Position numbers and translations under genes: made by a program | Assembly (NCBI GenBank): GCA_022574595.1 | Contig: JACZRS010000008.1 | Location: 30,919-94,918, forward strand | Direction of reading: 5' to 3' | DNA: 64,000 nucleotides | From: Planctomycetota bacterium | GTDB taxonomy: Bacteria; Planctomycetota; Phycisphaerae; Phycisphaerales; SM1A02 | Notes under the pieces: model-generated | The model's database searches: none | The model's input: only the letters and a program-made list of their open reading frames with translations | Told to the model about the DNA's origin: nothing | Part shown: positions 1 to 64,000 of the stretch, piece after piece | How positions within the stretch are numbered: the first letter of the stretch is position 1 | Layout of the letters: every line of letters begins with the position of its first letter

Positions 1-167
1 TTATTTTCAATAATAGGATAGTCACCATTGAAAAGTCGGCCGCTTTTCATACCGTATGGCTTAGCTGTAAACCAAGAGCGGACTCTGTTAGTATGCAGAT
101 CCGTATACAGAGCTACTTCAGATAGCCCGTAGACACCATTTCCAAGCATATGCGACTTATACCTCAT
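1..167 (-). CDS. Partial HTH protein, DUF433-type N-terminus
   Basis: An open minus-strand frame runs off the left edge with no stop, giving at least 55 residues. It reads MRYKSHMLGNGVYGLSEVAL and continues with RVRSWF and GRLFNGDYPIIEN. The pattern of a short lead, then VYGLSEVALYTDLH and a conserved Arg-Ser-Trp, resembles the N-terminal MerR-like helix-turn-helix seen in DUF433-type DNA-binding (antitoxin-like) proteins; this is family memory, not a search. The start could be the ATG at 167 or the ATG at 149. An AGGAGG lies about 12 bases upstream of the first. The C-terminal part is outside the window, so function is unproven. Confidence 0.5.
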   Translation of the reverse strand, partial: MRYKSHMLGNGVYGLSEVALYTDLHTNRVRSWFTAKPYGMKSGRLFNGDYPIIEN

Positions 168-438
168 CAAGCACAGAGCCTCCTATTCTGACCGCTTGTG
201 AATAGTATAGTACCTTCGACAATAACGTGAGGCATCAATCAAATCGGTTGCAACAGCGCTTATTGATTGAACATAATGCTACATATTTTTCGGAAACCAT
301 ACTGATTCCGTGCCAACTGGCAGATCTGCGGCATTCGCTCGAATACCCCTCCAGATGCAGCCATATGTACTATTTGTACGAATAAGAGCTAGTGTTTGGT
401 TGTTACCCGTATGATTATGTAGGCTAGTGTTAATTGCA

Positions 439-1902
439 ATGCTAAATGGCGACACAATTTATTGGCTGAGTTGGTTGGCGACGATTGTTTTTTTTGGCGC
501 CATGATTTACATAGCCTGGGCTGCGATATTTAAGGACAGGCCTAAAGGCAAAAGACGATGCCCGAAATGTTGGTTTGATATGTGCGGCACGCCGGGCATG
601 ACCTGCGGGGAATGTGGATTTACCGCACACTTTGAAAAACAACTTAATAAAAGGAGGCGTAAGCTGGGCGTAGCTGTGCTTGCGATCCTCTCTTGTGTTG
701 TTGTTGCTGGAGTAATCAACGAACGCCTCATGGTTCGTGGTTGGATGGGGATAGTACCAACTAAAGCGCTAATTCTGTCACTGCCATTTACAATGGATAT
801 GCAAGGCAAATCGTTTCTTGAGCTAAACAAAAGAATGCAAGCATCTGAGCTTTCTGATGGCGAATGGAAGATGCTCATGAAACGATGCGCCAAAGGCGAC
901 TTTCAACGTGAAGTGTTTTCCGCTGAATGGGATAATACTTACTCAAGAGTTATACTAAGTTGGCGACAAACACTAGAAGCTGGTAGCGAAGCAGAGAAAC
1001 CCCTTTGGGATATTGCGCCAAAGGTCGACGTAACAACACGCGATTCCTGGCCCACAGATGTTTCGCCCAGGCTTGAAATTCAGATCAATGATTGGTGGCC
1101 GACTAACACCACAATCCGAATTCGCGCTCAACCTAGAATTGAAGGTGAACCGTCTACGACATTTTACAAAAGTAATACTCGGTTCCGTACGCCTGCTTAT
1201 CAGCTTTCTATTAGAGCGCTGCCTGAAGGTGTTACTAATGTTGTCGTGGATCTAATCGTGCAGCGCAAACGGCCTGAGATACCTGAAGATGATTCAGCTA
1301 CAACTAACCTGATAGCTCTAAATGAATGGGAACCCGTTGGTACATATAGCTTCACAGTACCAGTTAGAACCCAAGGCAAACTCAGCGATACACTTAAACC
1401 AGCGGAAAGCGCTTCACTTGATAACGCAATGCGCCAAGCGCTAAGTGGAAGTGTTACAAAGTGGAGCAAGGGACGATCACCCGTACGAGTTAGGATTGAT
1501 GCACAGCGAACTCGTAGCGCTTTACCTGAGGGGGCAGCGATAGGCGCCATCGTTGAATTGCTCTATGACGGCCAAGTTGCTCGTCGGCTGGATCTTTGGT
1601 GGACAACTGGATCAAATCGATTTAACTGGGAAGTTGTTTATGAAGATGAACCGCTTTTAAGAACCGCAACAAACCAGAATAACAAATGGAAAATGCGCGT
1701 TCGAGGTGATGCAGAATTAGCTCTGCGTGTTGGTGACGCTAAGACATATTGGGATGGTGAATTTACTATTCCTATGCGCCTGCAGAATGCCCAACAGCCA
1801 AACGCACCTCCTCGCCCTTATTGGCATGATGATCCGGATGATCCGGTAGTTGCCGTTGAAAAAGCCGACGATGACACTATTGAAGATGTCGCCGACGGCT
1901 AA
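439..1902 (+). CDS. Zinc-ribbon membrane protein, unknown function
   Basis: One N-terminal membrane helix (about residues 8-27) is followed by a basic KDRPKGKRR stretch and a four-cysteine zinc ribbon, CPKCWFDM...CGECGF. A second hydrophobic segment follows near residue 70, then a long soluble part rich in Arg/Trp and beta-type sequence that I do not recognise. A GTG at 427 is possible, but the ATG at 439 aligns with the start of the related gene at 3342 and is preferred. The gene is a paralogue of that gene over the first 100 residues only. It is probably a membrane-anchored protein of a planctomycete-specific family; no catalytic motif is visible. Confidence 0.7.
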   Translation: MLNGDTIYWLSWLATIVFFGAMIYIAWAAIFKDRPKGKRRCPKCWFDMCGTPGMTCGECGFTAHFEKQLNKRRRKLGVAVLAILSCVVVAGVINERLMVRGWMGIVPTKALILSLPFTMDMQGKSFLELNKRMQASELSDGEWKMLMKRCAKGDFQREVFSAEWDNTYSRVILSWRQTLEAGSEAEKPLWDIAPKVDVTTRDSWPTDVSPRLEIQINDWWPTNTTIRIRAQPRIEGEPSTTFYKSNTRFRTPAYQLSIRALPEGVTNVVVDLIVQRKRPEIPEDDSATTNLIALNEWEPVGTYSFTVPVRTQGKLSDTLKPAESASLDNAMRQALSGSVTKWSKGRSPVRVRIDAQRTRSALPEGAAIGAIVELLYDGQVARRLDLWWTTGSNRFNWEVVYEDEPLLRTATNQNNKWKMRVRGDAELALRVGDAKTYWDGEFTIPMRLQNAQQPNAPPRPYWHDDPDDPVVAVEKADDDTIEDVADG

Positions 1903-1926
1903 GGCTTGTTTGATAAAACTAATTTT

Positions 1927-2439
1927 TTATCCAAGTGCAGCTGGTAGATCAAGCGCTCGGCGGATACATGAGATTTGTCCGGTATGAATAGCTTCATGCC
2001 AGGCGATTGAATTCATAAGACCTGCAAAGTTTGGACCAAACATCTTCCAATCTTCAGGCAGGGCTGAGTGCAACTTCTCTTCATCCATCGAAGCGAACCA
2101 ATCAAGCAGCCCTTCTCGAGCGCGTTTCATCCCGTCGGTAATTTCTTCAAGCGATGGATACTTGGAAATATCATCAACCGGAGTTGAATTCATGCCGAAT
2201 AGCTCGTTCCATGATCCATTAAACTCAACTACATTTTCCGCACCCATTGTCTTTGTAAAATACGCATCGCTTACCGCACAGTGACCAAGAATCCATAGCA
2301 CATGGTTAGCTTTAGGAACAGGCTGAAACGTCAGTTTGTCTTGAGGGATTCCATCTATCATCTTTATAGTAGAGCCGCGTGAAAGATCAAGCGTAGCTTT
2401 ACCAATTTCAAAGGCACTGCAAGTTGCTGTAGTCGTCAT
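1927..2439 (-). CDS. DinB-family four-helix protein
   Basis: The 170-residue protein has the DinB/YfiT-like pattern: a first helix, then HVLWILGHCAVSDAYF with the first metal-binding His, a central helix pair, and SIAWHEAIHTGQI near the end, which carries the further His ligands. Members are metal-binding four-helix bundles, some of them thiol-dependent transferases (bacillithiol or mycothiol), but the substrate here cannot be read. An AGGAG about 9 bases before the ATG fixes the start. Two other DinB-fold genes lie at 61167 and 61817. It converges with the zinc-ribbon gene to its left. Confidence 0.8.
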   Translation of the reverse strand: MTTTATCSAFEIGKATLDLSRGSTIKMIDGIPQDKLTFQPVPKANHVLWILGHCAVSDAYFTKTMGAENVVEFNGSWNELFGMNSTPVDDISKYPSLEEITDGMKRAREGLLDWFASMDEEKLHSALPEDWKMFGPNFAGLMNSIAWHEAIHTGQISCIRRALDLPAALG

Positions 2440-2569
2440 TGTTCAAATTCTCCTGAGGGTTAATAATGAAAAGTATAGTAGCGCTGTTGACTACGTTTAA
2501 CTAGAAGATGCAAAGAGAAAGAATTATTCCCGTTGAAGACTCTTTTTTGTGTGTTGATTACTTGAATTA

Positions 2570-3232
2570 TTACGCCAATGGTGCAATGCACCTCTTATCA
2601 TCATTGGCTGCACTATTTACATGGGTGCTGACTGGCTCAGCAACTATTTGCTTTGCGGGAATATGCTTAAACAATTCTGCTAACGGTTGCAAATCTTCTA
2701 TTGCAGAATCCAGCCACAAATCACAACCAGCTTTATCAAGAATCACGGGCATGCGGTTATGAATCGCAGCAGCAACCTCATTAGGCTCTGTTGTAAGAAT
2801 CGCAAACGCTTCAAATGGCTCACCATTTTTATTCTTAAATCGATCCCAAATACCCGCAAAAGCAAAAAGCTTTGCATCTCTATTATAAATATGAAACGGC
2901 TGCTTTGCTGAACCTAGTTTCTGCCACTCATAAAAACCCGTTGCGGGAACCAAACAACGTCGCTCCTCAAATGATTTGCGAAAAGTAGGCTTGTCCATAA
3001 TCGTTTCACTACGCACATTGATAATCGGCTTAGGAACCTTTAGCCAACGCGGCATCATCCCCCACTTCAGCATTTCAAAGCTACGCTTTTCGCTTTCTGA
3101 ACCCAAACGAACTATTGGGGCTAACTGTGTCGGAGCAACGTTATATCGTGGTGCAGGCCAATCTACTATATCTAAGCCAAATAGCTCCGCAAGCTCTGCT
3201 GCGCTAGCGATTATATTATATCGTCCACACAT
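2570..3232 (-). CDS. SRAP-family protein (YedK/HMCES-like)
   Basis: SOS response-associated peptidase family; members crosslink to abasic sites in single-stranded DNA through Cys2 after removal of the initiator Met. The conserved start MCGRYN fixes the start at 3232, although the frame stays open for another 36 codons upstream. Other family marks are PRYNVAPTQ, the MPRWLK motif, NVRSETI, RRCLVPATGFYEW with the conserved Glu, and the HNRMPVIL segment with the conserved His near residue 160. At 220 residues the length is normal. It is divergent from the zinc-ribbon gene at 3342, with a 109-base shared upstream region. Confidence 0.92.
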   Translation of the reverse strand: MCGRYNIIASAAELAELFGLDIVDWPAPRYNVAPTQLAPIVRLGSESEKRSFEMLKWGMMPRWLKVPKPIINVRSETIMDKPTFRKSFEERRCLVPATGFYEWQKLGSAKQPFHIYNRDAKLFAFAGIWDRFKNKNGEPFEAFAILTTEPNEVAAAIHNRMPVILDKAGCDLWLDSAIEDLQPLAELFKHIPAKQIVAEPVSTHVNSAANDDKRCIAPLA

Positions 3233-3341
3233 ATTGCTTAAGCATATGCACTGGATTGTCGCCCGCCATGCTATGCAGACAAATGTGATTTTGTATTTTC
3301 TCGTATTGACCAACGAATCAAATGATGGATAATAATACACA

Positions 3342-4364
3342 ATGACCAGCTACCCCCTAACAGCTTGGCTTTGGTGGAGCGGCGGAGCAATGCTCGGCTT
3401 GCTAGGCCTGTGGCTTTTATATTGGTCACTGATAAAGGACCGCGCAAAGGGAAGAAGACGCTGCCCCAAGTGTTGGTACGACATGTCCGCAACCGAAGGC
3501 TTACGCTGTTCAGAGTGTGGGTATGCAGCGAAGCGCGAAAAGAAACTCTTTAAGACTCATCGCCGATGGCGCTGGATGTTAGTTGCAATAGTATTATTAG
3601 TTGCCGGTCATGTTACGCACACTGCGCCGCGTATACAGAAAGCTGGTTGGATAGGTACGATTCCAACAACGATTCTAATAACTGTATTTCCTTGGCAACA
3701 CAAGATGAGATGGATCACAACACTTGCATATCAGCCAGGGTGGGCGGAAGCGATTTACCAAGAGCTTGAGCGGCGCATTAATTCAAACGAAACATGGCAA
3801 TGGCAGCGCCATAAGCTCGCGAAAATGTCAGCAGATCTACTTATATTTGTTATTTGGCAAGGACTTGATTCGCAAAGTCATTCGGAAATCAATTACATTT
3901 ATTATGCTATTGGTGAAGATGCATCTCATGTTTATCCGCAACTCCTTGAAATTCTTGAGTCTAAAGATTCAGCATTAGTAAGAGAAGCAGGATATCTGCT
4001 ATCATTCCACCCAACCGATGATCCAATTATTCATAATAAGATTGCGGCACTACTACAGCACGAAGATGAGGCGGTGAGGGAGAGAGCGCCCTATTATCTC
4101 GTATCATGTGCAGCAAATAACAATCGTGATTTTGTTATACCTAAATTAATCGAAGCTATGAATGATCCCAACCCAGAAGTTTGCGCTACCGCAATTAACG
4201 CTGCATTTGTGTTTGAGCCAGTTGCTTACGAACTGATTCCAACTATAGAAGAATTTCTAGATAATGAAAATGCGCAGGTACGATTTCAAGCTAAATTTGT
4301 TCTAGATTTCATGAAGGCTAAGAAGAAAAAGTCTCAACAGAAAAATCCCGCCTCTTCAAAGTAG
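3342..4364 (+). CDS. Zinc-ribbon membrane protein with HEAT-like repeats
   Basis: The N-terminus repeats the layout of the gene at 439: a Trp-rich membrane helix, KDRAKGRRR, a zinc ribbon CPKCWYDM...CSECGY, and a second membrane helix at about residues 80-95. The C-terminal half differs and is helical, with repeating units such as SALVREAGYLLS, EAVRERAPYYLV, PEVCATAINAAF and AQVRFQAKFVLD. These fit four HEAT/PBS-lyase-type repeats, usually protein-binding surfaces. The extreme C-terminus is a Lys-rich tail. A role as a membrane scaffold is inference only. Confidence 0.72.
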   Translation: MTSYPLTAWLWWSGGAMLGLLGLWLLYWSLIKDRAKGRRRCPKCWYDMSATEGLRCSECGYAAKREKKLFKTHRRWRWMLVAIVLLVAGHVTHTAPRIQKAGWIGTIPTTILITVFPWQHKMRWITTLAYQPGWAEAIYQELERRINSNETWQWQRHKLAKMSADLLIFVIWQGLDSQSHSEINYIYYAIGEDASHVYPQLLEILESKDSALVREAGYLLSFHPTDDPIIHNKIAALLQHEDEAVRERAPYYLVSCAANNNRDFVIPKLIEAMNDPNPEVCATAINAAFVFEPVAYELIPTIEEFLDNENAQVRFQAKFVLDFMKAKKKKSQQKNPASSK

Positions 4365-4443
4365 TATTTAATTTCCCGAGAGCATAGGACTGGGCTCATA
4401 ACTCGCTTGTCAAATCGACACATTGCTACGACAATGCTTCCCT

Positions 4444-5970
4444 ATGACAAACTCAACAAATAACAACACCGCAAACGTTGGCCTCATCGGCTTGGGTGTG
4501 ATGGGGCGGAATTTGGCTCTTAATCTTGCCGATCATGGCTTTATTGTTGCGGGGTTTGATCTTGGTAAAGATGCAGTTGCACGTCTTTTAGATGAAGACG
4601 AGCAGGAGCGGCCGGATAAGGATCAGCCGCGCGTTGTTGGTTGCAATAGTTTGCAAGAGCTTGTTAGTGCGGTTAAGCAGCCGCGGGTTATTATTGTTCT
4701 TGTTCCGGCAGGCGGGCCTGTTGATAAAGTTTGCGAACAGCTCATTGAAGCGGGCATCGAACAAATCGATCTCGTCGTGGATGGCGGAAACAGCTTATGG
4801 ACAGATACCATCCGCAGAGAAAAACAGTATCGAGATAAACTCACATTCTTCGGCTCAGGTATATCCGGAGGCGAAGTTGGCGCACGCTACGGGCCATCAC
4901 TTATGCCCGGGGGGGATGAGAAGGCTTGGGAGACTTTGAAGCCTATTTGGGAGGCAATTGCAGCTCGGGTGGTTACGCGAAGCGGCAAGCCGCGGGAGGG
5001 GGAGGCTTCCGGGGAAGGTGAACCATGTACTGCATATATTGGCGCTAATGGGGCAGGCCACTATGTGAAGATGGTGCATAACGGGATCGAGTACGCGGAC
5101 ATGCAGCTAATCGCTGAAGCTTATAGTTTGCTGCGTACATCGCTCGATCTATCTCCTAAGCAAATTGGTGAGATATTTGCAGAGTGGAACGAAGGTGAGC
5201 TTGAAAGTTATCTAATAGAAATCTCAGCTGATATCCTCCAGCAAGTTGATCCGGTTACAAATAAACCGCTGGTAGATGTGATTCTCGACAAGGCGGGTAT
5301 GAAAGGAACCGGAACTTGGACCGCAATGAACGCATTAACCCTGGGCGTTCCATCAACAGCGATAACCGAAGCAGTATTCGCTCGAGGAATGAGCGGATTC
5401 AAAGATGAAAGAATCAAAGCATCTAAAGTATTAGAAGGACCCGAAGAACCCTCACCCAACCCTCTCCCAGAGGGAGAGGGCTTTAAGAATGCTGTACGAG
5501 ACGCTCTGTACTGCTCAAAAATTTGCGCTTACGCACAAGGTTTTCAGCTCATGGCTGCGGCTCAAGTTGAATACGATTGGAAACTGAACTTCGGTGAGAT
5601 CGCCCGCATATGGCGCGGTGGCTGCATTATTCGAGCTGCTTTCTTGCAGAAAATTACTGATGCTTTTAGTAATGATGTGAATCTTGCGAATTTACTTGTA
5701 GATCCATTTTTTATAGAGCAGATCGCAAAAAGGCAAGCCGCGTGGAGGGAGGTTGTTTCACACGCTGCACTGACAGGCATTCCCACACCCGCTTTTAGTT
5801 CCGCACTTTCTTATTATGATGGGTATCGAAGTGAGACTCTGCCTGCTAACTTGATTCAGGCTCAGCGTGATTACTTTGGCGCTCATACCTATGAGCGTGT
5901 AGATCAGCCACGTGGCAAATTCTTTCATATTAAATGGACCGATCCAGATCGCCCACAAATCGATGCATAA
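4444..5970 (+). CDS. gnd: 6-phosphogluconate dehydrogenase, decarboxylating
   Basis: Oxidises 6-phosphogluconate to ribulose 5-phosphate, CO2 and NADPH in the oxidative pentose phosphate pathway. The Rossmann motif [11 protein letters not shown] is at the N-terminus. The substrate loop [20 protein letters not shown], the catalytic-lysine segment [19 protein letters not shown] and the C-terminal [16 protein letters not shown] all match the family. The ATG at 4444 is preferred over an upstream TTG at 4423. Two oddities are visible. About 13 extra residues lie just before the GEPC motif (DNA about 4982-5020). The variable loop near residue 340 is written by a CCCTCTCCC/GGGAGAGGG palindrome, giving [11 protein letters not shown]. 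Both are in frame and away from the active site. Confidence 0.96.
5448..5480 (+). repeat. Palindromic repeat inside gnd, in frame
   Basis: The segment contains CCCTCTCCC then AGA then GGGAGAGGG, preceded by ACCCTCACCCAA. A relative with the same CCCTCACCC lead and a GGGAGGAGAGGGG arm occurs between genes at 46034-46073. Inside gnd it is translated as [11 protein letters not shown] in the loop after SKVLEGP. Confidence 0.75.
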
Positions 5971-8140
5971 CAAAAACGTCTCTACATCCTATGTTGGCGC
6001 ATTAACACTTATTGTGTCTCTGTTTCAATCGAATATAACTCAAGCTCAAGAAACGCCTTTGGAGATCACGAATCCACAGTTAGCATTAACCAAGACGGAT
6101 AGTAAGCCGACAATTGACGGTTTTCTTGATGAGCCTCTTTGGCAAACTGCTGCGGTAATCGAAAATTTCACACAGGTTGAACCGGTTGAGGGCGCTAAAC
6201 CAAGCCAACTCACTAGAGTTCACATCACTTACGACAAAGACTTCATATACTTCGGCGTACGTTGCTTTGATAGTGAGCCTGAAAAAATCATCGCAATGCA
6301 AATGCAGCGCGATGCGGACCTTGGCCCCGATGATCGAATCTTAATAGTAATTGATCCCTACTTCGATCATCGAAACGGATATTTCTTTGTGGTAAATCCC
6401 TTAGGTGCAAAGAGAGAATCGTTAATAGAAAACAACAGTTCGATTCGCGATGATTGGGATGGAATTTGGTACGCCAAGTCGCAGATCGATGAGCAAGGCT
6501 GGGTAACTGAGATCGCAATCCCATTTAAAACCATTGCGCTCAATCAATCATCATCGCAGTGGGGATTAAATATCCAGCGAACTATAAGGCGAACCAACGA
6601 ACAAATTCGTTGGTCAGCTCCTGTACAGAATAAGAGCGCCATGTCAGTTGCTGACGCTGGCGTATTGAGCGGCCTTCACAACATTGAAAAGGGTATTGGT
6701 TTAGATTTTAAGCCTTATTCTAAGGCTACAGTCCGTGATGATGATGATCGCGGCACCGGCTTTGATCTTGAAGCTGGGTTCGATGTGTTTTATAAACTCA
6801 CGCATTCGATGACATTGGCAATTACATTTAATACCGACTTTGCGGAAACCGAAGTCGATGACCGTAGAGTTAACCTGACACGATTTCCGTTATTTTTCCC
6901 GGAAAAAAGAGATTTCTTCCTACAGGATTCTGGGATATTTGGCTTCGGCGGGATCAGAATGAATCCGCTACCGTTTCAATCGCGCCGGATCGGGCTAACT
7001 GGTTCGGGACAACAGGTGGATCTCTTAGGTGGAGTAAAGATCACTGGGCGATCTGGACCATTTAATATTGGTGTTCTGAGCGTTGCCACCAAAGATACCG
7101 ATGATGTAGATCAAAAGCTGCTCAGCGTTGGCCGTGTCTCATTGAATGTCCTGGAAGAATCCACGGTGGGTTTATTAACAACCGTTGGTGATCCAGCCAG
7201 TGATGATGAAACTTACATAGCAGGTGCAGATTTTAGTTTTCGAAATAGCCATGTATTTGGTGATAAGATTGTTCAGGCCAATGGCTTTTTCCTGCATAGT
7301 TCTTCTCCAGATGGCGATGGGGATGACCAGGCGTGGGGAGCGCGAATCAGTTATCCAAATGATCGCATAAGTGCGTTTATGGGTTTTACGGAAATTGGGG
7401 ATAGATACGATGCAGCGCTTGGCTTTGTTCCTCGCCGTGGAATTCGAGAATACTTTGGACGCTTAAGATATCGTTGGCGGCCAGAAAATAGCTGGATTCG
7501 AACAATTGATATTGGATTTAATCCTGAGCTAATCACAAACCTAAATGATGAAACAGAATCCCAGGAACTTGAATTTGAGCTAATCGACTTGCAAACGCAT
7601 CGTGGAGATGAATTTAACATTGAATTTAAGATGAACCGCGAGGTATTGACAAGCCCATTTGAGATTCAGTCTGGGATTATCATTCCAACAGGCGACCATC
7701 GTTTTAATCGCATCGAAGTGGGCGCATCAACATCAAGTAGCCGCGAGATAAGCCTGGGTGCTGGGATAGAAGCTGGTGAATTCTTTGATGGGGATCGGCT
7801 GGATATAGGTCTGGAAGCGCAGTGGCGTCCGTCGCCGAACTTATTGCTTGGTTTATCGTGGGATCAAAATTACATCGACTTGCCAGATGGTGAGTTTGAA
7901 GTTCATGTTGCTACTGCGCGGGTGAATTTCTTTTTTACGCCTGATATTTCCTGGACAAACTTCATTCAATGGGACAACGTGTCGGACTCTTTAGGCATCA
8001 ACAGCAGAGTTCGTTGGATCATCGAGCCGGGCAATGAGATTTTCTTTGTGGTTAATCAAGCGTTTAACACCTTCGATAATCGCTTTGACAGAACGTCGAT
8101 TGAAGTGACAACAAAAATTGGCTGGACATTTCGGTTCTAG
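5963..8140 (+). CDS. CBM9-like/DUF5916 outer-membrane protein
   Basis: A signal-peptide-like N-terminus ([20 protein letters not shown]...) is followed by a CBM9-like beta-sandwich at about residues 45-215, with [15 protein letters not shown] and [14 protein letters not shown]. Next comes a long beta-rich part with the hallmark [19 protein letters not shown] of DUF5916 and alternating strands ending in Phe (WTFRF), as in outer-membrane barrels. The ATG at 5963 overlaps the gnd stop by 8 bases. A start at 5912 would lie deeper within gnd and before a sequence that does not look like a signal. A role in surface carbohydrate binding or transport is inference. Confidence 0.82.
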
Positions 8141-8176
8141 TCCGCCCAAGCTATTACATTCAGTTACAATGCGATA

Positions 8177-8704
8177 ATGAACCACGAGAACTTATGGGCG
8201 CCTTGGCGGGCTGCGTATTTACGGGAGTTAGTTCGCAAGGCTGATGGGCTTGAAGATACTCAGCCGAATGCTGCGCCTTTTTTAATCGAGTATTGGCAGA
8301 ACCTTAAGGATGATGTTGCTAACCATGTAGTGTTTCGCAATGAGCATGGGATGGTGATTCTTAATCGTTATCCATATTCCAATGGGCATTTGCTGATTGC
8401 CTTGGGTGATCCCAGGCCGACGCTTCTGGAATATGAGCCGGATCAGCGAGCTGCCTTCTGGAAACTTGTAGAAATTGGTTGCGATCTATTGCAGCGAACA
8501 CTTAGCCCGCAGGGAATAAACATGGGGATCAATCAAGGAAGGGCAGCCGGGGCCGGTATTCCTGAACATCTGCACGCACATCTAGTTCCGCGCTGGAGCG
8601 GTGATACTAATTTCATGACTGTTGTTGGCGATATCCGCGTTATCCCAGATTCCCTGGAAAAGATGGCTGAGATGTTTCGCAAGGCCGCCTGTGAAAATAG
8701 GTAA
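8177..8704 (+). CDS. HIT-family nucleotide hydrolase/transferase
   Basis: The histidine triad appears as PEHLHAHLVPRWSGD, with the nucleotide-binding ILNRYPYSNGHLLI segment upstream. The N-terminal LWAPWRAAYL is typical of the HIT branch related to Ap4A phosphorylase. At 175 residues the length suits this branch. Substrates in the family are AMP- or ADP-linked nucleotides; the exact one cannot be told. It begins 36 bases after the DUF5916 gene on the same strand and could be cotranscribed. Confidence 0.88.
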   Translation: MNHENLWAPWRAAYLRELVRKADGLEDTQPNAAPFLIEYWQNLKDDVANHVVFRNEHGMVILNRYPYSNGHLLIALGDPRPTLLEYEPDQRAAFWKLVEIGCDLLQRTLSPQGINMGINQGRAAGAGIPEHLHAHLVPRWSGDTNFMTVVGDIRVIPDSLEKMAEMFRKAACENR

Positions 8705-8725
8705 TCTCAGCAAGCGAAAAGAAAA

Positions 8726-8948
8726 GGCGGCGCAAAGCCCCACTGGGATGCTAGTGGAATATTACTATCCCGTGCAAAAGGGATTTGCTTGAACCCCAAT
8801 GCAAAGTGGGTTCGCTCGCGTGCCGAACCCGGCCTTCCACTCGTTGGAGGCTTGACCATCGTCGATGCGGGCGATCCCTGAAGGGTAATTAGGCTCAAGC
8901 AAATGTACCCATTTGCGTCTAAGCGGCCCAGGGGGGCTTTACGTCGCC
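8726..8948 (-). ncRNA. Candidate structured RNA, class unknown (strand uncertain)
   Basis: No credible gene lies here, yet the ends pair over 16 positions: 8726-8741 against 8933-8948, 15 of 16 paired counting one G-U. Inside are further helices: 8745-8771 (GGGAT...ATCCC extended by AGT/ACT), 8788-8796 with 8892-8900 (GCTTGAACC/GGCTCAAGC), 8808-8830 (GGGTTCG/CGAACCC) and 8899-8916 (GCAAATG/CATTTGC). This closed-stem architecture of about 220 bases resembles 6S-like RNAs in outline, but I found none of the tmRNA, RNase P or SRP consensus blocks. The minus strand is favoured only because its 3' end runs into CCTTTTCTTTT. It could instead be a leader RNA on the plus strand. Confidence 0.45.
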
Positions 8949-9061
8949 GCTGTAATGATACCTTATGCTTTGCCTCAGGTCGATCAAATTCCCCATTTTG
9001 CCTCTGATTTTGCTGCCCAAATTATCTTGGTAAAAGTCTAGACCGTTTTGGGTATGAAATA

Positions 9062-9090
9062 TTGACACTGATATATCCACGTGGTACATC
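9062..9090 (+). promoter_or_regulatory. Candidate sigma70-type promoter
   Basis: TTGACA at 9062-9067 and TACATC at 9085-9090 are separated by 17 bases, about 50 bases ahead of the small lipoprotein gene at 9139. The -10 box is imperfect. Confidence 0.35.
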
Positions 9091-9138
9091 TATACATAGA
9101 AAAGGGCATTATACGCCATAACCAAGAGGCTTTATGAA

Positions 9139-9423
9139 ATGCGGAATCGTGTAACTTTGTTTTTAGGTGCTGTTTGTCTAATCGCAGTAAGTGGTTGCGG
9201 CAGTAGCAGCAATAATTCGGAATTTGCTTCGATCAGGAAGAATCTAACCCCTGAATTAGAGGGTTTGACCGGTCGTCGGGTCGATAATCAGCGCAATTTC
9301 GCGGTTAGTGAAAACCAGGATTTGCGAATGCTAAATGACGACATCAGACGGGCGTTTTTCTTAGACCACCCCAGCCGGTTGTCGCCATATCCGATCCTCT
9401 ATACCAACGGCAATCCTAACTAA
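9139..9423 (+). CDS. Small lipoprotein, unknown
   Basis: A 94-residue protein with a lipoprotein signal: a hydrophobic stretch LFLGAVCLIAV ending in the lipobox SGCG. The mature part is polar, with Asn/Ser after the Cys and then charged helical sequence. AAGAGG nine bases before the ATG supports the start; the nearby ATG at 9134 is out of frame and stops at once. It stands alone between a candidate promoter and a short terminator. Function unknown. Confidence 0.7.
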   Translation: MRNRVTLFLGAVCLIAVSGCGSSSNNSEFASIRKNLTPELEGLTGRRVDNQRNFAVSENQDLRMLNDDIRRAFFLDHPSRLSPYPILYTNGNPN

Positions 9424-9455
9424 CGACGTTTTAATTTGTCTATATTAAAGTAGTT

Positions 9456-9484
9456 CGCTTCCTAATAGCTTTAGGGAGCGTTTT
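9456..9484 (+). terminator. Rho-independent-like terminator
   Basis: CGCTTCCT pairs with AGGGAGCG (one G-T) around a nine-base loop and is followed by TTTT. It ends the small lipoprotein transcript. Confidence 0.5.
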
Positions 9485-9561
9485 AGCGCGCATTGAGCGG
9501 CGAAGTATAAGTATTGCAATTACACGCTTGCCAAATCGACTTTAAGCGCCAAAGCTAATCT

Positions 9562-10950
9562 GTGAGCCCAGTTGATGCTGCGATAAGCAAAGTTACCAAA
9601 GCGATTTCCTCATTTCATCCTGCTTCAATGCCCTTAATGACTCGTGGGCATTATCGACGAGAGCTTCTGGCGTGGTCGCTACTTCCGGTTGCTCTAGGTG
9701 CGGTCGAAGGAGGGGTCACAGGCGTTATCGCAAAGAACGCTTTTGAGGGAACAGTCTCACCAACAACTCTAAACCTTACGGTAGCTGTGCTTCAAGGCGC
9801 TCCAGCGCTGGCGAACGTCGTCAGCTTCCTATGGGCAGCAGTTAGTCATGGCAGGCACAAGATCCGTTTCCTGGCATCCTTGCAGCTATTGATGACTTTA
9901 CTAGTCGCAATGATTGCATTTGCACCAAAAAATGCCACGGGTTTAGGCATTCTCGTAATAGGAACTGTTGGGGCACGCATGGCTTGGGCAGGAGTTGTAA
10001 CGCTCCGATCGACAGTTTGGAGAGCAAATTATCCCAGACACGCACGAGCAACCATGGCTGGCAAACTAGCTGCGGTACAGGCGGTAATCATGGCTTTAAT
10101 TGCCTACGCAATCGGTAGTGCAATGAACTATAACGATGAAGCTTTTAGATATATGTATCCCATTGCAGCAGCTATTGGCCTAATCGGGGTAAGCGTTTAT
10201 AGCCGCATGAGAATGCGCGGCCACAAGGCGCTTTTAAATGCTGAAAAACAAAGCCAGCAAAACAGTACAACACTATTTAATCCTTTTGTATGGCGACAAA
10301 TACTGCTCGATGACCCGCGCTTTCGACGTTACATGACTTGCATGTTCGTATTTGGAACAGCAAATCTAATGGTTGGTGCGCCACTGATCATCATGCTTAA
10401 AGATCAATTCCATTTATCACAATCTATATCTGTTGCGATTATGACAACAATTCCTTTGCTGCTAATGCCACTGAGCATACCTATTTGGTCGCGGCTCTTG
10501 GATCGCGTAAATATCCTGCAGTTTCGTGCAATTCATTCATGGGCGTTTGTTACATCAACTGCAATTATCTTTGCCGCTGCAATTACAATGCAGCCCTGGC
10601 TTTTGTTCCTGGCTGCAGCGGCTAAGGGAATTGCCTTTGGAGGCGGAGTCTTGGCGTGGAACCTGGGGCATCATGATTTTGCAACTATCGACAAAGCCTC
10701 TCAATACATGGGTGTTCACGTAACACTAACTGGTATCAGAGGACTACTTGCTCCGATTATTGGAGTGAGTCTGTATCAAGTATTGGAGGAGGTTCACCCG
10801 GGGTATGGAGGAATAGTCTTTGGATTGTGTTTAGTTTTGTGCATAATCGGTGCTATCTGGTTTGTACGCATGAGGCGAGATCTGGACGGCCCAGGCTGCA
10901 ATAGCGAGTTTGAAGCAGGCCCACCAATTCAGCCACCGGCTGCTAACTAG
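9562..10950 (+). CDS. MFS-type transporter
   Basis: A 462-residue polytopic membrane protein with about twelve hydrophobic segments in two halves separated by a charged loop near residues 220-240 (RMRMRGHKALLNAEKQSQQ). Segments such as LLAWSLLPVALGAVEGG and FVFGTANLMVGAPLIIM have the composition of major facilitator helices. The start is a GTG at 9562; the hydrophilic first 30 residues leave open a start at an ATG further in. The substrate cannot be told from sequence. Confidence 0.8.
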   Translation: MSPVDAAISKVTKAISSFHPASMPLMTRGHYRRELLAWSLLPVALGAVEGGVTGVIAKNAFEGTVSPTTLNLTVAVLQGAPALANVVSFLWAAVSHGRHKIRFLASLQLLMTLLVAMIAFAPKNATGLGILVIGTVGARMAWAGVVTLRSTVWRANYPRHARATMAGKLAAVQAVIMALIAYAIGSAMNYNDEAFRYMYPIAAAIGLIGVSVYSRMRMRGHKALLNAEKQSQQNSTTLFNPFVWRQILLDDPRFRRYMTCMFVFGTANLMVGAPLIIMLKDQFHLSQSISVAIMTTIPLLLMPLSIPIWSRLLDRVNILQFRAIHSWAFVTSTAIIFAAAITMQPWLLFLAAAAKGIAFGGGVLAWNLGHHDFATIDKASQYMGVHVTLTGIRGLLAPIIGVSLYQVLEEVHPGYGGIVFGLCLVLCIIGAIWFVRMRRDLDGPGCNSEFEAGPPIQPPAAN

Positions 10951-11159
10951 TGTAAATCGCTCTGAAAGGGTCGATTACAAGCAAGAGGTCGCAAGTTCTA
11001 TCTTGTGGGTCTATACTGTTCGCTTCAAATAGATTGGCTCTAAATGGGCCTATCTACACGCTTGGGTACTCGTGTTGTGTATCCGGATGAAGTCTTAATA
11101 AAACTCTTGTCGCTGCTAGGCGTGAAGCAGTGCAATTAACACACATCTATAAATCTATT

Positions 11160-12917
11160 ATGGTCAATTACAACTTAATCCAAGACATCGGTATTGATGA
11201 TTCCGCTGTCGAAGTCCTCATTCGTGAAGCGCTTGGCGATCAAGCAGCAACCGGTGATATGGACACGCTTTTGCAAGGCGAAATCCAAAACTTCCAGCCG
11301 GGCAGCATCCTTAAAGGCCACATCGTTGGTAAAGCTGGTGACGATGTAATCATTGATGTAGGACTAAAGTCAGAAGGTCTCGTTAACAAGAACGAGTTCG
11401 AAAACTACGATGAACTCCAAATTGGTGACATCATCGAAGTATTCCTCGAAGACCTCGAAGATGACACTGGCATTATTCGACTTTCAAAACGCAAAGCTGA
11501 CCGTATTCGTGGCTGGGAGAAAATCCTGGAAACAAATGCAGAAGGCGACATTGTCGAAGGTAAAGGCATGCGAAAAATCAAGGGTGGCTTGCTTGTGGAT
11601 ATCGGCGTTCCCGTATTCCTGCCAGCCTCTCAGGTTGATATTCGTAGGCCTAGCGACATTGGAATGTTCATTGGCACAACCATCCGCGCCGTAATCCTCA
11701 AGATTGACGAAGAGCGACGCAACATCGTTATCAGCAGGCGCAAGCTCATTGAAATAGAACGCGAAGAAACCAAACGCAAACTTCTTGCAACAATCAAAGA
11801 AGGCGATCTTATCAAAGGATCAGTTACAAATATTGCTGACTTTGGAGCCTTTGTGGACCTGGGCGGGCTTGACGGTTTGCTGCACATTACCGACATGAGC
11901 TGGGGAAGAATTAGCCATCCAAGCGAAATGCTCAAAATCAACGACCCCATAGAAGTTATGGTCCTCAACATTGATTTCGAAAAAGAAAAAATCGCACTTG
12001 GACTAAAGCAAAAACAACCTTCGCCTTGGGACAAGATCGAAGATCGATACCCCGTTGGTTGTCGCATAACCGGAAAAGCGGTCAATCTGGTTTCCTATGG
12101 CGTGTTTGTGCAGCTTGAAGAGGGAATCGAAGGCTTGGTGCACGTTTCGGAAATGTCATGGACAAGAAGAATCAGCCACCCCAGCGAAGTTATAAATGTG
12201 GATGATGAAGTCGAAGTTGTCGTTCTTGATATCAACAAGGACAAACATGAGATTTCACTTGGTATTAAACAAACGGAAGTTAATCCATGGGAACTCGTAG
12301 CTGAGAAATACCCAGCTGGAACAATCATCGAAGGTACAGTTAGAAACCTCGCCAACTATGGCGCTTTTGTTGAGATTGAACCAGGCATCGACGGATTACT
12401 GCACGTTTCAGATATTTCCTGGACTGAAAAAATCTCCCACCCCAACGAAAAGTACAAAAAGGGCGAGCCGGTCAGATGCGTTGTTATGGATATCGATCAG
12501 GATAAACAACGAGTGGGACTGGGTGTTAAACAACTTTCAGAAGATCCCTGGCTCAAGGCAATTCCAGAAGCCTACAAACCCGGCATGGTCGTGCATGGCA
12601 AGGTTACAAAGATCACTAACTTCGGAGTGTTTGTCGAACTCGAACCTGGATTGGAAGGCTTACTGCATATTTCCGAACTGTCGGAAGAGAAAGTCGAAAA
12701 CCCACAGGATGTGGTTAAGTCAGGCGAAGAAGTGGATGTCAAAATCCTACGTGTTGATGTCGAAGAGCGAAAGATCGGCCTAAGCCTCAAACGTGCCTTA
12801 CGTACCGGTGAAGACGAAACACATACCGGCTCATCTGAAAAAGCAGATGAAGGTATACCCTCAAAGGGCGGTATGGACGCTCATGGTGCTTTGGGAACTG
12901 ACAAAATCGAGCTTTAG
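11160..12917 (+). CDS. rpsA: 30S ribosomal protein S1
   Basis: Six S1 RNA-binding domains follow one another at roughly residues 45-115, 130-200, 215-285, 300-372, 388-460 and 475-548. Domains 3-6 carry the repeated pattern of GxxVxNxxxFGAFVxL...GLLHxSxxSW, for example DGLLHITDMSW and EGLVHVSEMSW. It binds mRNA on the small subunit and helps initiation. MVNYN at 11160 is the preferred start; a GTG at 11130 is also open. No Shine-Dalgarno is evident, as is common for rpsA. The tail after domain 6 is short and polar. Two hairpins follow the stop. Confidence 0.95.
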   Translation: MVNYNLIQDIGIDDSAVEVLIREALGDQAATGDMDTLLQGEIQNFQPGSILKGHIVGKAGDDVIIDVGLKSEGLVNKNEFENYDELQIGDIIEVFLEDLEDDTGIIRLSKRKADRIRGWEKILETNAEGDIVEGKGMRKIKGGLLVDIGVPVFLPASQVDIRRPSDIGMFIGTTIRAVILKIDEERRNIVISRRKLIEIEREETKRKLLATIKEGDLIKGSVTNIADFGAFVDLGGLDGLLHITDMSWGRISHPSEMLKINDPIEVMVLNIDFEKEKIALGLKQKQPSPWDKIEDRYPVGCRITGKAVNLVSYGVFVQLEEGIEGLVHVSEMSWTRRISHPSEVINVDDEVEVVVLDINKDKHEISLGIKQTEVNPWELVAEKYPAGTIIEGTVRNLANYGAFVEIEPGIDGLLHVSDISWTEKISHPNEKYKKGEPVRCVVMDIDQDKQRVGLGVKQLSEDPWLKAIPEAYKPGMVVHGKVTKITNFGVFVELEPGLEGLLHISELSEEKVENPQDVVKSGEEVDVKILRVDVEERKIGLSLKRALRTGEDETHTGSSEKADEGIPSKGGMDAHGALGTDKIEL

Positions 12918-12956
12918 GCTCCAACAAATTCTCTGTTGTTGGTAAATGCAAAACTT

Positions 12957-12987
12957 ACAAGCCCACGGTCCCGTGCCGTGGGCTTGT
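12957..12987 (+). terminator. Strong terminator hairpin after rpsA
   Basis: ACAAGCCCACGG and CCGTGGGCTTGT pair perfectly over 12 bases with a seven-base loop. A smaller CCAACAA/TTGTTGG hairpin sits just before it at 12921-12942. The T-run after the stem is weak (ATTAT). Confidence 0.7.
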
Positions 12988-13348
12988 ATTATCGGTATTT
13001 CCATGGATTTCTAAAGCTGCGACTGCTAGTTGAGGGAACTGACTTTAAGGTTCTCTTTAGCTAACGATTATTATCGCTACCTCTCGGGCAGGAGAACCTA
13101 ACCCGCAACCAAGTATTGAACCGATCAACAAAGCGTTGCGAACGTAAGTAGTGTGAGAATCATCATTCGTTTTCTACGGTCGGTCATTAGCATCATTGTT
13201 CTAAATAGCATGGGAATTTACTCCGTGTCTTTAGTTGTATGCCAATACATACTTCAATGGGCGTGCCTTAACACCTTCTGCTGTGCCAATAGCCCTAGAG
13301 GCACAAGAAGGCATATATTAGTGGACGCAGCTTTAGGAGATAGTGACG
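12988..13348. other. Gene-free stretch before the AMMECR1-like gene
   Basis: About 360 bases with no convincing gene. A 72-codon plus-strand frame at 13153 overlaps the following gene, has no Shine-Dalgarno and looks spurious. The only clear signal is TTAGGAGA at 13332, the ribosome binding site for the next gene. Confidence 0.4.
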
Positions 13349-15301
13349 ATGTTGTTTTTACGCAACACTAAAGGTCGCAATACTGCGACAAACATTCAGC
13401 AGCCTCATTTAGGTGTGATAATCCTGGCCCTTGCTCACGTGCTCCTATATGCGGCCAATGCAACGGCAACCCCGGCACCAGGCTCAGCATCTGCACCTGA
13501 AAATGCGCTGTATGCAATGGATGCCGATAATCCGGAATTACCTAACACTAGCGATGTTGTTGATGCTTATATAAAGCTGCGCAGGTGGACCGATAATTTT
13601 TCGCTACCTCCAGCAGATGATTCCGAAGCTCAAATCACATTACAAGGCGCTCGTGGTATTTGTGTAACTCTAAGGCGATCAGGGCGTGTGCTAGGGACAG
13701 GAGTGGATAACACAGTTGACAACCTGATGCTTAGGCGCGCAGCTGGTAGAGCCTTTGGTGAAGTGCTGGGTGATCGCGTTGTAGCAAATCTACCCAAAGC
13801 CCTACAAGCTGATATTGGAAGTATGTTGATCTTGGAGCTGGAAGTCGCAGGCCAACCAGAGCCTCTACTTGGAAGAACATTACCTGATCTAGCCCGTCAA
13901 CTTTCCCCAGGCTTAGATGGCATAGCCATTCGCCGCGCCAATCAGTGGGGTTTGCAATTTCCATCACAAATGAGGGCTGCGAATATACAAGCAAGAATAG
14001 AACTCCAATTCTTACCACTAGCGGTGCAACTAGGATTGCCTGCACAAACGCCTGCTGAACTTACAGCTATGTCTGATGTTTCGTTATACCGATTCAGCAC
14101 GATACACTTAGTGCAGCTGTCTCCAGCCGACCAACCATTTAGCACTTTCCGTGGCGATGTCATTGTTCCACTAGCAGATGTAACCCCACAGGGTATAGCA
14201 GACTTTGCTGACGGCATAGCATCTCACCTCTTAAGATCATTTTCAACGCACAAATCAGCTCGGGGCATAAAAGGGGACTATTTACCCCATATTGACAAAT
14301 ATAATATTCTCATTGCCTCAACATTTGATCAAGCGCTTACCGCATTTGCCCTTGCCAAGTACGCACAAGCACCCGGCGTACAGCAAATCCTTGCCCTTGA
14401 AGCACTTGAGGCAAGCAAGCAAATTTTACGTAATTTAGCGGCTATGAAAGAAGGCTATGATAATCCTCTCGCAAGCCCGGTCAGTGCAGCTGCAGTTATC
14501 TACGCCGCATTAGAACCTGCTCAGATTGATCGAGATCCCAGCGTGCAGCAGTTGCTAGCTGATGCCACTAATCTTGTTATCAAATCTTTTGACCCCATGA
14601 AAGGTTTCATTGATTCCAAACCTTCGGTTGTCGGGTGGTCTGATGTAAAGATGTCGCCAATTGGACAATCTATAGTTGCAGGTGCTTTAGGGCGTCTATT
14701 AAAACACAGCTACTTAAACCAACAACTAACTGATAAATTCGTTCGTTCTGCTCTTAATTCAGCTTGGAAGTCAGTACCAGATAAGCAACAGGTAATGATG
14801 CTTCCGTGGTTAGGTTGGGGTGAAGATGACTTTGCTACTGCTACAAATGGTCGTACAAATTCTACTGTTAGCAATCTCATATCGCTTAGACAGATCTTGC
14901 ATAACAGCATAATCACTGAAGAGTCACATTCAGGCGTTTTGGACTTATGTGGTGGTTTTGCCCTTAGAGGCCAAGGTCTAAATAGCGCTACAGCACAAAG
15001 CCTGAGACCGGCCGCGTACTTGGCCAGTATGCTTCGCGACCCTCGCTTAACCTCACCTGATTCACTTGAAATTGCCCTGAATAAGCACCTTCAAACCATG
15101 CGTTTTGCTATGCAGCTTGCTATTCGAGACACATCAACCTGGTTTCTCCGCAATCCCCCAAGAGCCATCGGAGGGGTCCGAAACGGGATATCGGACATTG
15201 TCCAGCCAATTCCAGCCCAAGCTCTAGGTCTCCTCACAGCCTCTGAGACACTAAAAAGCCTGAAAAACCTGCCTCAGGGCCAAAAAAACAATAATCTATA
15301 A
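13349..15301 (+). CDS. Exported protein with AMMECR1-like domain
   Basis: A hydrophobic segment at about residues 20-38 (GVIILALAHVLLYAANATA) acts as a signal or anchor. Residues about 95-250 resemble AMMECR1 proteins: GICVTLRRSGRVLGTGVDN in place of the usual GCFVTL...GRLRGC, then a variable middle, then the paired RRANQWGLQFP and SLYRFSTIHLV. The remaining 390 residues are helical with no motif I know; segments FDQALTAFALAKYAQ and QILALEALEASKQILRNLA suggest alpha-hairpin packing. AMMECR1 proteins are usually cytosolic and single-domain, so export plus a large helical partner is unusual. The ATG at 13349 follows TTAGGAGA by 9 bases. Confidence 0.62.
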   Translation: MLFLRNTKGRNTATNIQQPHLGVIILALAHVLLYAANATATPAPGSASAPENALYAMDADNPELPNTSDVVDAYIKLRRWTDNFSLPPADDSEAQITLQGARGICVTLRRSGRVLGTGVDNTVDNLMLRRAAGRAFGEVLGDRVVANLPKALQADIGSMLILELEVAGQPEPLLGRTLPDLARQLSPGLDGIAIRRANQWGLQFPSQMRAANIQARIELQFLPLAVQLGLPAQTPAELTAMSDVSLYRFSTIHLVQLSPADQPFSTFRGDVIVPLADVTPQGIADFADGIASHLLRSFSTHKSARGIKGDYLPHIDKYNILIASTFDQALTAFALAKYAQAPGVQQILALEALEASKQILRNLAAMKEGYDNPLASPVSAAAVIYAALEPAQIDRDPSVQQLLADATNLVIKSFDPMKGFIDSKPSVVGWSDVKMSPIGQSIVAGALGRLLKHSYLNQQLTDKFVRSALNSAWKSVPDKQQVMMLPWLGWGEDDFATATNGRTNSTVSNLISLRQILHNSIITEESHSGVLDLCGGFALRGQGLNSATAQSLRPAAYLASMLRDPRLTSPDSLEIALNKHLQTMRFAMQLAIRDTSTWFLRNPPRAIGGVRNGISDIVQPIPAQALGLLTASETLKSLKNLPQGQKNNNL

Positions 15302-15432
15302 GTAAAGAAAACAATTATGAAATTTCAGGACACTGGATTATACTAGTATGCGTCTAAACTCTTAATAACTCGCTTTTTTTCAGCCACTGCGCCCCTAATT
15401 TTAGATAGTTGTTTTCCTGGAGGTATTCCCGA

Positions 15433-16467
15433 ATGAAACGCTTTACGCTTCTTGTAGCTGGATGTGGTTTGCTCGTAGCAGCACCCGCCTTCGGCCAGGG
15501 TCTTTCTGATCGAATCTCACAAACCATGCAGAACCGTGCAAAAGCACAAGCAAAGTCTTCTGACAAAAGTCACATGCTTAGTGTACTTATGTATTCTGAC
15601 ATTGCTGTGGAATTTAATGACACCTCTGCTAGAGATGCAATCGATTATCTCCAGACGGTTCTCGGTATCAATATTGTTGGCAGATATTTAGATGACAAAA
15701 CCGGTGAAGGTCTTGACCCAGACGCACTTATCAATCTGGATGTGGTAGATCAGCCCGCCCTAACCGTTCTTGAAATGGTTCTCGATCAATGTGGCGATGG
15801 CGAGCCAACAACTTGGCAATTACGAAATGGATACGTTGAAGTAGGCACCAAAGAACGACTAAGCTCCGCTGCTGCTCGTGAAATTCGTTATTACCCAATT
15901 CGCGATCTGCTATTTGAGCCAACTTACTTTGACAATGCACCTGAGCTAGACCTCAACAGCGCTCTAAACCAAGGCAACCAAGGCGGTGGACGCGGTGGTG
16001 GTGGTGGTGGTGGTCGAGGCGGAGGCGGTGGTGGCGGCGGCTTCGGCGGCGGTGGTGGCGGTCGTGGTGGTGGTGGTGGTGGTGGTGGAGGCGGTGGTCG
16101 TGGAGGCGGCGGTATCTTCGGCGACCCTGAAGATGATCCCGATAGACTGACCGAGACCGAAAAAGTCGATCTACTAATCGACCTCATCCTCGAAATCGTT
16201 GAGCCCGACTCTTGGGTTGATAACGGTGGCGAAGCAGCATCAATCCGATACTACCAAGGCACTCTGATCATCCGAGCACCTGACTATATCCAACGACAGA
16301 TCGGCGGATATCCATTCGCAACAAGACCAGTCAGGCGTACATCACCAGCTGCTAGCGCAGTAAGACGTCATGTCACATTCGCAACAAATGCTGGTCATTC
16401 AAACATCAAAATCGCAGGAATGCCTACAAAGGACTCCGACAAAGAAGAAAATGACAGCGATTCATAA
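15433..16467 (+). CDS. Exported Gly-rich protein with secretin-N-like fold
   Basis: A clear signal peptide (MKRFTLLVAGCGLLVAAPAFGQG) is followed at about residues 55-150 by two short alpha/beta units, AVEFNDTSARDAIDYLQTVL and VVDQPALTVLEMVLDQ. These resemble STN/secretin N-domain modules in planctomycete exported proteins. Residues about 185-226 are almost pure Gly with a few Arg and Phe (GGRGGGG type), then an acidic segment and a Ser/Arg-rich tail. TGGAGG ten bases before the ATG at 15433 fixes the start. No secretin barrel follows, so it is not a full secretin. Function unknown. Confidence 0.65.
   Translation: MKRFTLLVAGCGLLVAAPAFGQGLSDRISQTMQNRAKAQAKSSDKSHMLSVLMYSDIAVEFNDTSARDAIDYLQTVLGINIVGRYLDDKTGEGLDPDALINLDVVDQPALTVLEMVLDQCGDGEPTTWQLRNGYVEVGTKERLSSAAAREIRYYPIRDLLFEPTYFDNAPELDLNSALNQGNQGGGRGGGGGGGRGGGGGGGGFGGGGGGRGGGGGGGGGGGRGGGGIFGDPEDDPDRLTETEKVDLLIDLILEIVEPDSWVDNGGEAASIRYYQGTLIIRAPDYIQRQIGGYPFATRPVRRTSPAASAVRRHVTFATNAGHSNIKIAGMPTKDSDKEENDSDS
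15984..16113 (+). repeat. GGT/GGC/GGA low-complexity tract coding poly-Gly
   Basis: About 130 bases of mostly GGN codons with a few CGT/CGA and TTC codons, wholly inside the preceding coding region. The opposite strand reads as poly-Pro and is a shadow. Confidence 0.9.
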
Positions 16468-16506
16468 ACGATTCGCAAGTACTTAATTAGATCCCATAAA
16501 CCCAGT

Positions 16507-16540
16507 GGAGCGGCCAATTAAGCCGCTCCGCTATTTTTTT
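16507..16540 (+). terminator. Rho-independent terminator
   Basis: GGAGCGGC and GCCGCTCC pair perfectly around a seven-base loop and are followed after three bases by seven or more T. It lies 40 bases after the Gly-rich gene. Confidence 0.85.
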
Positions 16541-16649
16541 GACCTTTTATATGTAAGCATCACATCCCACCAATAAACCAATGTTCTACTAACTCAAGAT
16601 AGTCGGAAGTATGTACTTAACGCAAAGGCCACTAACTACGCATCAGAAC

Positions 16650-16895
16650 CTAGTGGCGACCGGTTTTTGCCAGCTCAATATATGCGTACAAGAGACCTAT
16701 GCCTAAGGACAAGTAGAGCCCTGCCACTGCAAAGGAGTTAGCAAACGAATAATAGACTCCAACGCCAAAAAACACCCAGCCAGCGACGAGAAGAATGCTT
16801 TTGAAGGCTACAAAGTACAGATTATCATTTCGTGGTTGCTCATCCATAGTCAAATGAAAAAGCTCCGGTTCAATCTTCCGAAAAACTTTGCTCAT
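16650..16895 (-). CDS. Small two-helix membrane protein, unknown
   Basis: The C-terminal 60 residues contain two membrane helices, FKSILLVAGWVFFGVGVYYSF and FAVAGLYLSLGIGLLYAYI, after a charged N-terminus. The frame stays open to 17057, with further starts at 16895 and 16847. None has a well-spaced Shine-Dalgarno, so the start at 16895 is a choice, not a proof. No family recognised. Confidence 0.5.
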   Translation of the reverse strand: MSKVFRKIEPELFHLTMDEQPRNDNLYFVAFKSILLVAGWVFFGVGVYYSFANSFAVAGLYLSLGIGLLYAYIELAKTGRH

Positions 16896-17050
16896 CCTCT
16901 TTAGTATCGTTTTCGTAGTCAGGCCAGCCTTCTTTCGGGCATTCCTTCTTGACAGCCTTCTTAAAACGGCATCTTCCCAATCAATTCTATGACTAAACAA
17001 TCTTGATATAAAGATAGTTAAAAATAATCTACATATTATTAAATAATTGC

Positions 17051-17078
17051 TTGACAATGTTAAAGTTTGGTTTAATAT
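17051..17078 (+). promoter_or_regulatory. Sigma70-type promoter
   Basis: TTGACA at 17051-17056, a 16-base spacer and TAATAT at 17073-17078 lie in an AT-rich stretch 34 bases before the DUF2089-like gene. Confidence 0.6.
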
Positions 17079-17111
17079 TGTTTAGAGTTAGATAAATAAG
17101 GGCATCTATGC

Positions 17112-17453
17112 ATGACTGAACTATCAGCAGCTACTCATCCACTACTCAAGCTAAGCAATGAAGACCTTTCGATGGTCGCTTCTTTCGTTTTAGCTAGTGG
17201 ATCTATCAAGGCTTTATCTCAGGAGTATGCGGTTTCTTACCCCACAATGCGTCAGCGATTAGATGGCCTGATTGAACGACTGAGAAGGCTTGTTGACGGC
17301 GGTGAGCCTGAGCCGCTTAGTGATTACCTTGCAGATCTTATTGCCAAGGGGCAATTAGCCCCGAGCATGGCGACACAAATCCGATCACTGCACCGCCAGG
17401 AGTTAGCAAAGAGCCACCACCGCAAAGCCAATGGAGAAAACAATAATGATTGA
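17112..17453 (+). CDS. DUF2089-like helix-turn-helix regulator
   Basis: A 113-residue protein whose first half is a helix-turn-helix, with HPLLKLSNEDLSMVASFVLA, GSIKALSQEYAVSYPTMRQR and LDGLIERL. This matches the DUF2089 family of small DNA-binding proteins, where a zinc-ribbon lead is often present; here that lead is absent. The tail is short and charged. It is the first gene of a tight operon: the next ATG lies within its last codons. It probably regulates its own operon, which is inference. Confidence 0.72.
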   Translation: MTELSAATHPLLKLSNEDLSMVASFVLASGSIKALSQEYAVSYPTMRQRLDGLIERLRRLVDGGEPEPLSDYLADLIAKGQLAPSMATQIRSLHRQELAKSHHRKANGENNND

Positions 17454-17829
17454 TATAACATTCATCGAGATACTAAGCACAGTAACGCCATGGTTTGACA
17501 ATCCAGGCATGGTGGGCGGAATAGCAGGAGGAGGTATAGGCGTGCTTGGGGGAATTTACGGAACGGTCTTAGGAATCTGTTCGCCTAAAGGTAAAGCAAA
17601 AGTGCTTGTTTTCACTATGCATTGGTGTTCACTATTACTAGGAGTTCTTCTTTTAATCGGCGGCATTACAGCTTTAGTATCCGGCCAACCCTATAGAGTT
17701 TGGTACCCAATCATCTTACCCGGTGCAATCCTAACATTACTCTTGGTTTGTTTCACACCAATGGTTTTCGCTCGCTATCGCCAATCGGAGCATCGACAAT
17801 TACATGCTGAAGAATTCCGTCGAGGATGA
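17446..17829 (+). CDS. Small membrane protein, operon partner of DUF2089-like gene
   Basis: Three hydrophobic segments are visible: a Gly-rich GMVGGIAGGGIGVLGGIYGTV, then WCSLLLGVLLLIGGITALV and WYPIILPGAILTLLLVCF. The end is a basic Arg/His-rich tail. The ATG at 17446 overlaps the preceding stop by 8 bases, indicating translational coupling. Family not recognised, but small membrane proteins are commonly found beside DUF2089-type regulators. Confidence 0.68.
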   Translation: MIDITFIEILSTVTPWFDNPGMVGGIAGGGIGVLGGIYGTVLGICSPKGKAKVLVFTMHWCSLLLGVLLLIGGITALVSGQPYRVWYPIILPGAILTLLLVCFTPMVFARYRQSEHRQLHAEEFRRG

Positions 17830-18611
17830 GAGCTGTTTATCCAACGCAATATAGCGAGCAAACCGATAGTTATATCAAGCACATGCCTCAAACGACTATA
17901 AAGCTGACAACTCTCAATAAAGAGCAACTGCGCATTGGCGTAGTAATACCCGCTCACAACGAATTAAGTAATATCGCAGCGTGCATAACTAGCTGCGTAC
18001 AATTTACTGTACCGGGAGATGTTATTATCGTTGTAGATGCAGCATCTACAGATGCAACCTTCAAAAAAGCACAAGAAGCGGGCGCGCAGGTAATTCGCCA
18101 ACCGCAGCACCATCGTGGCTACGCAGTCGCAGCAGGTGTAAACGCAATTACCAATAAGGTAGATGTAATCCTGATCGTTCATGCAGATATGCAGCTTGCG
18201 ATCGATACTAGAGACGCTATCGCTAAGTCACTTATTGAAAATCCCCAGGCAATCGGCGGAGTGCTAGGACACAAGATCGACGATTCGCGATCTAAATTCA
18301 GACTTGTAGAATTCGGTAACCGTTTCCGCGCTAAATACGGCCAACTTCCCTATGGCGATCAGGCAATGTTTGTACGCATAAAGACCATAGATGAAATCGG
18401 AGGCTTCCCGCAACTGCCAATTATGGAAGACCTTGAGCTTGCGCTTCGATGCAGGAATCTCGGCAAATGGATATACCTGGATAAGCCTGTAAAAATAGAC
18501 GCAAGACACTGGAGACGTGGCGTGGTTCATACAACGCTTCGCAATTGGAGCCTGGCAATCACCTACAGAATCAAGAGAAAAGAGCCTGCTCCAAGCATCC
18601 AAACCAGCTAA
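17826..18611 (+). CDS. Family 2 glycosyltransferase
   Basis: GT-A fold glycosyltransferase. RIGVVIPAHNELSNIAACI is the nucleotide-binding first strand, VIIVVDAASTDAT follows, LIVHADMQL holds the Asp-x-Asp-like metal site, and PIMEDLELALRCRNLGK is the acceptor/catalytic-base region. The start ATG overlaps the previous stop (ATGA). No C-terminal membrane helix is seen, so it is likely a soluble or peripheral enzyme. Substrate unknown; the neighbour at 18655 is also a sugar-transfer type protein. Confidence 0.85.
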   Translation: MRAVYPTQYSEQTDSYIKHMPQTTIKLTTLNKEQLRIGVVIPAHNELSNIAACITSCVQFTVPGDVIIVVDAASTDATFKKAQEAGAQVIRQPQHHRGYAVAAGVNAITNKVDVILIVHADMQLAIDTRDAIAKSLIENPQAIGGVLGHKIDDSRSKFRLVEFGNRFRAKYGQLPYGDQAMFVRIKTIDEIGGFPQLPIMEDLELALRCRNLGKWIYLDKPVKIDARHWRRGVVHTTLRNWSLAITYRIKRKEPAPSIQTS

Positions 18612-18654
18612 CTAATTTGAACAAATCAAAGCAAAGGCGTTTAAGTTTGCCAAG

Positions 18655-20364
18655 TTGCTGAAGCGGCCCGATGATAGTTGTGTGAGCAACAGATTATCCA
18701 AACGCTATGTCTGGTTGATTGTGCCGCTGCTTCTTGCAGCGGTTTGTTGTGTGCTTGGCTTTATAATCAATACTGATCAGTGGACTCAGTGGTTTGCTCA
18801 TCCAGAACGTGATCCAATTCCTCAAGTCACCCGTCAAGGCGCAGAGTTGCTTAAGATCATGCTCTTTGTTGCAACATTTGCGTTGATAGTTATTCCTGTT
18901 GGCCTTGCTAAATTCTCCAGGCAAGAACCTTGCACCACAATAAAGAAACGAGAAAGTGGTTCGCTCGATCTTTGGATAGTAACCAGCCTCATTGTGCTTG
19001 GAATAATCGCAAGAGCTACAAGGCTCGGCGAGAGTTTGTGGTATGACGAGATAGCTGCGTTTACAACCTATGGCGTGCATGAGCCTGGGATAATAATCGG
19101 AAATTTGTTTGACGCATCGAATCATATCTTTCACACTCTACTTAGCTCGTTGTCTGTAAAAGCGTTTGAAGATAGTCTTGGCCGTGAGCTTGCACTTCGC
19201 TTGCCCGCTCTGATCTTTTCCTTGGGCACAATCGTTTGCATTTACTGCCTCGCCAAAATATCTATTAATAGACGTGCTGCAATAATCGCTGGCCTGCTCA
19301 TGGCTGCGCTTCCAGTAGCGGTCCTGGAAGGATCCGAAGCGCGTGGTTATAGCATGATGATTTTCTTTACTGCACTCAGCACCTTGCTGTGTGTAATCAC
19401 AAGATCGCGCGATAAGCCATGGATTTGGTGCATCTACGCTGGCATTTGCGCGCTAGGTGTATGGACGCACTTTGTATTTGCTTTTGTAACTTTTGGACAT
19501 GCAATCTTGCTAGTTTGGCGTGCAGCTATTTTTCAAGAGTTTGCAAGAGCAGCAAAGGGAATTGCATCGCTTATACTTGCTGCGGTGCTGACGATCACAC
19601 TCTACGCACCGGCAATGCCTGACCTGATGAATCTGCGCAGCACTTTCATTACCTCTTCTACAAGCCAACCTAGCGTTATTGGAATTGAAGGCTTTCATGC
19701 ACTACTCCAATTGGGCGGCTCCTGGTATTTTTGGGCCGCGTGGCCAGGCTTATTAGTTCTTCTCATTGGGCTTGCAGTTTTCAAAAAGTCAGCAAACCCT
19801 ATTTGCCGTGAGATTTGCGTTGCGAGCCTTCTCGGCTTGCCGTTGTTCGTATTGATTGTGCTAATTCTCGATTCATGGATGTACGCCCGTTTTGCTTTAT
19901 TTTGTTTGCCGGGCGCGGTAATTCTTATTACATTGGGAATCGAGCACATACACAAACGCAATAAGTTCATTAGTTTTGCTGCATTGACTTTTATCTTGGT
20001 GCTAGGCGTTAGCGATCTTATCAGTAGGCCGGCCAAGCAACCATTACGTGATGCTGCAGTATTCATCGCAGACAACCAAACACTAGACGGCAAGGTTCTT
20101 GTCATTGGCTTGGCCCATCAAGTATTGAGTGTATATACCTTTGACCTCGATTTAACCTACAGCTTGAGGCATGGGATCGACCTGGAAGAAAAACTAAACG
20201 ATATAAATCCACAATGGATTATTTTGTATTACCCAAACCACTTGACAAAATCCAATAGTGAACTAATGCAAGACAGGGGATATGAAATAGCAAAACGATT
20301 TTCGGGATGGGTCGATTGGGATAACGGCGATGTATTGATTTATAAGAAAGTGACTGGTCCATGA
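18655..20364 (+). CDS. GT39/ArnT-like membrane glycosyltransferase
   Basis: A polytopic protein with a dozen or so hydrophobic segments. The loop LGESLWYDEIAAFTTYG carries the Asp-Glu pair of PMT/ArnT-type (GT-C) enzymes, which use lipid-linked sugars. LEGSEARGYSMMIFFTALS is the second conserved block. A shorter soluble domain closes the protein. The start is a TTG at 18655 or a GTG at 18682. The stop abuts the stop of the convergent permease gene. Confidence 0.8.
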   Translation: MLKRPDDSCVSNRLSKRYVWLIVPLLLAAVCCVLGFIINTDQWTQWFAHPERDPIPQVTRQGAELLKIMLFVATFALIVIPVGLAKFSRQEPCTTIKKRESGSLDLWIVTSLIVLGIIARATRLGESLWYDEIAAFTTYGVHEPGIIIGNLFDASNHIFHTLLSSLSVKAFEDSLGRELALRLPALIFSLGTIVCIYCLAKISINRRAAIIAGLLMAALPVAVLEGSEARGYSMMIFFTALSTLLCVITRSRDKPWIWCIYAGICALGVWTHFVFAFVTFGHAILLVWRAAIFQEFARAAKGIASLILAAVLTITLYAPAMPDLMNLRSTFITSSTSQPSVIGIEGFHALLQLGGSWYFWAAWPGLLVLLIGLAVFKKSANPICREICVASLLGLPLFVLIVLILDSWMYARFALFCLPGAVILITLGIEHIHKRNKFISFAALTFILVLGVSDLISRPAKQPLRDAAVFIADNQTLDGKVLVIGLAHQVLSVYTFDLDLTYSLRHGIDLEEKLNDINPQWIILYYPNHLTKSNSELMQDRGYEIAKRFSGWVDWDNGDVLIYKKVTGP

Positions 20365-21696
20365 CTAATCATGCCTTAACGCCTCGATTGGGTCCTGCCT
20401 GCTGGCTACAATTGCTGGGTAGATCCCAAATACAAGGCCAACAATAGACGCAACTAAAAAAGACAACACAATCGACCAAGTGGTAAGTTGTGTTTCAAAT
20501 ATCACAGTAGTTTCAAAGTACTGGCGGACTACTTCAAGATTAAGAAACCAGGGGAGTACGCGATCGAGTCCTATCGACACACCCACGCCTAGCAATATCC
20601 CCATCAATCCTCCCACCATAGTAAGTGAACCGGTTTCAACCAGGAATTGTGCAACGATATGCTTTCGTGTTGCACCTAATGCTCTTCTGATTCCAATTTC
20701 CCGAATACGCTCAGTTACGGATGCCAACATGATGTTCATGATGCCTATGCCGCCAACCAACAAACTGATTGCTGCAACGGCTATAAAGACGATATTCCAC
20801 ACCATTTGCGTTTTCTTGACTTGTTCCAGCAACTCCCAAGGAACAATCACTTTGTAATCTATAGAGTCCGGATGCCCGATTTGAAGCAATCGCTCCACAC
20901 GCTTAGACGTTTGCATTACCATATCAGTAGTTCTTGCTGTGACATAAATCTCAGCTAACTCAACGCGTTCACCTGAAAACGAACCGCTTGCTCTCTTGAT
21001 CACCACATCACCGAATTGGCTTGATGCTGAGGTTAGAGGAATATGCACATCCTGATTCCAATCGCGCCCTACCAATGGGGAACTAGCACCGCCCGCTAAA
21101 CCGATCGGCTTGAGCACTCCGATCACTCGGTATGGTTGTTGATCAATTCGTATTACCGCACCGAGCGGGTCTTGCAATCTAAATAGTTGTCGTGCGACAT
21201 CAGCACCTATTACCGCAACTGCGGTAGCTGCTCTTAAATCTTCTTGCGTAAGATATCTGCCTCGCGGTTCGAGGCGCAAATTCGCAACTTCTCTAAGCTC
21301 TGGCGTAGTGCCAAATGTTTGTGATGTTAAGCGCTGCGATTGATAAGATATTTCCCCGCCAGCGGCTTTAAGCGGAACAACATATGCTGCATCAGTGAGA
21401 TAATGCTGTATTCTGCGCAGGTCTGACTGCAATAGGCCATAGGTTACAACCAAGCCGCGTTCTTCAGCCGTAAACGATCCAACTTCAGGTGGCTTTATTG
21501 AACGTACAATTACATTGGTTGCGCCCAGAGCTTGAATTGCGCGCATGGCTGCTTGTTTATTTCCTTCACCAATGGAGACCATGATTATCACAGCCGCAAC
21601 GCCCAGGATAATTCCCAGACTAGTGAGGACAGATCGCAGAAGGTGCAACCTGAGGTTCTTAAGGCCTAACCGGATGATTTCTAAAAGGAAGGTCAT
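20365..21696 (-). CDS. MacB-like ABC transporter permease
   Basis: An N-terminal membrane helix (LLRSVLTSLGIILGVAAVIIM) is followed by a MacB-type periplasmic domain of about 230 residues and three C-terminal FtsX helices, ending VFGIYPAIVASRQDPIEALRHD, the classic FtsX tail. ERIREIGIRRALGAT is the cytoplasmic coupling segment. MacB/LolE-type proteins work by mechanotransmission with an ATPase and often an HlyD-type partner. Neither partner is next to it here, so it is an orphan permease. Confidence 0.9.
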   Translation of the reverse strand: MTFLLEIIRLGLKNLRLHLLRSVLTSLGIILGVAAVIIMVSIGEGNKQAAMRAIQALGATNVIVRSIKPPEVGSFTAEERGLVVTYGLLQSDLRRIQHYLTDAAYVVPLKAAGGEISYQSQRLTSQTFGTTPELREVANLRLEPRGRYLTQEDLRAATAVAVIGADVARQLFRLQDPLGAVIRIDQQPYRVIGVLKPIGLAGGASSPLVGRDWNQDVHIPLTSASSQFGDVVIKRASGSFSGERVELAEIYVTARTTDMVMQTSKRVERLLQIGHPDSIDYKVIVPWELLEQVKKTQMVWNIVFIAVAAISLLVGGIGIMNIMLASVTERIREIGIRRALGATRKHIVAQFLVETGSLTMVGGLMGILLGVGVSIGLDRVLPWFLNLEVVRQYFETTVIFETQLTTWSIVLSFLVASIVGLVFGIYPAIVASRQDPIEALRHD

Positions 21697-21784
21697 GAGT
21701 TATTTTCAATCAATTGGGCTAGTAAACATATTGTGTATTTGAAAGCTAAGCTGAACCGTTAATCGTACACCAGTTGGAGTGAAA

Positions 21785-22087
21785 ATGGTTGCTGTTTTTG
21801 AAATCATTACAGAACATGAGGAGGCTGGTGGATGGTTATATGACTTTCAATCGGTAACTGAGGAGTCGGGCAAACTACAAAAACACCAAATGCATCTTTC
21901 CTGGGTTGACTATAATCACTGGTCTGCCACCGGTTCTGACAATCCTCAGAAGGTAGCGGAGGCCGTGCTGGGTTTTTTGCTATCTCGATTGGCAATTTCC
22001 GAGCTTCCCGATCGCTTCGATGCCTCATTGGCCCGCAGGCGTTTTGGTGATGCAGACGAGAAGATCCCAAAGATGATCGGCCAGTAA
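21785..22087 (+). CDS. Conserved-looking hypothetical protein
   Basis: A 100-residue acidic protein, VFEIITEHEEAGGWLYDFQS..., with a Trp-rich middle (LSWVDYNHWSATGSDNP) and a helical end. TTGGAG five bases before the ATG at 21785 supports this start over the GTG at 21779. No family recognised. It is divergent from the permease and followed by the repeat cluster at 22155. Confidence 0.6.
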   Translation: MVAVFEIITEHEEAGGWLYDFQSVTEESGKLQKHQMHLSWVDYNHWSATGSDNPQKVAEAVLGFLLSRLAISELPDRFDASLARRRFGDADEKIPKMIGQ

Positions 22088-22154
22088 AACAGCTCGCGAT
22101 AGAGAGAATATTTTTTTCATAATTTTCATATTTTGTGAGATTGGTACTTCCGGG

Positions 22155-22188
22155 ACACGCACATATGCGCGCACGAAAGTGCGTGTGT
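22155..22188 (+). repeat. CGCAC/GCGCGC repeat, copy 1 (hairpin)
   Basis: Starts ACACGCACATATGCGCGCAC and closes as a hairpin with GTGCGTGTGT. It shares its first 20 bases, with few changes, with copies 2 and 3. Confidence 0.7.
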
Positions 22189-22205
22189 TTTTGAGGGGGT
22201 ATTAG

Positions 22206-22231
22206 TTTGCGCGCGCATACGTGCGTGTTTT
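22206..22231 (-). repeat. CGCAC/GCGCGC repeat, copy 2 (inverted)
   Basis: The reverse complement reads AAAACACGCACGTATGCGCG followed by CGCAAA, nearly identical to copy 3. Confidence 0.7.
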
Positions 22232-22340
22232 GTTTTGATGATCCTTGATTGCACGTTATGAAGGGTGATTTCGGTGATATTGGGCAGTTAGTCAGCACAG
22301 CTCTAAAACTCCAAAAAAGTGTCCCTCCCCTCTTGGTTGG

Positions 22341-22364
22341 ACACGCACGTATGCGCGCGCAAAA
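22341..22364 (+). repeat. CGCAC/GCGCGC repeat, copy 3
   Basis: Reads ACACGCACGTATGCGCGCGC then AAAA, in the same orientation as copy 1. Confidence 0.7.
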
Positions 22365-22454
22365 GTGGATGTTTTGGGAAAAGGGAGATTGAAACACGGA
22401 TGGGCACAGAGAGCCGCGGAGACAAAATAGGGCTCATGGCTCATCCCTCAAGAC

Positions 22455-22613
22455 TCAGCTTTCAGCTATCAGCTTGCCTAGCTCGATCACTGCGTCCATC
22501 AGATTGTCGGCATGGATGGTGAAATGCTCGAAGGTTTCGAGATCGATCGCTTCAAGGGTATAGCCGCACTCCCCTTTGTAGGCAACTATATGGACATTGC
22601 AGACCAGGGCCAT
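22455..22613 (-). pseudogene. Possible gene remnant or small gene
   Basis: The frame from the ATG at 22613 reads MALVCNVHIVAYKGECGYTL...LIAES, 52 residues with protein-like composition, and stays open upstream for about 30 codons without an ATG until a TAG. The stop sits in the AAGACTCAG-type low-complexity sequence. It may be the C-terminal stub of a lost gene. Confidence 0.3.
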
Positions 22614-22789
22614 GGCGTCTAGGGTTTGGTTGGCGGTGATGTCGGACAGGAGGGATTGTAGCAGTGTAAACGAGCTATTGTATCCCCTTAGCCAGCTTGG
22701 CCGAGGCTAGATCTTGCACTACACTCCTTATTATGTCAATCTACTGAATCAACCAGAGTTCAGCCGTAAGATAGAACACAAATTTTTTA

Positions 22790-23557
22790 GTGAGGTTGCT
22801 AGTGCCCAACGTACCTTTAACCACCGACGATCTATTTCAACACATTATCAAAATCGGTATTGATATCCATCCGTCGATTGAGCTTGACGTGGAGGGTACT
22901 AGGCTCAGCATCTTCTTTGAAGAGGCAAAGAATGCTTGCCCTCACCTGGTGGACAGAATAATAAGCAGCGACACAGAATTCGTCCTATCGAAAACATTTA
23001 GTGTAAAGCAGGGTGCTGCAAAGATGAGCGTCCCAACGTTCGCCATGACAGGACGAGGCCCCGTATTCATATTCCCAATCCTCCTACCGCCTCCCGGCGG
23101 GGACACAGGTTTAGAGGCAAGTTGGGAGGAGGATTTCACGAAAATGCGGCAATTGTTTGCCCACGCTATTCCGGGGCGAGATTATATACGATGCGGGCTA
23201 GTCAGGGAATTATTGTTCAATACGGCGGACGATCGATGCTCAGATTGTATTAGTACACTAGATGCATTCGCTGGGGCCGATTTAGTAGGGGGCAACAGTA
23301 GGCGGGTTTATAAAGATGGGCAGTATAATAACAATATCACAATTACGACGGTTGAAATAGCATCAAAGAAGCAACTTGCTGCAGGACCAACAGTCCGAGA
23401 AGATGTGGGATTTGGCCTCAAGATTGACCTAGATGTAAATAACATCGATCTACGCACGTTGAATGAAGATGACGTGAATGATATAATTGAAAGAGCTAAT
23501 AGCCTTTGGCCCGATACATTGCTAGAATACATAGAAGCTGCGAGCAAAAAACAATGA
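22790..23557 (+). CDS. Unknown protein, first gene of Doc-like operon
   Basis: A 255-residue soluble protein with no signal or membrane segment. Landmarks are ELDVEGTRLSIFFEEAKNAC near residue 35, PVFIFPILLPPPGGDTGLEA near 95, and a C-terminal GFGLKIDLDVNNIDL then DDVNDIIERANSLWPDTLLEYI. The last part, a strand followed by a helix, vaguely recalls the end of TIGR04255 proteins, a sporadic family of about 260 residues, but I cannot confirm that. It starts with GTG at 22790 (further TTG/GTG starts are close) and its stop overlaps the next ATG (ATGA). A role linked to the Doc-like protein is inferred from coupling only. Confidence 0.6.
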   Translation: MRLLVPNVPLTTDDLFQHIIKIGIDIHPSIELDVEGTRLSIFFEEAKNACPHLVDRIISSDTEFVLSKTFSVKQGAAKMSVPTFAMTGRGPVFIFPILLPPPGGDTGLEASWEEDFTKMRQLFAHAIPGRDYIRCGLVRELLFNTADDRCSDCISTLDAFAGADLVGGNSRRVYKDGQYNNNITITTVEIASKKQLAAGPTVREDVGFGLKIDLDVNNIDLRTLNEDDVNDIIERANSLWPDTLLEYIEAASKKQ

Positions 23558-23781
23558 CTACATTCATTCACTATTCTGACCCGGCGCTATCACCCTCAAT
23601 GGGCAGTTCTAGCAACAACCCAGCTAGCTGTCAGTATATCTCCTTGGGATTTGGACCCGACACAAACTCCGAGTTATCGGATGTCCCCCCGAATACCATA
23701 AAGCGTAACCCAACTCTACGAGACAGCTTGGATCTTATATATCGTGAGTATGGCGATCTAATGCAACGCCTTTCGGACTGA
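23554..23781 (+). CDS. Small protein, likely antitoxin-position gene
   Basis: A 75-residue protein, MTTFIHYSDPALSPSMG..., polar and Ser/Asn/Pro-rich, ending RDSLDLIYREYGDLMQRLSD. It starts in an ATGA overlap with the gene before and ends 13 bases before the Doc-like gene. In Phd-Doc modules the small gene upstream encodes the antitoxin. This one shows no Phd/AbrB DNA-binding signature, so the antitoxin role rests on position alone. Confidence 0.6.
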   Translation: MTTFIHYSDPALSPSMGSSSNNPASCQYISLGFGPDTNSELSDVPPNTIKRNPTLRDSLDLIYREYGDLMQRLSD

Positions 23782-23794
23782 GTGGGCTGCTCAA

Positions 23795-24202
23795 GTGCCG
23801 CTCTACCTATCGCTTGATGAAGTTGTGGAAATCAATCGTGACGTCATGAAAAAATACGGCGGAGTTTCTCGTATCCGCGATAAAGCTGCGCTAGAGTCAT
23901 GCATCGCACTACCAACAACAATCGTCTTCGGCTATGAAAGGTTTGGAACACTAGCTGAGAAAGCAGCGGCCTATTGCTTTTTTATTTCCCAGAACCAGCC
24001 ATTCCAAGATGGAAACAAACGTACAGCATTTGCATCAGCCTTGCACTTTCTTCATTTGAATACCGATCTTCGTCACATAAATGAGATAGAGATGTTTGAG
24101 ACAATCGTTGCAGTTGCAGAGCACAGCGCCACAATTGAAGATCTCACTAAATTATTCGACTATGGCTGTTCAACACCCGAGCCCAACGAAAATGCCTCAT
24201 AG
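23795..24202 (+). CDS. Doc-like Fic-fold protein with altered catalytic motif
   Basis: A death-on-curing family protein of 135 residues: YLSLDEVVEINRDVMKKYGG, AALESCIALPTTIVFGYERF and the Fic motif region. In Doc/Fic enzymes the motif is HxFx(D/E)GNK R, with His as catalytic base for phosphorylating EF-Tu (Doc) or AMPylating targets. Here it reads QPFQDGNKRT, so position 68 is Gln (codon CAG) while the Asp, Gly, Asn and Arg are kept. The fold and nucleotide-binding end look intact, but the base is lost. It starts with GTG. It may be a dead or repurposed toxin. Confidence 0.85.
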   Translation: MPLYLSLDEVVEINRDVMKKYGGVSRIRDKAALESCIALPTTIVFGYERFGTLAEKAAAYCFFISQNQPFQDGNKRTAFASALHFLHLNTDLRHINEIEMFETIVAVAEHSATIEDLTKLFDYGCSTPEPNENAS

Positions 24203-24344
24203 GTTGCCTTTTTGACACAAGTTTTCCTCCCCCTTGCCTTCTCCCTAGTTTATGCCAATATCTAAATTGCCACGGACGATCAACTATGCCAATGATCGGT
24301 GTAGGAGGCTTCCTGTTGCGCTTCAAAGTCTAGGGAGTTCGCGC

Positions 24345-24737
24345 ATGGCCAAGAGCAATGAAGAACGAGTCCGGTTCGCTAATGATGAGATCATTGGGAA
24401 AGGCAACTTAGGTGTTGTGGATGAGATCTTTGCCACTGATTACGTTGCCCACGCAGGTGGCATGGATCATAAAGGCCATGCATTCGTTAGAAGATACGCC
24501 AAACTGCTTCGTTCGGCGATTCCGGATGTCCGAGTTGTGGATGTCGCGGTTCTGATGCAAGCAGGTGATATGATAGCCTGGCAACGCGCTTTAAGCGGTA
24601 CGCATAAAGCTGAGCTGGGGGGTATTCCGCCGACAGGGCAGAAGGTGAAATGGAGAGACATAGTGGTCACTCGTTTTGAGGGCGGGAAGATTGCTGAGGA
24701 GTGGACGGTTTCGGAGCTAGCGGGAGAGTTGTTCTAA
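24345..24737 (+). CDS. SnoaL-like ester cyclase family protein
   Basis: A 130-residue NTF2-like fold protein: NEERVRFANDEIIGKGNLGV, then VDEIFATDYVAHAGG, RYAKLLRSAIPDV, and a C-terminal WRDIVVTRFEGGKIAEEWTV. This order is that of the SnoaL/ester-cyclase family, which includes polyketide cyclases and many uncharacterised members. TAGGGAG 8 bases before the ATG at 24345 fixes the start; a frame open from 24252 lacks support. It stands alone. Confidence 0.8.
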   Translation: MAKSNEERVRFANDEIIGKGNLGVVDEIFATDYVAHAGGMDHKGHAFVRRYAKLLRSAIPDVRVVDVAVLMQAGDMIAWQRALSGTHKAELGGIPPTGQKVKWRDIVVTRFEGGKIAEEWTVSELAGELF

Positions 24738-24981
24738 AAATTTCCCAGAGCATGATCACCGGCCGCTAGATGTTTGCGTAGAAGGCATCTAGGCGTTGTG
24801 GAATTATTGCTTCGCGCTGATTTCCGCGATTTGTAGGCGATGCTTGAGGGCTTTGGGGTTTGTTAGCTTATTGCTTTGGGCTTGGAGGGTTTGGGCCAGG
24901 AGGATGTGGTCTATGTGGATTCAGGACGCTTAGTGCTTATCCCCTTGGCTTATGGCTCATCACTCATTGATCGTACTTCAT

Positions 24982-25035
24982 ACCCGGACCCCACCTGAGG
25001 CGGATCTGCGACTTCGCGGAGCCTCAGGTCCGGCT
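24982..25035 (+). repeat. CCGGACC palindromic repeat, copy 1
   Basis: Begins ACCCGGACCCCACCTGAGGC and ends GCCTCAGGTCCGGCT, with ATCTGCGACTTCGC in the middle. The arms CCTGAGGC and GCCTCAGG pair. Copies 2 (36917) and 4 (52108, inverted) share arms and middle. Confidence 0.8.
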
Positions 25036-25104
25036 TGTTCTAGCTGATCGCTGATCGCTCTTTGCTCACATTTGACAATTGTGCGCGAAGTTGCGTTTGG
25101 AAGA

Positions 25105-25130
25105 AGCCCCGGGTGTATTCACCCGGGGCT
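25105..25130 (-). terminator. Hairpin after histidine kinase gene
   Basis: AGCCCCGGGTG pairs with CACCCGGGGCT around TATT, 16 bases beyond the kinase stop. The following T content on the minus strand is modest (CTTCTTCC). Confidence 0.55.
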
Positions 25131-25145
25131 AAATGTGTTTTGGGC

Positions 25146-26762
25146 TTATGCCATGAGTGGTTGGGGTTGTTCGGGCTGGTGGGTTAAGGGTAAGTCGACG
25201 TAGAAGGTTGCGCCGTGGTCGGGTTCGGATACTAATGAAACGGCTGCGCCTAATAAATCCGCAAGCTCACGGCAGATTGCCAGACCAAGCCCCGTGCCGG
25301 TATGTTCGCGTGTGTGGCCTGCATCTACCTGGCGGAACTTTTCAAATATGGCATCCTGCATGTCGTAGGGGATGCCCGGGCCGGTATCGGCAACACCGAG
25401 GCGAATGCCGGAGTTGGCATCTTGACGGGTTATGCGGTCGCCTGTGATAGTTACGGTTCCCCCCTCGGGTGTGAATTTTATTGCGTTTGTAAGAAAGTTA
25501 TAGAGGATCTGCTGGAGTTTGCCTGGATCTGTTTCAATTAGTGGAAGGTTTGTGCTTACTTCTTTTACAAGTGTGATGTTCTTAGATTTTGCTTGTGGCC
25601 CCATAATTCCGATTAATCCTTCTATGAGATCCGACACGCTGGCAGATTCGATATTTACTTCAAGTCTGCCAGCCTCAATTTTGGCCATTTCCAGCAGTTC
25701 GTTAATCATTTCCAAAAGGGATCTGCCACTGGTTAGAATATTTTGGATGTAACGCATACGTTTGGGGTCCGCGTGTTCATCCGCAGATGCGAGTTCATCA
25801 AGCACTTCTGTAAACCCAATGATGGAATTAAGAGGCGTACGCAATTCGTGACTGACGTTAGCTAGAAACTCACCCTTTAAGCGATTAGATTCGTATAGCC
25901 CAATGTTTGCCTCAGATAGTTCGGTCAATTTAAGATCAAGGCTTTGGTTTAGTGATTCGAGCCTGGCTTGGCTTTGCTGAACTCGATCGAGCATGGAGTT
26001 AAAAGCGTCTGCAAGCTCTTCGAATTCGTCACCAGTTTTTATTTCAGAGCGAATTGTAAGATCGCCTGCTTGAACTTTTTCAGTAGTTGCGCGGAGTTTT
26101 CGTACCGGTTGAAGAATTATTTTTGTGAGAATGAGGTAGAAAACAAGAACCGCAAGCAAACTGGCGACAGTCCAGTCTGCAAGGATGTAGATGCGGTTTC
26201 TTAGCAACATGCCCTCAGCAACTTCGCCGGTTCGATCTATGATTAGTATGGCACTAATGGGATTAGCTGAATCGCCATCAGATGGCTTGGCGGAGTTACT
26301 ATCAGCCACGGCACCTCTGTTGGATAGCATTTGAGATTGGCGCACTACCCTGGCGTAACGATAAACCGTGTGCTGAGCGACATCAGTAGTGCCGGTGTAT
26401 TCGACAAGATGTGAATCATCTTGAAATGCGCGTAGAGCATCGCCCACAAATGAGTCACGTTGATCTTTTAGGTCAATTGCATCGACAGAGGTAAGTGCCA
26501 TGCGCATATTTCGAGGATTTTCCGGATCGCCGAACACTTTTTGGACTGGGCGCAAACGTCCTGTTGCGCGCTCTAATGTGCCTAGCTGGATCTGATCTGT
26601 TAACCAGGCTTCTGCGGTTTGGCGTGCCGCTTCGAATTGTCCCTCGCGCACCAGCATTATTGTGCGCACCCAGGGCACAGCAAGTGCAGCTGCAAGAATC
26701 ATCAGCACGGCAAAGCCAAACAGAAGTTGACTTTTATTTGAAAGACTGATTCCGGTAGCCAT
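25146..26762 (-). CDS. Membrane sensor histidine kinase
   Basis: Order of parts: a membrane helix at about 12-32 (LLFGFAVLMILAAALAVPW), a periplasmic domain of about 150 residues, a second helix at about 190-212, a HAMP linker (LQPVRKLRATTEKVQAGDLT), a coiled coil, HisKA with FLANVSHELRTPLNSIIGF carrying the phosphorylated His, then HATPase_c with NFLTNAIKFTPEGG (N box), VADTGPGIP (G1), FEKFRQVD (F box) and GTGLGLAICRE (G2). All catalytic boxes are intact. No response regulator is adjacent. The sensed signal is unknown. Confidence 0.93.
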   Translation of the reverse strand: MATGISLSNKSQLLFGFAVLMILAAALAVPWVRTIMLVREGQFEAARQTAEAWLTDQIQLGTLERATGRLRPVQKVFGDPENPRNMRMALTSVDAIDLKDQRDSFVGDALRAFQDDSHLVEYTGTTDVAQHTVYRYARVVRQSQMLSNRGAVADSNSAKPSDGDSANPISAILIIDRTGEVAEGMLLRNRIYILADWTVASLLAVLVFYLILTKIILQPVRKLRATTEKVQAGDLTIRSEIKTGDEFEELADAFNSMLDRVQQSQARLESLNQSLDLKLTELSEANIGLYESNRLKGEFLANVSHELRTPLNSIIGFTEVLDELASADEHADPKRMRYIQNILTSGRSLLEMINELLEMAKIEAGRLEVNIESASVSDLIEGLIGIMGPQAKSKNITLVKEVSTNLPLIETDPGKLQQILYNFLTNAIKFTPEGGTVTITGDRITRQDANSGIRLGVADTGPGIPYDMQDAIFEKFRQVDAGHTREHTGTGLGLAICRELADLLGAAVSLVSEPDHGATFYVDLPLTHQPEQPQPLMA

Positions 26763-26840
26763 GGGGAGAGGGGTGAGTCCTGAGGGGTGAGTCTTGCTAA
26801 GAGTTAGTTACGCTTTTTAAGTTTAGCATGTTAAGGTGGT

Positions 26841-26911
26841 AGGAGTCAGGTTTCAGGAGTCAAGGCTCAAGACTCAAGACTCAGGACTCAAGACTCAGGA
26901 CTCAAGACTCA
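26841..26911. repeat. GAGTC/CTCAAGACTCAGGA low-complexity repeats
   Basis: Irregular tandem copies of CAAGACTCAGGACT and AGGAGTCAGG. The end overlaps the last codons and TGA stop of the zinc-finger gene at 26902. Similar AGGAGTC units occur at 45993-46015. Confidence 0.75.
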
Positions 26912-27282
26912 TCCCTCTCCCCCGGCTTCTTCCAATTGTTGTCCTTGTCCTTATTCAAGGCTGTGGCTGCTAAATCTATACAGCGTTTGCAAATTACCGC
27001 TTCTTCGTAGAGTGGACTTTGCCAGGCTGGTTCGTCGGCCCGATCAAGAGAAGCTCGATCGTCGCTGGTTTCGAGGCACATTGGGCATGCAAACTGCTGG
27101 GGGGCAGCGTCAATTTCGTTAAGAATTATGTCTGTGTAGGCAAGGGTCAGGCATCGGCCACAGATACAGCTTCCCTGGTGGCCTTCGAGCATGGCAATTT
27201 CTTCAGTCCACTGGCGATGACAAAAATCGCAAAGGACATCGGACATCTGTACGTTGGATTCGTCTGTGTTGGGTTTACGCAT
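26902..27282 (-). CDS. Protein with two ClpX-type zinc fingers
   Basis: A 126-residue protein with two four-Cys units. The first is CDFCHRQ...GSCICGRCLTLAY, the second CPMCLE...AVICKRCIDLAA. Each has the spacing and closing Cys-x2-Cys-x-x-Leu helix of the ClpX N-terminal zinc finger, but no AAA+ domain follows. In ClpX this module dimerises and binds adaptors or substrates. The start is taken at MRKPN (27282). The stop TGA and the last residues lie in the GAGTC repeat, so the natural end may have been altered. Role as an adaptor is speculation. Confidence 0.65.
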   Translation of the reverse strand: MRKPNTDESNVQMSDVLCDFCHRQWTEEIAMLEGHQGSCICGRCLTLAYTDIILNEIDAAPQQFACPMCLETSDDRASLDRADEPAWQSPLYEEAVICKRCIDLAATALNKDKDNNWKKPGERDES

Positions 27283-27350
27283 GGTGAAGGATAGGCACCA
27301 TACATTGAAAGTAATCAAAAAGCTCAAGCGGATAATCTATCGAACTACAC

Positions 27351-27686
27351 TTAGGGCTTTGCTCCGTAGAGTGCTTCATGTTCGCGCCAGAACTGTCTTA
27401 CAACGGACTGCACGCTATCATGATAGTCCTCAAAGAAACCTACTCGATTCCATGAAGTTGGATAACAATAACGCTCACCTTCTTCGCCGAATTTGCAATC
27501 CCAAAATGTTGGTTCTGTGGGATCGATTACACTAAAGCAATCCGGCTCGTAAAGACAAGGATCGCCTTCATCATTAATAATCCTGTACCAATCAGCTTCT
27601 ATGCCTATGACCCCATACTCCCTCCCGAGAGTGAGCCCAGAGACAGTTTCTTCTGGCCCGATCAATTTTTCAAGTTTTACTTTCAT
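27351..27686 (-). CDS. Hypothetical protein coupled to trmB
   Basis: A 111-residue acidic protein rich in Trp, Tyr and Glu: VSGLTLGREYGVIGIEADWY, CLYEPDCFSVID, TFWDCKFGEEGERYC. The first 45 residues look like a small beta-barrel. It overlaps the trmB stop (ATGA), so it is translated from the same message. No family recognised. Confidence 0.65.
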   Translation of the reverse strand: MKVKLEKLIGPEETVSGLTLGREYGVIGIEADWYRIINDEGDPCLYEPDCFSVIDPTEPTFWDCKFGEEGERYCYPTSWNRVGFFEDYHDSVQSVVRQFWREHEALYGAKP

Positions 27687-28336
27687 CTTTTTAATAATGT
27701 CATTGCTTTGAAGGAGCGGCCTTCTTTGGCGTATTTGCGTTCGAAGTTTGTTCCTACAATCTCACCTTTAGCTACGGATTCAGGTTTAGCAAACTCTTTG
27801 CGATCAAACAAATGTTGGTTGCGCTTAGCGTGATCTTCGTACCACTCCCATAGGTCAGCGTGATCGGTCACAATGTGCAGCTTTCCGTTGGGTTCTAATA
27901 TCCTATGAAAATCTAAAAGAGATTGATCTTGAATCACACGGCGTTTGTGGTGGCGCTTTTTGGGCCAGGGATCGGAAAAATATAAATGAATAACGCTGGC
28001 TATTTGGTCTGCACACCAAAAGCGGATGAACTCAGTCGCATTGCTGTAAAGTATTCTGACATTATTAAGCGAATGACGGCGAACACGGTCGGCTGCGTAT
28101 CTATAAAACTCAGCTGCGTATTCAATGCCAAGGTAATTAATTTCAGGGTTAAGCGGTGCTTGCTTAACCAGGAAAGTCCCTTTACCAGAACCTATTTCAA
28201 TTTCAAATGAATTGGCCGGTTTATCAAAGAAGTCGCGCGGATCGATATAGCCTTGATCAAACGGTGGCAATTCGGAGTGTAGGATTCCGTAGCCGGTGGT
28301 ATCGAGTGTTTTTCCGCGTGATAAACCAAAGCTCAT
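27683..28336 (-). CDS. trmB: tRNA (guanine-N7-)-methyltransferase
   Basis: Methylates G46 of tRNA with S-adenosylmethionine. The SAM-binding stretch is FEIEIGSGKGTFLVKQA, then NYLGIEYAAEF. The family signature IHLYFSDPWPKKRHHKRR and the tail TNFERKYAKEGRSF are complete. Normal length at 217 residues. It sits in a minus-strand run with panD and rsfS upstream and a coupled small gene downstream. Confidence 0.95.
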   Translation of the reverse strand: MSFGLSRGKTLDTTGYGILHSELPPFDQGYIDPRDFFDKPANSFEIEIGSGKGTFLVKQAPLNPEINYLGIEYAAEFYRYAADRVRRHSLNNVRILYSNATEFIRFWCADQIASVIHLYFSDPWPKKRHHKRRVIQDQSLLDFHRILEPNGKLHIVTDHADLWEWYEDHAKRNQHLFDRKEFAKPESVAKGEIVGTNFERKYAKEGRSFKAMTLLKR

Positions 28337-28366
28337 GTGGATATTATACGCTATTGATACCCTTAT

Positions 28367-28405
28367 ACCCGGACCTTCCTCGAAGACTCGTCAGGTCCGG
28401 CTTAG
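28367..28405 (+). repeat. CCGGACC palindromic repeat, copy 3 (short)
   Basis: Begins ACCCGGACC and ends GGTCCGGCTTAG, with a shorter and different middle than copies 1 and 2. Its right end contains the TAA stop of panD. Confidence 0.7.
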
Positions 28406-28791
28406 ATAATAAAGGTTGCTTGAGCAGGCGAATACTCGATCAGCTCAGCTATGTGATTTTGCTCATCACAGATAACTACTTTGGGTCGATGCTTCAGCAT
28501 TTCCTCTTCCGTCATTTGCGCAAATGACATGATTAGGAGGTGGTGGCCTTTTTTGGTGAGATTTGCGGCTGCGCCATTTACTTGTACTTGACCTGAACCT
28601 CTTTCGCCCTCGAAAATGTAAGTTTCAAAGCGAGCCATGTTTTCGCAATCTGCTATTAACACTTTCTCATTTATGACCATTCCTGTTGCATCGAGTAGAT
28701 CTGGGTCTATGGTGATAGACCCTATGTAACTGGGATCGCAATCGGTGACGACCGCTCGATGAATCTTGGCGTATAAGATTTCTCTAAGCAT
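28402..28791 (-). CDS. panD: Aspartate 1-decarboxylase proenzyme
   Basis: Makes beta-alanine for pantothenate and CoA. MLREILYAKIHRAVVTDCDP opens the family, and the self-cleavage site Gly-Ser is in YIGSITID at residues 24-25, giving the pyruvoyl cofactor. NMARFETYIF and the GSGQVQVNGAAA strand carry the remaining signature. At 129 residues the length is normal. The stop lies inside the repeat at 28367-28405. Confidence 0.95.
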   Translation of the reverse strand: MLREILYAKIHRAVVTDCDPSYIGSITIDPDLLDATGMVINEKVLIADCENMARFETYIFEGERGSGQVQVNGAAANLTKKGHHLLIMSFAQMTEEEMLKHRPKVVICDEQNHIAELIEYSPAQATFII

Positions 28792-28838
28792 TTATTCACC
28801 ACAAGATCGGTTAAGGCATTAACTGCTTTTTCGTAAAG

Positions 28839-29231
28839 CTAATCAGTTTGATCGGTTCGCTTCCACTGAATAATCTGCGCATCCGACCATAAGCTCTCTA
28901 GATCGTAGTACGCTCGCTGGTCAGGTTCGAATAGGTGGGCCACAAGATCCACAAAATCGACGACAATCCACGTTAAGCTGCCATCGCGGTCGGATCGGAA
29001 GGCTGGATTGTTATATTGCTTGCCCAGTTCCGCAAGCTCATCAGCCAGGGATTTCATCTGCCGATCGCTGGTTCCTGTACCAATTAAGACGTAATCACAA
29101 ACCTGCGACAGGCCAGTTACATCAAGCAAGGATACATCTTCACAGTGCCGATCTTTCAGAAGACGCGCTGCTTCTATTACGAAATTGCGCGTGTTCCTCT
29201 TTTCATCAGTCTTGGCATCAGCCTTTGCCAT
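28839..29231 (-). CDS. rsfS: Ribosomal silencing factor RsfS
   Basis: Iojap-family protein that binds L14 of the large subunit and blocks subunit joining under starvation. The signature is LLDVTGLSQVCDYVLIGTGT, with TSDRQMKSLADELA and WIVVDFVDLVAHLFEPDQRA near the end. It starts 36 bases after hppA ends and stops 47 bases before panD. Confidence 0.94.
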   Translation of the reverse strand: MAKADAKTDEKRNTRNFVIEAARLLKDRHCEDVSLLDVTGLSQVCDYVLIGTGTSDRQMKSLADELAELGKQYNNPAFRSDRDGSLTWIVVDFVDLVAHLFEPDQRAYYDLESLWSDAQIIQWKRTDQTD

Positions 29232-29266
29232 TACTTATTAATCTTCCAATCTCACTCAGTTTGGAA

Positions 29267-31852
29267 TTATCCAATTCCAAGCAATGCCCCAATTGCGGGC
29301 GAAAACTTGACGATCAAACCTGCGAACACAACCGAAACGATCGCGATGAGTTTAATAAGGATATTAAGTGATGGGCCTGAGGTATCCTTAAATGGATCGC
29401 CAACAGTGTCGCCAATCACTCCAGCTTTATGTGCATCTGACCCCTTACCTCCGTGATGCCCTAGTTCGATGTATTTCTTGGCATTATCCCATGCGCCACC
29501 AGCGTTGGCCATGAATATGGCTATGGCGAATCCGGAAGTCAGTCCACCGACAAGCAATCCCATTACACCCGCAACACCTAATATCAATCCCACAACAATA
29601 GGAATAACAATGGCAAGGATTGCTGGGATAACCATTTCCTTTTGTGCGCCAGTAGTTGAGATAGCAACGCACTCAGCATAATCAGGGTATTGCTTGCCTT
29701 CAAATTCAACCTGCTTAGGCCATTTCATGGGATCCGCAATATCCTCATCACTAAGCCCCTGCTTCTTGTATGCTTTTTTCATGATTGCGAACTGCCTGCG
29801 ACATTCGTTCATCATCAAATAAGCAGTTCTGCCCACCGCGTTCATGGTTAATGCACAAAATACAAACGCTAATAGCACACCCATAAACAACCCGCCCAGC
29901 ACGCGCGGATTCATCAGCGTCACATCATAAAACGCCAGCACCTGACTGATCCTGGCTGAATCCGTGGGGACAAGCTGAACCTTACGGTCAGCGATCGTTA
30001 GTGAATAAGTATTAGTTGCTTCATCAAGATCATCATAAAAAGTTATCTTGTCTGAAACATCCAATGTTTCGTTGATGTGGCGGCTGGCTTCCCTGGTTGA
30101 GACAAGCATGGCGCCTCGCACAGAGTTATCACTTCGAGAAGCAATGGTAAATTGCCCATAGCCTTGATACTCAGCCACATACTGCCCCCCAGCGGTTTCG
30201 AGCATTGCTGATGCATCCTGGTCTTTGACAAGCTGCTTGTTTAAGTTCGTTTGAACTACTGTGATATACGCTGCCAAAAGAGCAAGGGCGGTAAGAGCTG
30301 CTGAACCAATGGCAAACCCTTTACCCGTTGCTGCGGTGGTGTTACCCAACGCATCAAGCATATCCGTTCGTTCACGGACAATTGGAGGTTGGCCTGTCAT
30401 TTCCGCGTTGCCGCCTGCGTTATCTGCGATGGGTCCGTAAGCGTCGGTTGCCAGTGTAATACCAAGCGTAGAAAGCATTCCTACTGCTGCAATTCCTACG
30501 CCATATAGGCCTAACAGGAAGTTTTCACCCCCGCCTGCCAAGTTAAATGCAAACAGGATTGCGATAACGATTGTCAAGATAGGTATCCAGGTAGAAAGCA
30601 TGCCTAGCGCTATACCTGAGATAATTACCGTAGCTGGCCCTGTTTCAGTTTGTTCAGCTACAAGCTTTGTTGGTTTGTGTTCGTAGCTGGTGTAATACTC
30701 AGTTGCAACCGCAATTATCAGTCCAGCTGATAGTCCCGAGATAATCGAACCCCAAACTCCCCAACCACTAACTTGATCCACGCCTTTAAATAGCCACAGC
30801 AACAAACCCAGCGCTAAGACTGCAACGATTGCAGAGGCAAACCAAACACCCGTATGTAAGCTCTTAAGCAGTTGGCCAAATGTTGCATCTTCCTTTGTTC
30901 GGACAACAAATACGCCGAGGAGCGAGCAGATAATTCCGATGCCAGCCAGTGCCATGGGCGCAGCTGCAAGTTTCATTGCAACATCTGCCTTTTCGCCACC
31001 AGTTCCCAAAGCTGACATACCAAATGCTGCCGCTGCCCCTAAAGCCATGGTTGCGAGAATTGAGCCATAATAAGATTCATAAAGGTCCGCACCCATACCC
31101 GCAACATCACCAACATTATCACCAACGTTGTCTGCAATAGTTGCTGGGTTGCGTGGATCATCTTCGGGCATGCCTGCTTCGACCTTGCCTACCAGATCTG
31201 CACCGACATCGGCTGCTTTAGTGTAAATACCACCGCCAACTCTAGCGAAAAGTGCTTGAGTTGAAGCACCCATACCATAGCTGAGCATGATCGTGGTTAT
31301 CTCAACCATTGTTAGTTCAGCACCTAGGATCGAGTTCCATGCAATGAACCAAAGGGAGATATCAAGTAATGCGAAACCGACAACGACAAGCCCCATCACC
31401 GCACCTGCTCTAAACGCAATCTTTAGGCCGTCATTAAGTGAGTTCTTGACCGCAAAGGTTGTGCGCGCTGAAGCGTTGGTCGCCATCTTCATGCCGAGCC
31501 AGCCACATATACCGGAGAATAGACCAGCAATGGGTACACCGAGCGCAGTCCACATAGTCTGAATCCCGCTTAGCCCCATTAGCAGCAAAATCCCAACCAG
31601 CGCCACAAATACGATTGCCACGACGCGGTACTGGCTGGTCAGATAAGCCTTGGCCCCATCACGAACCGCCTGGGCGATTCTCACCATCTCCGAATCACCT
31701 TCAGAATGCGCCATAACGCCGCGGCTAAAGATAAACGCAAAGATCAAAGCCAATACCGCACCAATTGGCGCGATGAACCACATAGGGGCGTTGTCAGCAA
31801 TATCAGAAATATTCGCAAGCAGATGCAAGTTCACGATTGGTCTCTCCAGCAA
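29267..31852 (-). CDS. hppA: Membrane-bound ion-pumping pyrophosphatase, K+-dependent type
   Basis: Couples pyrophosphate hydrolysis to H+ or Na+ pumping. Substrate motifs are DVGADLVGKVEAGMPEDDPR, NPATIADNVGDNVGDVAGMG and, near the C-terminus, GDTVGDPFKDTSGPSLN. LGNTTAATGKGFAIGSAAL has Ala where K+-independent enzymes carry Lys, so the K+-dependent group is expected. The protein has 861 residues against about 680-770 in most relatives. Much of the excess is a soluble insert at about residues 560-660, after the AYITVVQ helix. Whether it pumps Na+ or H+ cannot be told. Confidence 0.95.
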   Translation of the reverse strand: MLERPIVNLHLLANISDIADNAPMWFIAPIGAVLALIFAFIFSRGVMAHSEGDSEMVRIAQAVRDGAKAYLTSQYRVVAIVFVALVGILLLMGLSGIQTMWTALGVPIAGLFSGICGWLGMKMATNASARTTFAVKNSLNDGLKIAFRAGAVMGLVVVGFALLDISLWFIAWNSILGAELTMVEITTIMLSYGMGASTQALFARVGGGIYTKAADVGADLVGKVEAGMPEDDPRNPATIADNVGDNVGDVAGMGADLYESYYGSILATMALGAAAAFGMSALGTGGEKADVAMKLAAAPMALAGIGIICSLLGVFVVRTKEDATFGQLLKSLHTGVWFASAIVAVLALGLLLWLFKGVDQVSGWGVWGSIISGLSAGLIIAVATEYYTSYEHKPTKLVAEQTETGPATVIISGIALGMLSTWIPILTIVIAILFAFNLAGGGENFLLGLYGVGIAAVGMLSTLGITLATDAYGPIADNAGGNAEMTGQPPIVRERTDMLDALGNTTAATGKGFAIGSAALTALALLAAYITVVQTNLNKQLVKDQDASAMLETAGGQYVAEYQGYGQFTIASRSDNSVRGAMLVSTREASRHINETLDVSDKITFYDDLDEATNTYSLTIADRKVQLVPTDSARISQVLAFYDVTLMNPRVLGGLFMGVLLAFVFCALTMNAVGRTAYLMMNECRRQFAIMKKAYKKQGLSDEDIADPMKWPKQVEFEGKQYPDYAECVAISTTGAQKEMVIPAILAIVIPIVVGLILGVAGVMGLLVGGLTSGFAIAIFMANAGGAWDNAKKYIELGHHGGKGSDAHKAGVIGDTVGDPFKDTSGPSLNILIKLIAIVSVVFAGLIVKFSPAIGALLGIG

Positions 31853-31967
31853 TATTCAGAAAGTTTGTCAAATCAATATAGTGATTGCCAGCCATTAAGC
31901 CCCGATCGGGAAGATTCACCCGTCCAGGCCTGCCTGGCTTTATACCAACAGTTGATGGTTATAGGCT

Positions 31968-32183
31968 TTAAGACCGTGGTCTGGACGGCCTATCCCCTCC
32001 ACCAGGACGAACAACGCGCGCGACTGACTTGCGCATAGCGCGACGACGCCTCTCCGAGGGCTTCTCGAAATACTGTCGTCTTTTGATTTCCTTAGTAAGC
32101 CCCTCTTTTTCACAGAGCTTCTTGAATCGGCGCAGCATCTGCTCAACCGATTCGCCACCACGAGCTTTAATTCTAATAGCCAT
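31968..32183 (-). CDS. rpsU: 30S ribosomal protein S21
   Basis: Short basic ribosomal protein: MAIRIKARGGESVEQMLRRF, then KKLCEKEGL and RRQYFEKPSERRRRAMR. The start is MAIRIK at 32183; an in-frame ATG four codons upstream is less likely. The C-terminal Arg/Gly/Pro tail (RVVRPGGGDRPSRPRS) is longer than in proteobacteria. Confidence 0.95.
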   Translation of the reverse strand: MAIRIKARGGESVEQMLRRFKKLCEKEGLTKEIKRRQYFEKPSERRRRAMRKSVARVVRPGGGDRPSRPRS

Positions 32184-32393
32184 ATATGCTTGCACTGCTC
32201 CAGAAAAATTTAGCCGCGCATTAAAGCCTATTTATGTACGTTTGGCAAGCGAGTTTGGAAAATGACTCGAGGTTGGTTAAGTCTTTGCCAAACTTTGGCG
32301 GGCATGAGCCTCAAATTATCCTAAAATAGGCTTTAATGTGCAAAAAAATGAGGATCGCAGTCCTTTATAAACCATTGTCCCGATTCACCTTAT

Positions 32394-33008
32394 ATGCCAC
32401 TAGTTATAGATACATACAACGTGCTGCAAACAACCGGAGTCCTACCACCTGAATTGGCGGGAATCGATCTGGAAGCCCTCTTGGCCTTGATCGCTAATAG
32501 CAGGTACCGAAACCAGAAAATAACACTCGTCTGTGATGGTACAAGTAAGGGCAGAAAACGCATCAGCCTGGCGAAAACCATCGCCTTGAAATTCTCTGGC
32601 CCACACAAAACAGCGGATGACCTGATCGTCGAATTGCTGGATAAATCCTCCCACTGTAGGCGAATTACTGTCGTTACCTCAGATAGAGCCGTGGCAAAGG
32701 CAGCTAAAGCTCGGCGATGTGCAACCCTGACCTCACAACTCTTTCTCGAACATCTGACAAATGATGCTCAATCTCAAAATAAAGCCCAGCCAGCGAGTGA
32801 GGCTCGATCGCATAAACCTTTAGATGACAAAGCTGTCCAGCAATGGATAGATGAATTTCAGCTTGATGAAAGTGAGCTTCAAAAACCAGCTTCTAAACCA
32901 CCAACCAAAAAAGCATCCCCCGCATCCCCCTCAGCCCCCGCAACTCCCAGCACCCTCACATTTAGCAATGCAATTCAATCAAAGAAAAGAAAGAAGAAAA
33001 AAACATAG
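32394..33008 (+). CDS. NYN/PIN-like nuclease domain protein (YacP-type)
   Basis: Residues 1-125 fit the NYN domain: MPLVIDTYNVLQ with the first Asp and Asn, ITLVCDGTSKG, the conserved HKTADDLIVELLDKSS acidic cluster, and ITVVTSDRAVAKAAKARRC. This is the YacP branch of PIN-like ribonucleases. The rest is a Lys/Pro/Ala-rich linker ending in KKRKKKKT, possibly nucleic-acid binding. RNA cleavage is a family expectation. It overlaps nothing and leads into the lipoprotein 6 bases downstream. Confidence 0.85.
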   Translation: MPLVIDTYNVLQTTGVLPPELAGIDLEALLALIANSRYRNQKITLVCDGTSKGRKRISLAKTIALKFSGPHKTADDLIVELLDKSSHCRRITVVTSDRAVAKAAKARRCATLTSQLFLEHLTNDAQSQNKAQPASEARSHKPLDDKAVQQWIDEFQLDESELQKPASKPPTKKASPASPSAPATPSTLTFSNAIQSKKRKKKKT

Positions 33009-33014
33009 GATAAG

Positions 33015-33596
33015 ATGATGGGCGTGTTTGAGATGTTCTTAAGAAGTTGGATGGTGATTTCTCTAGCAAGTTTGCTTGTTGCTACCTGTGGATGCAGCGA
33101 GACAGATGATGCGCCCGTTGAAGCAATCACAAGGCCGGCTCAGCAGCAAGACCAATCTAAGCCATCACCCTGGCAGATTATTGATGGTGCAGCTCGGATT
33201 GCATTGGCAAGCGAAATAGACGATTCCGAACTTGCGGATGCGATTGCTCAAGCTAAGTCCTCAGCTGAAGAAGCACGCAAGCGCTGGCAAAACGCAACCA
33301 ACCAGCAACGTTCCCAATGGGCGATTAAATGGGCCGCCCCCACTGTGGATGGCAACATCGAACATATATGGATTAAACCGATCCTGGCATGGTCAAAGTT
33401 CCGCATTGAAGGCAGACTTGCAAACCAACCACTAGCTGAGCTTGCATGCGATAAAACCCTAGGCCAATCCGTGAGCTTCCCCATCGAAGAACTTTCAGAT
33501 TGGGTGTTTATGACTGAGGGATCTGATGATGAAGCCTTGCGCGAAGGTGGCTTCACACTGAAGCTTCTTGAACAACGCTACGGCGAGCCAAAGTAA
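33015..33596 (+). CDS. DUF2314 lipoprotein
   Basis: A lipoprotein signal ends in the lipobox ATCGCSE. After a polar linker and a helical stretch (DAIAQAKSSAEEARKRW), the C-terminal half matches DUF2314: HIWIKPILAWSKFRIEGRLA, LAELACDKTLGQSVSFPIEE, LSDWVFMTEG and GFTLKLLEQRYGEP. Function of the domain is unknown. It is probably cotranscribed with the nuclease gene. Confidence 0.8.
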   Translation: MMGVFEMFLRSWMVISLASLLVATCGCSETDDAPVEAITRPAQQQDQSKPSPWQIIDGAARIALASEIDDSELADAIAQAKSSAEEARKRWQNATNQQRSQWAIKWAAPTVDGNIEHIWIKPILAWSKFRIEGRLANQPLAELACDKTLGQSVSFPIEELSDWVFMTEGSDDEALREGGFTLKLLEQRYGEPK

Positions 33597-33803
33597 GAAA
33601 TAGAAATGAGCTCTTGCCACACAGAAAAAAACATCGCTAATCAGGACCAAATTACCTGTTTTAAGAGAATTGCCTTGAATTCTGTTGCAAATCGCGCGAT
33701 TATGCCCGATATTGTCAATCGCTCGTCTCAATAAATATTTAAAATTGAATGAGTATTTGTGATTGGAAACGATTGCCCATTAGGCGCAAATTTTGGCAAA
33801 ATG

Positions 33804-33831
33804 CCCGCGACAGGTGCCAGCCTGCCGCGGG
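33804..33831 (-). terminator. Hairpin terminator of the small gene at 33840
   Basis: CCCGCGACAGG pairs with CCTGCCGCGGG with one mismatch around a six-base loop. On the minus strand CATTTTG follows. Confidence 0.5.
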
Positions 33832-33839
33832 ATTAGAGA

Positions 33840-34004
33840 TTAGTTGTTTGAAGGTTTGGCCCAGAACGTAAAGCATTTAATGCCATAGTTCTCAGCACGA
33901 AGTATACGTCCGTCCCTAAGACGAATCGTCTTAGTATGGACAAGTTGGTATCCCGGTCCGGGTTTATCCCGTTTCGGGCGTTTCTTGAAGTTTGTATTTT
34001 TCAA
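33840..34004 (-). CDS. Small basic protein, unknown
   Basis: A 54-residue protein with KKRPKRDKPGPGYQLVHTKT, IRLRDGRILRAENYG and KCFTFWAKPSNN. A TTG at 34004 is favoured because AAGGAA sits nine bases before it, while the ATG at 34052 has no ribosome site. The repeated strand-turn pattern and the downstream hairpin suggest a real gene. Family not recognised. Confidence 0.5.
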   Translation of the reverse strand: MKNTNFKKRPKRDKPGPGYQLVHTKTIRLRDGRILRAENYGIKCFTFWAKPSNN

Positions 34005-34186
34005 TTTATAAGTTTCCTTAAAATATGAAATTGGATACAACGATTGAAACATGCGTCATAAGCGCATGACATGATGCAAGTGTTTTCCTTTGATATTGGT
34101 GGCCCCCTTGGATAATGTGAATATCTGCTGAGGACGTAAGAAATTCGAGTGACGCTCGACATTTTGTTATCCGTTCTTAGCACTCC

Positions 34187-34213
34187 GCCCGCCGTGGTAC
34201 AAACACGGCGGGC
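34187..34213 (-). terminator. Hairpin after the gene at 34231
   Basis: GCCCGCCGTG and CACGGCGGGC pair perfectly over ten bases with a seven-base loop. No T-run follows, so it may stabilise the message end rather than terminate. Confidence 0.45.
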
Positions 34214-34230
34214 CTTATGCGCTGATCTAG

Positions 34231-34614
34231 CTATCCAGATCGTTTTTCATCAAAATCCTCTTGTATTATCAATCGATTCTCATGGTCCTTGCTCAGTTGC
34301 TTTTCCTGCACCAAGTTGGAAATCGTAGAAATAACAACTCGTCTACGATCCAATGACTGGCTTAAGATTCTATCTCGCAGTATCTCGGCAATTTGCGATG
34401 AAGTATACTTTCCAGGCTGTTGGCTTACAAACTCGATTACGGCCTTTTGTGGCCTTTGTGCTTGACCTCTTAATTGCGCGAGCTTTCGTAATTGCTGAAA
34501 TGCCTTCAATTCAATTTCTGCTCGTCTGAGAGTGTTTATCCTTCGTTCCCGCGACTGAATGAGCTGATCGAGATCTTCCAACATGAGTGAGCCTTGCGTG
34601 GTCAGAGTTGTCAT
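34231..34614 (-). CDS. Coiled-coil plus winged-helix-like protein
   Basis: A 127-residue protein. Residues 12-55 are a charged coiled coil (IQSRERRINTLRRAEIELKA). Residues 60-115 look like a winged helix: KAVIEFVSQQPGKYTSSQIA, then RRRVVISTISNLVQE, where a variable wing would follow. GAGGAG nine bases before the ATG at 34614 supports the start. It is probably a small DNA-binding regulator; the target is unknown. Confidence 0.65.
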   Translation of the reverse strand: MTTLTTQGSLMLEDLDQLIQSRERRINTLRRAEIELKAFQQLRKLAQLRGQAQRPQKAVIEFVSQQPGKYTSSQIAEILRDRILSQSLDRRRVVISTISNLVQEKQLSKDHENRLIIQEDFDEKRSG

Positions 34615-35054
34615 AGCGGGTACTCCTCAGGTAGTGATTGTTGTTGATCCATGGCTAATAGAGCCTCCTTGTACATACGATTACCGGACCTTCATCTATC
34701 GGCATTGCATGGATCTATGGACCATGATTATCTTATAAGATATCCAAAATACCACCATGGGTAGTGCTTCGCGTCAACTTATGTACAATATGGACATGTG
34801 CTATAGTCCATCGACTTTTCTGATGGTCAATGCTTGATCCAGCAATGAATACTCATTTTGAGTGAGCTGCATGGATTCTTCTTCATAAGTTCTTTACCAC
34901 AAAGAAGATACAGCGGAACCTTCGTTTTCGAGACCGCTCTATACGTCATTTGCTCGCTTTAAGCTTCAAAGATATGTCGTCATCTCAATAGATATAAAGA
35001 AATGTAGTAATAGCCCCATGCATACTACTTGGTCTTCAGTTGGGGAAAATCAAA

Positions 35055-35090
35055 GGGGACGGGAGTCGTTATTAAAGACTCCCGTACCCT
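35055..35090 (-). terminator. Hairpin, second downstream of gene at 35229
   Basis: GGGGACGGGAGTC pairs with GACTCCCGTACCC with one mismatch around a nine- to ten-base loop. On the minus strand CCCCTTTGATTTT follows, giving a weak T-run. It could work in both directions. Confidence 0.5.
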
Positions 35091-35122
35091 TTAATTGTTT
35101 AATTGATTGCTCTATAAAATAT

Positions 35123-35159
35123 AATCGTAGGGCTGACCTTATTGGCCTGCCCTACGATT
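35123..35159 (-). terminator. Hairpin, first downstream of gene at 35229
   Basis: AATCGTAGGGC and GCCCTACGATT are a perfect 11-base inverted repeat around a 15-base loop. Confidence 0.55.
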
Positions 35160-35228
35160 ACCTGGTTGCAGTTTCGATTCGACCATTCTCGATAGAATCG
35201 GAACGGCTTTAACCATGTTGCTTTTCTC

Positions 35229-36641
35229 TTAAGGGCATGAGCCCCAGTTGGCGAATAGAAGAAGCATGTCGATGATATTGACGCTGCCGTTTTCGTCGAA
35301 GTCAGCTTTATCTGCGGTATCCCATTGAGCGAAGAGTTCAAGTAAATCGGATGTGTCAACGGTTCCACTACTATCGAGATCCCATGGACACGCAGGAGCC
35401 TCGTCAGCAAGTTGAAACACATACACCGAACCAGAACCGGGGCCATAATCGTAGTCGTCACCACTCGCTGCTATTGCAGTGTATTCGTCGTCCATGGCGA
35501 TGGCAGTACCGAAATGGGCATCCGCCGTATGGTCGTTTGGAAGGATCTGGTCGATCTGATTGCCGGTAGATAAATCGTAATAATATGCAGCACCAGTGTC
35601 GAGCCTATCACTTGTATCATGTCCAGGCGCCCCAACTCCGACGATGTCGTTGTTGATAGCTAATGACCAGCCGAAGTGATCATCAGCTGCGCCATCACTT
35701 GGGTGGAGTTTGGCGAACTGATTATTGGTGGAAAGATCGTTCTGATTATTGGTGGAAAGATCGTATAGATAAACGGTACCAATGTCGGGCCTTCTGCTGT
35801 CATCATGTCCAGGCGACCCAACTCCGACGATGTCGTTTTTGATAGCTACGGACCAACCGAAGTGATCACCAGATGCGCCATCACTTGGGTGGAGTTTGGC
35901 GATCTGATTACTGGTGGAAAGATCGAATAGATAAACCGCACCAGTATCGTTATCTTCACCATGCGCACCTACAACAAGGATGCCGTTGTCGATGGCGAGG
36001 GAGTAGCCGAAATGTGCATGTGATGATCCATCACTTGGGACGAGTTTGGCGATCTGATTACCGGTGGACACATCGAATAGATACACCGCACCAGAATCGC
36101 CGTGAATGTTGCGTTGAAGATACGCTCCGACCGCTACCACGCCGTTGTCTATGGCAAGGGAGAAGCCGAACAAATCATCATCAGTTCCGTCGTTTGGAAG
36201 AAGTCTAGCTATCTGATTACCGGTTGACGTATCAAGAATATACACAGGACTAGAACTGGTGCCAAGGTCGTTGTCTGTCCACGCTGCTATGGCGACCACA
36301 CCGATATCAGTTGCAATAGTGGCTCCAAGATGGTTTTGTGTCTCGCCGTCGCTTGGGCTGAGACTTGGGAGCGCTAAGCCGGTGGATAAATCGTAACGGT
36401 ACGCGGAAACAGAGACGCTGCCATCGGGTCCGATTTTAAATGCCGCTACACACACACCACCGGTTTCCATGGCGAGTGAGTTGCCGAAATAGTTAATCGC
36501 CACGTCGCTCTCAGCCTTAAGATTATAGATCTGATCGCTGACGTCGGCGTAGGCCGAGGCGGGGAGCAGGACTGTTGCTACTAAGGCAAGAGTTCCTAAA
36601 GGCAAGTTGTAAGACTTTGTGTTTTTTGTGAAGTTGTTCAT
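35229..36641 (-). CDS. Exported FG-GAP-like repeat protein with dockerin-like tail (1 of 4)
   Basis: A signal peptide (NLPLGTLALVATVLLPASAYA) is followed by six or seven repeats of about 50 residues, each with HFGxSLAIDNGxVxVGA, an acidic turn and GAVYLFDLST. This is the FG-GAP/beta-propeller pattern of integrin-like exported proteins. The C-terminal 55 residues have two EF-hand-like units, CPWDLDSSGTVDTSDLLELF and DFDENGSVNIIDMLLLFANW, ending GSCP. These resemble type I dockerins, though no cohesin partner is seen. A 24-base tandem duplication adds NDLSTNNQ near residue 285. Start taken at MNNF. Confidence 0.82.
   Translation of the reverse strand: MNNFTKNTKSYNLPLGTLALVATVLLPASAYADVSDQIYNLKAESDVAINYFGNSLAMETGGVCVAAFKIGPDGSVSVSAYRYDLSTGLALPSLSPSDGETQNHLGATIATDIGVVAIAAWTDNDLGTSSSPVYILDTSTGNQIARLLPNDGTDDDLFGFSLAIDNGVVAVGAYLQRNIHGDSGAVYLFDVSTGNQIAKLVPSDGSSHAHFGYSLAIDNGILVVGAHGEDNDTGAVYLFDLSTSNQIAKLHPSDGASGDHFGWSVAIKNDIVGVGSPGHDDSRRPDIGTVYLYDLSTNNQNDLSTNNQFAKLHPSDGAADDHFGWSLAINNDIVGVGAPGHDTSDRLDTGAAYYYDLSTGNQIDQILPNDHTADAHFGTAIAMDDEYTAIAASGDDYDYGPGSGSVYVFQLADEAPACPWDLDSSGTVDTSDLLELFAQWDTADKADFDENGSVNIIDMLLLFANWGSCP
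35718..35764 (-). repeat. 24-base tandem duplication in coding sequence
   Basis: The unit CTGATTATTGGTGGAAAGAT plus CGTT occurs twice head to tail (second copy lacks its last T). In the protein it doubles NDLSTNNQ. It keeps the frame. Confidence 0.9.
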
Positions 36642-36988
36642 TTGACTGCCTTTCATATTTAGAGGACGGCCTCAAGTTTTTCAAAGTTAGTGACTCGAAA
36701 ATTCGGACTCACTAGTAACGCGATGAACAGCTGCCAAAAGCGACAAAATTCTTATTATGCCCTTTTATGAGGTCCTGAGAGTGGTTTACAGAGGCGAAAC
36801 GGCATCCGGCCATGGCGCTTCCAGCCAAACTAAACCTGTATAAGGATGTGAGCAAAAGCAATCAATGGACTGCCGTTGAGCATTTTTAGTTAGGTGCAGG
36901 TAACTAATGCTAGATCACCCGGACCCCGCCATAGGCGGATCTGCGACTTCGCAAAGCCTCAGGTCCGGCTTAGTGCCAAGTGCCTTCT
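36642..36988. other. Gene-free stretch
   Basis: About 350 bases between two dockerin-type genes. Apart from the CCGGACC element at 36917 I see no gene or clear hairpin. Confidence 0.4.
36917..36972 (+). repeat. CCGGACC palindromic repeat, copy 2
   Basis: Begins ACCCGGACCCCGCCATAGGC, has ATCTGCGACTTCGC in the middle and ends GCCTCAGGTCCGGCTTAG. It is close to copy 1 and lies 16 bases from the stop of the gene at 36989. Confidence 0.8.
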
Positions 36989-38563
36989 TCACCCACAAGG
37001 CCCCCAATTGGCGAAGAGGATGAGCAGGTCTTTGGTGTCAACCGCACCACTGCCATCGAAATCAGCTGATCCCCCTGTTCCCCATTGGGCGAATAGGACT
37101 AGGAGATCAGCTACACTTACATTGCCTGATAAATCCAGATCCCATGGGCAAGGGGCGGGTTCACAAGAGTCCGGCGTGCCGTTGTGGTTTTTATCTTGTG
37201 CGGTGCCATCTGCTATGTCGCAGATATCGATTATGCCGTTGTTGTTGCAATCGTTGAGGCCTGCGAATAAGAAAACTGTACCGGAATTTTCGCCAGAATC
37301 ATCGTCATCTATCGCACTTATGATTGCTGTACCGTCGCTAGAGGATGATACTGCAAAGCCAAATTTATCACTTATATTGCCATCAGAAGCGGTTAGTTTA
37401 GCTTGCTCGATCCACTGCGATGTTTTGGGGTCGTAATGAAAAACGTAGGCTGAGCCGGATAGATTGCCGTTATCATCATCACCGATCGCTCCTATTATTG
37501 CGGTATCCTGGATTATTGAAACTTGATTGCCAAATAAATCTCCAGCGGCGGCATCTGATGCTGTGAGCTTCTGCTCCTGAATCCATAAAGACTTGCTTGA
37601 ATCGTAACGAAAGATATACGCAGAGCCGGATTGATCGCCAGCATCGTCGTTGCCAATAGCTCCGATTATTGCCAATTCACCTCCCGTTGCAAGCGAGAGC
37701 GTTGACCCAAACTTGTCCAATATATCACCATCAGATGCAAGGAGTTTCTGTTCCTCGATCCATGTTTTACTTTTCGCATCGTAGCGGAAAACAAAGACTG
37801 CGCCGGAATCACCGCCACCATCATCGTGGCGATGTGCTCCGATGAGCGCCGTCTCACCAATAAGACTGATGGAAAATCCAAACCAATCATGTGCTGCAGG
37901 ATCTGATGCAAATAGTATTTGTTCCTCCGACCAGATTCCCGTTTTAGTATTACGTCTAAAAACATATGCAGCTCCGGAAGACTGAAACACATCGCTATGG
38001 AAAATTGCACCGACTATTGCCACATCGCCATAAATTGATACCGATATGCCAAATAGAAAACCTTGAGTAGCATCAGAAGCCAACAATTTCTGCTCTTCGA
38101 TCCACATTGATGAAATTGGATCATAACGAAAGATGTAGGCTGCCCCTGATTCGCACAATTGATTGTTTTTACAGGCATCATCATCATTCGTTGCGCTAAT
38201 AATTGCATAGTTACCGTGAATTGCTACAGATGTACCAAAGCGATCAAACGCATCAGCATCAGAAGCAAGAAGTTTTTGCTCCTGCATCCAGTTGCCATTT
38301 TCATCAACGCGAAATATATAAGCGGAACCGGCATTGCCCCCTGCATCATCATCAACGTGTGCTCCGATTATCAAAGTTCCACAACTATCAGGGCAAAATG
38401 ATATCGCTTCTCCAAAGTGATCGCCGGGATCGCCATCATCAGGCAATATCTTACGCAACTCACTTGCACTACACTGCGCATAGCTTAGTGATGGCGCCAA
38501 GCAAATAATAATTACTAAACATAAGAAACAGGCATTTATGCTTATTGACTGGGCTTTTAACAT
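36989..38563 (-). CDS. Exported FG-GAP repeat protein with dockerin-like tail (2 of 4)
   Basis: Signal peptide with FLCLVIIICLAPSLSYAQ, then seven repeats of about 60 residues with the pattern DxFGxSVSIxGDxAIVGA...SGAAYIFRYD...WIEEQKLLASD. This is a classic FG-GAP propeller set. Before the tail is a Ca-binding-like CNNNGIIDICDIADG...DKNHNGTPDSCEP unit of the thrombospondin type 3 kind. The end is CPWDLDLSGNVSVADLLVLF and DFDGSGAVDTKDLLILFANW. The ATG at 38563 (MLKAQS) is preferred over one 13 codons upstream. Probably surface or secreted. Confidence 0.84.
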   Translation of the reverse strand: MLKAQSISINACFLCLVIIICLAPSLSYAQCSASELRKILPDDGDPGDHFGEAISFCPDSCGTLIIGAHVDDDAGGNAGSAYIFRVDENGNWMQEQKLLASDADAFDRFGTSVAIHGNYAIISATNDDDACKNNQLCESGAAYIFRYDPISSMWIEEQKLLASDATQGFLFGISVSIYGDVAIVGAIFHSDVFQSSGAAYVFRRNTKTGIWSEEQILFASDPAAHDWFGFSISLIGETALIGAHRHDDGGGDSGAVFVFRYDAKSKTWIEEQKLLASDGDILDKFGSTLSLATGGELAIIGAIGNDDAGDQSGSAYIFRYDSSKSLWIQEQKLTASDAAAGDLFGNQVSIIQDTAIIGAIGDDDNGNLSGSAYVFHYDPKTSQWIEQAKLTASDGNISDKFGFAVSSSSDGTAIISAIDDDDSGENSGTVFLFAGLNDCNNNGIIDICDIADGTAQDKNHNGTPDSCEPAPCPWDLDLSGNVSVADLLVLFAQWGTGGSADFDGSGAVDTKDLLILFANWGPCG

Positions 38564-38813
38564 TGCAATACCAGTGAGGTAAATCCTGTATTTGAGAAAC
38601 AAGGCATATGCGATAATAGGATAGAAATCCCATTAACACTTAATGAGTGTAGCACATTTAGGACCCATACCAACACTATAATTCACTCTCCGCGTAGATT
38701 ATCCTTCTTGCGGAAATATCGCACCTCCGGGTTATTACATGCTGTTTTTAATCTCAGATGACGGCGTACCCGCGGTTGCCAAATTCGTGCAATTGCAGTA
38801 AGCAAACTAAAAA
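38564..38813. other. Gene-free stretch
   Basis: About 250 bases between genes. No gene is visible; the upstream part should hold the promoter of the gene at 36989. The terminator at 38814 closes it. Confidence 0.35.
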
Positions 38814-38846
38814 GTGAGTCGGAGCGTTATCATCGCTCCGACTCAC
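38814..38846 (-). terminator. Rho-independent terminator
   Basis: GTGAGTCGGAGCG and CGCTCCGACTCAC are a perfect 13-base stem with a seven-base loop. On the minus strand TTTTTAG follows. It ends the gene at 38875. Confidence 0.88.
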
Positions 38847-38874
38847 TGTTATTGACTAGTACACAGTGCCTTTC

Positions 38875-40023
38875 TTACGGGCACGGCCCCCAGTTGGCGA
38901 AGAGGATTAGTAGATCACTGGTTCCTACAGCACCGCGTTCGTCGAAGTCGGCTGAGCCCCCTGTTCCCCATTGGGCGAACAGCTCTAGCAGATCGCTTGT
39001 GCCTACGGATCCACTTCCATCGAGATCCCACGGGCATGGATCGGGGAGGAACAGCACGGACGCGGCCGCTAGTAGACTGCCCGAGCCGGGTTGAACCAAA
39101 ACCCTGATCAGATCACCAGTAACGCCGTCGTAACAAACCACCGAGGCGTTGGCCTGGCTGGCGACGTACATATCCCCCACGCCGTCGCCGTTGTCGTCGG
39201 GGCCGAACATAAACCCGTGCGGGTTGCTCAAACCACCGCTACCGGCGGGGACGAAGACCTCACCCTCAAGTCCTGTTTCCCCATTGAATCGCACCATGCT
39301 GTTGCCGCCGCCGTTGGCGATATACAGCATGCCGTCGGTGTGAAAAACCAGGCCGCGGCCGCTAAAGTATCCCGCTCCGCCGCTGAGGAATTGATCAATG
39401 TACTGCCCGGTGGCACCATTGAATCGAAAGATGATGCCGTTGGCCGCGCTTGTGCCGTAAAACTCGGGCACACCGTCTTTGGTCACATCCGGGCCGAAGA
39501 CCATGAACTCCGCGTTGTTGTAATTCCCACCCGAGTTCGCGTTGATGAACACACCTCCAAAATTTCCGGTGGGTCCATCGTACCACAAGACCCGATTGAA
39601 GCCGCTGTTATTGAGTACATAGAGATCGTCCACACCGTCGCCGTTGCGGTCCGGGCCAAAAACTAGATCAACCGGGTTGGTCAAGAGCGCGCTGGCGAAG
39701 ATACTGCCGTGGATCGGAGCGCCGGTTATGCCATCATAGCGATGCACAGCTTGGCTCTGCAATCCGATGACGTAGACATCTTCGAGTCCATCGTTGTTTC
39801 CGTCCGGCCCCCAGATCATGTTATGCGGAAAAGCCAGCCCGCCTCCGTTTACCGGAACGAACTGACTGATGAAGTTGCCGTTCTCATCAATACGATTCAC
39901 CTTATGCCCGAGACAGTCGGCTACCAGAATGTCTCCTGCCTGAGCGATGTGAACCCACGAACCCGCGAGCAAACCGGCTCCCAAGAATCCCAATACCCTC
40001 AGCTTTCCAGTGCGATTTTTCAT
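38875..40023 (-). CDS. Exported beta-propeller protein with dockerin-like tail (3 of 4)
   Basis: Signal peptide KLRVLGFLGAGLLAGSWVHIAQAG, then about five to six NHL/Vgb-like repeats with the motif LVFGPDxNGDGVxDLYVxN...VLWYDGxTG, where DxNxDGxxD loops look calcium-binding. The tail reads CPWDLDGSGSVGTSDLLELF, then DFDERGAVGTSDLLILFANW and GPCP. AAGGAG seven bases before the ATG at 40023 fixes the start. Base composition is visibly GC-richer than the genes before 38.5 kb. Confidence 0.82.
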   Translation of the reverse strand: MKNRTGKLRVLGFLGAGLLAGSWVHIAQAGDILVADCLGHKVNRIDENGNFISQFVPVNGGGLAFPHNMIWGPDGNNDGLEDVYVIGLQSQAVHRYDGITGAPIHGSIFASALLTNPVDLVFGPDRNGDGVDDLYVLNNSGFNRVLWYDGPTGNFGGVFINANSGGNYNNAEFMVFGPDVTKDGVPEFYGTSAANGIIFRFNGATGQYIDQFLSGGAGYFSGRGLVFHTDGMLYIANGGGNSMVRFNGETGLEGEVFVPAGSGGLSNPHGFMFGPDDNGDGVGDMYVASQANASVVCYDGVTGDLIRVLVQPGSGSLLAAASVLFLPDPCPWDLDGSGSVGTSDLLELFAQWGTGGSADFDERGAVGTSDLLILFANWGPCP

Positions 40024-40339
40024 TTGCATCTCCTTTGGTTCAGTTATCTTTTGAAGGTTCTTCGTGCGCCCTGCAACGAATGCGCAGCTCCTATTGCAGA
40101 AAAGGCAGAACACCCATCGCTAATGGGGAATCCGCACCAGCCGCCCATTTCTGCCGCCAAATCAGAAATTTTTATTTATCGCTGGCGACAATTAATTTCG
40201 CTCCATCAGCTGAATTGGTATGCGTCCCTCGCCGTTAAAACGCAATATGGCCACCACGCCCTGCCAAATTCAGTGCCTTAGTGTAAACGAGCGGGCGGTT
40301 TGTGAACCTTATAACTTGGGCTTGACGGACCATGTGCCT
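40024..40339. other. Gene-free stretch
   Basis: About 315 bases. No gene, terminator or repeat family recognised; it should hold the promoter of the gene at 38875. Confidence 0.35.
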
Positions 40340-41860
40340 TTAGTCGTCTTTGGGATCTGTTGGTGGCGCAACACTTCGCCCTGTTTCCTTATATTGGGTC
40401 AGGATAGATGTCAGCTGCTGAACCATCTCGGGATACTGATCGTAGAGGTTGGTCATCTCGGTGGGGTCGCGCTCAAGGTTATAGAGTTGCCCATCAGGAG
40501 CGTCGGTGGGAACCTTGGCTTCAGGAAGACTCCATCCCCCGGAACCCCGAGCAAGGATGAGCTTCCACGGGCCGAGGCGAATGGCGAATATACCATTGAT
40601 GCCATGGTGCACCACTGCGCGGTCGGCGATGTGTTCGGAGCGCTGACCTTGAAGCAGCGGCAAAAGGCTCACGCTATCCTCACCGGCATCGGTCGCAAGC
40701 TCCTCACCAATGATCGCTGCACACGTTGCCAGGAGATCGCCCAGCCAGATCGTCTGCTGGCAAGTGGACCCCTCGGCAATCACTCCAGGCCAGCGCGCGA
40801 TGAATGGCACACGGTGGCCGCCTTCCCAGGCATCGGACTTGCGCCCGCGGTAAATGTGGTTTGCCTGGTGCTCGTATTGTGCAGTGGACTTTCGGGTCAT
40901 CGTGGAGCCGTTGTCACTAGTTACGATGATAAGCGTGTTATTCGCCTGATGGTTTCGCTTGAGTGCATCAAGGACCAGTCCGATCGAGGCATCGACCTGG
41001 ACCACGAAGTCGCCGTAGGGACCGGCTTTACTGGCACCGATGAACTCCTCGGTTGGCACCACCGGCGTGTGGGGAGCGGTAAGTGGAAGGTAGAGGAAGA
41101 ACGGTCGAGCGGGATCCAATGCAGCCTGTTCATCCAGGAATTCGATCGCCTTGTCCATCAGTGTGGGCATGACCTGGATGTGCTCAAAGCCGGGTGCTAT
41201 CGGGCCGCCTCTCCACATGCGCAATCCCGTCGATCGCGCGATGATATCGGTAGGCGCGGCCACGACTTGATCATCTTTAAGATAGCAGTAGGGCAGCATG
41301 TCCAGCGATGCTGGGATTCCGAAGAAACTATCGAAGCCGACAGAGTTAGGCCCGTTGGTGACCGGTTTGTCGTAGTCGACCTTAGTCACATCCTCGTTCG
41401 AGGCATCGGAGAGGGGCTTGCCATCGAGCGTACTCCAATCCATTCCCAGGTGCCACTTGCCTATGCACGCTGTGTAGTAGCCGTGGGATCGCAGGAACGA
41501 AGCAACTGTTGTTCTCTTCGGGTCGATGAGGTGAGGGGAGACGCCCCAGAGGACGCCACGTTTCAGCCGCGTGCGCCAGGCGTAGCGGCCTGTAAGTATA
41601 CCGTAGCGCGTTGGCGTGCAGACTGCCGATCCGGAATGTGCATCGGTGAAGCGCATTCCCTGGGCCGCGAGTCTATCCAGGTTCGGCGTGGGGATCTTCG
41701 AATCCGGGTTGTAGCAAAGAGGATCACCATAACCCAGGTCATCAGCGAGGATGAAGATGATGTTGGGACGATCATCCGGTTCGGCCACCACCGCGTCGGC
41801 AACTGTAGTACTCAATAATAACGCTGCTATGGCAAGAAGTGGCATTATTATATATCGCAT
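40340..41860 (-). CDS. Type I sulfatase (arylsulfatase family)
   Basis: Exported enzyme with signal MRYIIMPLLAIAALLLSTTV. NIIFILADDLGYGD holds the metal Asp pair. SAVCTPTRYGILTGR has Cys81 in the CxPxR motif, to be converted to formylglycine. IGKWHLG and VTSDNGS complete the active site. Hydrolyses sulfate esters, in planctomycetes often of marine polysaccharides; the substrate is unknown. No maturase gene is in the window. The start is MRYI at 41860. The long opposite-strand frame over this gene is a shadow. Confidence 0.92.
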   Translation of the reverse strand: MRYIIMPLLAIAALLLSTTVADAVVAEPDDRPNIIFILADDLGYGDPLCYNPDSKIPTPNLDRLAAQGMRFTDAHSGSAVCTPTRYGILTGRYAWRTRLKRGVLWGVSPHLIDPKRTTVASFLRSHGYYTACIGKWHLGMDWSTLDGKPLSDASNEDVTKVDYDKPVTNGPNSVGFDSFFGIPASLDMLPYCYLKDDQVVAAPTDIIARSTGLRMWRGGPIAPGFEHIQVMPTLMDKAIEFLDEQAALDPARPFFLYLPLTAPHTPVVPTEEFIGASKAGPYGDFVVQVDASIGLVLDALKRNHQANNTLIIVTSDNGSTMTRKSTAQYEHQANHIYRGRKSDAWEGGHRVPFIARWPGVIAEGSTCQQTIWLGDLLATCAAIIGEELATDAGEDSVSLLPLLQGQRSEHIADRAVVHHGINGIFAIRLGPWKLILARGSGGWSLPEAKVPTDAPDGQLYNLERDPTEMTNLYDQYPEMVQQLTSILTQYKETGRSVAPPTDPKDD

Positions 41861-41902
41861 TGCAGTCTCCAAGGTTTCAGTAGATGCGCGTTGCAGGCGG
41901 TG

Positions 41903-43462
41903 CTACGGACACAGCCCCCAATTGGCGAATAGGATGAGCAGATCGCTGGTTCCTACAGCGCCGCTTTCGTCAAAGTCGGCTGGTCCTGCTGTACTCCATT
42001 GAGCGAAGAGTACAAGCAGGTCACTTGTGCTGACTGATCCTGAGCTGTCTAGATCCCACGGACACTTTCCAAGGGGAACGCCGTCGAGGAACAGCACCCA
42101 CACCGCTCCACGATAAGCACCTCCATCGTCATCGAAGGGTGCTCCCACGGCCAAGCCGGTAATGCCGTCGCCGTCCAGATCACCCAGAGAGGCCAACGAA
42201 CTGCCGAATCGATCGTCGATATCCAGGGTGCCGGTGAAGCCTCCTTGGGTGTAGCTGATTTTCTGATGGGATTTGACGGTGCCGTCGGTGTTGAGGAACA
42301 GCGTCCACACCGCGCCGCGGTTGCAGTAGCCTTTAATAGGTTCACAAGGCCCATCGCTCCCATCGTCGTCGCGTGGTGCGCCCACGGCCAGGTCGCTCAC
42401 GCCGTCGCCATCGAGATCACCTAGCCTGGCCACTGACCCGCCGAAGAAATCGGAATCGTCCAAGACGCCGGCGAAGCCGCCTTGCGTAGAGCTGATTTTC
42501 TGGTGGCTCTTGACTGTTCCGTCGGTGTTGAGGAACAGGATCCACACCGCACCGCGGTTCGACTGAGGTGGGCCGCCCCCATCGTCATCACCCGCTGCGC
42601 CCACGGCCAGGTCTACCACGCTATCGCCATCAAGATCGCCTAGCCTGGCCACTGACCCGCCGAAGAAATCGGAATCGTCCAAGACGCCGGTGAAACCGCC
42701 TTGCGTGTCACTGATCTTCTGATGCGACTTAACTGTGCCGTCGGTGTTGAGGAACAGCACCCACACCGCTCCGCGCAATGGGCCCCCGTCACCATCGCCG
42801 ACTACCCCCACGGCCAGGTCACCCACTCCGTCGCCATCGAGATCACCTAACGAGGCCACTGAGCTGCCGAACCGATCGTAATCATCCAGAATTCCAGTGA
42901 AGCCACCCTCGGTGTCGCTTATCTTCTGATGTGACTTCACAGTGCCATTAGTGTTGAGGAACAGCACCCACACCGCACCTCGGTTGAGGCCACCATCGTC
43001 ATCATTGATAGCCCCCAAGGCCAGATCGACCACACCGTCACCGTCGAGATCACCTAGCGCGGCCAACGAGAAGGCGAAAGAATCGTTATCATCCAGCGTG
43101 CCGGTGAATCCGCCTTGCGTATCGCTAATCTTCTGCTGCGACTTGACCGACCCGTCTACGTTGAGGAACAGGATCCACACCGCACCGTGATCACAACAGT
43201 CCCCATCGTCATCGCCCCATACCCCCGCGGCCATATCGGTAACGCCGTCACCATCTAGATCGCCCAGTACGGCCAGCGAGACACCAAAAAAATCGATATC
43301 ATTTAGTGTCCCGGTGAAGCCGCCCTGGGTGTCGCTGATCTTCTGGTGCGACAGGACCGTGCCGGGCTGGGCCTGTGCACGCTGGCCGCTCATTATCACT
43401 GCTAGCGCTATTAGTGCAACGATGTGTGAACGTTTAGTTGAAACTGAGCATGCGTACATCAT
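41903..43462 (-). CDS. Exported FG-GAP repeat protein with dockerin-like tail (4 of 4)
   Basis: Signal IVALIALAVIMSGQRAQAQ, then seven near-identical repeats of about 63 residues: HQKISDTQGGFTGTLDD, DxFGSSLASLGDLDGDGV, DLAVGAxxDDDGG and RGAVWVLFLNTDGTVKS. This is the FG-GAP type, with DLDGDGV Ca-binding loops. The tail is CPWDLDSSGSVSTSDLLVLF and DFDESGAVGTSDLLILFANW. AAGGAG precedes two adjacent ATGs at 43462 and 43459. Repeats are very similar in DNA too, implying recent duplication or conversion. Confidence 0.85.
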   Translation of the reverse strand: MMYACSVSTKRSHIVALIALAVIMSGQRAQAQPGTVLSHQKISDTQGGFTGTLNDIDFFGVSLAVLGDLDGDGVTDMAAGVWGDDDGDCCDHGAVWILFLNVDGSVKSQQKISDTQGGFTGTLDDNDSFAFSLAALGDLDGDGVVDLALGAINDDDGGLNRGAVWVLFLNTNGTVKSHQKISDTEGGFTGILDDYDRFGSSVASLGDLDGDGVGDLAVGVVGDGDGGPLRGAVWVLFLNTDGTVKSHQKISDTQGGFTGVLDDSDFFGGSVARLGDLDGDSVVDLAVGAAGDDDGGGPPQSNRGAVWILFLNTDGTVKSHQKISSTQGGFAGVLDDSDFFGGSVARLGDLDGDGVSDLAVGAPRDDDGSDGPCEPIKGYCNRGAVWTLFLNTDGTVKSHQKISYTQGGFTGTLDIDDRFGSSLASLGDLDGDGITGLAVGAPFDDDGGAYRGAVWVLFLDGVPLGKCPWDLDSSGSVSTSDLLVLFAQWSTAGPADFDESGAVGTSDLLILFANWGLCP

Positions 43463-44144
43463 TGGACTCCTTGTGCCAAAGTGTGTAGCTTTGGACTTGA
43501 GACTAAGTAGGTTGTGATTAGGCAGGTCGAATCCTGGCCTACACACTGCATAAGTGGTCGTACAGTTATACCAATCTTCCCTGTAGAATCGGAATGGCCA
43601 CCCCGCATATAGATGTTACACAGATATCGTCTGGGCAAGTCTGCCAGAAATACTTAATCAACGAAGAACTTTTCAATACATCGCTGTTGAGTTGGTAGCT
43701 GGCTGTGATTACACTAAAAACGGCCGCGCCGGCTTTATTTTATAAGGGTGCTGGTGGGATTTGTGAGGGTAGCTGCACCTACGCAGGGGCAAGCGCTGCG
43801 GCTAAACGGGGGTATGGTTTGCTTAACAAAAATTATCTCAGTTCCGACGCGACCAGCCGTCGCTTTGTGCCCCGATGCCTTGATGCCACATTGCCACATT
43901 GCCACATTGCCAAAATGGGACGCTGCGCGTCTCCCGCTAAACTTGCTGCTGGGGCTACGCGTGAACCCGTGCCTATGCCATCTTCCTGATGCGCAAAAAC
44001 GGCGCGTTTTCATTGTTCATACGCACAACGGTTTGACTCAAAGCAGCAGCTACGCCGATAACACCAATTGGTAATTCTTGGGAATAGGGGGATTGTTGTG
44101 GTCGTTGTGCGCGCGTTTTTAAGTTCGTTTAAGGAAGTTCGAGC
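43463..44144. other. Gene-free stretch with repeats
   Basis: About 680 bases. It contains a TTTAGCCG-family half-element near 43789-43810 (GCAAGCGCTGCGGCTAAACG), three tandem copies of GCCACATT at 43885-43908, and a possible palindrome AAAACGGCGCGTTTT at 43996-44010. A 92-codon minus-strand frame spans these repeats and is judged spurious. Confidence 0.5.
43885..43908 (+). repeat. Three tandem copies of GCCACATT
   Basis: Three exact eight-base units followed by GCC. Confidence 0.85.
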
Positions 44145-45986
44145 TTGACGGAATTTGAAGATCAAAGAGAGATCATTCGCACAATCCAGATTCTGGACCG
44201 CGATGCAGTGGATGAGATTGCGGACACGATCGGGTCGGTAATAGAGCGCTTTCGCCAGGCTACACAGACTCTGACCGCGCAGCTTGATCAAGCACAGCAA
44301 AGCAAAGAAGATGCGGATCGCGCTGCTGGTGATTTGCAGCAGAGATTGCACATCGGCGTTCAATTACTAAGAGCACTTGAAGAACGCGGGGATGAGATAA
44401 AAGATATTGGCCAGACACTTGATAGCCGTAAACAATTGGCACTCGAAGCTGAGCAAAGGCTAGAGGAGAAGTTTGCGGAATTTGATCAGCGCTTAGGCGA
44501 AGCAGTAACTAAATTTGAGCAGCAAACACAAAATACTTCCGATGGTATTTTGGAGCGCACAGTAGCGGTTTCCGAGCTAGTAGAATCCGCAGAAGTGAAC
44601 GTCGCCCTCATGGCCAGGCGCATATCGCAAGCGCTTGAGCAAACAATCGCGCAACCAAGTGAAGTGCGACCATCTCTTACGCCTCCATCGATTAGTGCTG
44701 TAGCTAGTGCTGTGGATAGTGAATCTACACAAATAGATGAGCAGCAAACTGCGGAATCCCAGGTAGAAGCAACCGAGCCGTTATCACAACAACCTTCAAT
44801 ATCAACTGAAGAAATAGATGAGTTGATAACATCTGGCGATGTTCTAAAAAGCGAACTCAATCAGCTATCTACTCTTTGCGAACAATTAAAAACTGCGCAG
44901 CAAGCCGCCAAGGCAGACAAAGAGAAAGTTGGCAACGATTTTGTAGATGATGAAAAAGAATTATTACAAGCAGAGCCGTTGATAGACATGCCGGTAACTC
45001 AAGCGCCAACGGAACTATACGCTCCTATTAGCAGGCTTAATACACTTTTAGATCAGCTAAAACAAACAACCCTCGATCATCAACAGCAGCGATTTATCAA
45101 GGCTGCGGAGTTTGCAGTATCAGGCATGCGCGATCTAGTTGAAACTGTTGAGGGGCCGCTAAAGGTAGATGCCAGAGACTTTGAGCTTGACTCTGAGAAC
45201 TTTGACTTGCGTGGTTGCATTGATGAGGTATTTGCACTTATTACGCTTAGTGCTGAAAAAGCGCAAATAAAACTTGTTCAATGCGTCCACGAAGATGTGC
45301 AATCTTTAGTGCTAGGCGATCAGGGGCGATTAATACGAGCACTAGTTCTAGCAATCGGACAAGCTATCAAGCAGGCCACTTTAGGTGAAGTAATACTGAA
45401 TGTAACCATCGATTACAAAACCGATGACCTAACTAATCTACGTTTTGCGATAAAAGAACAAAGACCTGCAAACGCAGTAATACCAACTGAAACTGAAACG
45501 CAAAGCCAACCTCTAAGCCAAGAGCAAAATGCGTTTAGTGATACAGATTTCTCCAGCGGAGTGTTTGGCAGGCTTATAGAACAACTGCACGGCAACTTTG
45601 GTGTTGATGCTGATGAGTCCGAAGGCTTTTCGCTTTGGTTTTGTATTACGTTCGGCAAATCGCTTGAAGTGGTTGATGATCGCCGAGCCCATGCACGCTT
45701 GCCACAGGAAGAACTCAAATGCAATCTAGGCGAGGTGATGGATTTATCATTAGGGGGCATGCAATTGCGCTGTAAGCGCGTGCCTAAGGGAGACTATATT
45801 GATATTGAACTAACAAGCGAAGATATGACGCTCGACCTCAAAGGTGAAGTGGTTAGAAGTAAGAAGCTGGGCTTCCGTAAATATGAGATCGGAGTGAGAT
45901 TCCAGGATGTTGATCCGGAAACTGCAAAACTAATAACACAGTTTTCTCTAAACCACTTGTTCCGTCCAATAATGGGACCGGAGTAG
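44145..45986 (+). CDS. Coiled coil, degenerate kinase core and PilZ fusion
   Basis: Residues 1-290 are charged coiled coil with a linker. Residues 290-350 (SRLNTLLDQLKQTTLDHQQQ...AVSGMRDLVETVEG) look like a DHp helix pair without the phospho-His. Residues 350-500 follow the HATPase layout (NFDLRGCIDEVFALITLSAE, VLGDQGRLIRALVLAIGQAI) but lack the N-box Asn and Gly loops. Residues 510-605 are a PilZ domain with DRRAHAR and DLSLGGMQ, the c-di-GMP-binding motifs. So it is probably a scaffold that reads c-di-GMP, not a kinase. The TTG start follows AAGGAAG by 7 bases. Confidence 0.75.
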   Translation: MTEFEDQREIIRTIQILDRDAVDEIADTIGSVIERFRQATQTLTAQLDQAQQSKEDADRAAGDLQQRLHIGVQLLRALEERGDEIKDIGQTLDSRKQLALEAEQRLEEKFAEFDQRLGEAVTKFEQQTQNTSDGILERTVAVSELVESAEVNVALMARRISQALEQTIAQPSEVRPSLTPPSISAVASAVDSESTQIDEQQTAESQVEATEPLSQQPSISTEEIDELITSGDVLKSELNQLSTLCEQLKTAQQAAKADKEKVGNDFVDDEKELLQAEPLIDMPVTQAPTELYAPISRLNTLLDQLKQTTLDHQQQRFIKAAEFAVSGMRDLVETVEGPLKVDARDFELDSENFDLRGCIDEVFALITLSAEKAQIKLVQCVHEDVQSLVLGDQGRLIRALVLAIGQAIKQATLGEVILNVTIDYKTDDLTNLRFAIKEQRPANAVIPTETETQSQPLSQEQNAFSDTDFSSGVFGRLIEQLHGNFGVDADESEGFSLWFCITFGKSLEVVDDRRAHARLPQEELKCNLGEVMDLSLGGMQLRCKRVPKGDYIDIELTSEDMTLDLKGEVVRSKKLGFRKYEIGVRFQDVDPETAKLITQFSLNHLFRPIMGPE

Positions 45987-45992
45987 AAGAAA

Positions 45993-46073
45993 GGAGTCAG
46001 GAGTCAGGAGTCAGGGAATAGGGAAGAAAAGAAAAACCCTCACCCCTAGCCCCTCTCCCGGGAGGAGAGGGGG
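45993..46073 (+). repeat. AGGAGTC tandem units and CCCTCTCCC palindrome
   Basis: Three AGGAGTC units at about 45993-46015 (GGAGTCAGGAGTCAGGAGTC), then at 46034-46073 ACCCTCACCCCTAGCCCCTC and CCGGGAGGAGAGGGGG. The second part is a relative of the element inside gnd at 5448. Confidence 0.7.
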
Positions 46074-46104
46074 ACAAGATGCCATGCTGCCTTCTTAAAA
46101 AGAA

Positions 46105-46128
46105 ACCCACGGATTGCTATCCGTGGGC
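46105..46128 (-). terminator. Terminator of pdxH
   Basis: ACCCACGGAT pairs with ATCCGTGGGC (nine of ten, the last a G-T on the RNA) around a four-base loop. On the minus strand TTTCTTTTT follows. It lies 11 bases after the pdxH stop. Confidence 0.85.
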
Positions 46129-46138
46129 GTCTGGGGTT

Positions 46139-46735
46139 TCACGGATACAGTCGTTGGCTTTGCCAGGGATCTTTTCCATTGCGCGTATAAACTATCCGAT
46201 CATGTAGTCGTGCATCCTGGCCTTGCCAGAACTCTATGTGAGTTGGGGTTAAGCGATAGCCTCCCCAATGTGGAGGGCGAGGCACTTGCTTTGCTCCATA
46301 CTGCGAAGCAATCTCCAGCACCTTGGCGTCCAATGCGGCGCGGTTTGCGACTGGCTGGGATTGTTCGCTGGCCCATGCGCCAATTTGTGCCATGCGTGGC
46401 CGAGTTGCAAAGTATGCATCAGATTCCACATCATCAATTTGCTTTACCGTTCCTTCTATAATCACTTGACGACGTTCTGGATCCCAATAAAACACCAGTG
46501 CAGCATTAGGATTGGCTTTTAACGCAACGGCCTTGCGGCTTCGGTAATTGGTATAAAAATCTATGCCTTGCTCATCTAATTTCTTCAGCAGCACAATCCG
46601 AGCCGATGGCCGGCCATCGGGGTCTACTGTACTTAACAGCATTGCATTGGGATTTTCTCGACCCGGTCGCTGCGCCTGGTCGAGCCATAATTGCAATTGG
46701 GCAACGGGATCAATTGGGGGATTATCAAAATCCAT
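46139..46735 (-). CDS. pdxH: Pyridoxamine 5'-phosphate oxidase
   Basis: FMN enzyme that makes pyridoxal 5'-phosphate from PNP or PMP. NPNAMLLSTVDPDGRPSARI and VLLKKLDEQGIDFYTNYRSR hold the FMN-binding residues, QVIIEGTVKQI follows, and PRPPHWGGYRLTPTHIEFWQ with RLHDRIVY closes the protein as usual. Full length at 198 residues. Monocistronic with its own terminator. Confidence 0.96.
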   Translation of the reverse strand: MDFDNPPIDPVAQLQLWLDQAQRPGRENPNAMLLSTVDPDGRPSARIVLLKKLDEQGIDFYTNYRSRKAVALKANPNAALVFYWDPERRQVIIEGTVKQIDDVESDAYFATRPRMAQIGAWASEQSQPVANRAALDAKVLEIASQYGAKQVPRPPHWGGYRLTPTHIEFWQGQDARLHDRIVYTRNGKDPWQSQRLYP

Positions 46736-46943
46736 AGCTGTTTTTGGCTTACTCCGGGGTGTTATGCTGGCCTATAGAAGATAATCCGCGGACCTTTTAG
46801 GAAATAGATACTATACATATACAAGCGTCCTGACTTGGGAGGGATCAAGTCATGGTGTGGAATGTGCAATGCTCGCTACCAGAGCCGCACTCAGTGAGAT
46901 CGGCTCCTTAAAAGCGTTATGCAAGGATCTAGGAGAGTTGCCG

Positions 46944-47681
46944 ATGCACGAAACTCGTAATTTCATACTCGTTATAGCGCTGATCTGTTCAATCATCTGG
47001 GCGGTTATAGTATGGCTGGTTTTAGCTGACTCGAGCGCCTCGGCCATCCTTTCGCAGCGCAACGCATCGCTGGCGGTGATCATCGCTAGCGCCAGTTGGC
47101 TTTTTTATGCGCTTAAGTTTGAAGACAAGTTGCCGGACCATATGCGTCAGGTGTTAGGGGATATTTATTATGATGTTGATGGTCTATCTTTTATGCCGAT
47201 CATTCGCTCAAATGGAGAGCAGGCAGAGCTGAGTCTTTATTACCAGAATCGCTACGAGAATCCCGTTGAGGGCATTGTTCATCTTCGCCCGCCTGAGGAT
47301 TGTTTTGTTATTCGCCCGGGAATGCGTGATGTTCATTTTGCGTTCAAAGCTGATGGCGGAGACTTTGGTGTAATCCACCAACAAATCGCAGTACCCCAGC
47401 GCATACAGGGTGATGTAATTAACGTGCAACTTGCAGCAGCGAGTTGGTATCCGCGGAGTCATGGCACAAGGCTTCGCAAGCACACCGGCTTAGGCTGCGG
47501 GACTCTGGATGTTGATTGGACGGGTTCTGCGTTTAAAACAGGCGTTCACGAAGTTTCCGGTGAAATTGAACTACATAACCCAGCTATACTTCACCTATCA
47601 ATGCCGAAGAATGTTTCATCAACCATCACCGGCCAAGAGATTTGGAAGCAGGAACAATTAGTTGCAGGTGCAGTGGGCTAG
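46944..47681 (+). CDS. Two-helix membrane protein, unknown
   Basis: Two N-terminal membrane helices (NFILVIALICSIIWAVIVWL and LAVIIASASWLFYAL) precede a beta-rich soluble domain of about 190 residues with SGEIELHNPAILHLS and PVEGIVHLRPPEDCFVIRPG. The AGGAG about 8 bases before the ATG at 46944 supports this start over earlier ones at 46857. No family recognised. Confidence 0.65.
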   Translation: MHETRNFILVIALICSIIWAVIVWLVLADSSASAILSQRNASLAVIIASASWLFYALKFEDKLPDHMRQVLGDIYYDVDGLSFMPIIRSNGEQAELSLYYQNRYENPVEGIVHLRPPEDCFVIRPGMRDVHFAFKADGGDFGVIHQQIAVPQRIQGDVINVQLAAASWYPRSHGTRLRKHTGLGCGTLDVDWTGSAFKTGVHEVSGEIELHNPAILHLSMPKNVSSTITGQEIWKQEQLVAGAVG

Positions 47682-47728
47682 GCCGACTCAATTTGTCTAT
47701 TGCCCAAGCGCTAAACCAAGGAAATTAC

Positions 47729-48169
47729 TTACCCGCCAAGGACTTTGATCTTTGTCTTAATCTCATCGTAGAGAGCTGGCAGTTCTTTCATTAGACCTGC
47801 AAGTTCTTTTTGCAACGCATCTGTTGACCCGCCATCTGCTTTAGTAAGATTTTCAAGCTTGCTGCGCGCATCTGCGATCTTGCCATCGAGATCTGAAATC
47901 AGTTTGTTTAGCGGCTCATCACCAAGAGATTTTGCCGTTGCTTTTGCTGCATCAAGTTGAGACTCTTGTGAATCGAGCTGCTCTTGGTATTCCTTGGTAA
48001 CAACATCCAAGGACTTTGAAACCACATCGCTTGAGAAACTTGACATTGCAGAGTCAAGCCCCCCAATAGCATCTGACGCTTTATCGTCAGCAGATTCTTC
48101 GCCGCCGCCGCAACCACCAAGTAATATCGCCGAAATCGCAACAAGAGTAAATTTTTGCTTTGCACGCAT
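47729..48169 (-). CDS. Coiled-coil lipoprotein, unknown
   Basis: Lipoprotein signal with lipobox LGGCGG at about residues 17-22, then a helical, charged body (VVTKEYQEQLDSQESQLDAA, LISDLDGKIADARSKLENL) that predicts long amphipathic helices. 146 residues. Likely periplasmic and membrane-anchored. Function unknown. Confidence 0.7.
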   Translation of the reverse strand: MRAKQKFTLVAISAILLGGCGGGEESADDKASDAIGGLDSAMSSFSSDVVSKSLDVVTKEYQEQLDSQESQLDAAKATAKSLGDEPLNKLISDLDGKIADARSKLENLTKADGGSTDALQKELAGLMKELPALYDEIKTKIKVLGG

Positions 48170-48266
48170 GGTAATCTCCTTAGAGTTGTCTATTTCTAGC
48201 TTGATAGAAATCCAAAGTAATCTGCATTATACCTTTAACTAATAAACTTGCTCAGTCAGCTAAATT

Positions 48267-48863
48267 TTACTTTATGCCAGTTTTGGATATTACACGCATA
48301 GCAGCATTAATCATGGAATCGCCGCGAAGACCAGCGTTTTTTCCATATTCGATTGCTTTATCAGGATCAAAGCCAAGCTCGCTGTTTAAGTAAGCTGCCC
48401 ACATCCCGCCAACGCGATTGGAAGATGCACAATGTATTAATATCCGTGATTTGTGATTCATATCCAGGTCTGCTTGATCTAGAACTTCTCTTAAACGATC
48501 AACATCCTCTGGGCTAAATGATGAAGGTACTACAGGAATATGTACATATTTCATTCCCAGAGATTCAACAACTATTGCTTCATTAAAGTCGATCTTAGTT
48601 TGCATCTCTTTTATTGAGCGCAAATTGACAACAATTTTCACGCCTCTTTCAGCAAGATCTTTCAGACCTGATTCTGTTGGTTGGCCTGCAAAGTAGACCG
48701 CGCCGTTTTCTGATAGTTGCGGCACGCCCACCCAATCATCAATATCGCGAGGCATAGCAGCGAATCTCGAAGATGAAGTTTTTACATTATTCGCTTGGCA
48801 ACCAATAACGAGCAAAGCTACTGCCAGGGCGACACCCAAGATGATATATAGTCTAATTACCAT
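48267..48863 (-). CDS. Lipoprotein phosphatase of the DSP/DUF442 type
   Basis: A lipobox signal (LLVIGCQAN) precedes a tyrosine-phosphatase-like domain: NGAVYFAGQPTESGLKDLAE, GVKIVVNLRSIKE and the catalytic P-loop HCASSNRVG (C-x5-R) at about residues 144-150. The opening GQPTESGLxxL is that of the DUF442 (beta-lactamase-hydrolase-like) branch. A lipid-anchored, exported phosphatase is the expectation; substrates are unknown. Confidence 0.82.
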   Translation of the reverse strand: MVIRLYIILGVALAVALLVIGCQANNVKTSSSRFAAMPRDIDDWVGVPQLSENGAVYFAGQPTESGLKDLAERGVKIVVNLRSIKEMQTKIDFNEAIVVESLGMKYVHIPVVPSSFSPEDVDRLREVLDQADLDMNHKSRILIHCASSNRVGGMWAAYLNSELGFDPDKAIEYGKNAGLRGDSMINAAMRVISKTGIK

Positions 48864-48935
48864 TACTTAAATTCCTCCATGTCTAAGCTCAAGAAGGTAT
48901 CGTAGCTACAAGATATTTCTTAGCACTAAAAAAAT

Positions 48936-48957
48936 CGAGCCGCCCTTGGGCGACTCG
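48936..48957 (-). terminator. Terminator of the metalloprotease gene
   Basis: On the minus strand CGAGTCGCCC and GGGCGGCTCG pair (nine of ten, one G-T) and are followed by ATTTTTTTAG. It is 32 bases after the stop at 48989. Confidence 0.85.
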
Positions 48958-48988
48958 CTATTAATGTGAAAATTGAGATATCTATAGG

Positions 48989-51757
48989 TTATTTATTCTC
49001 AATATAGACCGAATTAAGGGCCTTGGTTATGCGATCCTTTAGGTCTTCAAGGTGCGCGATGGTATATCGATCAACCTTAGAACCATCAGATTTATGTAAA
49101 ACACCTTGGACTTGACCGTTGATATCTCGCAGATGATGGGCTGCGAGTGTACTGATCGGTCGAGGCATTCGTCTATCCCCACTTGAAAGACCTATCAGAC
49201 GATCGACCATGGAACTTTGAAGGTTGCGACGCAAACTTGAGATCATGGGTTTGCGATCATTAAATGCAGCATTAGCAAGATCAGCGTTAAATTCACTGAA
49301 TACAGCATCGGCTAAAGTTTGCATGACTTCAGGAAGCGTTAGTGCATCAACATCGTCAGCAGTTCTAAACTCATTGTCATACACACGAGTAAGTGTTGTT
49401 GGATTCAGCAGCATGGTAAGAGCAGAAGATTGAACCGCAATCACCTTACTGTGAATGGGCCAAGTGGGATCACTGCGATCACCTCTACTTTGATCTGACC
49501 ACTTATCCACGGTCATATGTGCAAGCAACTCAGGCGTTAAGCCGAATACTTCATCAGAAAAAGCGTTATCGATAACGAACTTAATTGCTGTACGTTGTTT
49601 ATCAGCATCGACCACTGTCACGGGTTGTCGATCACCGGGATCGCCTTTGCGATCTCGATTGACATACGAGCCACCAACCCAGTTCGCCATCATTGAAAGC
49701 ATGCGAACCTGCTGTCTAAGTGTGGTACTATAACCGCGTCGAGCATTTGACCAACTTTGTCCATCCTTTACAAATTTGTCGAGGATTCTTTCACGGTGAT
49801 AGCGCACCAGGCGCATTTGATTTTCAGCATAATCAAGCGGGTTAGAAGAAAAATCGTATCTGCGAGCGAACGGATCAGGCCCCGAAGTATCATCATCGGT
49901 TAGATATGCGAGCTCGGGTTCTGAGACACGTTTGAGAACTTCTTTAGTATCGCCAAAGGTGTAGCCATATTCGATCGCCCACATGTCGTATGGACCGATG
50001 CCGATCATTGCAAAGTCGCCTTGGATTTCGCCGGACTCCATATTGAAGTTAGGCGGGTTATAGTCCATAACCGAACCGGTCATGGGCTTTTTGCCTTTGA
50101 TCTCATCGCTATTAATCTGAGCGAGTGTGTAGATGCTGGAAGCTTTGAAGTTGTGTCGCAGGCCAAGCGTATGACCAACTTCGTGGCAGACTAGTCCTGC
50201 AAGCAGCGGGCCAACAAACCACTCAGGTATGCCGTCAAGCGTTTCACCTTTAGGTGCATCTCCGCCTGCAATCTCATCGACCAAGCCTAGTGATTCGAGA
50301 CTAAGTCGACCAAATGCTAATTCACCAGCCAGTCCGTGAGCTGCTAAGCAGAATCGTTGTTCTTCGCCTAGCCAATCTCCGATTTGGGCAAGTTCTTCGC
50401 TGAACATTAAAGCGGAATCCATGGGAATTGGGGTCACAACTTCACCGTTAGCGATCTTACGATTGCGTTCCTGGCGATAAGCAAGAATCTCTTTTTGCTT
50501 GGCGGGGCTCGAGAGCAAGAGGCGTGGATCCCAATCGGGGTGGTCTTCAAGCCAATCAAGGGTTTCTGAACTGAAACCTTCCACCGCAAGCTCAGGTGCC
50601 TGTTCGTGATACCAACCCCAATATGCACGAATCCATCCATCAGTTAGAACAATATCCGCATCAAGGATTTGCCCGGTTAGTGGGTGAGATCGATGCGGGC
50701 CGATTGCTGTTGAAATATCATTGTTAAGCCAACGTATGAAGTTGTAGCGTACATCTTCTGGATCCTTATCCATGTGCTTATTGGTGGCTTTGTCCTGGTA
50801 GCGAACTTCGATAGCGTTATCAATGCCGATCGCTTTAAAAGCTTCATTCCAATAGAGCAGACCCTGGCGAACCCACCTTCGATACCTAACCGGTACGGTG
50901 TGCTCGATATAAAAGATAATAGGTTCCTTAGGCGGGCTTAGCCTTAGCTTGGAATCACGTTTCTGCAAGTTCCAGCGATCGATATAGCGCGTCCATTTTT
51001 GATCTTGCCTGTACTTACCTAAATCACGGTAAACCGTGGTGAAATATCCAACACGCTCATCCGCAATGCGTGGCTTATAGCCCGTGCTATTGGGAATAAG
51101 ACTAATTGAATAATGTAAAGTCTTTAGTATTCCGTGTGCGGGAACTTCGATTGCGATTTCAATATTCTTGGGAAATGCCTTGGCGCTTACTACGCGCGCT
51201 AGACGAGCGTTTATACCACTAATTCGGCCTTCAAGAAACGTAGACGCTTTACCAATTAAAAGATCATCCAAATCAATAACAGGCTGGCCGCTAGGTCCAA
51301 TGGCTACAATCGGCACATCCAGCAAAACTTTATCCGTGAACAAACGCTTAACCGAGCTCTTTGACTGTGATTCACCAGTTGAGCGTGTACCTACTTCAGG
51401 GGCAATCAAAGCTAAACGCTTATCGTATCGCTTCCAATAGACATACTTTGTTGGCCCCTGCAAACCTGCAAATACACCACCACTAGCCTGGGTTACAGCA
51501 AAGAAGTATTTCTTACTGCTATAGCCTGATGGAAGCTCTGCGAGCAATTGGTTCTTCTTCTTGTCGAGATATACGCCATAAAGCGATTTTGAGCCATCAG
51601 CTGTGGAAACAACCTTGGTGTATCCCTTGGATACCTCCGCAAACGGTTTGAAGTCCGGCTTGGGCTTATCTAGCGCTTGAGCGGTTTGTGTAAATACGCA
51701 TGCGCTCAATGTGGCAATAAGGGTTACTACGATGATCCCAAATGATCGCTTTAACAT
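48989..51757 (-). CDS. Large exported zinc metalloprotease (DUF5117/DUF4953 type)
   Basis: Signal peptide (SFGIIVVTLIATLSACVFTQ), then a DUF5117-like beta-rich region, then the protease domain. The zinc motif is HEVGHTLGLRHN at about residue 535, with downstream GSVMDYNPPNF carrying the Met-turn of metzincins. A preceding RYNFIRWLNND...SHPLTGQILDADIVL is typical for this family. The last 300 residues are helical. The MLKR start at 51757 is preferred. No Cys in the lipobox is evident. Probably periplasmic or surface proteolysis. Confidence 0.88.
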   Translation of the reverse strand: MLKRSFGIIVVTLIATLSACVFTQTAQALDKPKPDFKPFAEVSKGYTKVVSTADGSKSLYGVYLDKKKNQLLAELPSGYSSKKYFFAVTQASGGVFAGLQGPTKYVYWKRYDKRLALIAPEVGTRSTGESQSKSSVKRLFTDKVLLDVPIVAIGPSGQPVIDLDDLLIGKASTFLEGRISGINARLARVVSAKAFPKNIEIAIEVPAHGILKTLHYSISLIPNSTGYKPRIADERVGYFTTVYRDLGKYRQDQKWTRYIDRWNLQKRDSKLRLSPPKEPIIFYIEHTVPVRYRRWVRQGLLYWNEAFKAIGIDNAIEVRYQDKATNKHMDKDPEDVRYNFIRWLNNDISTAIGPHRSHPLTGQILDADIVLTDGWIRAYWGWYHEQAPELAVEGFSSETLDWLEDHPDWDPRLLLSSPAKQKEILAYRQERNRKIANGEVVTPIPMDSALMFSEELAQIGDWLGEEQRFCLAAHGLAGELAFGRLSLESLGLVDEIAGGDAPKGETLDGIPEWFVGPLLAGLVCHEVGHTLGLRHNFKASSIYTLAQINSDEIKGKKPMTGSVMDYNPPNFNMESGEIQGDFAMIGIGPYDMWAIEYGYTFGDTKEVLKRVSEPELAYLTDDDTSGPDPFARRYDFSSNPLDYAENQMRLVRYHRERILDKFVKDGQSWSNARRGYSTTLRQQVRMLSMMANWVGGSYVNRDRKGDPGDRQPVTVVDADKQRTAIKFVIDNAFSDEVFGLTPELLAHMTVDKWSDQSRGDRSDPTWPIHSKVIAVQSSALTMLLNPTTLTRVYDNEFRTADDVDALTLPEVMQTLADAVFSEFNADLANAAFNDRKPMISSLRRNLQSSMVDRLIGLSSGDRRMPRPISTLAAHHLRDINGQVQGVLHKSDGSKVDRYTIAHLEDLKDRITKALNSVYIENK

Positions 51758-52048
51758 GGTAAATCGCTCCAGAACTGGGTTTGTAATCTTCAAATCTCCG
51801 AGAGTTGCCAACTAGTTATCTAACTATCTAACTCTGGGGCCGATAACGAACAGGCACTATAACACTGGCCGCGCATAGGGTTAGATATTGATACACGTCC
51901 AGGCTCATTATGACGCATGAACCGTGTATAACGCAGGAGAAAGGGTAAATATTGCCTTACTAGGGCATTTTTTTAGTGGTACAACCTGCCAAGCTCCGCT
52001 GCTTTACCGCAAGTGACGGGCTGGGAAAGATGGCATCGAGTAAAGACC

Positions 52049-52090
52049 CGTTTAGCCGTAGGGCTTGACCCTACGAGTTATAGAAGAAGG
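52049..52090 (+). repeat. TTTAGCCG repeat, copy near 52.0 kb
   Basis: Reads CGTTTAGCCGTAGGGCTTGA then CCCTACGAG, where CGTAGGG and CCCTACG pair. The core is identical to the copy at 62351, including the ATAGAAGAAG/ATGGAAGAAG tail. Confidence 0.85.
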
Positions 52091-52107
52091 CTCTAGCAAA
52101 GAAGCCA

Positions 52108-52188
52108 AGCCGGACCTGAGGCTTTGCGATGTCGTAGATCCGCCCGCCCAGGCGGGTCGCCTATGGAGACCTGTGGAGGGGTCCGGGT
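52108..52188 (-). repeat. CCGGACC palindromic repeat, copy 4 (inverted, longer)
   Basis: AGCCGGACCTGAGGCTTTGC at the left and GGGTCCGGGT at the right make it the inverse of copies 1 and 2. The middle contains extra CGCCCGCCCAGGCGGGTCGC, itself a hairpin. Confidence 0.75.
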
Positions 52189-52253
52189 AAAATGTGCCGA
52201 AGCTCACCCGCTTTGCCTAAATCTGGTAGCGCAGCGAGAACCAGCTTCTAAAA

Positions 52254-52724
52254 CTAAGGAGTATCTTTCATCTCCCGTAGTGACGTAGATCCCCACCATG
52301 TATGAATCTCCGCGCGCAGCCGTCCCGCTTGAATTGCTGGATCAGAATCAGCCAATGCCTGCGCCTGCTCCATACTTGCTACGTCATATATGAACATCCC
52401 GCGCAGTTCGCCGCCATCAAATGGTCCGGCAACAACCATCTCTCCGCTGGCGATCAATTCCTTGATTCGGCTTCTGTGGGCGGCCTGAATTTGCTGAACT
52501 TCAGCATCGTCACCATCGCGCGAAGGTCCACTGTAGAGAAGTGCCACAAAATACTGACACATCGATGGTGGATCGGGCGTAGCACTTTTTGCTTGTCGCG
52601 ACGTAGCGCAGCTCACAAATAGTAGTACGACTATCGTCATCAAAGCTATGCAAGTTCTTACCCAGATTCGTGGAGTAAATGTATGCTTATACATGTTTCG
52701 GTAGGGTTCTCTTCTAGCGATCAT
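52254..52724 (-). CDS. YCII-domain lipoprotein
   Basis: The N-terminus is a signal with lipobox LLFVSCAT near residue 40. The C-terminal 95 residues are YCII-like: FVALLYSGPSRDGDD, IKELIASGEMVVAGPFDGG and MFIYDVASMEQAQALADSDP. YCII folds resemble ferredoxin-like dyes and lactone-type enzymes, with His and Asp as possible active residues. The start may be 52724 or the ATG at 52694. Confidence 0.75.
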   Translation of the reverse strand: MIARREPYRNMYKHTFTPRIWVRTCIALMTIVVLLFVSCATSRQAKSATPDPPSMCQYFVALLYSGPSRDGDDAEVQQIQAAHRSRIKELIASGEMVVAGPFDGGELRGMFIYDVASMEQAQALADSDPAIQAGRLRAEIHTWWGSTSLREMKDTP

Positions 52725-52879
52725 AGATACCTCGCGCTGCAGGAAAGTTTGTCATTGCTCAATTGAATCCTCAAGTATTGATCAGGAAAAATGTTAGCGA
52801 TTGCCTGAACAACGTGCAAGTATGATGGTGTACTTAATTTCGTTAAAGCGATCTCGAAATCACCATATTACTCAATTAG

Positions 52880-52908
52880 TTGACATTGGAGGATGTATGG
52901 ACTAATCA
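52880..52908 (+). promoter_or_regulatory. Candidate promoter before yjbQ-type gene
   Basis: TTGACA at 52880-52885, a 17-base spacer and TAATCA at 52903-52908. About 110 bases ahead of the start at 53017. Confidence 0.35.
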
Positions 52909-53016
52909 GCTTAGTGGATTTCCTCGTTCTCTTCACAAATTGTGGGCTGTGTCAATAATAGACAGCTAAACTTCAACTGGCCGAACAACTTAAAAATATA
53001 CTTGCGGAGCTAAATT

Positions 53017-53433
53017 ATGGTCGTACAGGATCAAATCAAATTACAGACATCTGGGCATGGTCATATGAGCAACATCACCGATGACGTTCAGATGATTGTG
53101 CAAAATTCGAGTGTAAAGACCGGCACTGTACACATCTTTAACGTTGGCTCCACCGGCGCTATTGGTGCAATTGAATTTGAGCCCGGCTTGCAAAAAGATC
53201 TGCCGGAAATACTTGATAAGTTGATCCCCCCAAATACCGAATACGGCCACGAACAAGCGTGGCATGATGGCAATGGTCACTCGCATCTGCAAGCAACACT
53301 GCTTGGCCCTTCTTTGACTGTACCAGTATCAGAGGGATCGCTTGTATTAGGTACTTGGCAACAGATTATTCATCTGGAATGTGATGTTCGGCCGCATGAG
53401 AGGAAATTGATCGTAACTGTAATGGGCGAGTGA
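53017..53433 (+). CDS. YjbQ/UPF0047 family protein
   Basis: Secondary thiamine-phosphate synthase family. The marks are GTVHIFNVGSTGAIGAIEFE, NGHSHLQATLLGPSLTVPV and GTWQQIIHLECDVRPHERKL, the last with the conserved His and Arg. At 138 residues the length is right. Some members replace ThiE activity weakly in vivo, but the physiological substrate is not settled. The candidate promoter at 52880 may serve it. Confidence 0.92.
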   Translation: MVVQDQIKLQTSGHGHMSNITDDVQMIVQNSSVKTGTVHIFNVGSTGAIGAIEFEPGLQKDLPEILDKLIPPNTEYGHEQAWHDGNGHSHLQATLLGPSLTVPVSEGSLVLGTWQQIIHLECDVRPHERKLIVTVMGE

Positions 53434-53483
53434 GGCTCGAGTTAACCCGCACCAGCAGCGGTGTATCACCTTGCCCCCTCAGG

Positions 53484-53663
53484 CTAGACAGGCGGCGGTT
53501 CAACCTTTCGTTTTGGCCTGCGCTCTAGTACACCGCTGCAGTTTGGGCATTTGTAACCAAACGCTTTACTGCATACAGCACAAAACGTACATTCATAACC
53601 ACAAATATAGGCATCACCATCTTCATCTAAAGGCACATCACACTTCTCGCATTTTAATTTCAT
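53484..53663 (-). CDS. DUF1272 zinc-ribbon-like protein
   Basis: A 59-residue protein MKLKCEKCDVPLDEDGDAYI, then CGYECTFCAVCS and KCPNCSGVLERRP, with eight Cys in Cys-x2-Cys pairs typical of DUF1272. The start is MKLKC; an ATG four codons upstream is possible. Function unknown. Confidence 0.82.
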   Translation of the reverse strand: MKLKCEKCDVPLDEDGDAYICGYECTFCAVCSKAFGYKCPNCSGVLERRPKRKVEPPPV

Positions 53664-53687
53664 TTGCAGAGGCACTAACGATATCTC

Positions 53688-54113
53688 TTAAGAAATAAGT
53701 ATTTCTTGATTATTAAATAGTAGCGTAAGTGACCAAACAACGGGAACGGCTGCGATGACAGCTAATACCCATGCAAGGCATTTACCTTTTCGATCATTGC
53801 TTCTTCCAACAACCTCGCAGATAACAATAGCTAAAACTACAAGTGCGAATTTCAGTACGCTGGCGCCCGCCATTCCGAACCCGCTCATACCCCCCCATGC
53901 TTCGATAACCGCTTGTGCGATGGGATTGACTTCCCGTGTACTGCCATCACCAGGCCTAAGAATCATCCAGGTCAGTAACACATCCAGGAATGAAAAGAAC
54001 ACGATCCACATATATGCGTTTTGATATCGCATCTGAGGCAAGCTGAGCCAACCTGGTCGAACCGCCGGATTCGGTCGTGTTTCGACATGGAATTGCTTCG
54101 CTTGCCTTGCCAT
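53688..54113 (-). CDS. DUF5658-like membrane protein
   Basis: A 141-residue protein with three membrane segments (WIVFFSFLDVLLTWMI, VLKFALVVLAIVICEVV, LAWVLAVIAAVPVVWSLTLL). The loop GDGSTREVNPIAQAVIEAWG matches the ExNP motif of DUF5658. Function unknown. It is 24 bases before the DUF1272 gene in the same direction. Confidence 0.72.
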   Translation of the reverse strand: MARQAKQFHVETRPNPAVRPGWLSLPQMRYQNAYMWIVFFSFLDVLLTWMILRPGDGSTREVNPIAQAVIEAWGGMSGFGMAGASVLKFALVVLAIVICEVVGRSNDRKGKCLAWVLAVIAAVPVVWSLTLLFNNQEILIS

Positions 54114-54247
54114 AGCAGGGAATTATAGCTCCATAATCCTGGTGAAGTTGAAAATAGGCTTAATGCCTATGCGGACTAATCAATACTTCGAGTTTTTTAC
54201 AGGCTGATAATGATATTTTAAGTGTCAAGGTGTTCCGGATGCGTGGG

Positions 54248-55081
54248 TTATGAGATAATTCTACCTGTTACTATTACTTCAGGATCGCGGATGGTTACTT
54301 CAACGACTTGATTGCCCTCAAGAGCAAACTTTATGCGCACAAAAGGCGCACCCGCTGGGTGAAACTCGTGTAAACCCAGATAAAACAGCGTCCGACCAAA
54401 CCGTTGGCCAGACCGCTTGATCATCAACGCCTTGTTCCTGCGTTGCTCGTAGATCTCAAGATGGTCAAGATCACCTGTACCAAAGTAATAAACGCCCAAA
54501 TACGATTTTTTCTCGTCGTCCGTTAAAGTCTCGGTCTGGTAGCCGACATCCGCATCGCCGAGGGTTTCAAGATACTTCACAACCTCCGATGCAAGTTCGC
54601 CACCCGCCCTTGCATGTGACAATAAGGTGATTCCGTGCGGCCCATGTATGCGCTGTACACCCGGCGAGGCTGCAACTAAGGCTTTCACAACATCCAACTG
54701 CCCGAACATTGCTGCTGAAAAAATATTGGGTCTAGCGCCGTGCTCAATGAGAAATGTTGCGATGTCGCGATTACCGGTATGTGAAGCTGCGCCAAGCGCG
54801 CTTTCCCAATCGCCATATCCCCAATCCCAGTTGGCCTTGGCCAAGGCTGGACTGGCCTCGACCAATTCGCGCACGCGCTTGAAGTTGCCATGGGAAGTTG
54901 CGACCGTCTCGCGCACGATTGCAGGATCCTGTGATGGGAATGCTTCGTAAATACTGGCCGCCGGCTCAGTGCTGCTACCACTTTGGATCGCTGCCGCGGA
55001 GCTGTCGATCGCCAGGAAGGTGCATACACCAGCCGCCGGCGCTCCAATTGCGAACGATCTTCGCGTAATTTCCGTAACCAT
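54248..55081 (-). CDS. Tat-exported ankyrin repeat protein
   Basis: The N-terminus MVTEITRRSFAIGAPAAG has the twin-arginine motif and a following hydrophobic core, so export as a folded protein is expected. Ankyrin repeats cover about residues 55-160 (GDWESALGAASHTGNRDIAT, FLIEHGARPN, GPHGITLLSHARAGGE). A beta-rich domain of about 100 residues follows, ending VEVTIRDPEVIVTGRIIS. AGGAGA six bases before the ATG at 55081 fixes the start. Confidence 0.8.
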   Translation of the reverse strand: MVTEITRRSFAIGAPAAGVCTFLAIDSSAAAIQSGSSTEPAASIYEAFPSQDPAIVRETVATSHGNFKRVRELVEASPALAKANWDWGYGDWESALGAASHTGNRDIATFLIEHGARPNIFSAAMFGQLDVVKALVAASPGVQRIHGPHGITLLSHARAGGELASEVVKYLETLGDADVGYQTETLTDDEKKSYLGVYYFGTGDLDHLEIYEQRRNKALMIKRSGQRFGRTLFYLGLHEFHPAGAPFVRIKFALEGNQVVEVTIRDPEVIVTGRIIS

Positions 55082-55146
55082 TGGGGATCTCCTGTACGGG
55101 TAAATACAAACCGTTAAGGTAAATGCTAACAATTCTCGGCCTGTCC

Positions 55147-55977
55147 CTATTCGCAAAAAAACGGTAAAAACAACATTCTTTTGGGCGGGTTATGCCTCTC
55201 TAGCACCACCAGTAGTGGACAGTGGTCAGACGCAATTAAGCCTTCAACTACCTCAGCCTTAACCACTTGCCAACTATCTTCTCGTCTAACCAACACATAA
55301 TCAATTCGTCGATCAGGCTTAACATTTGGATATGTTGGCTGAGGAGAACCAGCTTGATCAGCAGTGTCTAGCCAATGTTTGCTTAGCACGTTCATAGGGT
55401 CGCTGCTGGGTTGAGAGTTTAGATCGCCCGCCAGAATCACAAGCGCATCATCAATAGGAACCAATAGATCATTGATCTTTTTCGCTTGCGCAATGCGATC
55501 GACTTGGGAATCGTGTGCCAGATGAGTTCCGCCAAAGACTAACATTCCAAAATCGTTGGTCTTCACTTGCACAACCAATAGTGCGCGCGGTTCACTGCCA
55601 TCGCCCCATGGTAGAATATAATTATCAATTGAAACTAGCGGGAATCGTGAAAGTATCGCCTCGCCATATTCACCGCCGGAGTATTCCATCGCAGGTCCAT
55701 AAGCATAGTTCATGCCGGTTAAGCGCGCCAGCTCCGCAGCCTGATCAACTCCGCTTGCGCGTTTTGTTTTACGATCAACTTCTTGAAGAGCTACCAGATC
55801 TGGCTCAAAGGCATTTATTACGTTTGCTATCCGCTGCAGATCAAACTTCCCATCCGTACCCTGGCCATGATGTATGTTATAGGTAAGGATGCGCAGCTGC
55901 TGGGGCTTACTCTGCTGTCCACAACTAACAAGTAGCGAAGCTAGAATTACCAGCAAAGTAAGAACGCGGGCACTCAT
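55147..55977 (-). CDS. Lipoprotein of the endonuclease/exonuclease/phosphatase family
   Basis: Lipobox LLVSCGQ, then the EEP fold: ILTYNIHHGQGTDGKFD, VALQEVDR with the metal Glu, GGTHLAH, ILAGDLNSQPSSDP with Asp-Asn, RIDYVLVR and SDHCPLLV with the catalytic Asp-His. Members hydrolyse phosphodiesters of nucleic acids or lipids; which is not clear here. Its start overlaps the phosphatase stop by ATGA, so the pair is coupled. Confidence 0.9.
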   Translation of the reverse strand: MSARVLTLLVILASLLVSCGQQSKPQQLRILTYNIHHGQGTDGKFDLQRIANVINAFEPDLVALQEVDRKTKRASGVDQAAELARLTGMNYAYGPAMEYSGGEYGEAILSRFPLVSIDNYILPWGDGSEPRALLVVQVKTNDFGMLVFGGTHLAHDSQVDRIAQAKKINDLLVPIDDALVILAGDLNSQPSSDPMNVLSKHWLDTADQAGSPQPTYPNVKPDRRIDYVLVRREDSWQVVKAEVVEGLIASDHCPLLVVLERHNPPKRMLFLPFFCE

Positions 55978-56837
55978 TTAAGATATGCCTCAGGGTCATC
56001 GCCGAGAGCGTTTAGCCAAGCGCCGTAGATTGGGTTGGGGAGCATGAACCATTTTGACCCCCATTTGTCTTGATACTGCCTGGTTTGCTCTTTACGTTGA
56101 TTGGGAGTCATTCCACTTGCGCCTAGTTTTGGGGCAAAGTCGCCTAGGTTGTCGCCGAAGATTTGTAGGATTCGGTATTTTTCGCAGATGAATGATCTGC
56201 GTATGCTCTTCTCTCCAGTCCAGCCTGTTTGCTGATTGCGCAATAAAACAAGATCATCTGGGCCGAGCGGCGGCAAGCCTGCGTTTTCTAAATTGGCAAT
56301 CGTGTCGGTTCGCTGCGGACATGGATCATCATTGTCAGCCCGCTTTCGACATGCACGGTTTGTAAGATAAATCACCGCAATCCCCTGGCGTTTTGCTTCT
56401 TTTATATATTCAATTACGCCACTAAGCGCAGTCGCGCGAGCCTCCGCCACCCAATTATCAAAGGAACCACGTGCGATCTGTTCATCTTCACTCATCAATC
56501 TCGCAAAGTATGGTGCGTTACTTAGAACAGTTTCATCAATATCTAAAACCACAGCAGGTAAGAGACTTGATGAGATAGTTGGATCACTCAAGTCCTGCTT
56601 CTGTTCAAGCGCAGCCGTCCAAGTTGTATCCGCTTTTGCTTGAGCTAATTGCAGCATTGCGCTTTTATAAACTGTAAGGCATGCAGCTTCATACTCTGCA
56701 GCAGTTAAAGCCCATAGTGTGCTATTAAGATTAGGCTTGCTTGATTGCTGCTTCTGTTGTTGAGTGCATCCCAATGCAAAACATACAATCGCAAAGAAAC
56801 AAGCGCCAAAACTAAATATTCTATAGATTCTCAACAT
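55974..56837 (-). CDS. Class C acid phosphatase lipoprotein (e(P4)-like)
   Basis: Lipobox FALGCTQ, then the HAD motif VVLDIDETVLSNAPY (DxDxT-type), IAVIYLTNRACRKR, the conserved Lys in TGEKSIRRSF and FGDNLGDF with the last Asp pair. This order matches outer-membrane lipoprotein e(P4), a 5'-nucleotidase/NMN phosphatase. The start is the MLRI ATG at 56837. It is the first gene of the pair with the EEP lipoprotein. Confidence 0.9.
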   Translation of the reverse strand: MLRIYRIFSFGACFFAIVCFALGCTQQQKQQSSKPNLNSTLWALTAAEYEAACLTVYKSAMLQLAQAKADTTWTAALEQKQDLSDPTISSSLLPAVVLDIDETVLSNAPYFARLMSEDEQIARGSFDNWVAEARATALSGVIEYIKEAKRQGIAVIYLTNRACRKRADNDDPCPQRTDTIANLENAGLPPLGPDDLVLLRNQQTGWTGEKSIRRSFICEKYRILQIFGDNLGDFAPKLGASGMTPNQRKEQTRQYQDKWGSKWFMLPNPIYGAWLNALGDDPEAYLK

Positions 56838-56887
56838 CCTGTTATGATCGCACAAGATATCAATGAGGTCAAAATTACCATCTCACT

Positions 56888-57000
56888 ATTTAGCCGCGGT
56901 GCTTGCCCCGCGCTCTTTTTGAGTTTGAGCGATAATTGTAATTTTCTAAAAGAGCGCGTCGCAAGCGACGCGGCTAAATGTAGTTGAGACGCGGCTAAAT
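56888..57000 (+). repeat. TTTAGCCG repeat cluster, 3' side of the RAYT gene
   Basis: Three elements: TATTTAGCCGCGGTGCTTGC at 56888, then AGAGCGCGTCGCAAGCGACG with CGGCTAAAT at 56951-56979, and GAGACGCGGCTAAAT at 56986-57000. GCGTCGC...GCGACGC pairs. The last element holds the TAG stop of the transposase gene. Confidence 0.85.
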
Positions 57001-57558
57001 AACGTGTGTTTTATCGTATGGAGTCACAATTGACCATCGTTGCTCCCGCAATCCCTCGCGCAATGGATTCTTACGAACATAATTTATCGCTCTTTGCACA
57101 TCACTATCGGTATTCAAATACACATTCCAGCCATGATCCGTCCATGGCGAATGCTCTGCAAACCATCCATCTCTACGTAGAGATCTCGTTGCCTCTGATT
57201 TACAATGACCGATGGCATGCCTTATGTCTCGCCTTGTATAGCCGACAACCATATGAACGTGAGTAGGCATTACCGCAAGGGCGTGAAGATTATAAGGCGT
57301 TTGGCCAAATGCCATTGCAATTACATGCGCTTGATTACCGGTGAATCGTACTGGTTGATACTTCAGCGCACGCTGCATCTGTTTCTTTACATTTATATCA
57401 TAGGTATTACCCGCAATGGATCGCCTCGTATTGACAGTTGTAGCTTTACCGAATCGGTATAGCTCCCATGAGGCAACAAAGGTTGACCATGATCCGCGCG
57501 GCTCGTTGGGAAGCCAGGTTCCGTAAGTAGTGAAAACACTATGAAACGCCAGGATCAT
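56995..57558 (-). CDS. REP-associated tyrosine transposase (RAYT, Y1 HUH)
   Basis: A 187-residue single-strand transposase of the IS200-like Y1 group. TTYGTWLPNEPRGSW is a typical RAYT opening, MPTHVHMVVG holds the HUH pair (His100 and His102), and AINYVRKNPLREGL carries the catalytic Tyr160. All catalytic residues are present. It is flanked on both sides by TTTAGCCG palindromes. Its stop codon TAG is part of the flanking element (ATTTAGCCGC). It is likely the enzyme that spread this repeat. Confidence 0.9.
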   Translation of the reverse strand: MILAFHSVFTTYGTWLPNEPRGSWSTFVASWELYRFGKATTVNTRRSIAGNTYDINVKKQMQRALKYQPVRFTGNQAHVIAMAFGQTPYNLHALAVMPTHVHMVVGYTRRDIRHAIGHCKSEATRSLRRDGWFAEHSPWTDHGWNVYLNTDSDVQRAINYVRKNPLREGLREQRWSIVTPYDKTHVI

Positions 57559-57584
57559 GATGGGTATATTCTACTTGATTCTGC

Positions 57585-57700
57585 GAAGAGCGCTTCGCAA
57601 GCGATGCGGCTAAATAGTGAATTTTCTCCATATTTAGCCGCTGTGCTTGCACCGCGATCTTTTTATCGAAGAGCGCTTCGCAAGCGAAGCGGCTAAATAG
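57585..57700 (-). repeat. TTTAGCCG repeat cluster, 5' side of the RAYT gene
   Basis: Three elements: GAAGAGCGCTTCGCAAGCGA with TGCGGCTAAATAG at 57585-57617, TATTTAGCCGCTGTGCTTGC at 57631-57664, and again GAAGAGCGCTTCGCAAGCGA with AGCGGCTAAATAG at 57668-57700. The first and third are near-identical. The third contains the TAG stop of thiC. Confidence 0.88.
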
Positions 57701-59453
57701 ACGCATCCTGTAATTGCTTGGCCTTTTCATCATCAACGTAATCGCTGTGGCATGAGAGTTTGTTTTCGTTTGAAGAGACGCCGCCCGCTGAAGCGGGTGC
57801 GCCGGTCATTTGCTTCTTGGTTTTGGCGGCTAGTTTATGGATCTCAGCCGGGCTTAACACGCCGCGCTTTTGGAGGATTTCTTTTTGTTCGATTGTTAGT
57901 GACGCGGAAATCGAGGGTTTATCCCATGCGTAATTTTCATCTTTACCTGAAATGAATTCCTGAATCTCCTTGGAAATGCGCACTGAACACCAATCGTGGC
58001 CGCACATCGCGCAGAAATCTGTATCAACGTCAAGATCTTCATCGTGAAACGCTCGTGCAGTATCGGGATCGAATGATAAATCAAAGTGCTTTTGCCAATT
58101 GAGTGCTGCTCGAGCTTTGGTTAATTCATCATCCCAATCGCGCGACCCCGGAATACCTAGCGCCACATCGGCTGCATGGGCAGCAATTTTGTATGCGATA
58201 CAACCTTGCTTTACATCATCTTTCTTAGGCAGGCCCAAATGTTCCTTTGGCGTAACGTAACAAAGCATCGATGCACCGTGGTAAGCAGCTGCGGTGGCGC
58301 CGATACAGCTTGTTATATGGTCGTAACCTGGAAAAACGTCCGTCACCAATGGACCCAGCACATAAAATGGTGCGCCATGGCAAAGTGTTCGCTGCAATTT
58401 CATGTTGTATTCGATTTGATCAAAGGGGACATGTCCAGGGCCTTCGACCATGACTTGTATGCCATTCGCCCAGGCACGTTCGGTCAGTTCGCCGATGGTC
58501 TCTAGCTCCGCAAGCTGCGCATCATCGGTTGCATCTGCAAGTCCGCCGGGCCTTAGGCCATCTCCAATTGAAAATGAAACATCGTATTCGTGCATAATCG
58601 CACAGATATCATCCCACAGTTCGTACATGGGATTTTGTTTGTTGTGATGCAGCATCCATTTTGCTAAAAGAGATCCGCCACGCGATACGATTCCTATGAG
58701 GCGATCCTTTACGAAAGGCAAATGTTGCCTAAGCAAACCCGCATGGATGGTAAAATAATCAACGCCTTGCTTAGCCTGATTTTCCAGCTCATTGAGAATT
58801 ATCTGGGCGTTTAAGTCTTCCAGCTTTCTGCCAATGATCATAGAATACAAGGGCACGGTTCCTATGGGAACGGTTGAGTTCTTTATAATAGCTTCGCGAC
58901 AAGCGTTGAGATCTCCGCCGGTTGATAGATCCATTGCAGTATCGCCACCCCATCTTATCGCCCACTGGAGTTTCTCGATTTCTTCATCTGTACCCGATGA
59001 AACTGGCGAAGCCCCCATGTTGGCGTTGATCTTGGTTAGCGATGCTCTGCCGATACACATGGGATCAAGTTTGTATGATAGATGCACCTTATTTGCGGGG
59101 ATAATCATTCTGCCGGCTGCGATCTCATCGCGCACCTGCTCAGCGCTTAGATGAATTTCGCGCTGAGCGACTCGCGTCATCTGCTCGGTTATGTTTCCTA
59201 ACCTTGCGTGTTCAAGCTGTGTAACAGGAGTTGACTTCTCACCTTGAGGCATAAAATCCCATGCGGTTAATGGCGATGGTTGAGGCATGCCCGGCGTGTC
59301 GGGGGATGAAAATGACAACGGCCCACCTACATCCGAAGCCAGCGCAAAACTTCCGAGGCTTGTGCCTTGCGATTGTGATGATGGATTTGCTGCGCCGATC
59401 AGAGGCCTGGCAAAGCGGTCATTTGCAATTAGATTTTCTTGTGGATGAATCAT
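57693..59453 (-). CDS. thiC: Phosphomethylpyrimidine synthase
   Basis: Radical SAM enzyme that turns AIR into HMP-P for thiamine. The [4Fe-4S] motif is [13 protein letters not shown] (C-x2-C-x4-C) near residue 490. The substrate region has [24 protein letters not shown] and [14 protein letters not shown], and the opening [20 protein letters not shown] is also conserved. The C-terminal tail after the cluster is extended and ends inside the palindromic element at 57668-57700. A TPP riboswitch precedes the gene. Confidence 0.96.
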
Positions 59454-59510
59454 TTGCGAGCGTCCTTTTTAAAAGTACAAGGATCGCCCGGCTTAGGGGA
59501 TTTAGAGGTC

Positions 59511-59604
59511 CGCGATCCCTACGCCGGTACGAACCGGATCAGGTTCCACGGGTCCGTCTCAGCTCCCTAAAAGTCGTTGACAACTTCCGGAGGCGCCCCG
59601 CGCG
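59511..59604 (-). ncRNA. TPP (THI-box) riboswitch
   Basis: Read on the minus strand the block contains AGGGAGCTGAGACGGACCCG, then TGGAACCTGATCCGGTTCG and TACCGGCGTAGGGATCGCGG, the conserved THI element, closed by a P1-like stem with GCGCGGGGC upstream. It lies about 60 bases before the thiC start. Thiamine diphosphate binding would lower thiC expression. Confidence 0.95.
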
Positions 59605-59754
59605 AACTGTGTAAGGATACACCAGTACCAATGATCCGCCAAATTACACAATAGTTCCTTGCTGATAAGTCGTTATTTGATACATTGATGATGCATTCCA
59701 TCTCCCGACCATGGAATAACTAAGAACAGGCGATCAGGCCTGGAGACTACAAAA

Positions 59755-60891
59755 ATGAAACTTAAATCAATTTTATGTGCGGCTATATGTTCTATAGCAA
59801 TGGCCAATGGTGCACTTGCAAACGACTTACTAACCGTAGGCGATTTAGCCAAGCCGCTGAAAATTACTCATTGGCTTAAAGGCAAGGAAGTAACAAAGCT
59901 CGAGCCCGGCAAGGTTTATGTGCTGGAGTTCTGGGCTACCTGGTGTGGGCCATGCATTGCTAATATGGAACACCTCTCAGAAGCGCAGGAAAAATATCAA
60001 GATCGCAATGTAAAAGTAATTGGACTAAGCGATGAGCCATTACAAAAAACCGTTAAATTTCTTCTAGGAAAATATGGCAAGGCTCAGAAGCCACAGAACG
60101 AACGAATCCGCTACGCATTAGCAACTGATCCAGATAGATCGGTTCATAAAGATTATTTCGATGCTGCGGGTCTAAGAGGAATCCCGTCAGTATTCATAAT
60201 CGGCAAGGATGCACGCATCGAATGGATCGGCCACCCTACGGATATGGATCCTGTTCTTGAAGCAGTTGTCGAAGATCGGTGGGATCGTAACAAACTAAAA
60301 GATGAAATCAAAGCCGAGCAAGAAAGTCAAAAAGCATTAAAGGATGCAAGCAAGAGACTTACTAATGCGCGTGAGGATGAGCGGTGGGAAGATATGATAG
60401 TTGAGCTTGAAGGTCTTATAGCCTTAGGGCACGATGGTTATATCCCAACAAAGCTCGCAATCATTCTTAGTAAGGTCAAAGATCGCAAGCGCGGCTATGT
60501 TTACGCAAACGAATTAATTAAACGTGCATGGGATGACAATCATTGGCTTCTCGCGCAGGTCGCTTACGCAGTAACGCACGGCATTTCAACTGGCGGTGGG
60601 AAAGATAAATATATTGTTGATGAAAATATGCGCGACTATGAGCTTGGGGTTACAACTCTAACTCGAGCTAATGAGATTACTAACTGGGAAAGCTACAGCT
60701 ATTTAGCATCGCTGGCTAAAGTCGAATTTAAGTCAAAGCGATTAAACCAGGCTGTAGAACATCAAGCTATGGCGGTTAAGCAATTAACAGCTTTGGAGCC
60801 AAAAATCCAAGTACATGAATTGGATGGTTTTCGCGAACACATCGCAAAGTATCAAGCACAACTTGAGCAATACAAGTTATCTATTAAATAA
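59755..60891 (+). CDS. Exported TlpA-like thioredoxin protein
   Basis: Signal peptide (LKSILCAAICSIAMANGALA), then a TlpA/thioredoxin domain with EFWATWCGPCIANMEHLSEA (active CGPC near residue 65), VIGLSDEPL and the cis-Pro region GIPSVFIIG. The last 190 residues are helical and TPR-like (ALKDASKRLTNAREDERWED). Expected role: periplasmic disulfide reduction. Confidence 0.88.
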   Translation: MKLKSILCAAICSIAMANGALANDLLTVGDLAKPLKITHWLKGKEVTKLEPGKVYVLEFWATWCGPCIANMEHLSEAQEKYQDRNVKVIGLSDEPLQKTVKFLLGKYGKAQKPQNERIRYALATDPDRSVHKDYFDAAGLRGIPSVFIIGKDARIEWIGHPTDMDPVLEAVVEDRWDRNKLKDEIKAEQESQKALKDASKRLTNAREDERWEDMIVELEGLIALGHDGYIPTKLAIILSKVKDRKRGYVYANELIKRAWDDNHWLLAQVAYAVTHGISTGGGKDKYIVDENMRDYELGVTTLTRANEITNWESYSYLASLAKVEFKSKRLNQAVEHQAMAVKQLTALEPKIQVHELDGFREHIAKYQAQLEQYKLSIK

Positions 60892-60905
60892 GAAAATCTG
60901 CTGGG

Positions 60906-61097
60906 TTAATACTCGTACGATTTTGGCATCAGTACCCAAAGGACGATGTACACGAATGTGCCGGGGAAACCTACGGATAGAACTGATAAGAGTACGTATC
61001 CGATTCGTACGAGGGTGGGGTCCCAATCTAATGAGCGAGCGATCCCGCCACAGACGCCGCCGATTATTCTATCATTTGTAGAGCGATGTAAAGCCAT
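60906..61097 (-). CDS. PspC-domain membrane protein
   Basis: A 63-residue protein LHRSTNDRIIGGVCGGIARS, then LDWDPTLVRIGYVLLSV and GFPGTFVYIVLWVLMP. This is the PspC (phage shock C) domain with one membrane hairpin. The start MALHRS is preferred; ATGs at 61121 and 61148 are open too. It converges with the TlpA-like gene. Confidence 0.9.
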   Translation of the reverse strand: MALHRSTNDRIIGGVCGGIARSLDWDPTLVRIGYVLLSVLSVGFPGTFVYIVLWVLMPKSYEY

Positions 61098-61166
61098 TGG
61101 TTTTGCTCCGAAATTAGTCATCTCACAACTATTATTGGGAAACGCCATCTATTACTTGCAATCGGT

Positions 61167-61691
61167 CTATTTGATGACTTGAGCCATTCCAAGCGCTCGG
61201 CGGAGGTCGATAATTTGGCCTGCGTGGGCGCTATTATGTAAACATACTCGCATTATGAGTTTGCTTAGAGGCGTTTGACTGCCATGAAACGGAATCTCTT
61301 CGTCGAGCTTGGCATCGCTTGTGCTGCTAACCGCTTGGGCGAACCGATCGCAGGCAGCTTCGAATATTTCTTGTGCGCGAATTAGTTTTGGATAAAACTC
61401 CGGATCGTCGATCGGCTTGGAATCAAAACAAACGGTTTCAGTATCAAAGTGATGCTCATCACCTTTTGCTTGCTCATTAGTTACAAAATCATTATCCGGT
61501 AGCGGCTGATTGTCGAAGCGCTCAGCTGCTCGGTTCATGGTTAACGCACAATGCCCTAAGCACCACACAACGTGGTTGGGTAGGTTCGTCGCTTGGGCGG
61601 TACGAGTTGAATCGTCAAACCCTTCAAGGAAGCGAATAAATAGCGGCTTGGTAGCTAGGATGAATTCAGCAAGCAGTTGTTGGGATGTCAC
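61167..61691 (-). CDS. DinB-family protein
   Basis: A 174-residue DinB-fold protein: LPNHVVWCLGHCALTMNRAA carries the first His ligand and IMRVCLHNSAHAGQIIDLRR the others. It resembles the gene at 1927 in layout. Two neighbouring DinB genes suggest a local duplication or shared role. Enzymatic function unknown. Confidence 0.82.
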   Translation of the reverse strand: MTSQQLLAEFILATKPLFIRFLEGFDDSTRTAQATNLPNHVVWCLGHCALTMNRAAERFDNQPLPDNDFVTNEQAKGDEHHFDTETVCFDSKPIDDPEFYPKLIRAQEIFEAACDRFAQAVSSTSDAKLDEEIPFHGSQTPLSKLIMRVCLHNSAHAGQIIDLRRALGMAQVIK

Positions 61692-61734
61692 GGTTAATTC
61701 CTTTGTGTGCGCTCTTCAAACGCTTCCCTATCGG

Positions 61735-61824
61735 GGCGCGGCTAAACGGGTTCTTCGTTTAGCCGGCGGGCTTGACCCGCTGTCTGGGTTGTTCGACGTA
61801 GGGTCAAGCCCTGCGGCTAAACAT
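61735..61824 (+). repeat. TTTAGCCG repeats, inverted pair between two DinB genes
   Basis: GGGGCGCGGCTAAACGGGTT, then CGTTTAGCCGGCGGGCTTGA with CCCGC, and GTAGGGTCAAGCCCTGCGGC with TAAAC. The last holds the TAG stop of the next DinB gene. Confidence 0.85.
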
Positions 61825-62335
61825 TATGTTGCCATTTATCATCTTTCCAATAGTCAAACTTCATTGTTGTAACTGGTGTATCCGGGAGGAGTTTAGCGGT
61901 TAGTGCGATTTGGCCGGCGTGCCAGGCGAAGCTTGTTACAACGCCCATCCAGATATCGAGTACGGTGCATTTGCCGAAGTCTGGATCTTCGACTTTGCGC
62001 GTATAATCACTTTCACTCGCAACCTCGAGGCGATATTTAGAAATCTCGCGCACTTCGTGGAAATACTCAATTAACTTGGCTTTAGGAGGATAATCTTCTT
62101 CGCTAGCCTTGCGCATCTGGATATTAAAAGGGAACCGTAGCTTCTCGTTTGTGATCATCGATCTCACCCAATTATCTTCAACTTCTGTGATATGCCAAAG
62201 CTGCCAGGCGATGCTTTTACGTTCAGTACCTGGAATCCAGAGCATTTGTTCTTCACTAAGAGGCTCGATATTGCGCAACATCATGGGCTTGCGAAACTCG
62301 AGGCCGGCCCATATTGATTGAGAGTAGGGAATCAT
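61817..62335 (-). CDS. DinB-family protein
   Basis: 172 residues, with SIAWQLWHITEVEDNWVRSM and VVTSFAWHAGQIALTAKL carrying the His ligands of the DinB fold. It is distinct from the gene at 61167 in its opening (RKPMMLRNIEPLSEEQMLWI). The TAG stop lies in the TTTAGCCGC motif of the flanking repeat. Confidence 0.8.
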   Translation of the reverse strand: MIPYSQSIWAGLEFRKPMMLRNIEPLSEEQMLWIPGTERKSIAWQLWHITEVEDNWVRSMITNEKLRFPFNIQMRKASEEDYPPKAKLIEYFHEVREISKYRLEVASESDYTRKVEDPDFGKCTVLDIWMGVVTSFAWHAGQIALTAKLLPDTPVTTMKFDYWKDDKWQHNV

Positions 62336-62350
62336 GGAAAAAGGCAGACT

Positions 62351-62392
62351 CGTTTAGCCGTAGGGCTTGACCCTACGAGGTTATGGAAGAAG
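62351..62392 (+). repeat. TTTAGCCG repeat, copy near 62.4 kb
   Basis: Reads CGTTTAGCCGTAGGGCTTGA then CCCTACGAG, identical in core to the copy at 52049, and followed by GGTTATGGAAGAAG. Confidence 0.85.
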
Positions 62393-62539
62393 TCACTTGG
62401 AATTTGGTACTAACTAGTAGAAAAGAGGATAGGAATGATGAATACTCAAATCACTAGGGAAAACCATATACAATAAGGCGATTTCGACGATACAATCGCC
62501 TATAGCTGAGTTTGTTTACTACCGTTTGAGGTTTAGATC

Positions 62540-63355
62540 ATGTTTATTGCACGAAAAATAGTTCTAGTGATATTTGGAATCTTGCTGCTAAGCGGGTGTC
62601 AAGGACGATTGTCCTCTTCTCGAGGGATTTTCAACTTTGAGGAACTATTCACCGGCCAAAGATCGATCGATGAGCCAATAGTGCTACAAGTGCTGGGGCC
62701 TATCGAGATCAATGTCGAATCGTTCGGAGGCGATGTGATTATCAACGTCGATGAGGAACTAACCGCTGCCAAGGTAACCATTACACGAGTCGCAGTCCAC
62801 GGTGCGGGCCGAAAGGAAGAAGCGGAGGCGTCGCTATCTCAAATTGATTACACGGTCGAAATAGTGCCCGGCGATCTGGGACAGGTGCTGCGCGTTCGAA
62901 CTTTTACAACACATGCAGAACCACACTTTCAGCGCGCAGATATTCTCATAGAACTGCCCGCAGTAGACGGTGTATATGTGATAACTGAGCGCGGCGATGT
63001 GGTGGCAAAGAATATCGAAGGTGTTGTTAAGATATCAAATAATCTCGGTGATGTCAGAGTTATGACTAACCTGCCTATGAAACGCTCAGTCGAAATCATA
63101 AACTCAGAAGGCGATATCGAATACCGTGTGCGCGGCGAATCTACGGGTGTGTTTGATTGCAAAGCTGAAGGTGGGCGCGTGGAACACGTTGTGAAATATG
63201 GCTTATTTAGAATTGCCCCAAATCGCCGGCGTGGAATACTGCAGGCTGCACTTAATAATGGTGATAATCTAATTAAACTTGTCACACAAGATGGCAATAT
63301 ATTTATTGCGGTGGTCGCAGATCCAACGGATGTCGGGATTTTACTGTTTCCTTAG
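62540..63355 (+). CDS. Lipoprotein with DUF4097-like beta-helix
   Basis: Lipobox LLLSGCQGR. The body has repeating short beta strands: ITERGDVVAKNIEGVVKISN, NLGDVRVMTNLPMKRS and INSEGDIEYRVRG, typical of DUF4097/adhesin-like beta-helical proteins. It is an exported protein of unknown role. Its last 15 bases overlap the end of the opposite gene remnant at 63341. Confidence 0.75.
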   Translation: MFIARKIVLVIFGILLLSGCQGRLSSSRGIFNFEELFTGQRSIDEPIVLQVLGPIEINVESFGGDVIINVDEELTAAKVTITRVAVHGAGRKEEAEASLSQIDYTVEIVPGDLGQVLRVRTFTTHAEPHFQRADILIELPAVDGVYVITERGDVVAKNIEGVVKISNNLGDVRVMTNLPMKRSVEIINSEGDIEYRVRGESTGVFDCKAEGGRVEHVVKYGLFRIAPNRRRGILQAALNNGDNLIKLVTQDGNIFIAVVADPTDVGILLFP

Positions 63356-63974
63356 GGATGCTAACCCATTAGATGCATTTGCGCAGCTTACTTCGATCCA
63401 CCGCTGAATCTCACAGCGCAATGCTGTGCTGACCTCGGAATCTTCGCCAAGTAATATATCTACATCAATAGTAGGCGCAAGTGTGCGTCGCCAATATGAC
63501 GGGCGCAGCTTCAATTGCCAAATACCTGATTCAAACGCTTTTAATGAAAACTCGTCAAAGCACTCCCAGGGGCCAGAGGGTTAGCAATCGGCTTCGTTTT
63601 CGCAAGGCCATGCCGCTTGCGCTAAGAAAGATTGCCAATTGCCTTTCATTGAAATGTTTTAGGCTTCGTGTTCGCCAATCGGTAATCAAAGGGAGGAATA
63701 CTATGCATGTCATATATATCAGAAAGATGGGTATTGATCCCTTTACGATCTCAATCACAGTCATGGTAGCGCCAATCACCCCCAGCACGCTTAGGAATGT
63801 TCGCACAAACCTTGATGGCCTCCACCGATGTCGCATGATTGGCAGTAGCCGCATGTCTTGGTCATAGCTAAAACCACACTCTGGACATTTGCCGTAATTT
63901 GGTAAACTTTCAAAGCTGTATGCGCATTTTGGGCAGTTCTTCAGCCGCAGAATGTCGCGGGGGTAATCAGCCAT
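63341..63974 (-). pseudogene. Zinc-ribbon membrane protein, frameshifted
   Basis: From the ATG at 63974 the frame reads MADYPRDILRLKNCPKCAYS, a zinc ribbon closed by CPECGF, two or three hydrophobic segments, then LLTLWPLGVL and a stop at 63555. In the next frame the sequence continues for about 80 residues as SGPWECFDEFSLKAFESGIW, with a protein-like composition, to a TAA at 63341. No start codon lies between, so the two parts are probably one gene broken by a one-base shift at about 63560-63590, near CTGGCCCCTGGG. A sequencing error cannot be excluded. Confidence 0.65.
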
Positions 63975-64000
63975 CATCACAAACCCCTAGGATTTTCGCC

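Follow-up and report, generated by a model that had tools for sequence, protein, structure and literature searches.

A probable 6S RNA (SsrS) gene of diverged sequence on the minus strand of a Phycisphaerales-type planctomycete contig

Results and discussion

A structured block beside a HIT gene

Between positions 8726 and 8948 of the window (by which we mean the whole stretch of DNA analysed, 64 kb in length), there is a strongly structured block that lacks a credible gene and begins past the stop codon of a HIT-domain gene, with a small lipoprotein-like reading frame and then an MFS transporter gene lying on its other side (Table 1). The one listed open reading frame (ORF) of at least 60 amino acids inside the block is a 63-residue frame on the minus strand (8707-8898), which we take to have arisen by chance, and thus the preliminary description of a gene-free block after the HIT gene (stop at 8704) holds good. 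No tRNA or tmRNA was found in the window.

When folded, the stretch 8720-8960 reaches -105.8 kcal/mol as the plus strand (z -4.7) and -105.6 kcal/mol as the minus strand (z -6.2), and for either strand none of 200 dinucleotide-shuffled sequences folds as well, which bears out the earlier claim of a genuinely structured block. Moreover, the minus strand exceeds its own shuffles by more than the plus strand does. The terminal stem, previously described as having 16 positions, is returned by the folds as 15 pairs and one mismatch spanning 8726-8948, and it is strand-neutral, in that one wobble and one mismatch swap places between the strands. As for the flanking signals, the promoter-like match of the window is by itself no better than chance, while two terminator-like sites were counted in the stretch against 0.6 expected.

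Table 1. Features of the block and its neighbours, in window coordinates
Feature	Position	Strand	Basis
HIT-domain gene	8177-8704	+	PF01230; block begins past its stop
T-rich tract after the closing stem, terminator-like	8717..8725	-	tail of terminator-like site 8741-8724
6S RNA gene (very probable), whole transcript	8717..8948	-	Rfam RF00013 below cut-off, fold z -6.2, promoter- and terminator-like sites, homologues
Predicted ends of the 6S transcript	5' about 8948-8951; 3' within T-rich tract 8717-8725	-	
Closing (terminal) stem, 3' arm	8726..8741	-	folds
Small accessory hairpin, 6 bp, 3' side of closing arm	8756..8771	-	minimum-energy fold only
Conserved 6S core: P2 stem, central bubble, apical arm	8784..8903	-	R1 102.8 bits; A1
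P2 3' strand GGTTCAAGC	8787..8795	-	A1 columns 150-158
Central bubble, 5' side	8879..8891	-	pRNA predicted to start at 8889, give or take a few bases
P2 5' strand GCTTGAGCC, predicted pRNA template	8892..8900	-	A1 columns 4-12
Closing (terminal) stem, 5' arm	8933..8948	-	folds
Sigma-70-type promoter-like site TCGACC-17 nt-TATCAT	8955..8983 (8983-8955)	-	1 found vs 0.9 chance-expected
Small ORF, lipoprotein-like by eye	9139-9423	+	no Pfam match
MFS transporter gene	9562-10950	+	PF07690; after the lipoprotein-like ORF

Match to the Rfam 6S model

6S RNA is a known and widespread family, and it is the one returned by a covariance-model search, a check that the preliminary description had itself proposed. 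In a permissive search, the Rfam 6S model (RF00013) matches the block on the minus strand only, with a score of 21.7 bits that lies under the gathering cut-off of 46.4 bits, this cut-off being a detection threshold and not a property of the molecule. On the plus strand of the block, the 6S model gave no match at E-values up to 10, and at the block no Rfam family scores over its own cut-off. The model of a long non-coding RNA (NPPA-AS1_3) also aligns with the minus strand, at 19.7 bits against a cut-off of 55, which we attribute to chance under the permissive settings. Since 21.7 bits alone amount to a lead, the assignment was tested through homologues.

The shape of the RNA also brings to mind the actinobacterial Ms1, a 6S-shaped RNA bound to the core polymerase without the primary sigma factor; according to excerpts of PMC9130861, Ms1 RNAs resemble 6S RNA in having a central bubble, and the one of Mycobacterium was initially put forward as a candidate 6S RNA. 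However, the Rfam model of Ms1 gave no match to the block at E-values up to 10, whereas 6S matches are found both in the window and in its relatives. Moreover, the RNA here, at about 230 nt, is shorter than Ms1 (about 300 nt in the same excerpts), and its presumed pRNA-template strand is conserved. We therefore regard an Ms1-like RNA as highly improbable and keep to a 6S RNA.

Homologues and a lineage model

Among 61 related genomes, a DNA search with the block found matches in 25 (its own genome included), and the Rfam 6S model found matches in 19, with four of the 61 over the cut-off; genome searches over 40 genomes were run with stricter filters, by which weak matches are lost. Both kinds of match are present in 11 of the 61 genomes, always at the same place, and in these the 6S strand is opposite to the plus-strand query, as in the window. 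From the DNA and Rfam searches, 28 loci were chosen for an alignment (A1), which omits L023, L025, L030, and L031 (same places as L013, L003, L011, and L009, respectively) and in which the row of L017 is cut at the second GAACC copy, so that its P2 5' strand is missing. A covariance model of 121 positions (R1) was built from these 28 homologues, that of the window included.

R1 matches 54 of the 61 relatives, including 26 of the 33 outside the model building, and finds nothing in the other seven; each of the 19 Rfam 6S matches lies where R1 also matches, on the same strand. The genome of the window has a single R1 match (8784..8903, minus strand), with no second one in its assembly at E-values up to 10, and its score of 102.8 bits, for a sequence that is itself in the model, falls within the range spanned by the relatives (62.5 to 132.4 bits). 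For a reciprocal test, R1, a model made from the order alone, was applied, with filters switched off, to a region of 1,401 bases surrounding ssrS of Escherichia coli K-12. Here, the top hit falls within ssrS and on its annotated strand, with an end-to-end alignment, 26.7 bits, and an E-value of 1.6e-5, and the next best hit reaches 12.2 bits. R1 is a narrow model: in wider samples, it finds a match in 30 of the 198 genomes taken from the class and in 10 of the 246 taken from the phylum, and most of the genomes with a match are members of the order. Outside the order, it gave seven weak hits (35 to 46 bits), all seven of which are also Rfam 6S matches on the same strand, with four over the cut-off.

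The same model in this way joins the locus to accepted members of the family, namely relatives over the Rfam cut-off, E. coli ssrS, and all seven hits outside the order. On these grounds, the block is very probably a 6S RNA (SsrS) gene on the minus strand, with the sense direction running from about 8948 to 8717, of a Phycisphaerales-type planctomycete. As judged from sequence, this assignment rests on homology, although the window's own copy misses the Rfam cut-off that several of its relatives pass. The preliminary description was right in seeing a structured RNA with an overall shape like that of 6S RNA, while its label of an unassigned RNA gives way to what the covariance models and homologues return.

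Within the order as a whole, R1 matches 116 of 151 genomes, with one match each except in one genome that has two. This genome (G124) carries its matches on contigs C180 and C312, with 91.9 and 56.3 bits, possibly as a 6S-1/6S-2 pair. No R1 match was obtained in the other 35 of the 151 genomes; among the 20 of these that are listed, 15 belong to family f2 (six of them to genus g38), three to f1, and two to f5. Five nearly complete genomes without an R1 match (G037, G042, G046, G050, and G054) are of family f2. Genomes without a match would have either lost the 6S RNA or diverged too far for R1 to reach them. In G042, the block has a brief DNA match (33 bases, E-value 3.8e-4), which was considered as a 6S locus and rejected, as neither R1 nor the Rfam 6S model matches there (L070).

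Conserved structure and compensatory changes

Comparative folding in related genomes, likewise suggested beforehand, revealed many compensating changes. In A1, the P2 stem, the apical arm, and the inner helices pair in 95.0% of cells, two-sided changes are found in 15 of the 28 pairs, and the covariation score is reached by none of 500 shuffles. When the partners are slid by one to three columns, pairing drops to 27-48%, though the counted structure was drawn from A1 itself and is therefore favoured over the slid versions, and the row of L017 is cut short. These compensatory changes support the fold; their absence from homologues, which the preliminary description had named, along with the lack of a transcript, as grounds for giving up the candidate, is not what we observed. 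At A1 columns 7/155, a U-A pair replaces C-G in the window's genome alone, a change on both sides of P2, and the strand predicted as the pRNA template is nearly invariant throughout A1. The closing stem, which lies outside R1, was found in 12 of 13 loci with 23 to 31 pairs made of different letters, and in the thirteenth (L002) it was seen in a separate fold.

Taken together, the architecture of a 6S RNA is found here, with its long closing stem, central bubble, apical arm, and compensatory changes. Like E. coli ssrS (RF00013), within which R1 aligns from end to end, the RNA has a P2 stem, a central bubble, and an apical arm, and these are the real internal elements of the block. At about 230 nt, it is longer than a typical 6S RNA (about 180 nt in excerpts of PMC9130861), with part of the extra length coming from an accessory hairpin predicted on the 3' side. 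Hairpins of 4 bp or more on that side are present in 15 of 20 loci of the window's family, and 10 of 27 loci from other families have one as well. We have held back from reading the accessory hairpin as a mark of the family, as others carry it too, some of them probably through an included downstream terminator.

Strand

Read as the minus strand, A1 gives 30 consensus pairs and -31.1 kcal/mol, and as the plus strand, 15 pairs and -10.7 kcal/mol. Its wobble pairs, such as 11 U-G at columns 63/109 and six G-U at columns 53/120, become A-C mismatches on the other strand, and this wobble asymmetry points to the minus strand. Moreover, a -10-like box is found upstream of the sense 5' end, where the sense side scores better than the mirrored antisense side in 47 of 47 homologues; scoring covered 48 loci with repeated places left out, and L049, which was anchored at a wrong motif, is not in this count. 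An exact TATAAT occurs on the sense side in 21 of the 47 and in none on the antisense side. In a Wilcoxon test over all 48 loci, p is about 2e-9 against the antisense side and 7e-14 against shuffles, with L026 falling below its shuffled mean. The wobble pairs and the -10 boxes set the strand as minus.

The preliminary description named no strand; with minus as the predicted transcribed strand, internal hairpins drawn on the plus strand do not correspond to the true elements of the RNA. A structured RNA of a novel, unassigned kind on the plus strand would find some agreement in the stable fold of that strand (z -4.7) and in there being no Rfam family over its cut-off at the block. Against it, the antisense consensus holds half as many pairs (15 versus 30) at a third of the energy, the -10-like boxes in the homologues lie upstream of the minus-strand RNA, and Rfam gave no match on the plus strand at E-values up to 10. 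With the wobble asymmetry, the -10 boxes, and the strand of the Rfam match all speaking against the plus strand as the RNA, such a reading is vanishingly improbable, and the 6S RNA on the minus strand is retained.

Gene order around the 6S gene

In the window, the 6S gene is divergent from the pair of lipoprotein-like and MFS genes and points towards the end of the HIT gene. The gene order was compared in 47 homologous loci (48 minus the window's own, with L049 uncounted and repeats left out), for which flanks of up to 1,500 bases were used, some being clipped by contig ends. A lipoprotein-like gene, an MFS gene, or both are situated upstream in the opposite direction in 21 of the 47, and a HIT gene is nearby in 12, eight of which show the convergent arrangement of the window. 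At L006, L010, L011, and L039, the HIT gene is near the 6S gene and runs in the same direction, which suggests that the neighbourhood of the 6S gene has been rearranged locally.

In a second comparison, 80 named loci were picked by the MFS protein alone; most of their records carry titles of Planctomycetota, Phycisphaerales, or Phycisphaerae bins, and a few have other labels. R1 matches 54 of these MFS-anchored loci, and in 53 of the 54 the match lies on the upstream side of the MFS gene and is read away from it; some of the contigs are already in A1, and 36 of 64 distinct sequences are not. The other 26 of the 80, which include the close relatives L080 and L081 with full flanks, were without an R1 match, and nothing was found in the 16 of them that were searched again without filters or in the 10 that were searched with Rfam. 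When six of those genomes were searched whole with R1, the RNA was found elsewhere in five. With 54 of 80 loci having the RNA beside the MFS gene and five of six genomes having it elsewhere, the 6S-MFS order is common and not universal. At L080, L081, L087, L096, and L105, there is thus an MFS locus that lacks the 6S RNA in a genome with an R1 match elsewhere, which would mean either that the MFS gene there is a second copy or that the 6S gene has moved. As for the Rfam 6S model, at its cut-off it matches none of 18 MFS-anchored loci, of which R1 matches 13, and with permissive settings it matches three of 10, of which R1 matches nine.

Proposed mechanism and the collapse helix

Excerpts of PMC8876501 and PMC9130861 describe 6S RNA as a mimic of the open promoter, which binds the holoenzyme with the primary sigma factor and is freed by the transcription of a pRNA. 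For the RNA encoded in the window, the likely mechanism is likewise that of a promoter mimic released by a templated pRNA. Here, transcription would proceed on the minus strand from the promoter-like site at 8955-8983, and the long helix with its central bubble would imitate an open promoter and occupy the RNA polymerase holoenzyme that carries the housekeeping sigma factor. Once nucleotides return, the polymerase would copy the P2 5' strand into a short pRNA from near 8889, P2 would open, and the freed 3' strand would re-pair, whereby the RNA is released. The start is placed by position 15 of R1 (window 8889), whose counterpart in the alignment to E. coli ssrS is base 44, the base at which the pRNA of E. 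coli 6S RNA begins.

In most relatives, the partner for re-pairing would be the distal 5' bubble strand, giving a central bubble collapse helix, a pairing described in excerpts of PMC8876501 for the 6S-1 RNA of Bacillus subtilis and the 6S RNA of Aquifex aeolicus. The P2 3' strand (GGGGTTCGAGC in most members) is complementary both to the P2 5' strand and to the distal 5' bubble strand (GAACCCC), a complementarity that most relatives share with these two RNAs. On A1, the collapse helix pairs in 92.9% of cells, with weak covariation. Its duplex is better than at least 95% of bubble-strand shuffles (1,000 shuffles) in 58 of 63 distinct sequences, made up of 26 of 28 in A1 and 32 of 35 others, and in 39 of 62, a count without L017, its duplex energy is more favourable than that of P2; these values are two-strand duplex energies in which the rest of the molecule is ignored, and L124, at a contig end, was left out. 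Unlike the B. subtilis and A. aeolicus type, the window's own collapse helix is weak and no better than chance (-6.4 kcal/mol, with 9% of shuffles as good), against -13.2 kcal/mol for P2. A possible hairpin on the 3' side of the bubble, of the type seen in E. coli, pairs in 91.7% of cells of A1, though none of its pairs changes on both sides and it does not exceed shuffles.

The weak collapse helix and the low Rfam score (21.7 bits) are both what a decayed 6S gene, still recognisable and no longer functional, would be expected to show. Yet the R1 score of the window lies inside the range of its relatives, though the sequence is itself in the model, P2 has been kept through a two-sided change, the closing stem retains 15 pairs with one mismatch, and the gene order is kept as well, which makes decay very improbable beside an intact 6S gene. 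More speculatively, the 6S RNA of the order might be a two-state molecule, whose P2 3' strand pairs with either the template or a second, GAACC-like block of the bubble. In many species, the free RNA would then already be more stable in the collapsed state, so that the fold to be bound by the polymerase would be the minority one and the RNA would come off with unusual ease, with the lineage of the window having become single-state and P2-dominated; as a model, we consider this rather unlikely.

Relation to reported planctomycete 6S RNAs

Members of the order and phylum already score over the Rfam 6S cut-off, and for this reason no first-report claim is made; the 6S gene of the window is of a known kind and diverged. 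As regards the literature, a search by title and abstract start, with most subscription journals outside it, found no paper on the 6S RNA of this order. Excerpts of a paper on Thermogutta (PMC5673643) state that no 6S RNA was found in that planctomycete and refer to Wehner et al. (2014) for two further genera that lack it, Pirellula and Rhodopirellula. An excerpt of PMC2864571 mentions an additional file with expanded sets of 6S RNAs. With four of 61 relatives recovered at the standard cut-off versus 54 of 61 by the lineage model, this cut-off can miss the 6S RNA in most genomes of a group, and the absences reported for planctomycetes deserve re-testing with lineage models. The finding closes the lead of an unassigned RNA and, while ordinary in kind, is a useful correction of annotation. 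Moreover, if control by 6S RNA is general here, the growth-arrest physiology of these bacteria becomes directly testable.

Other features of the window

Elsewhere in the window, a TPP riboswitch is found on the minus strand at 59498-59610 (66 bits, over the Rfam cut-off), just upstream of a minus-strand ORF (57693-59453) that is ThiC-like by eye. Close by, an ORF of 187 amino acids (56995-57558, minus strand) resembles by eye the REP-associated (IS200-type) transposases.
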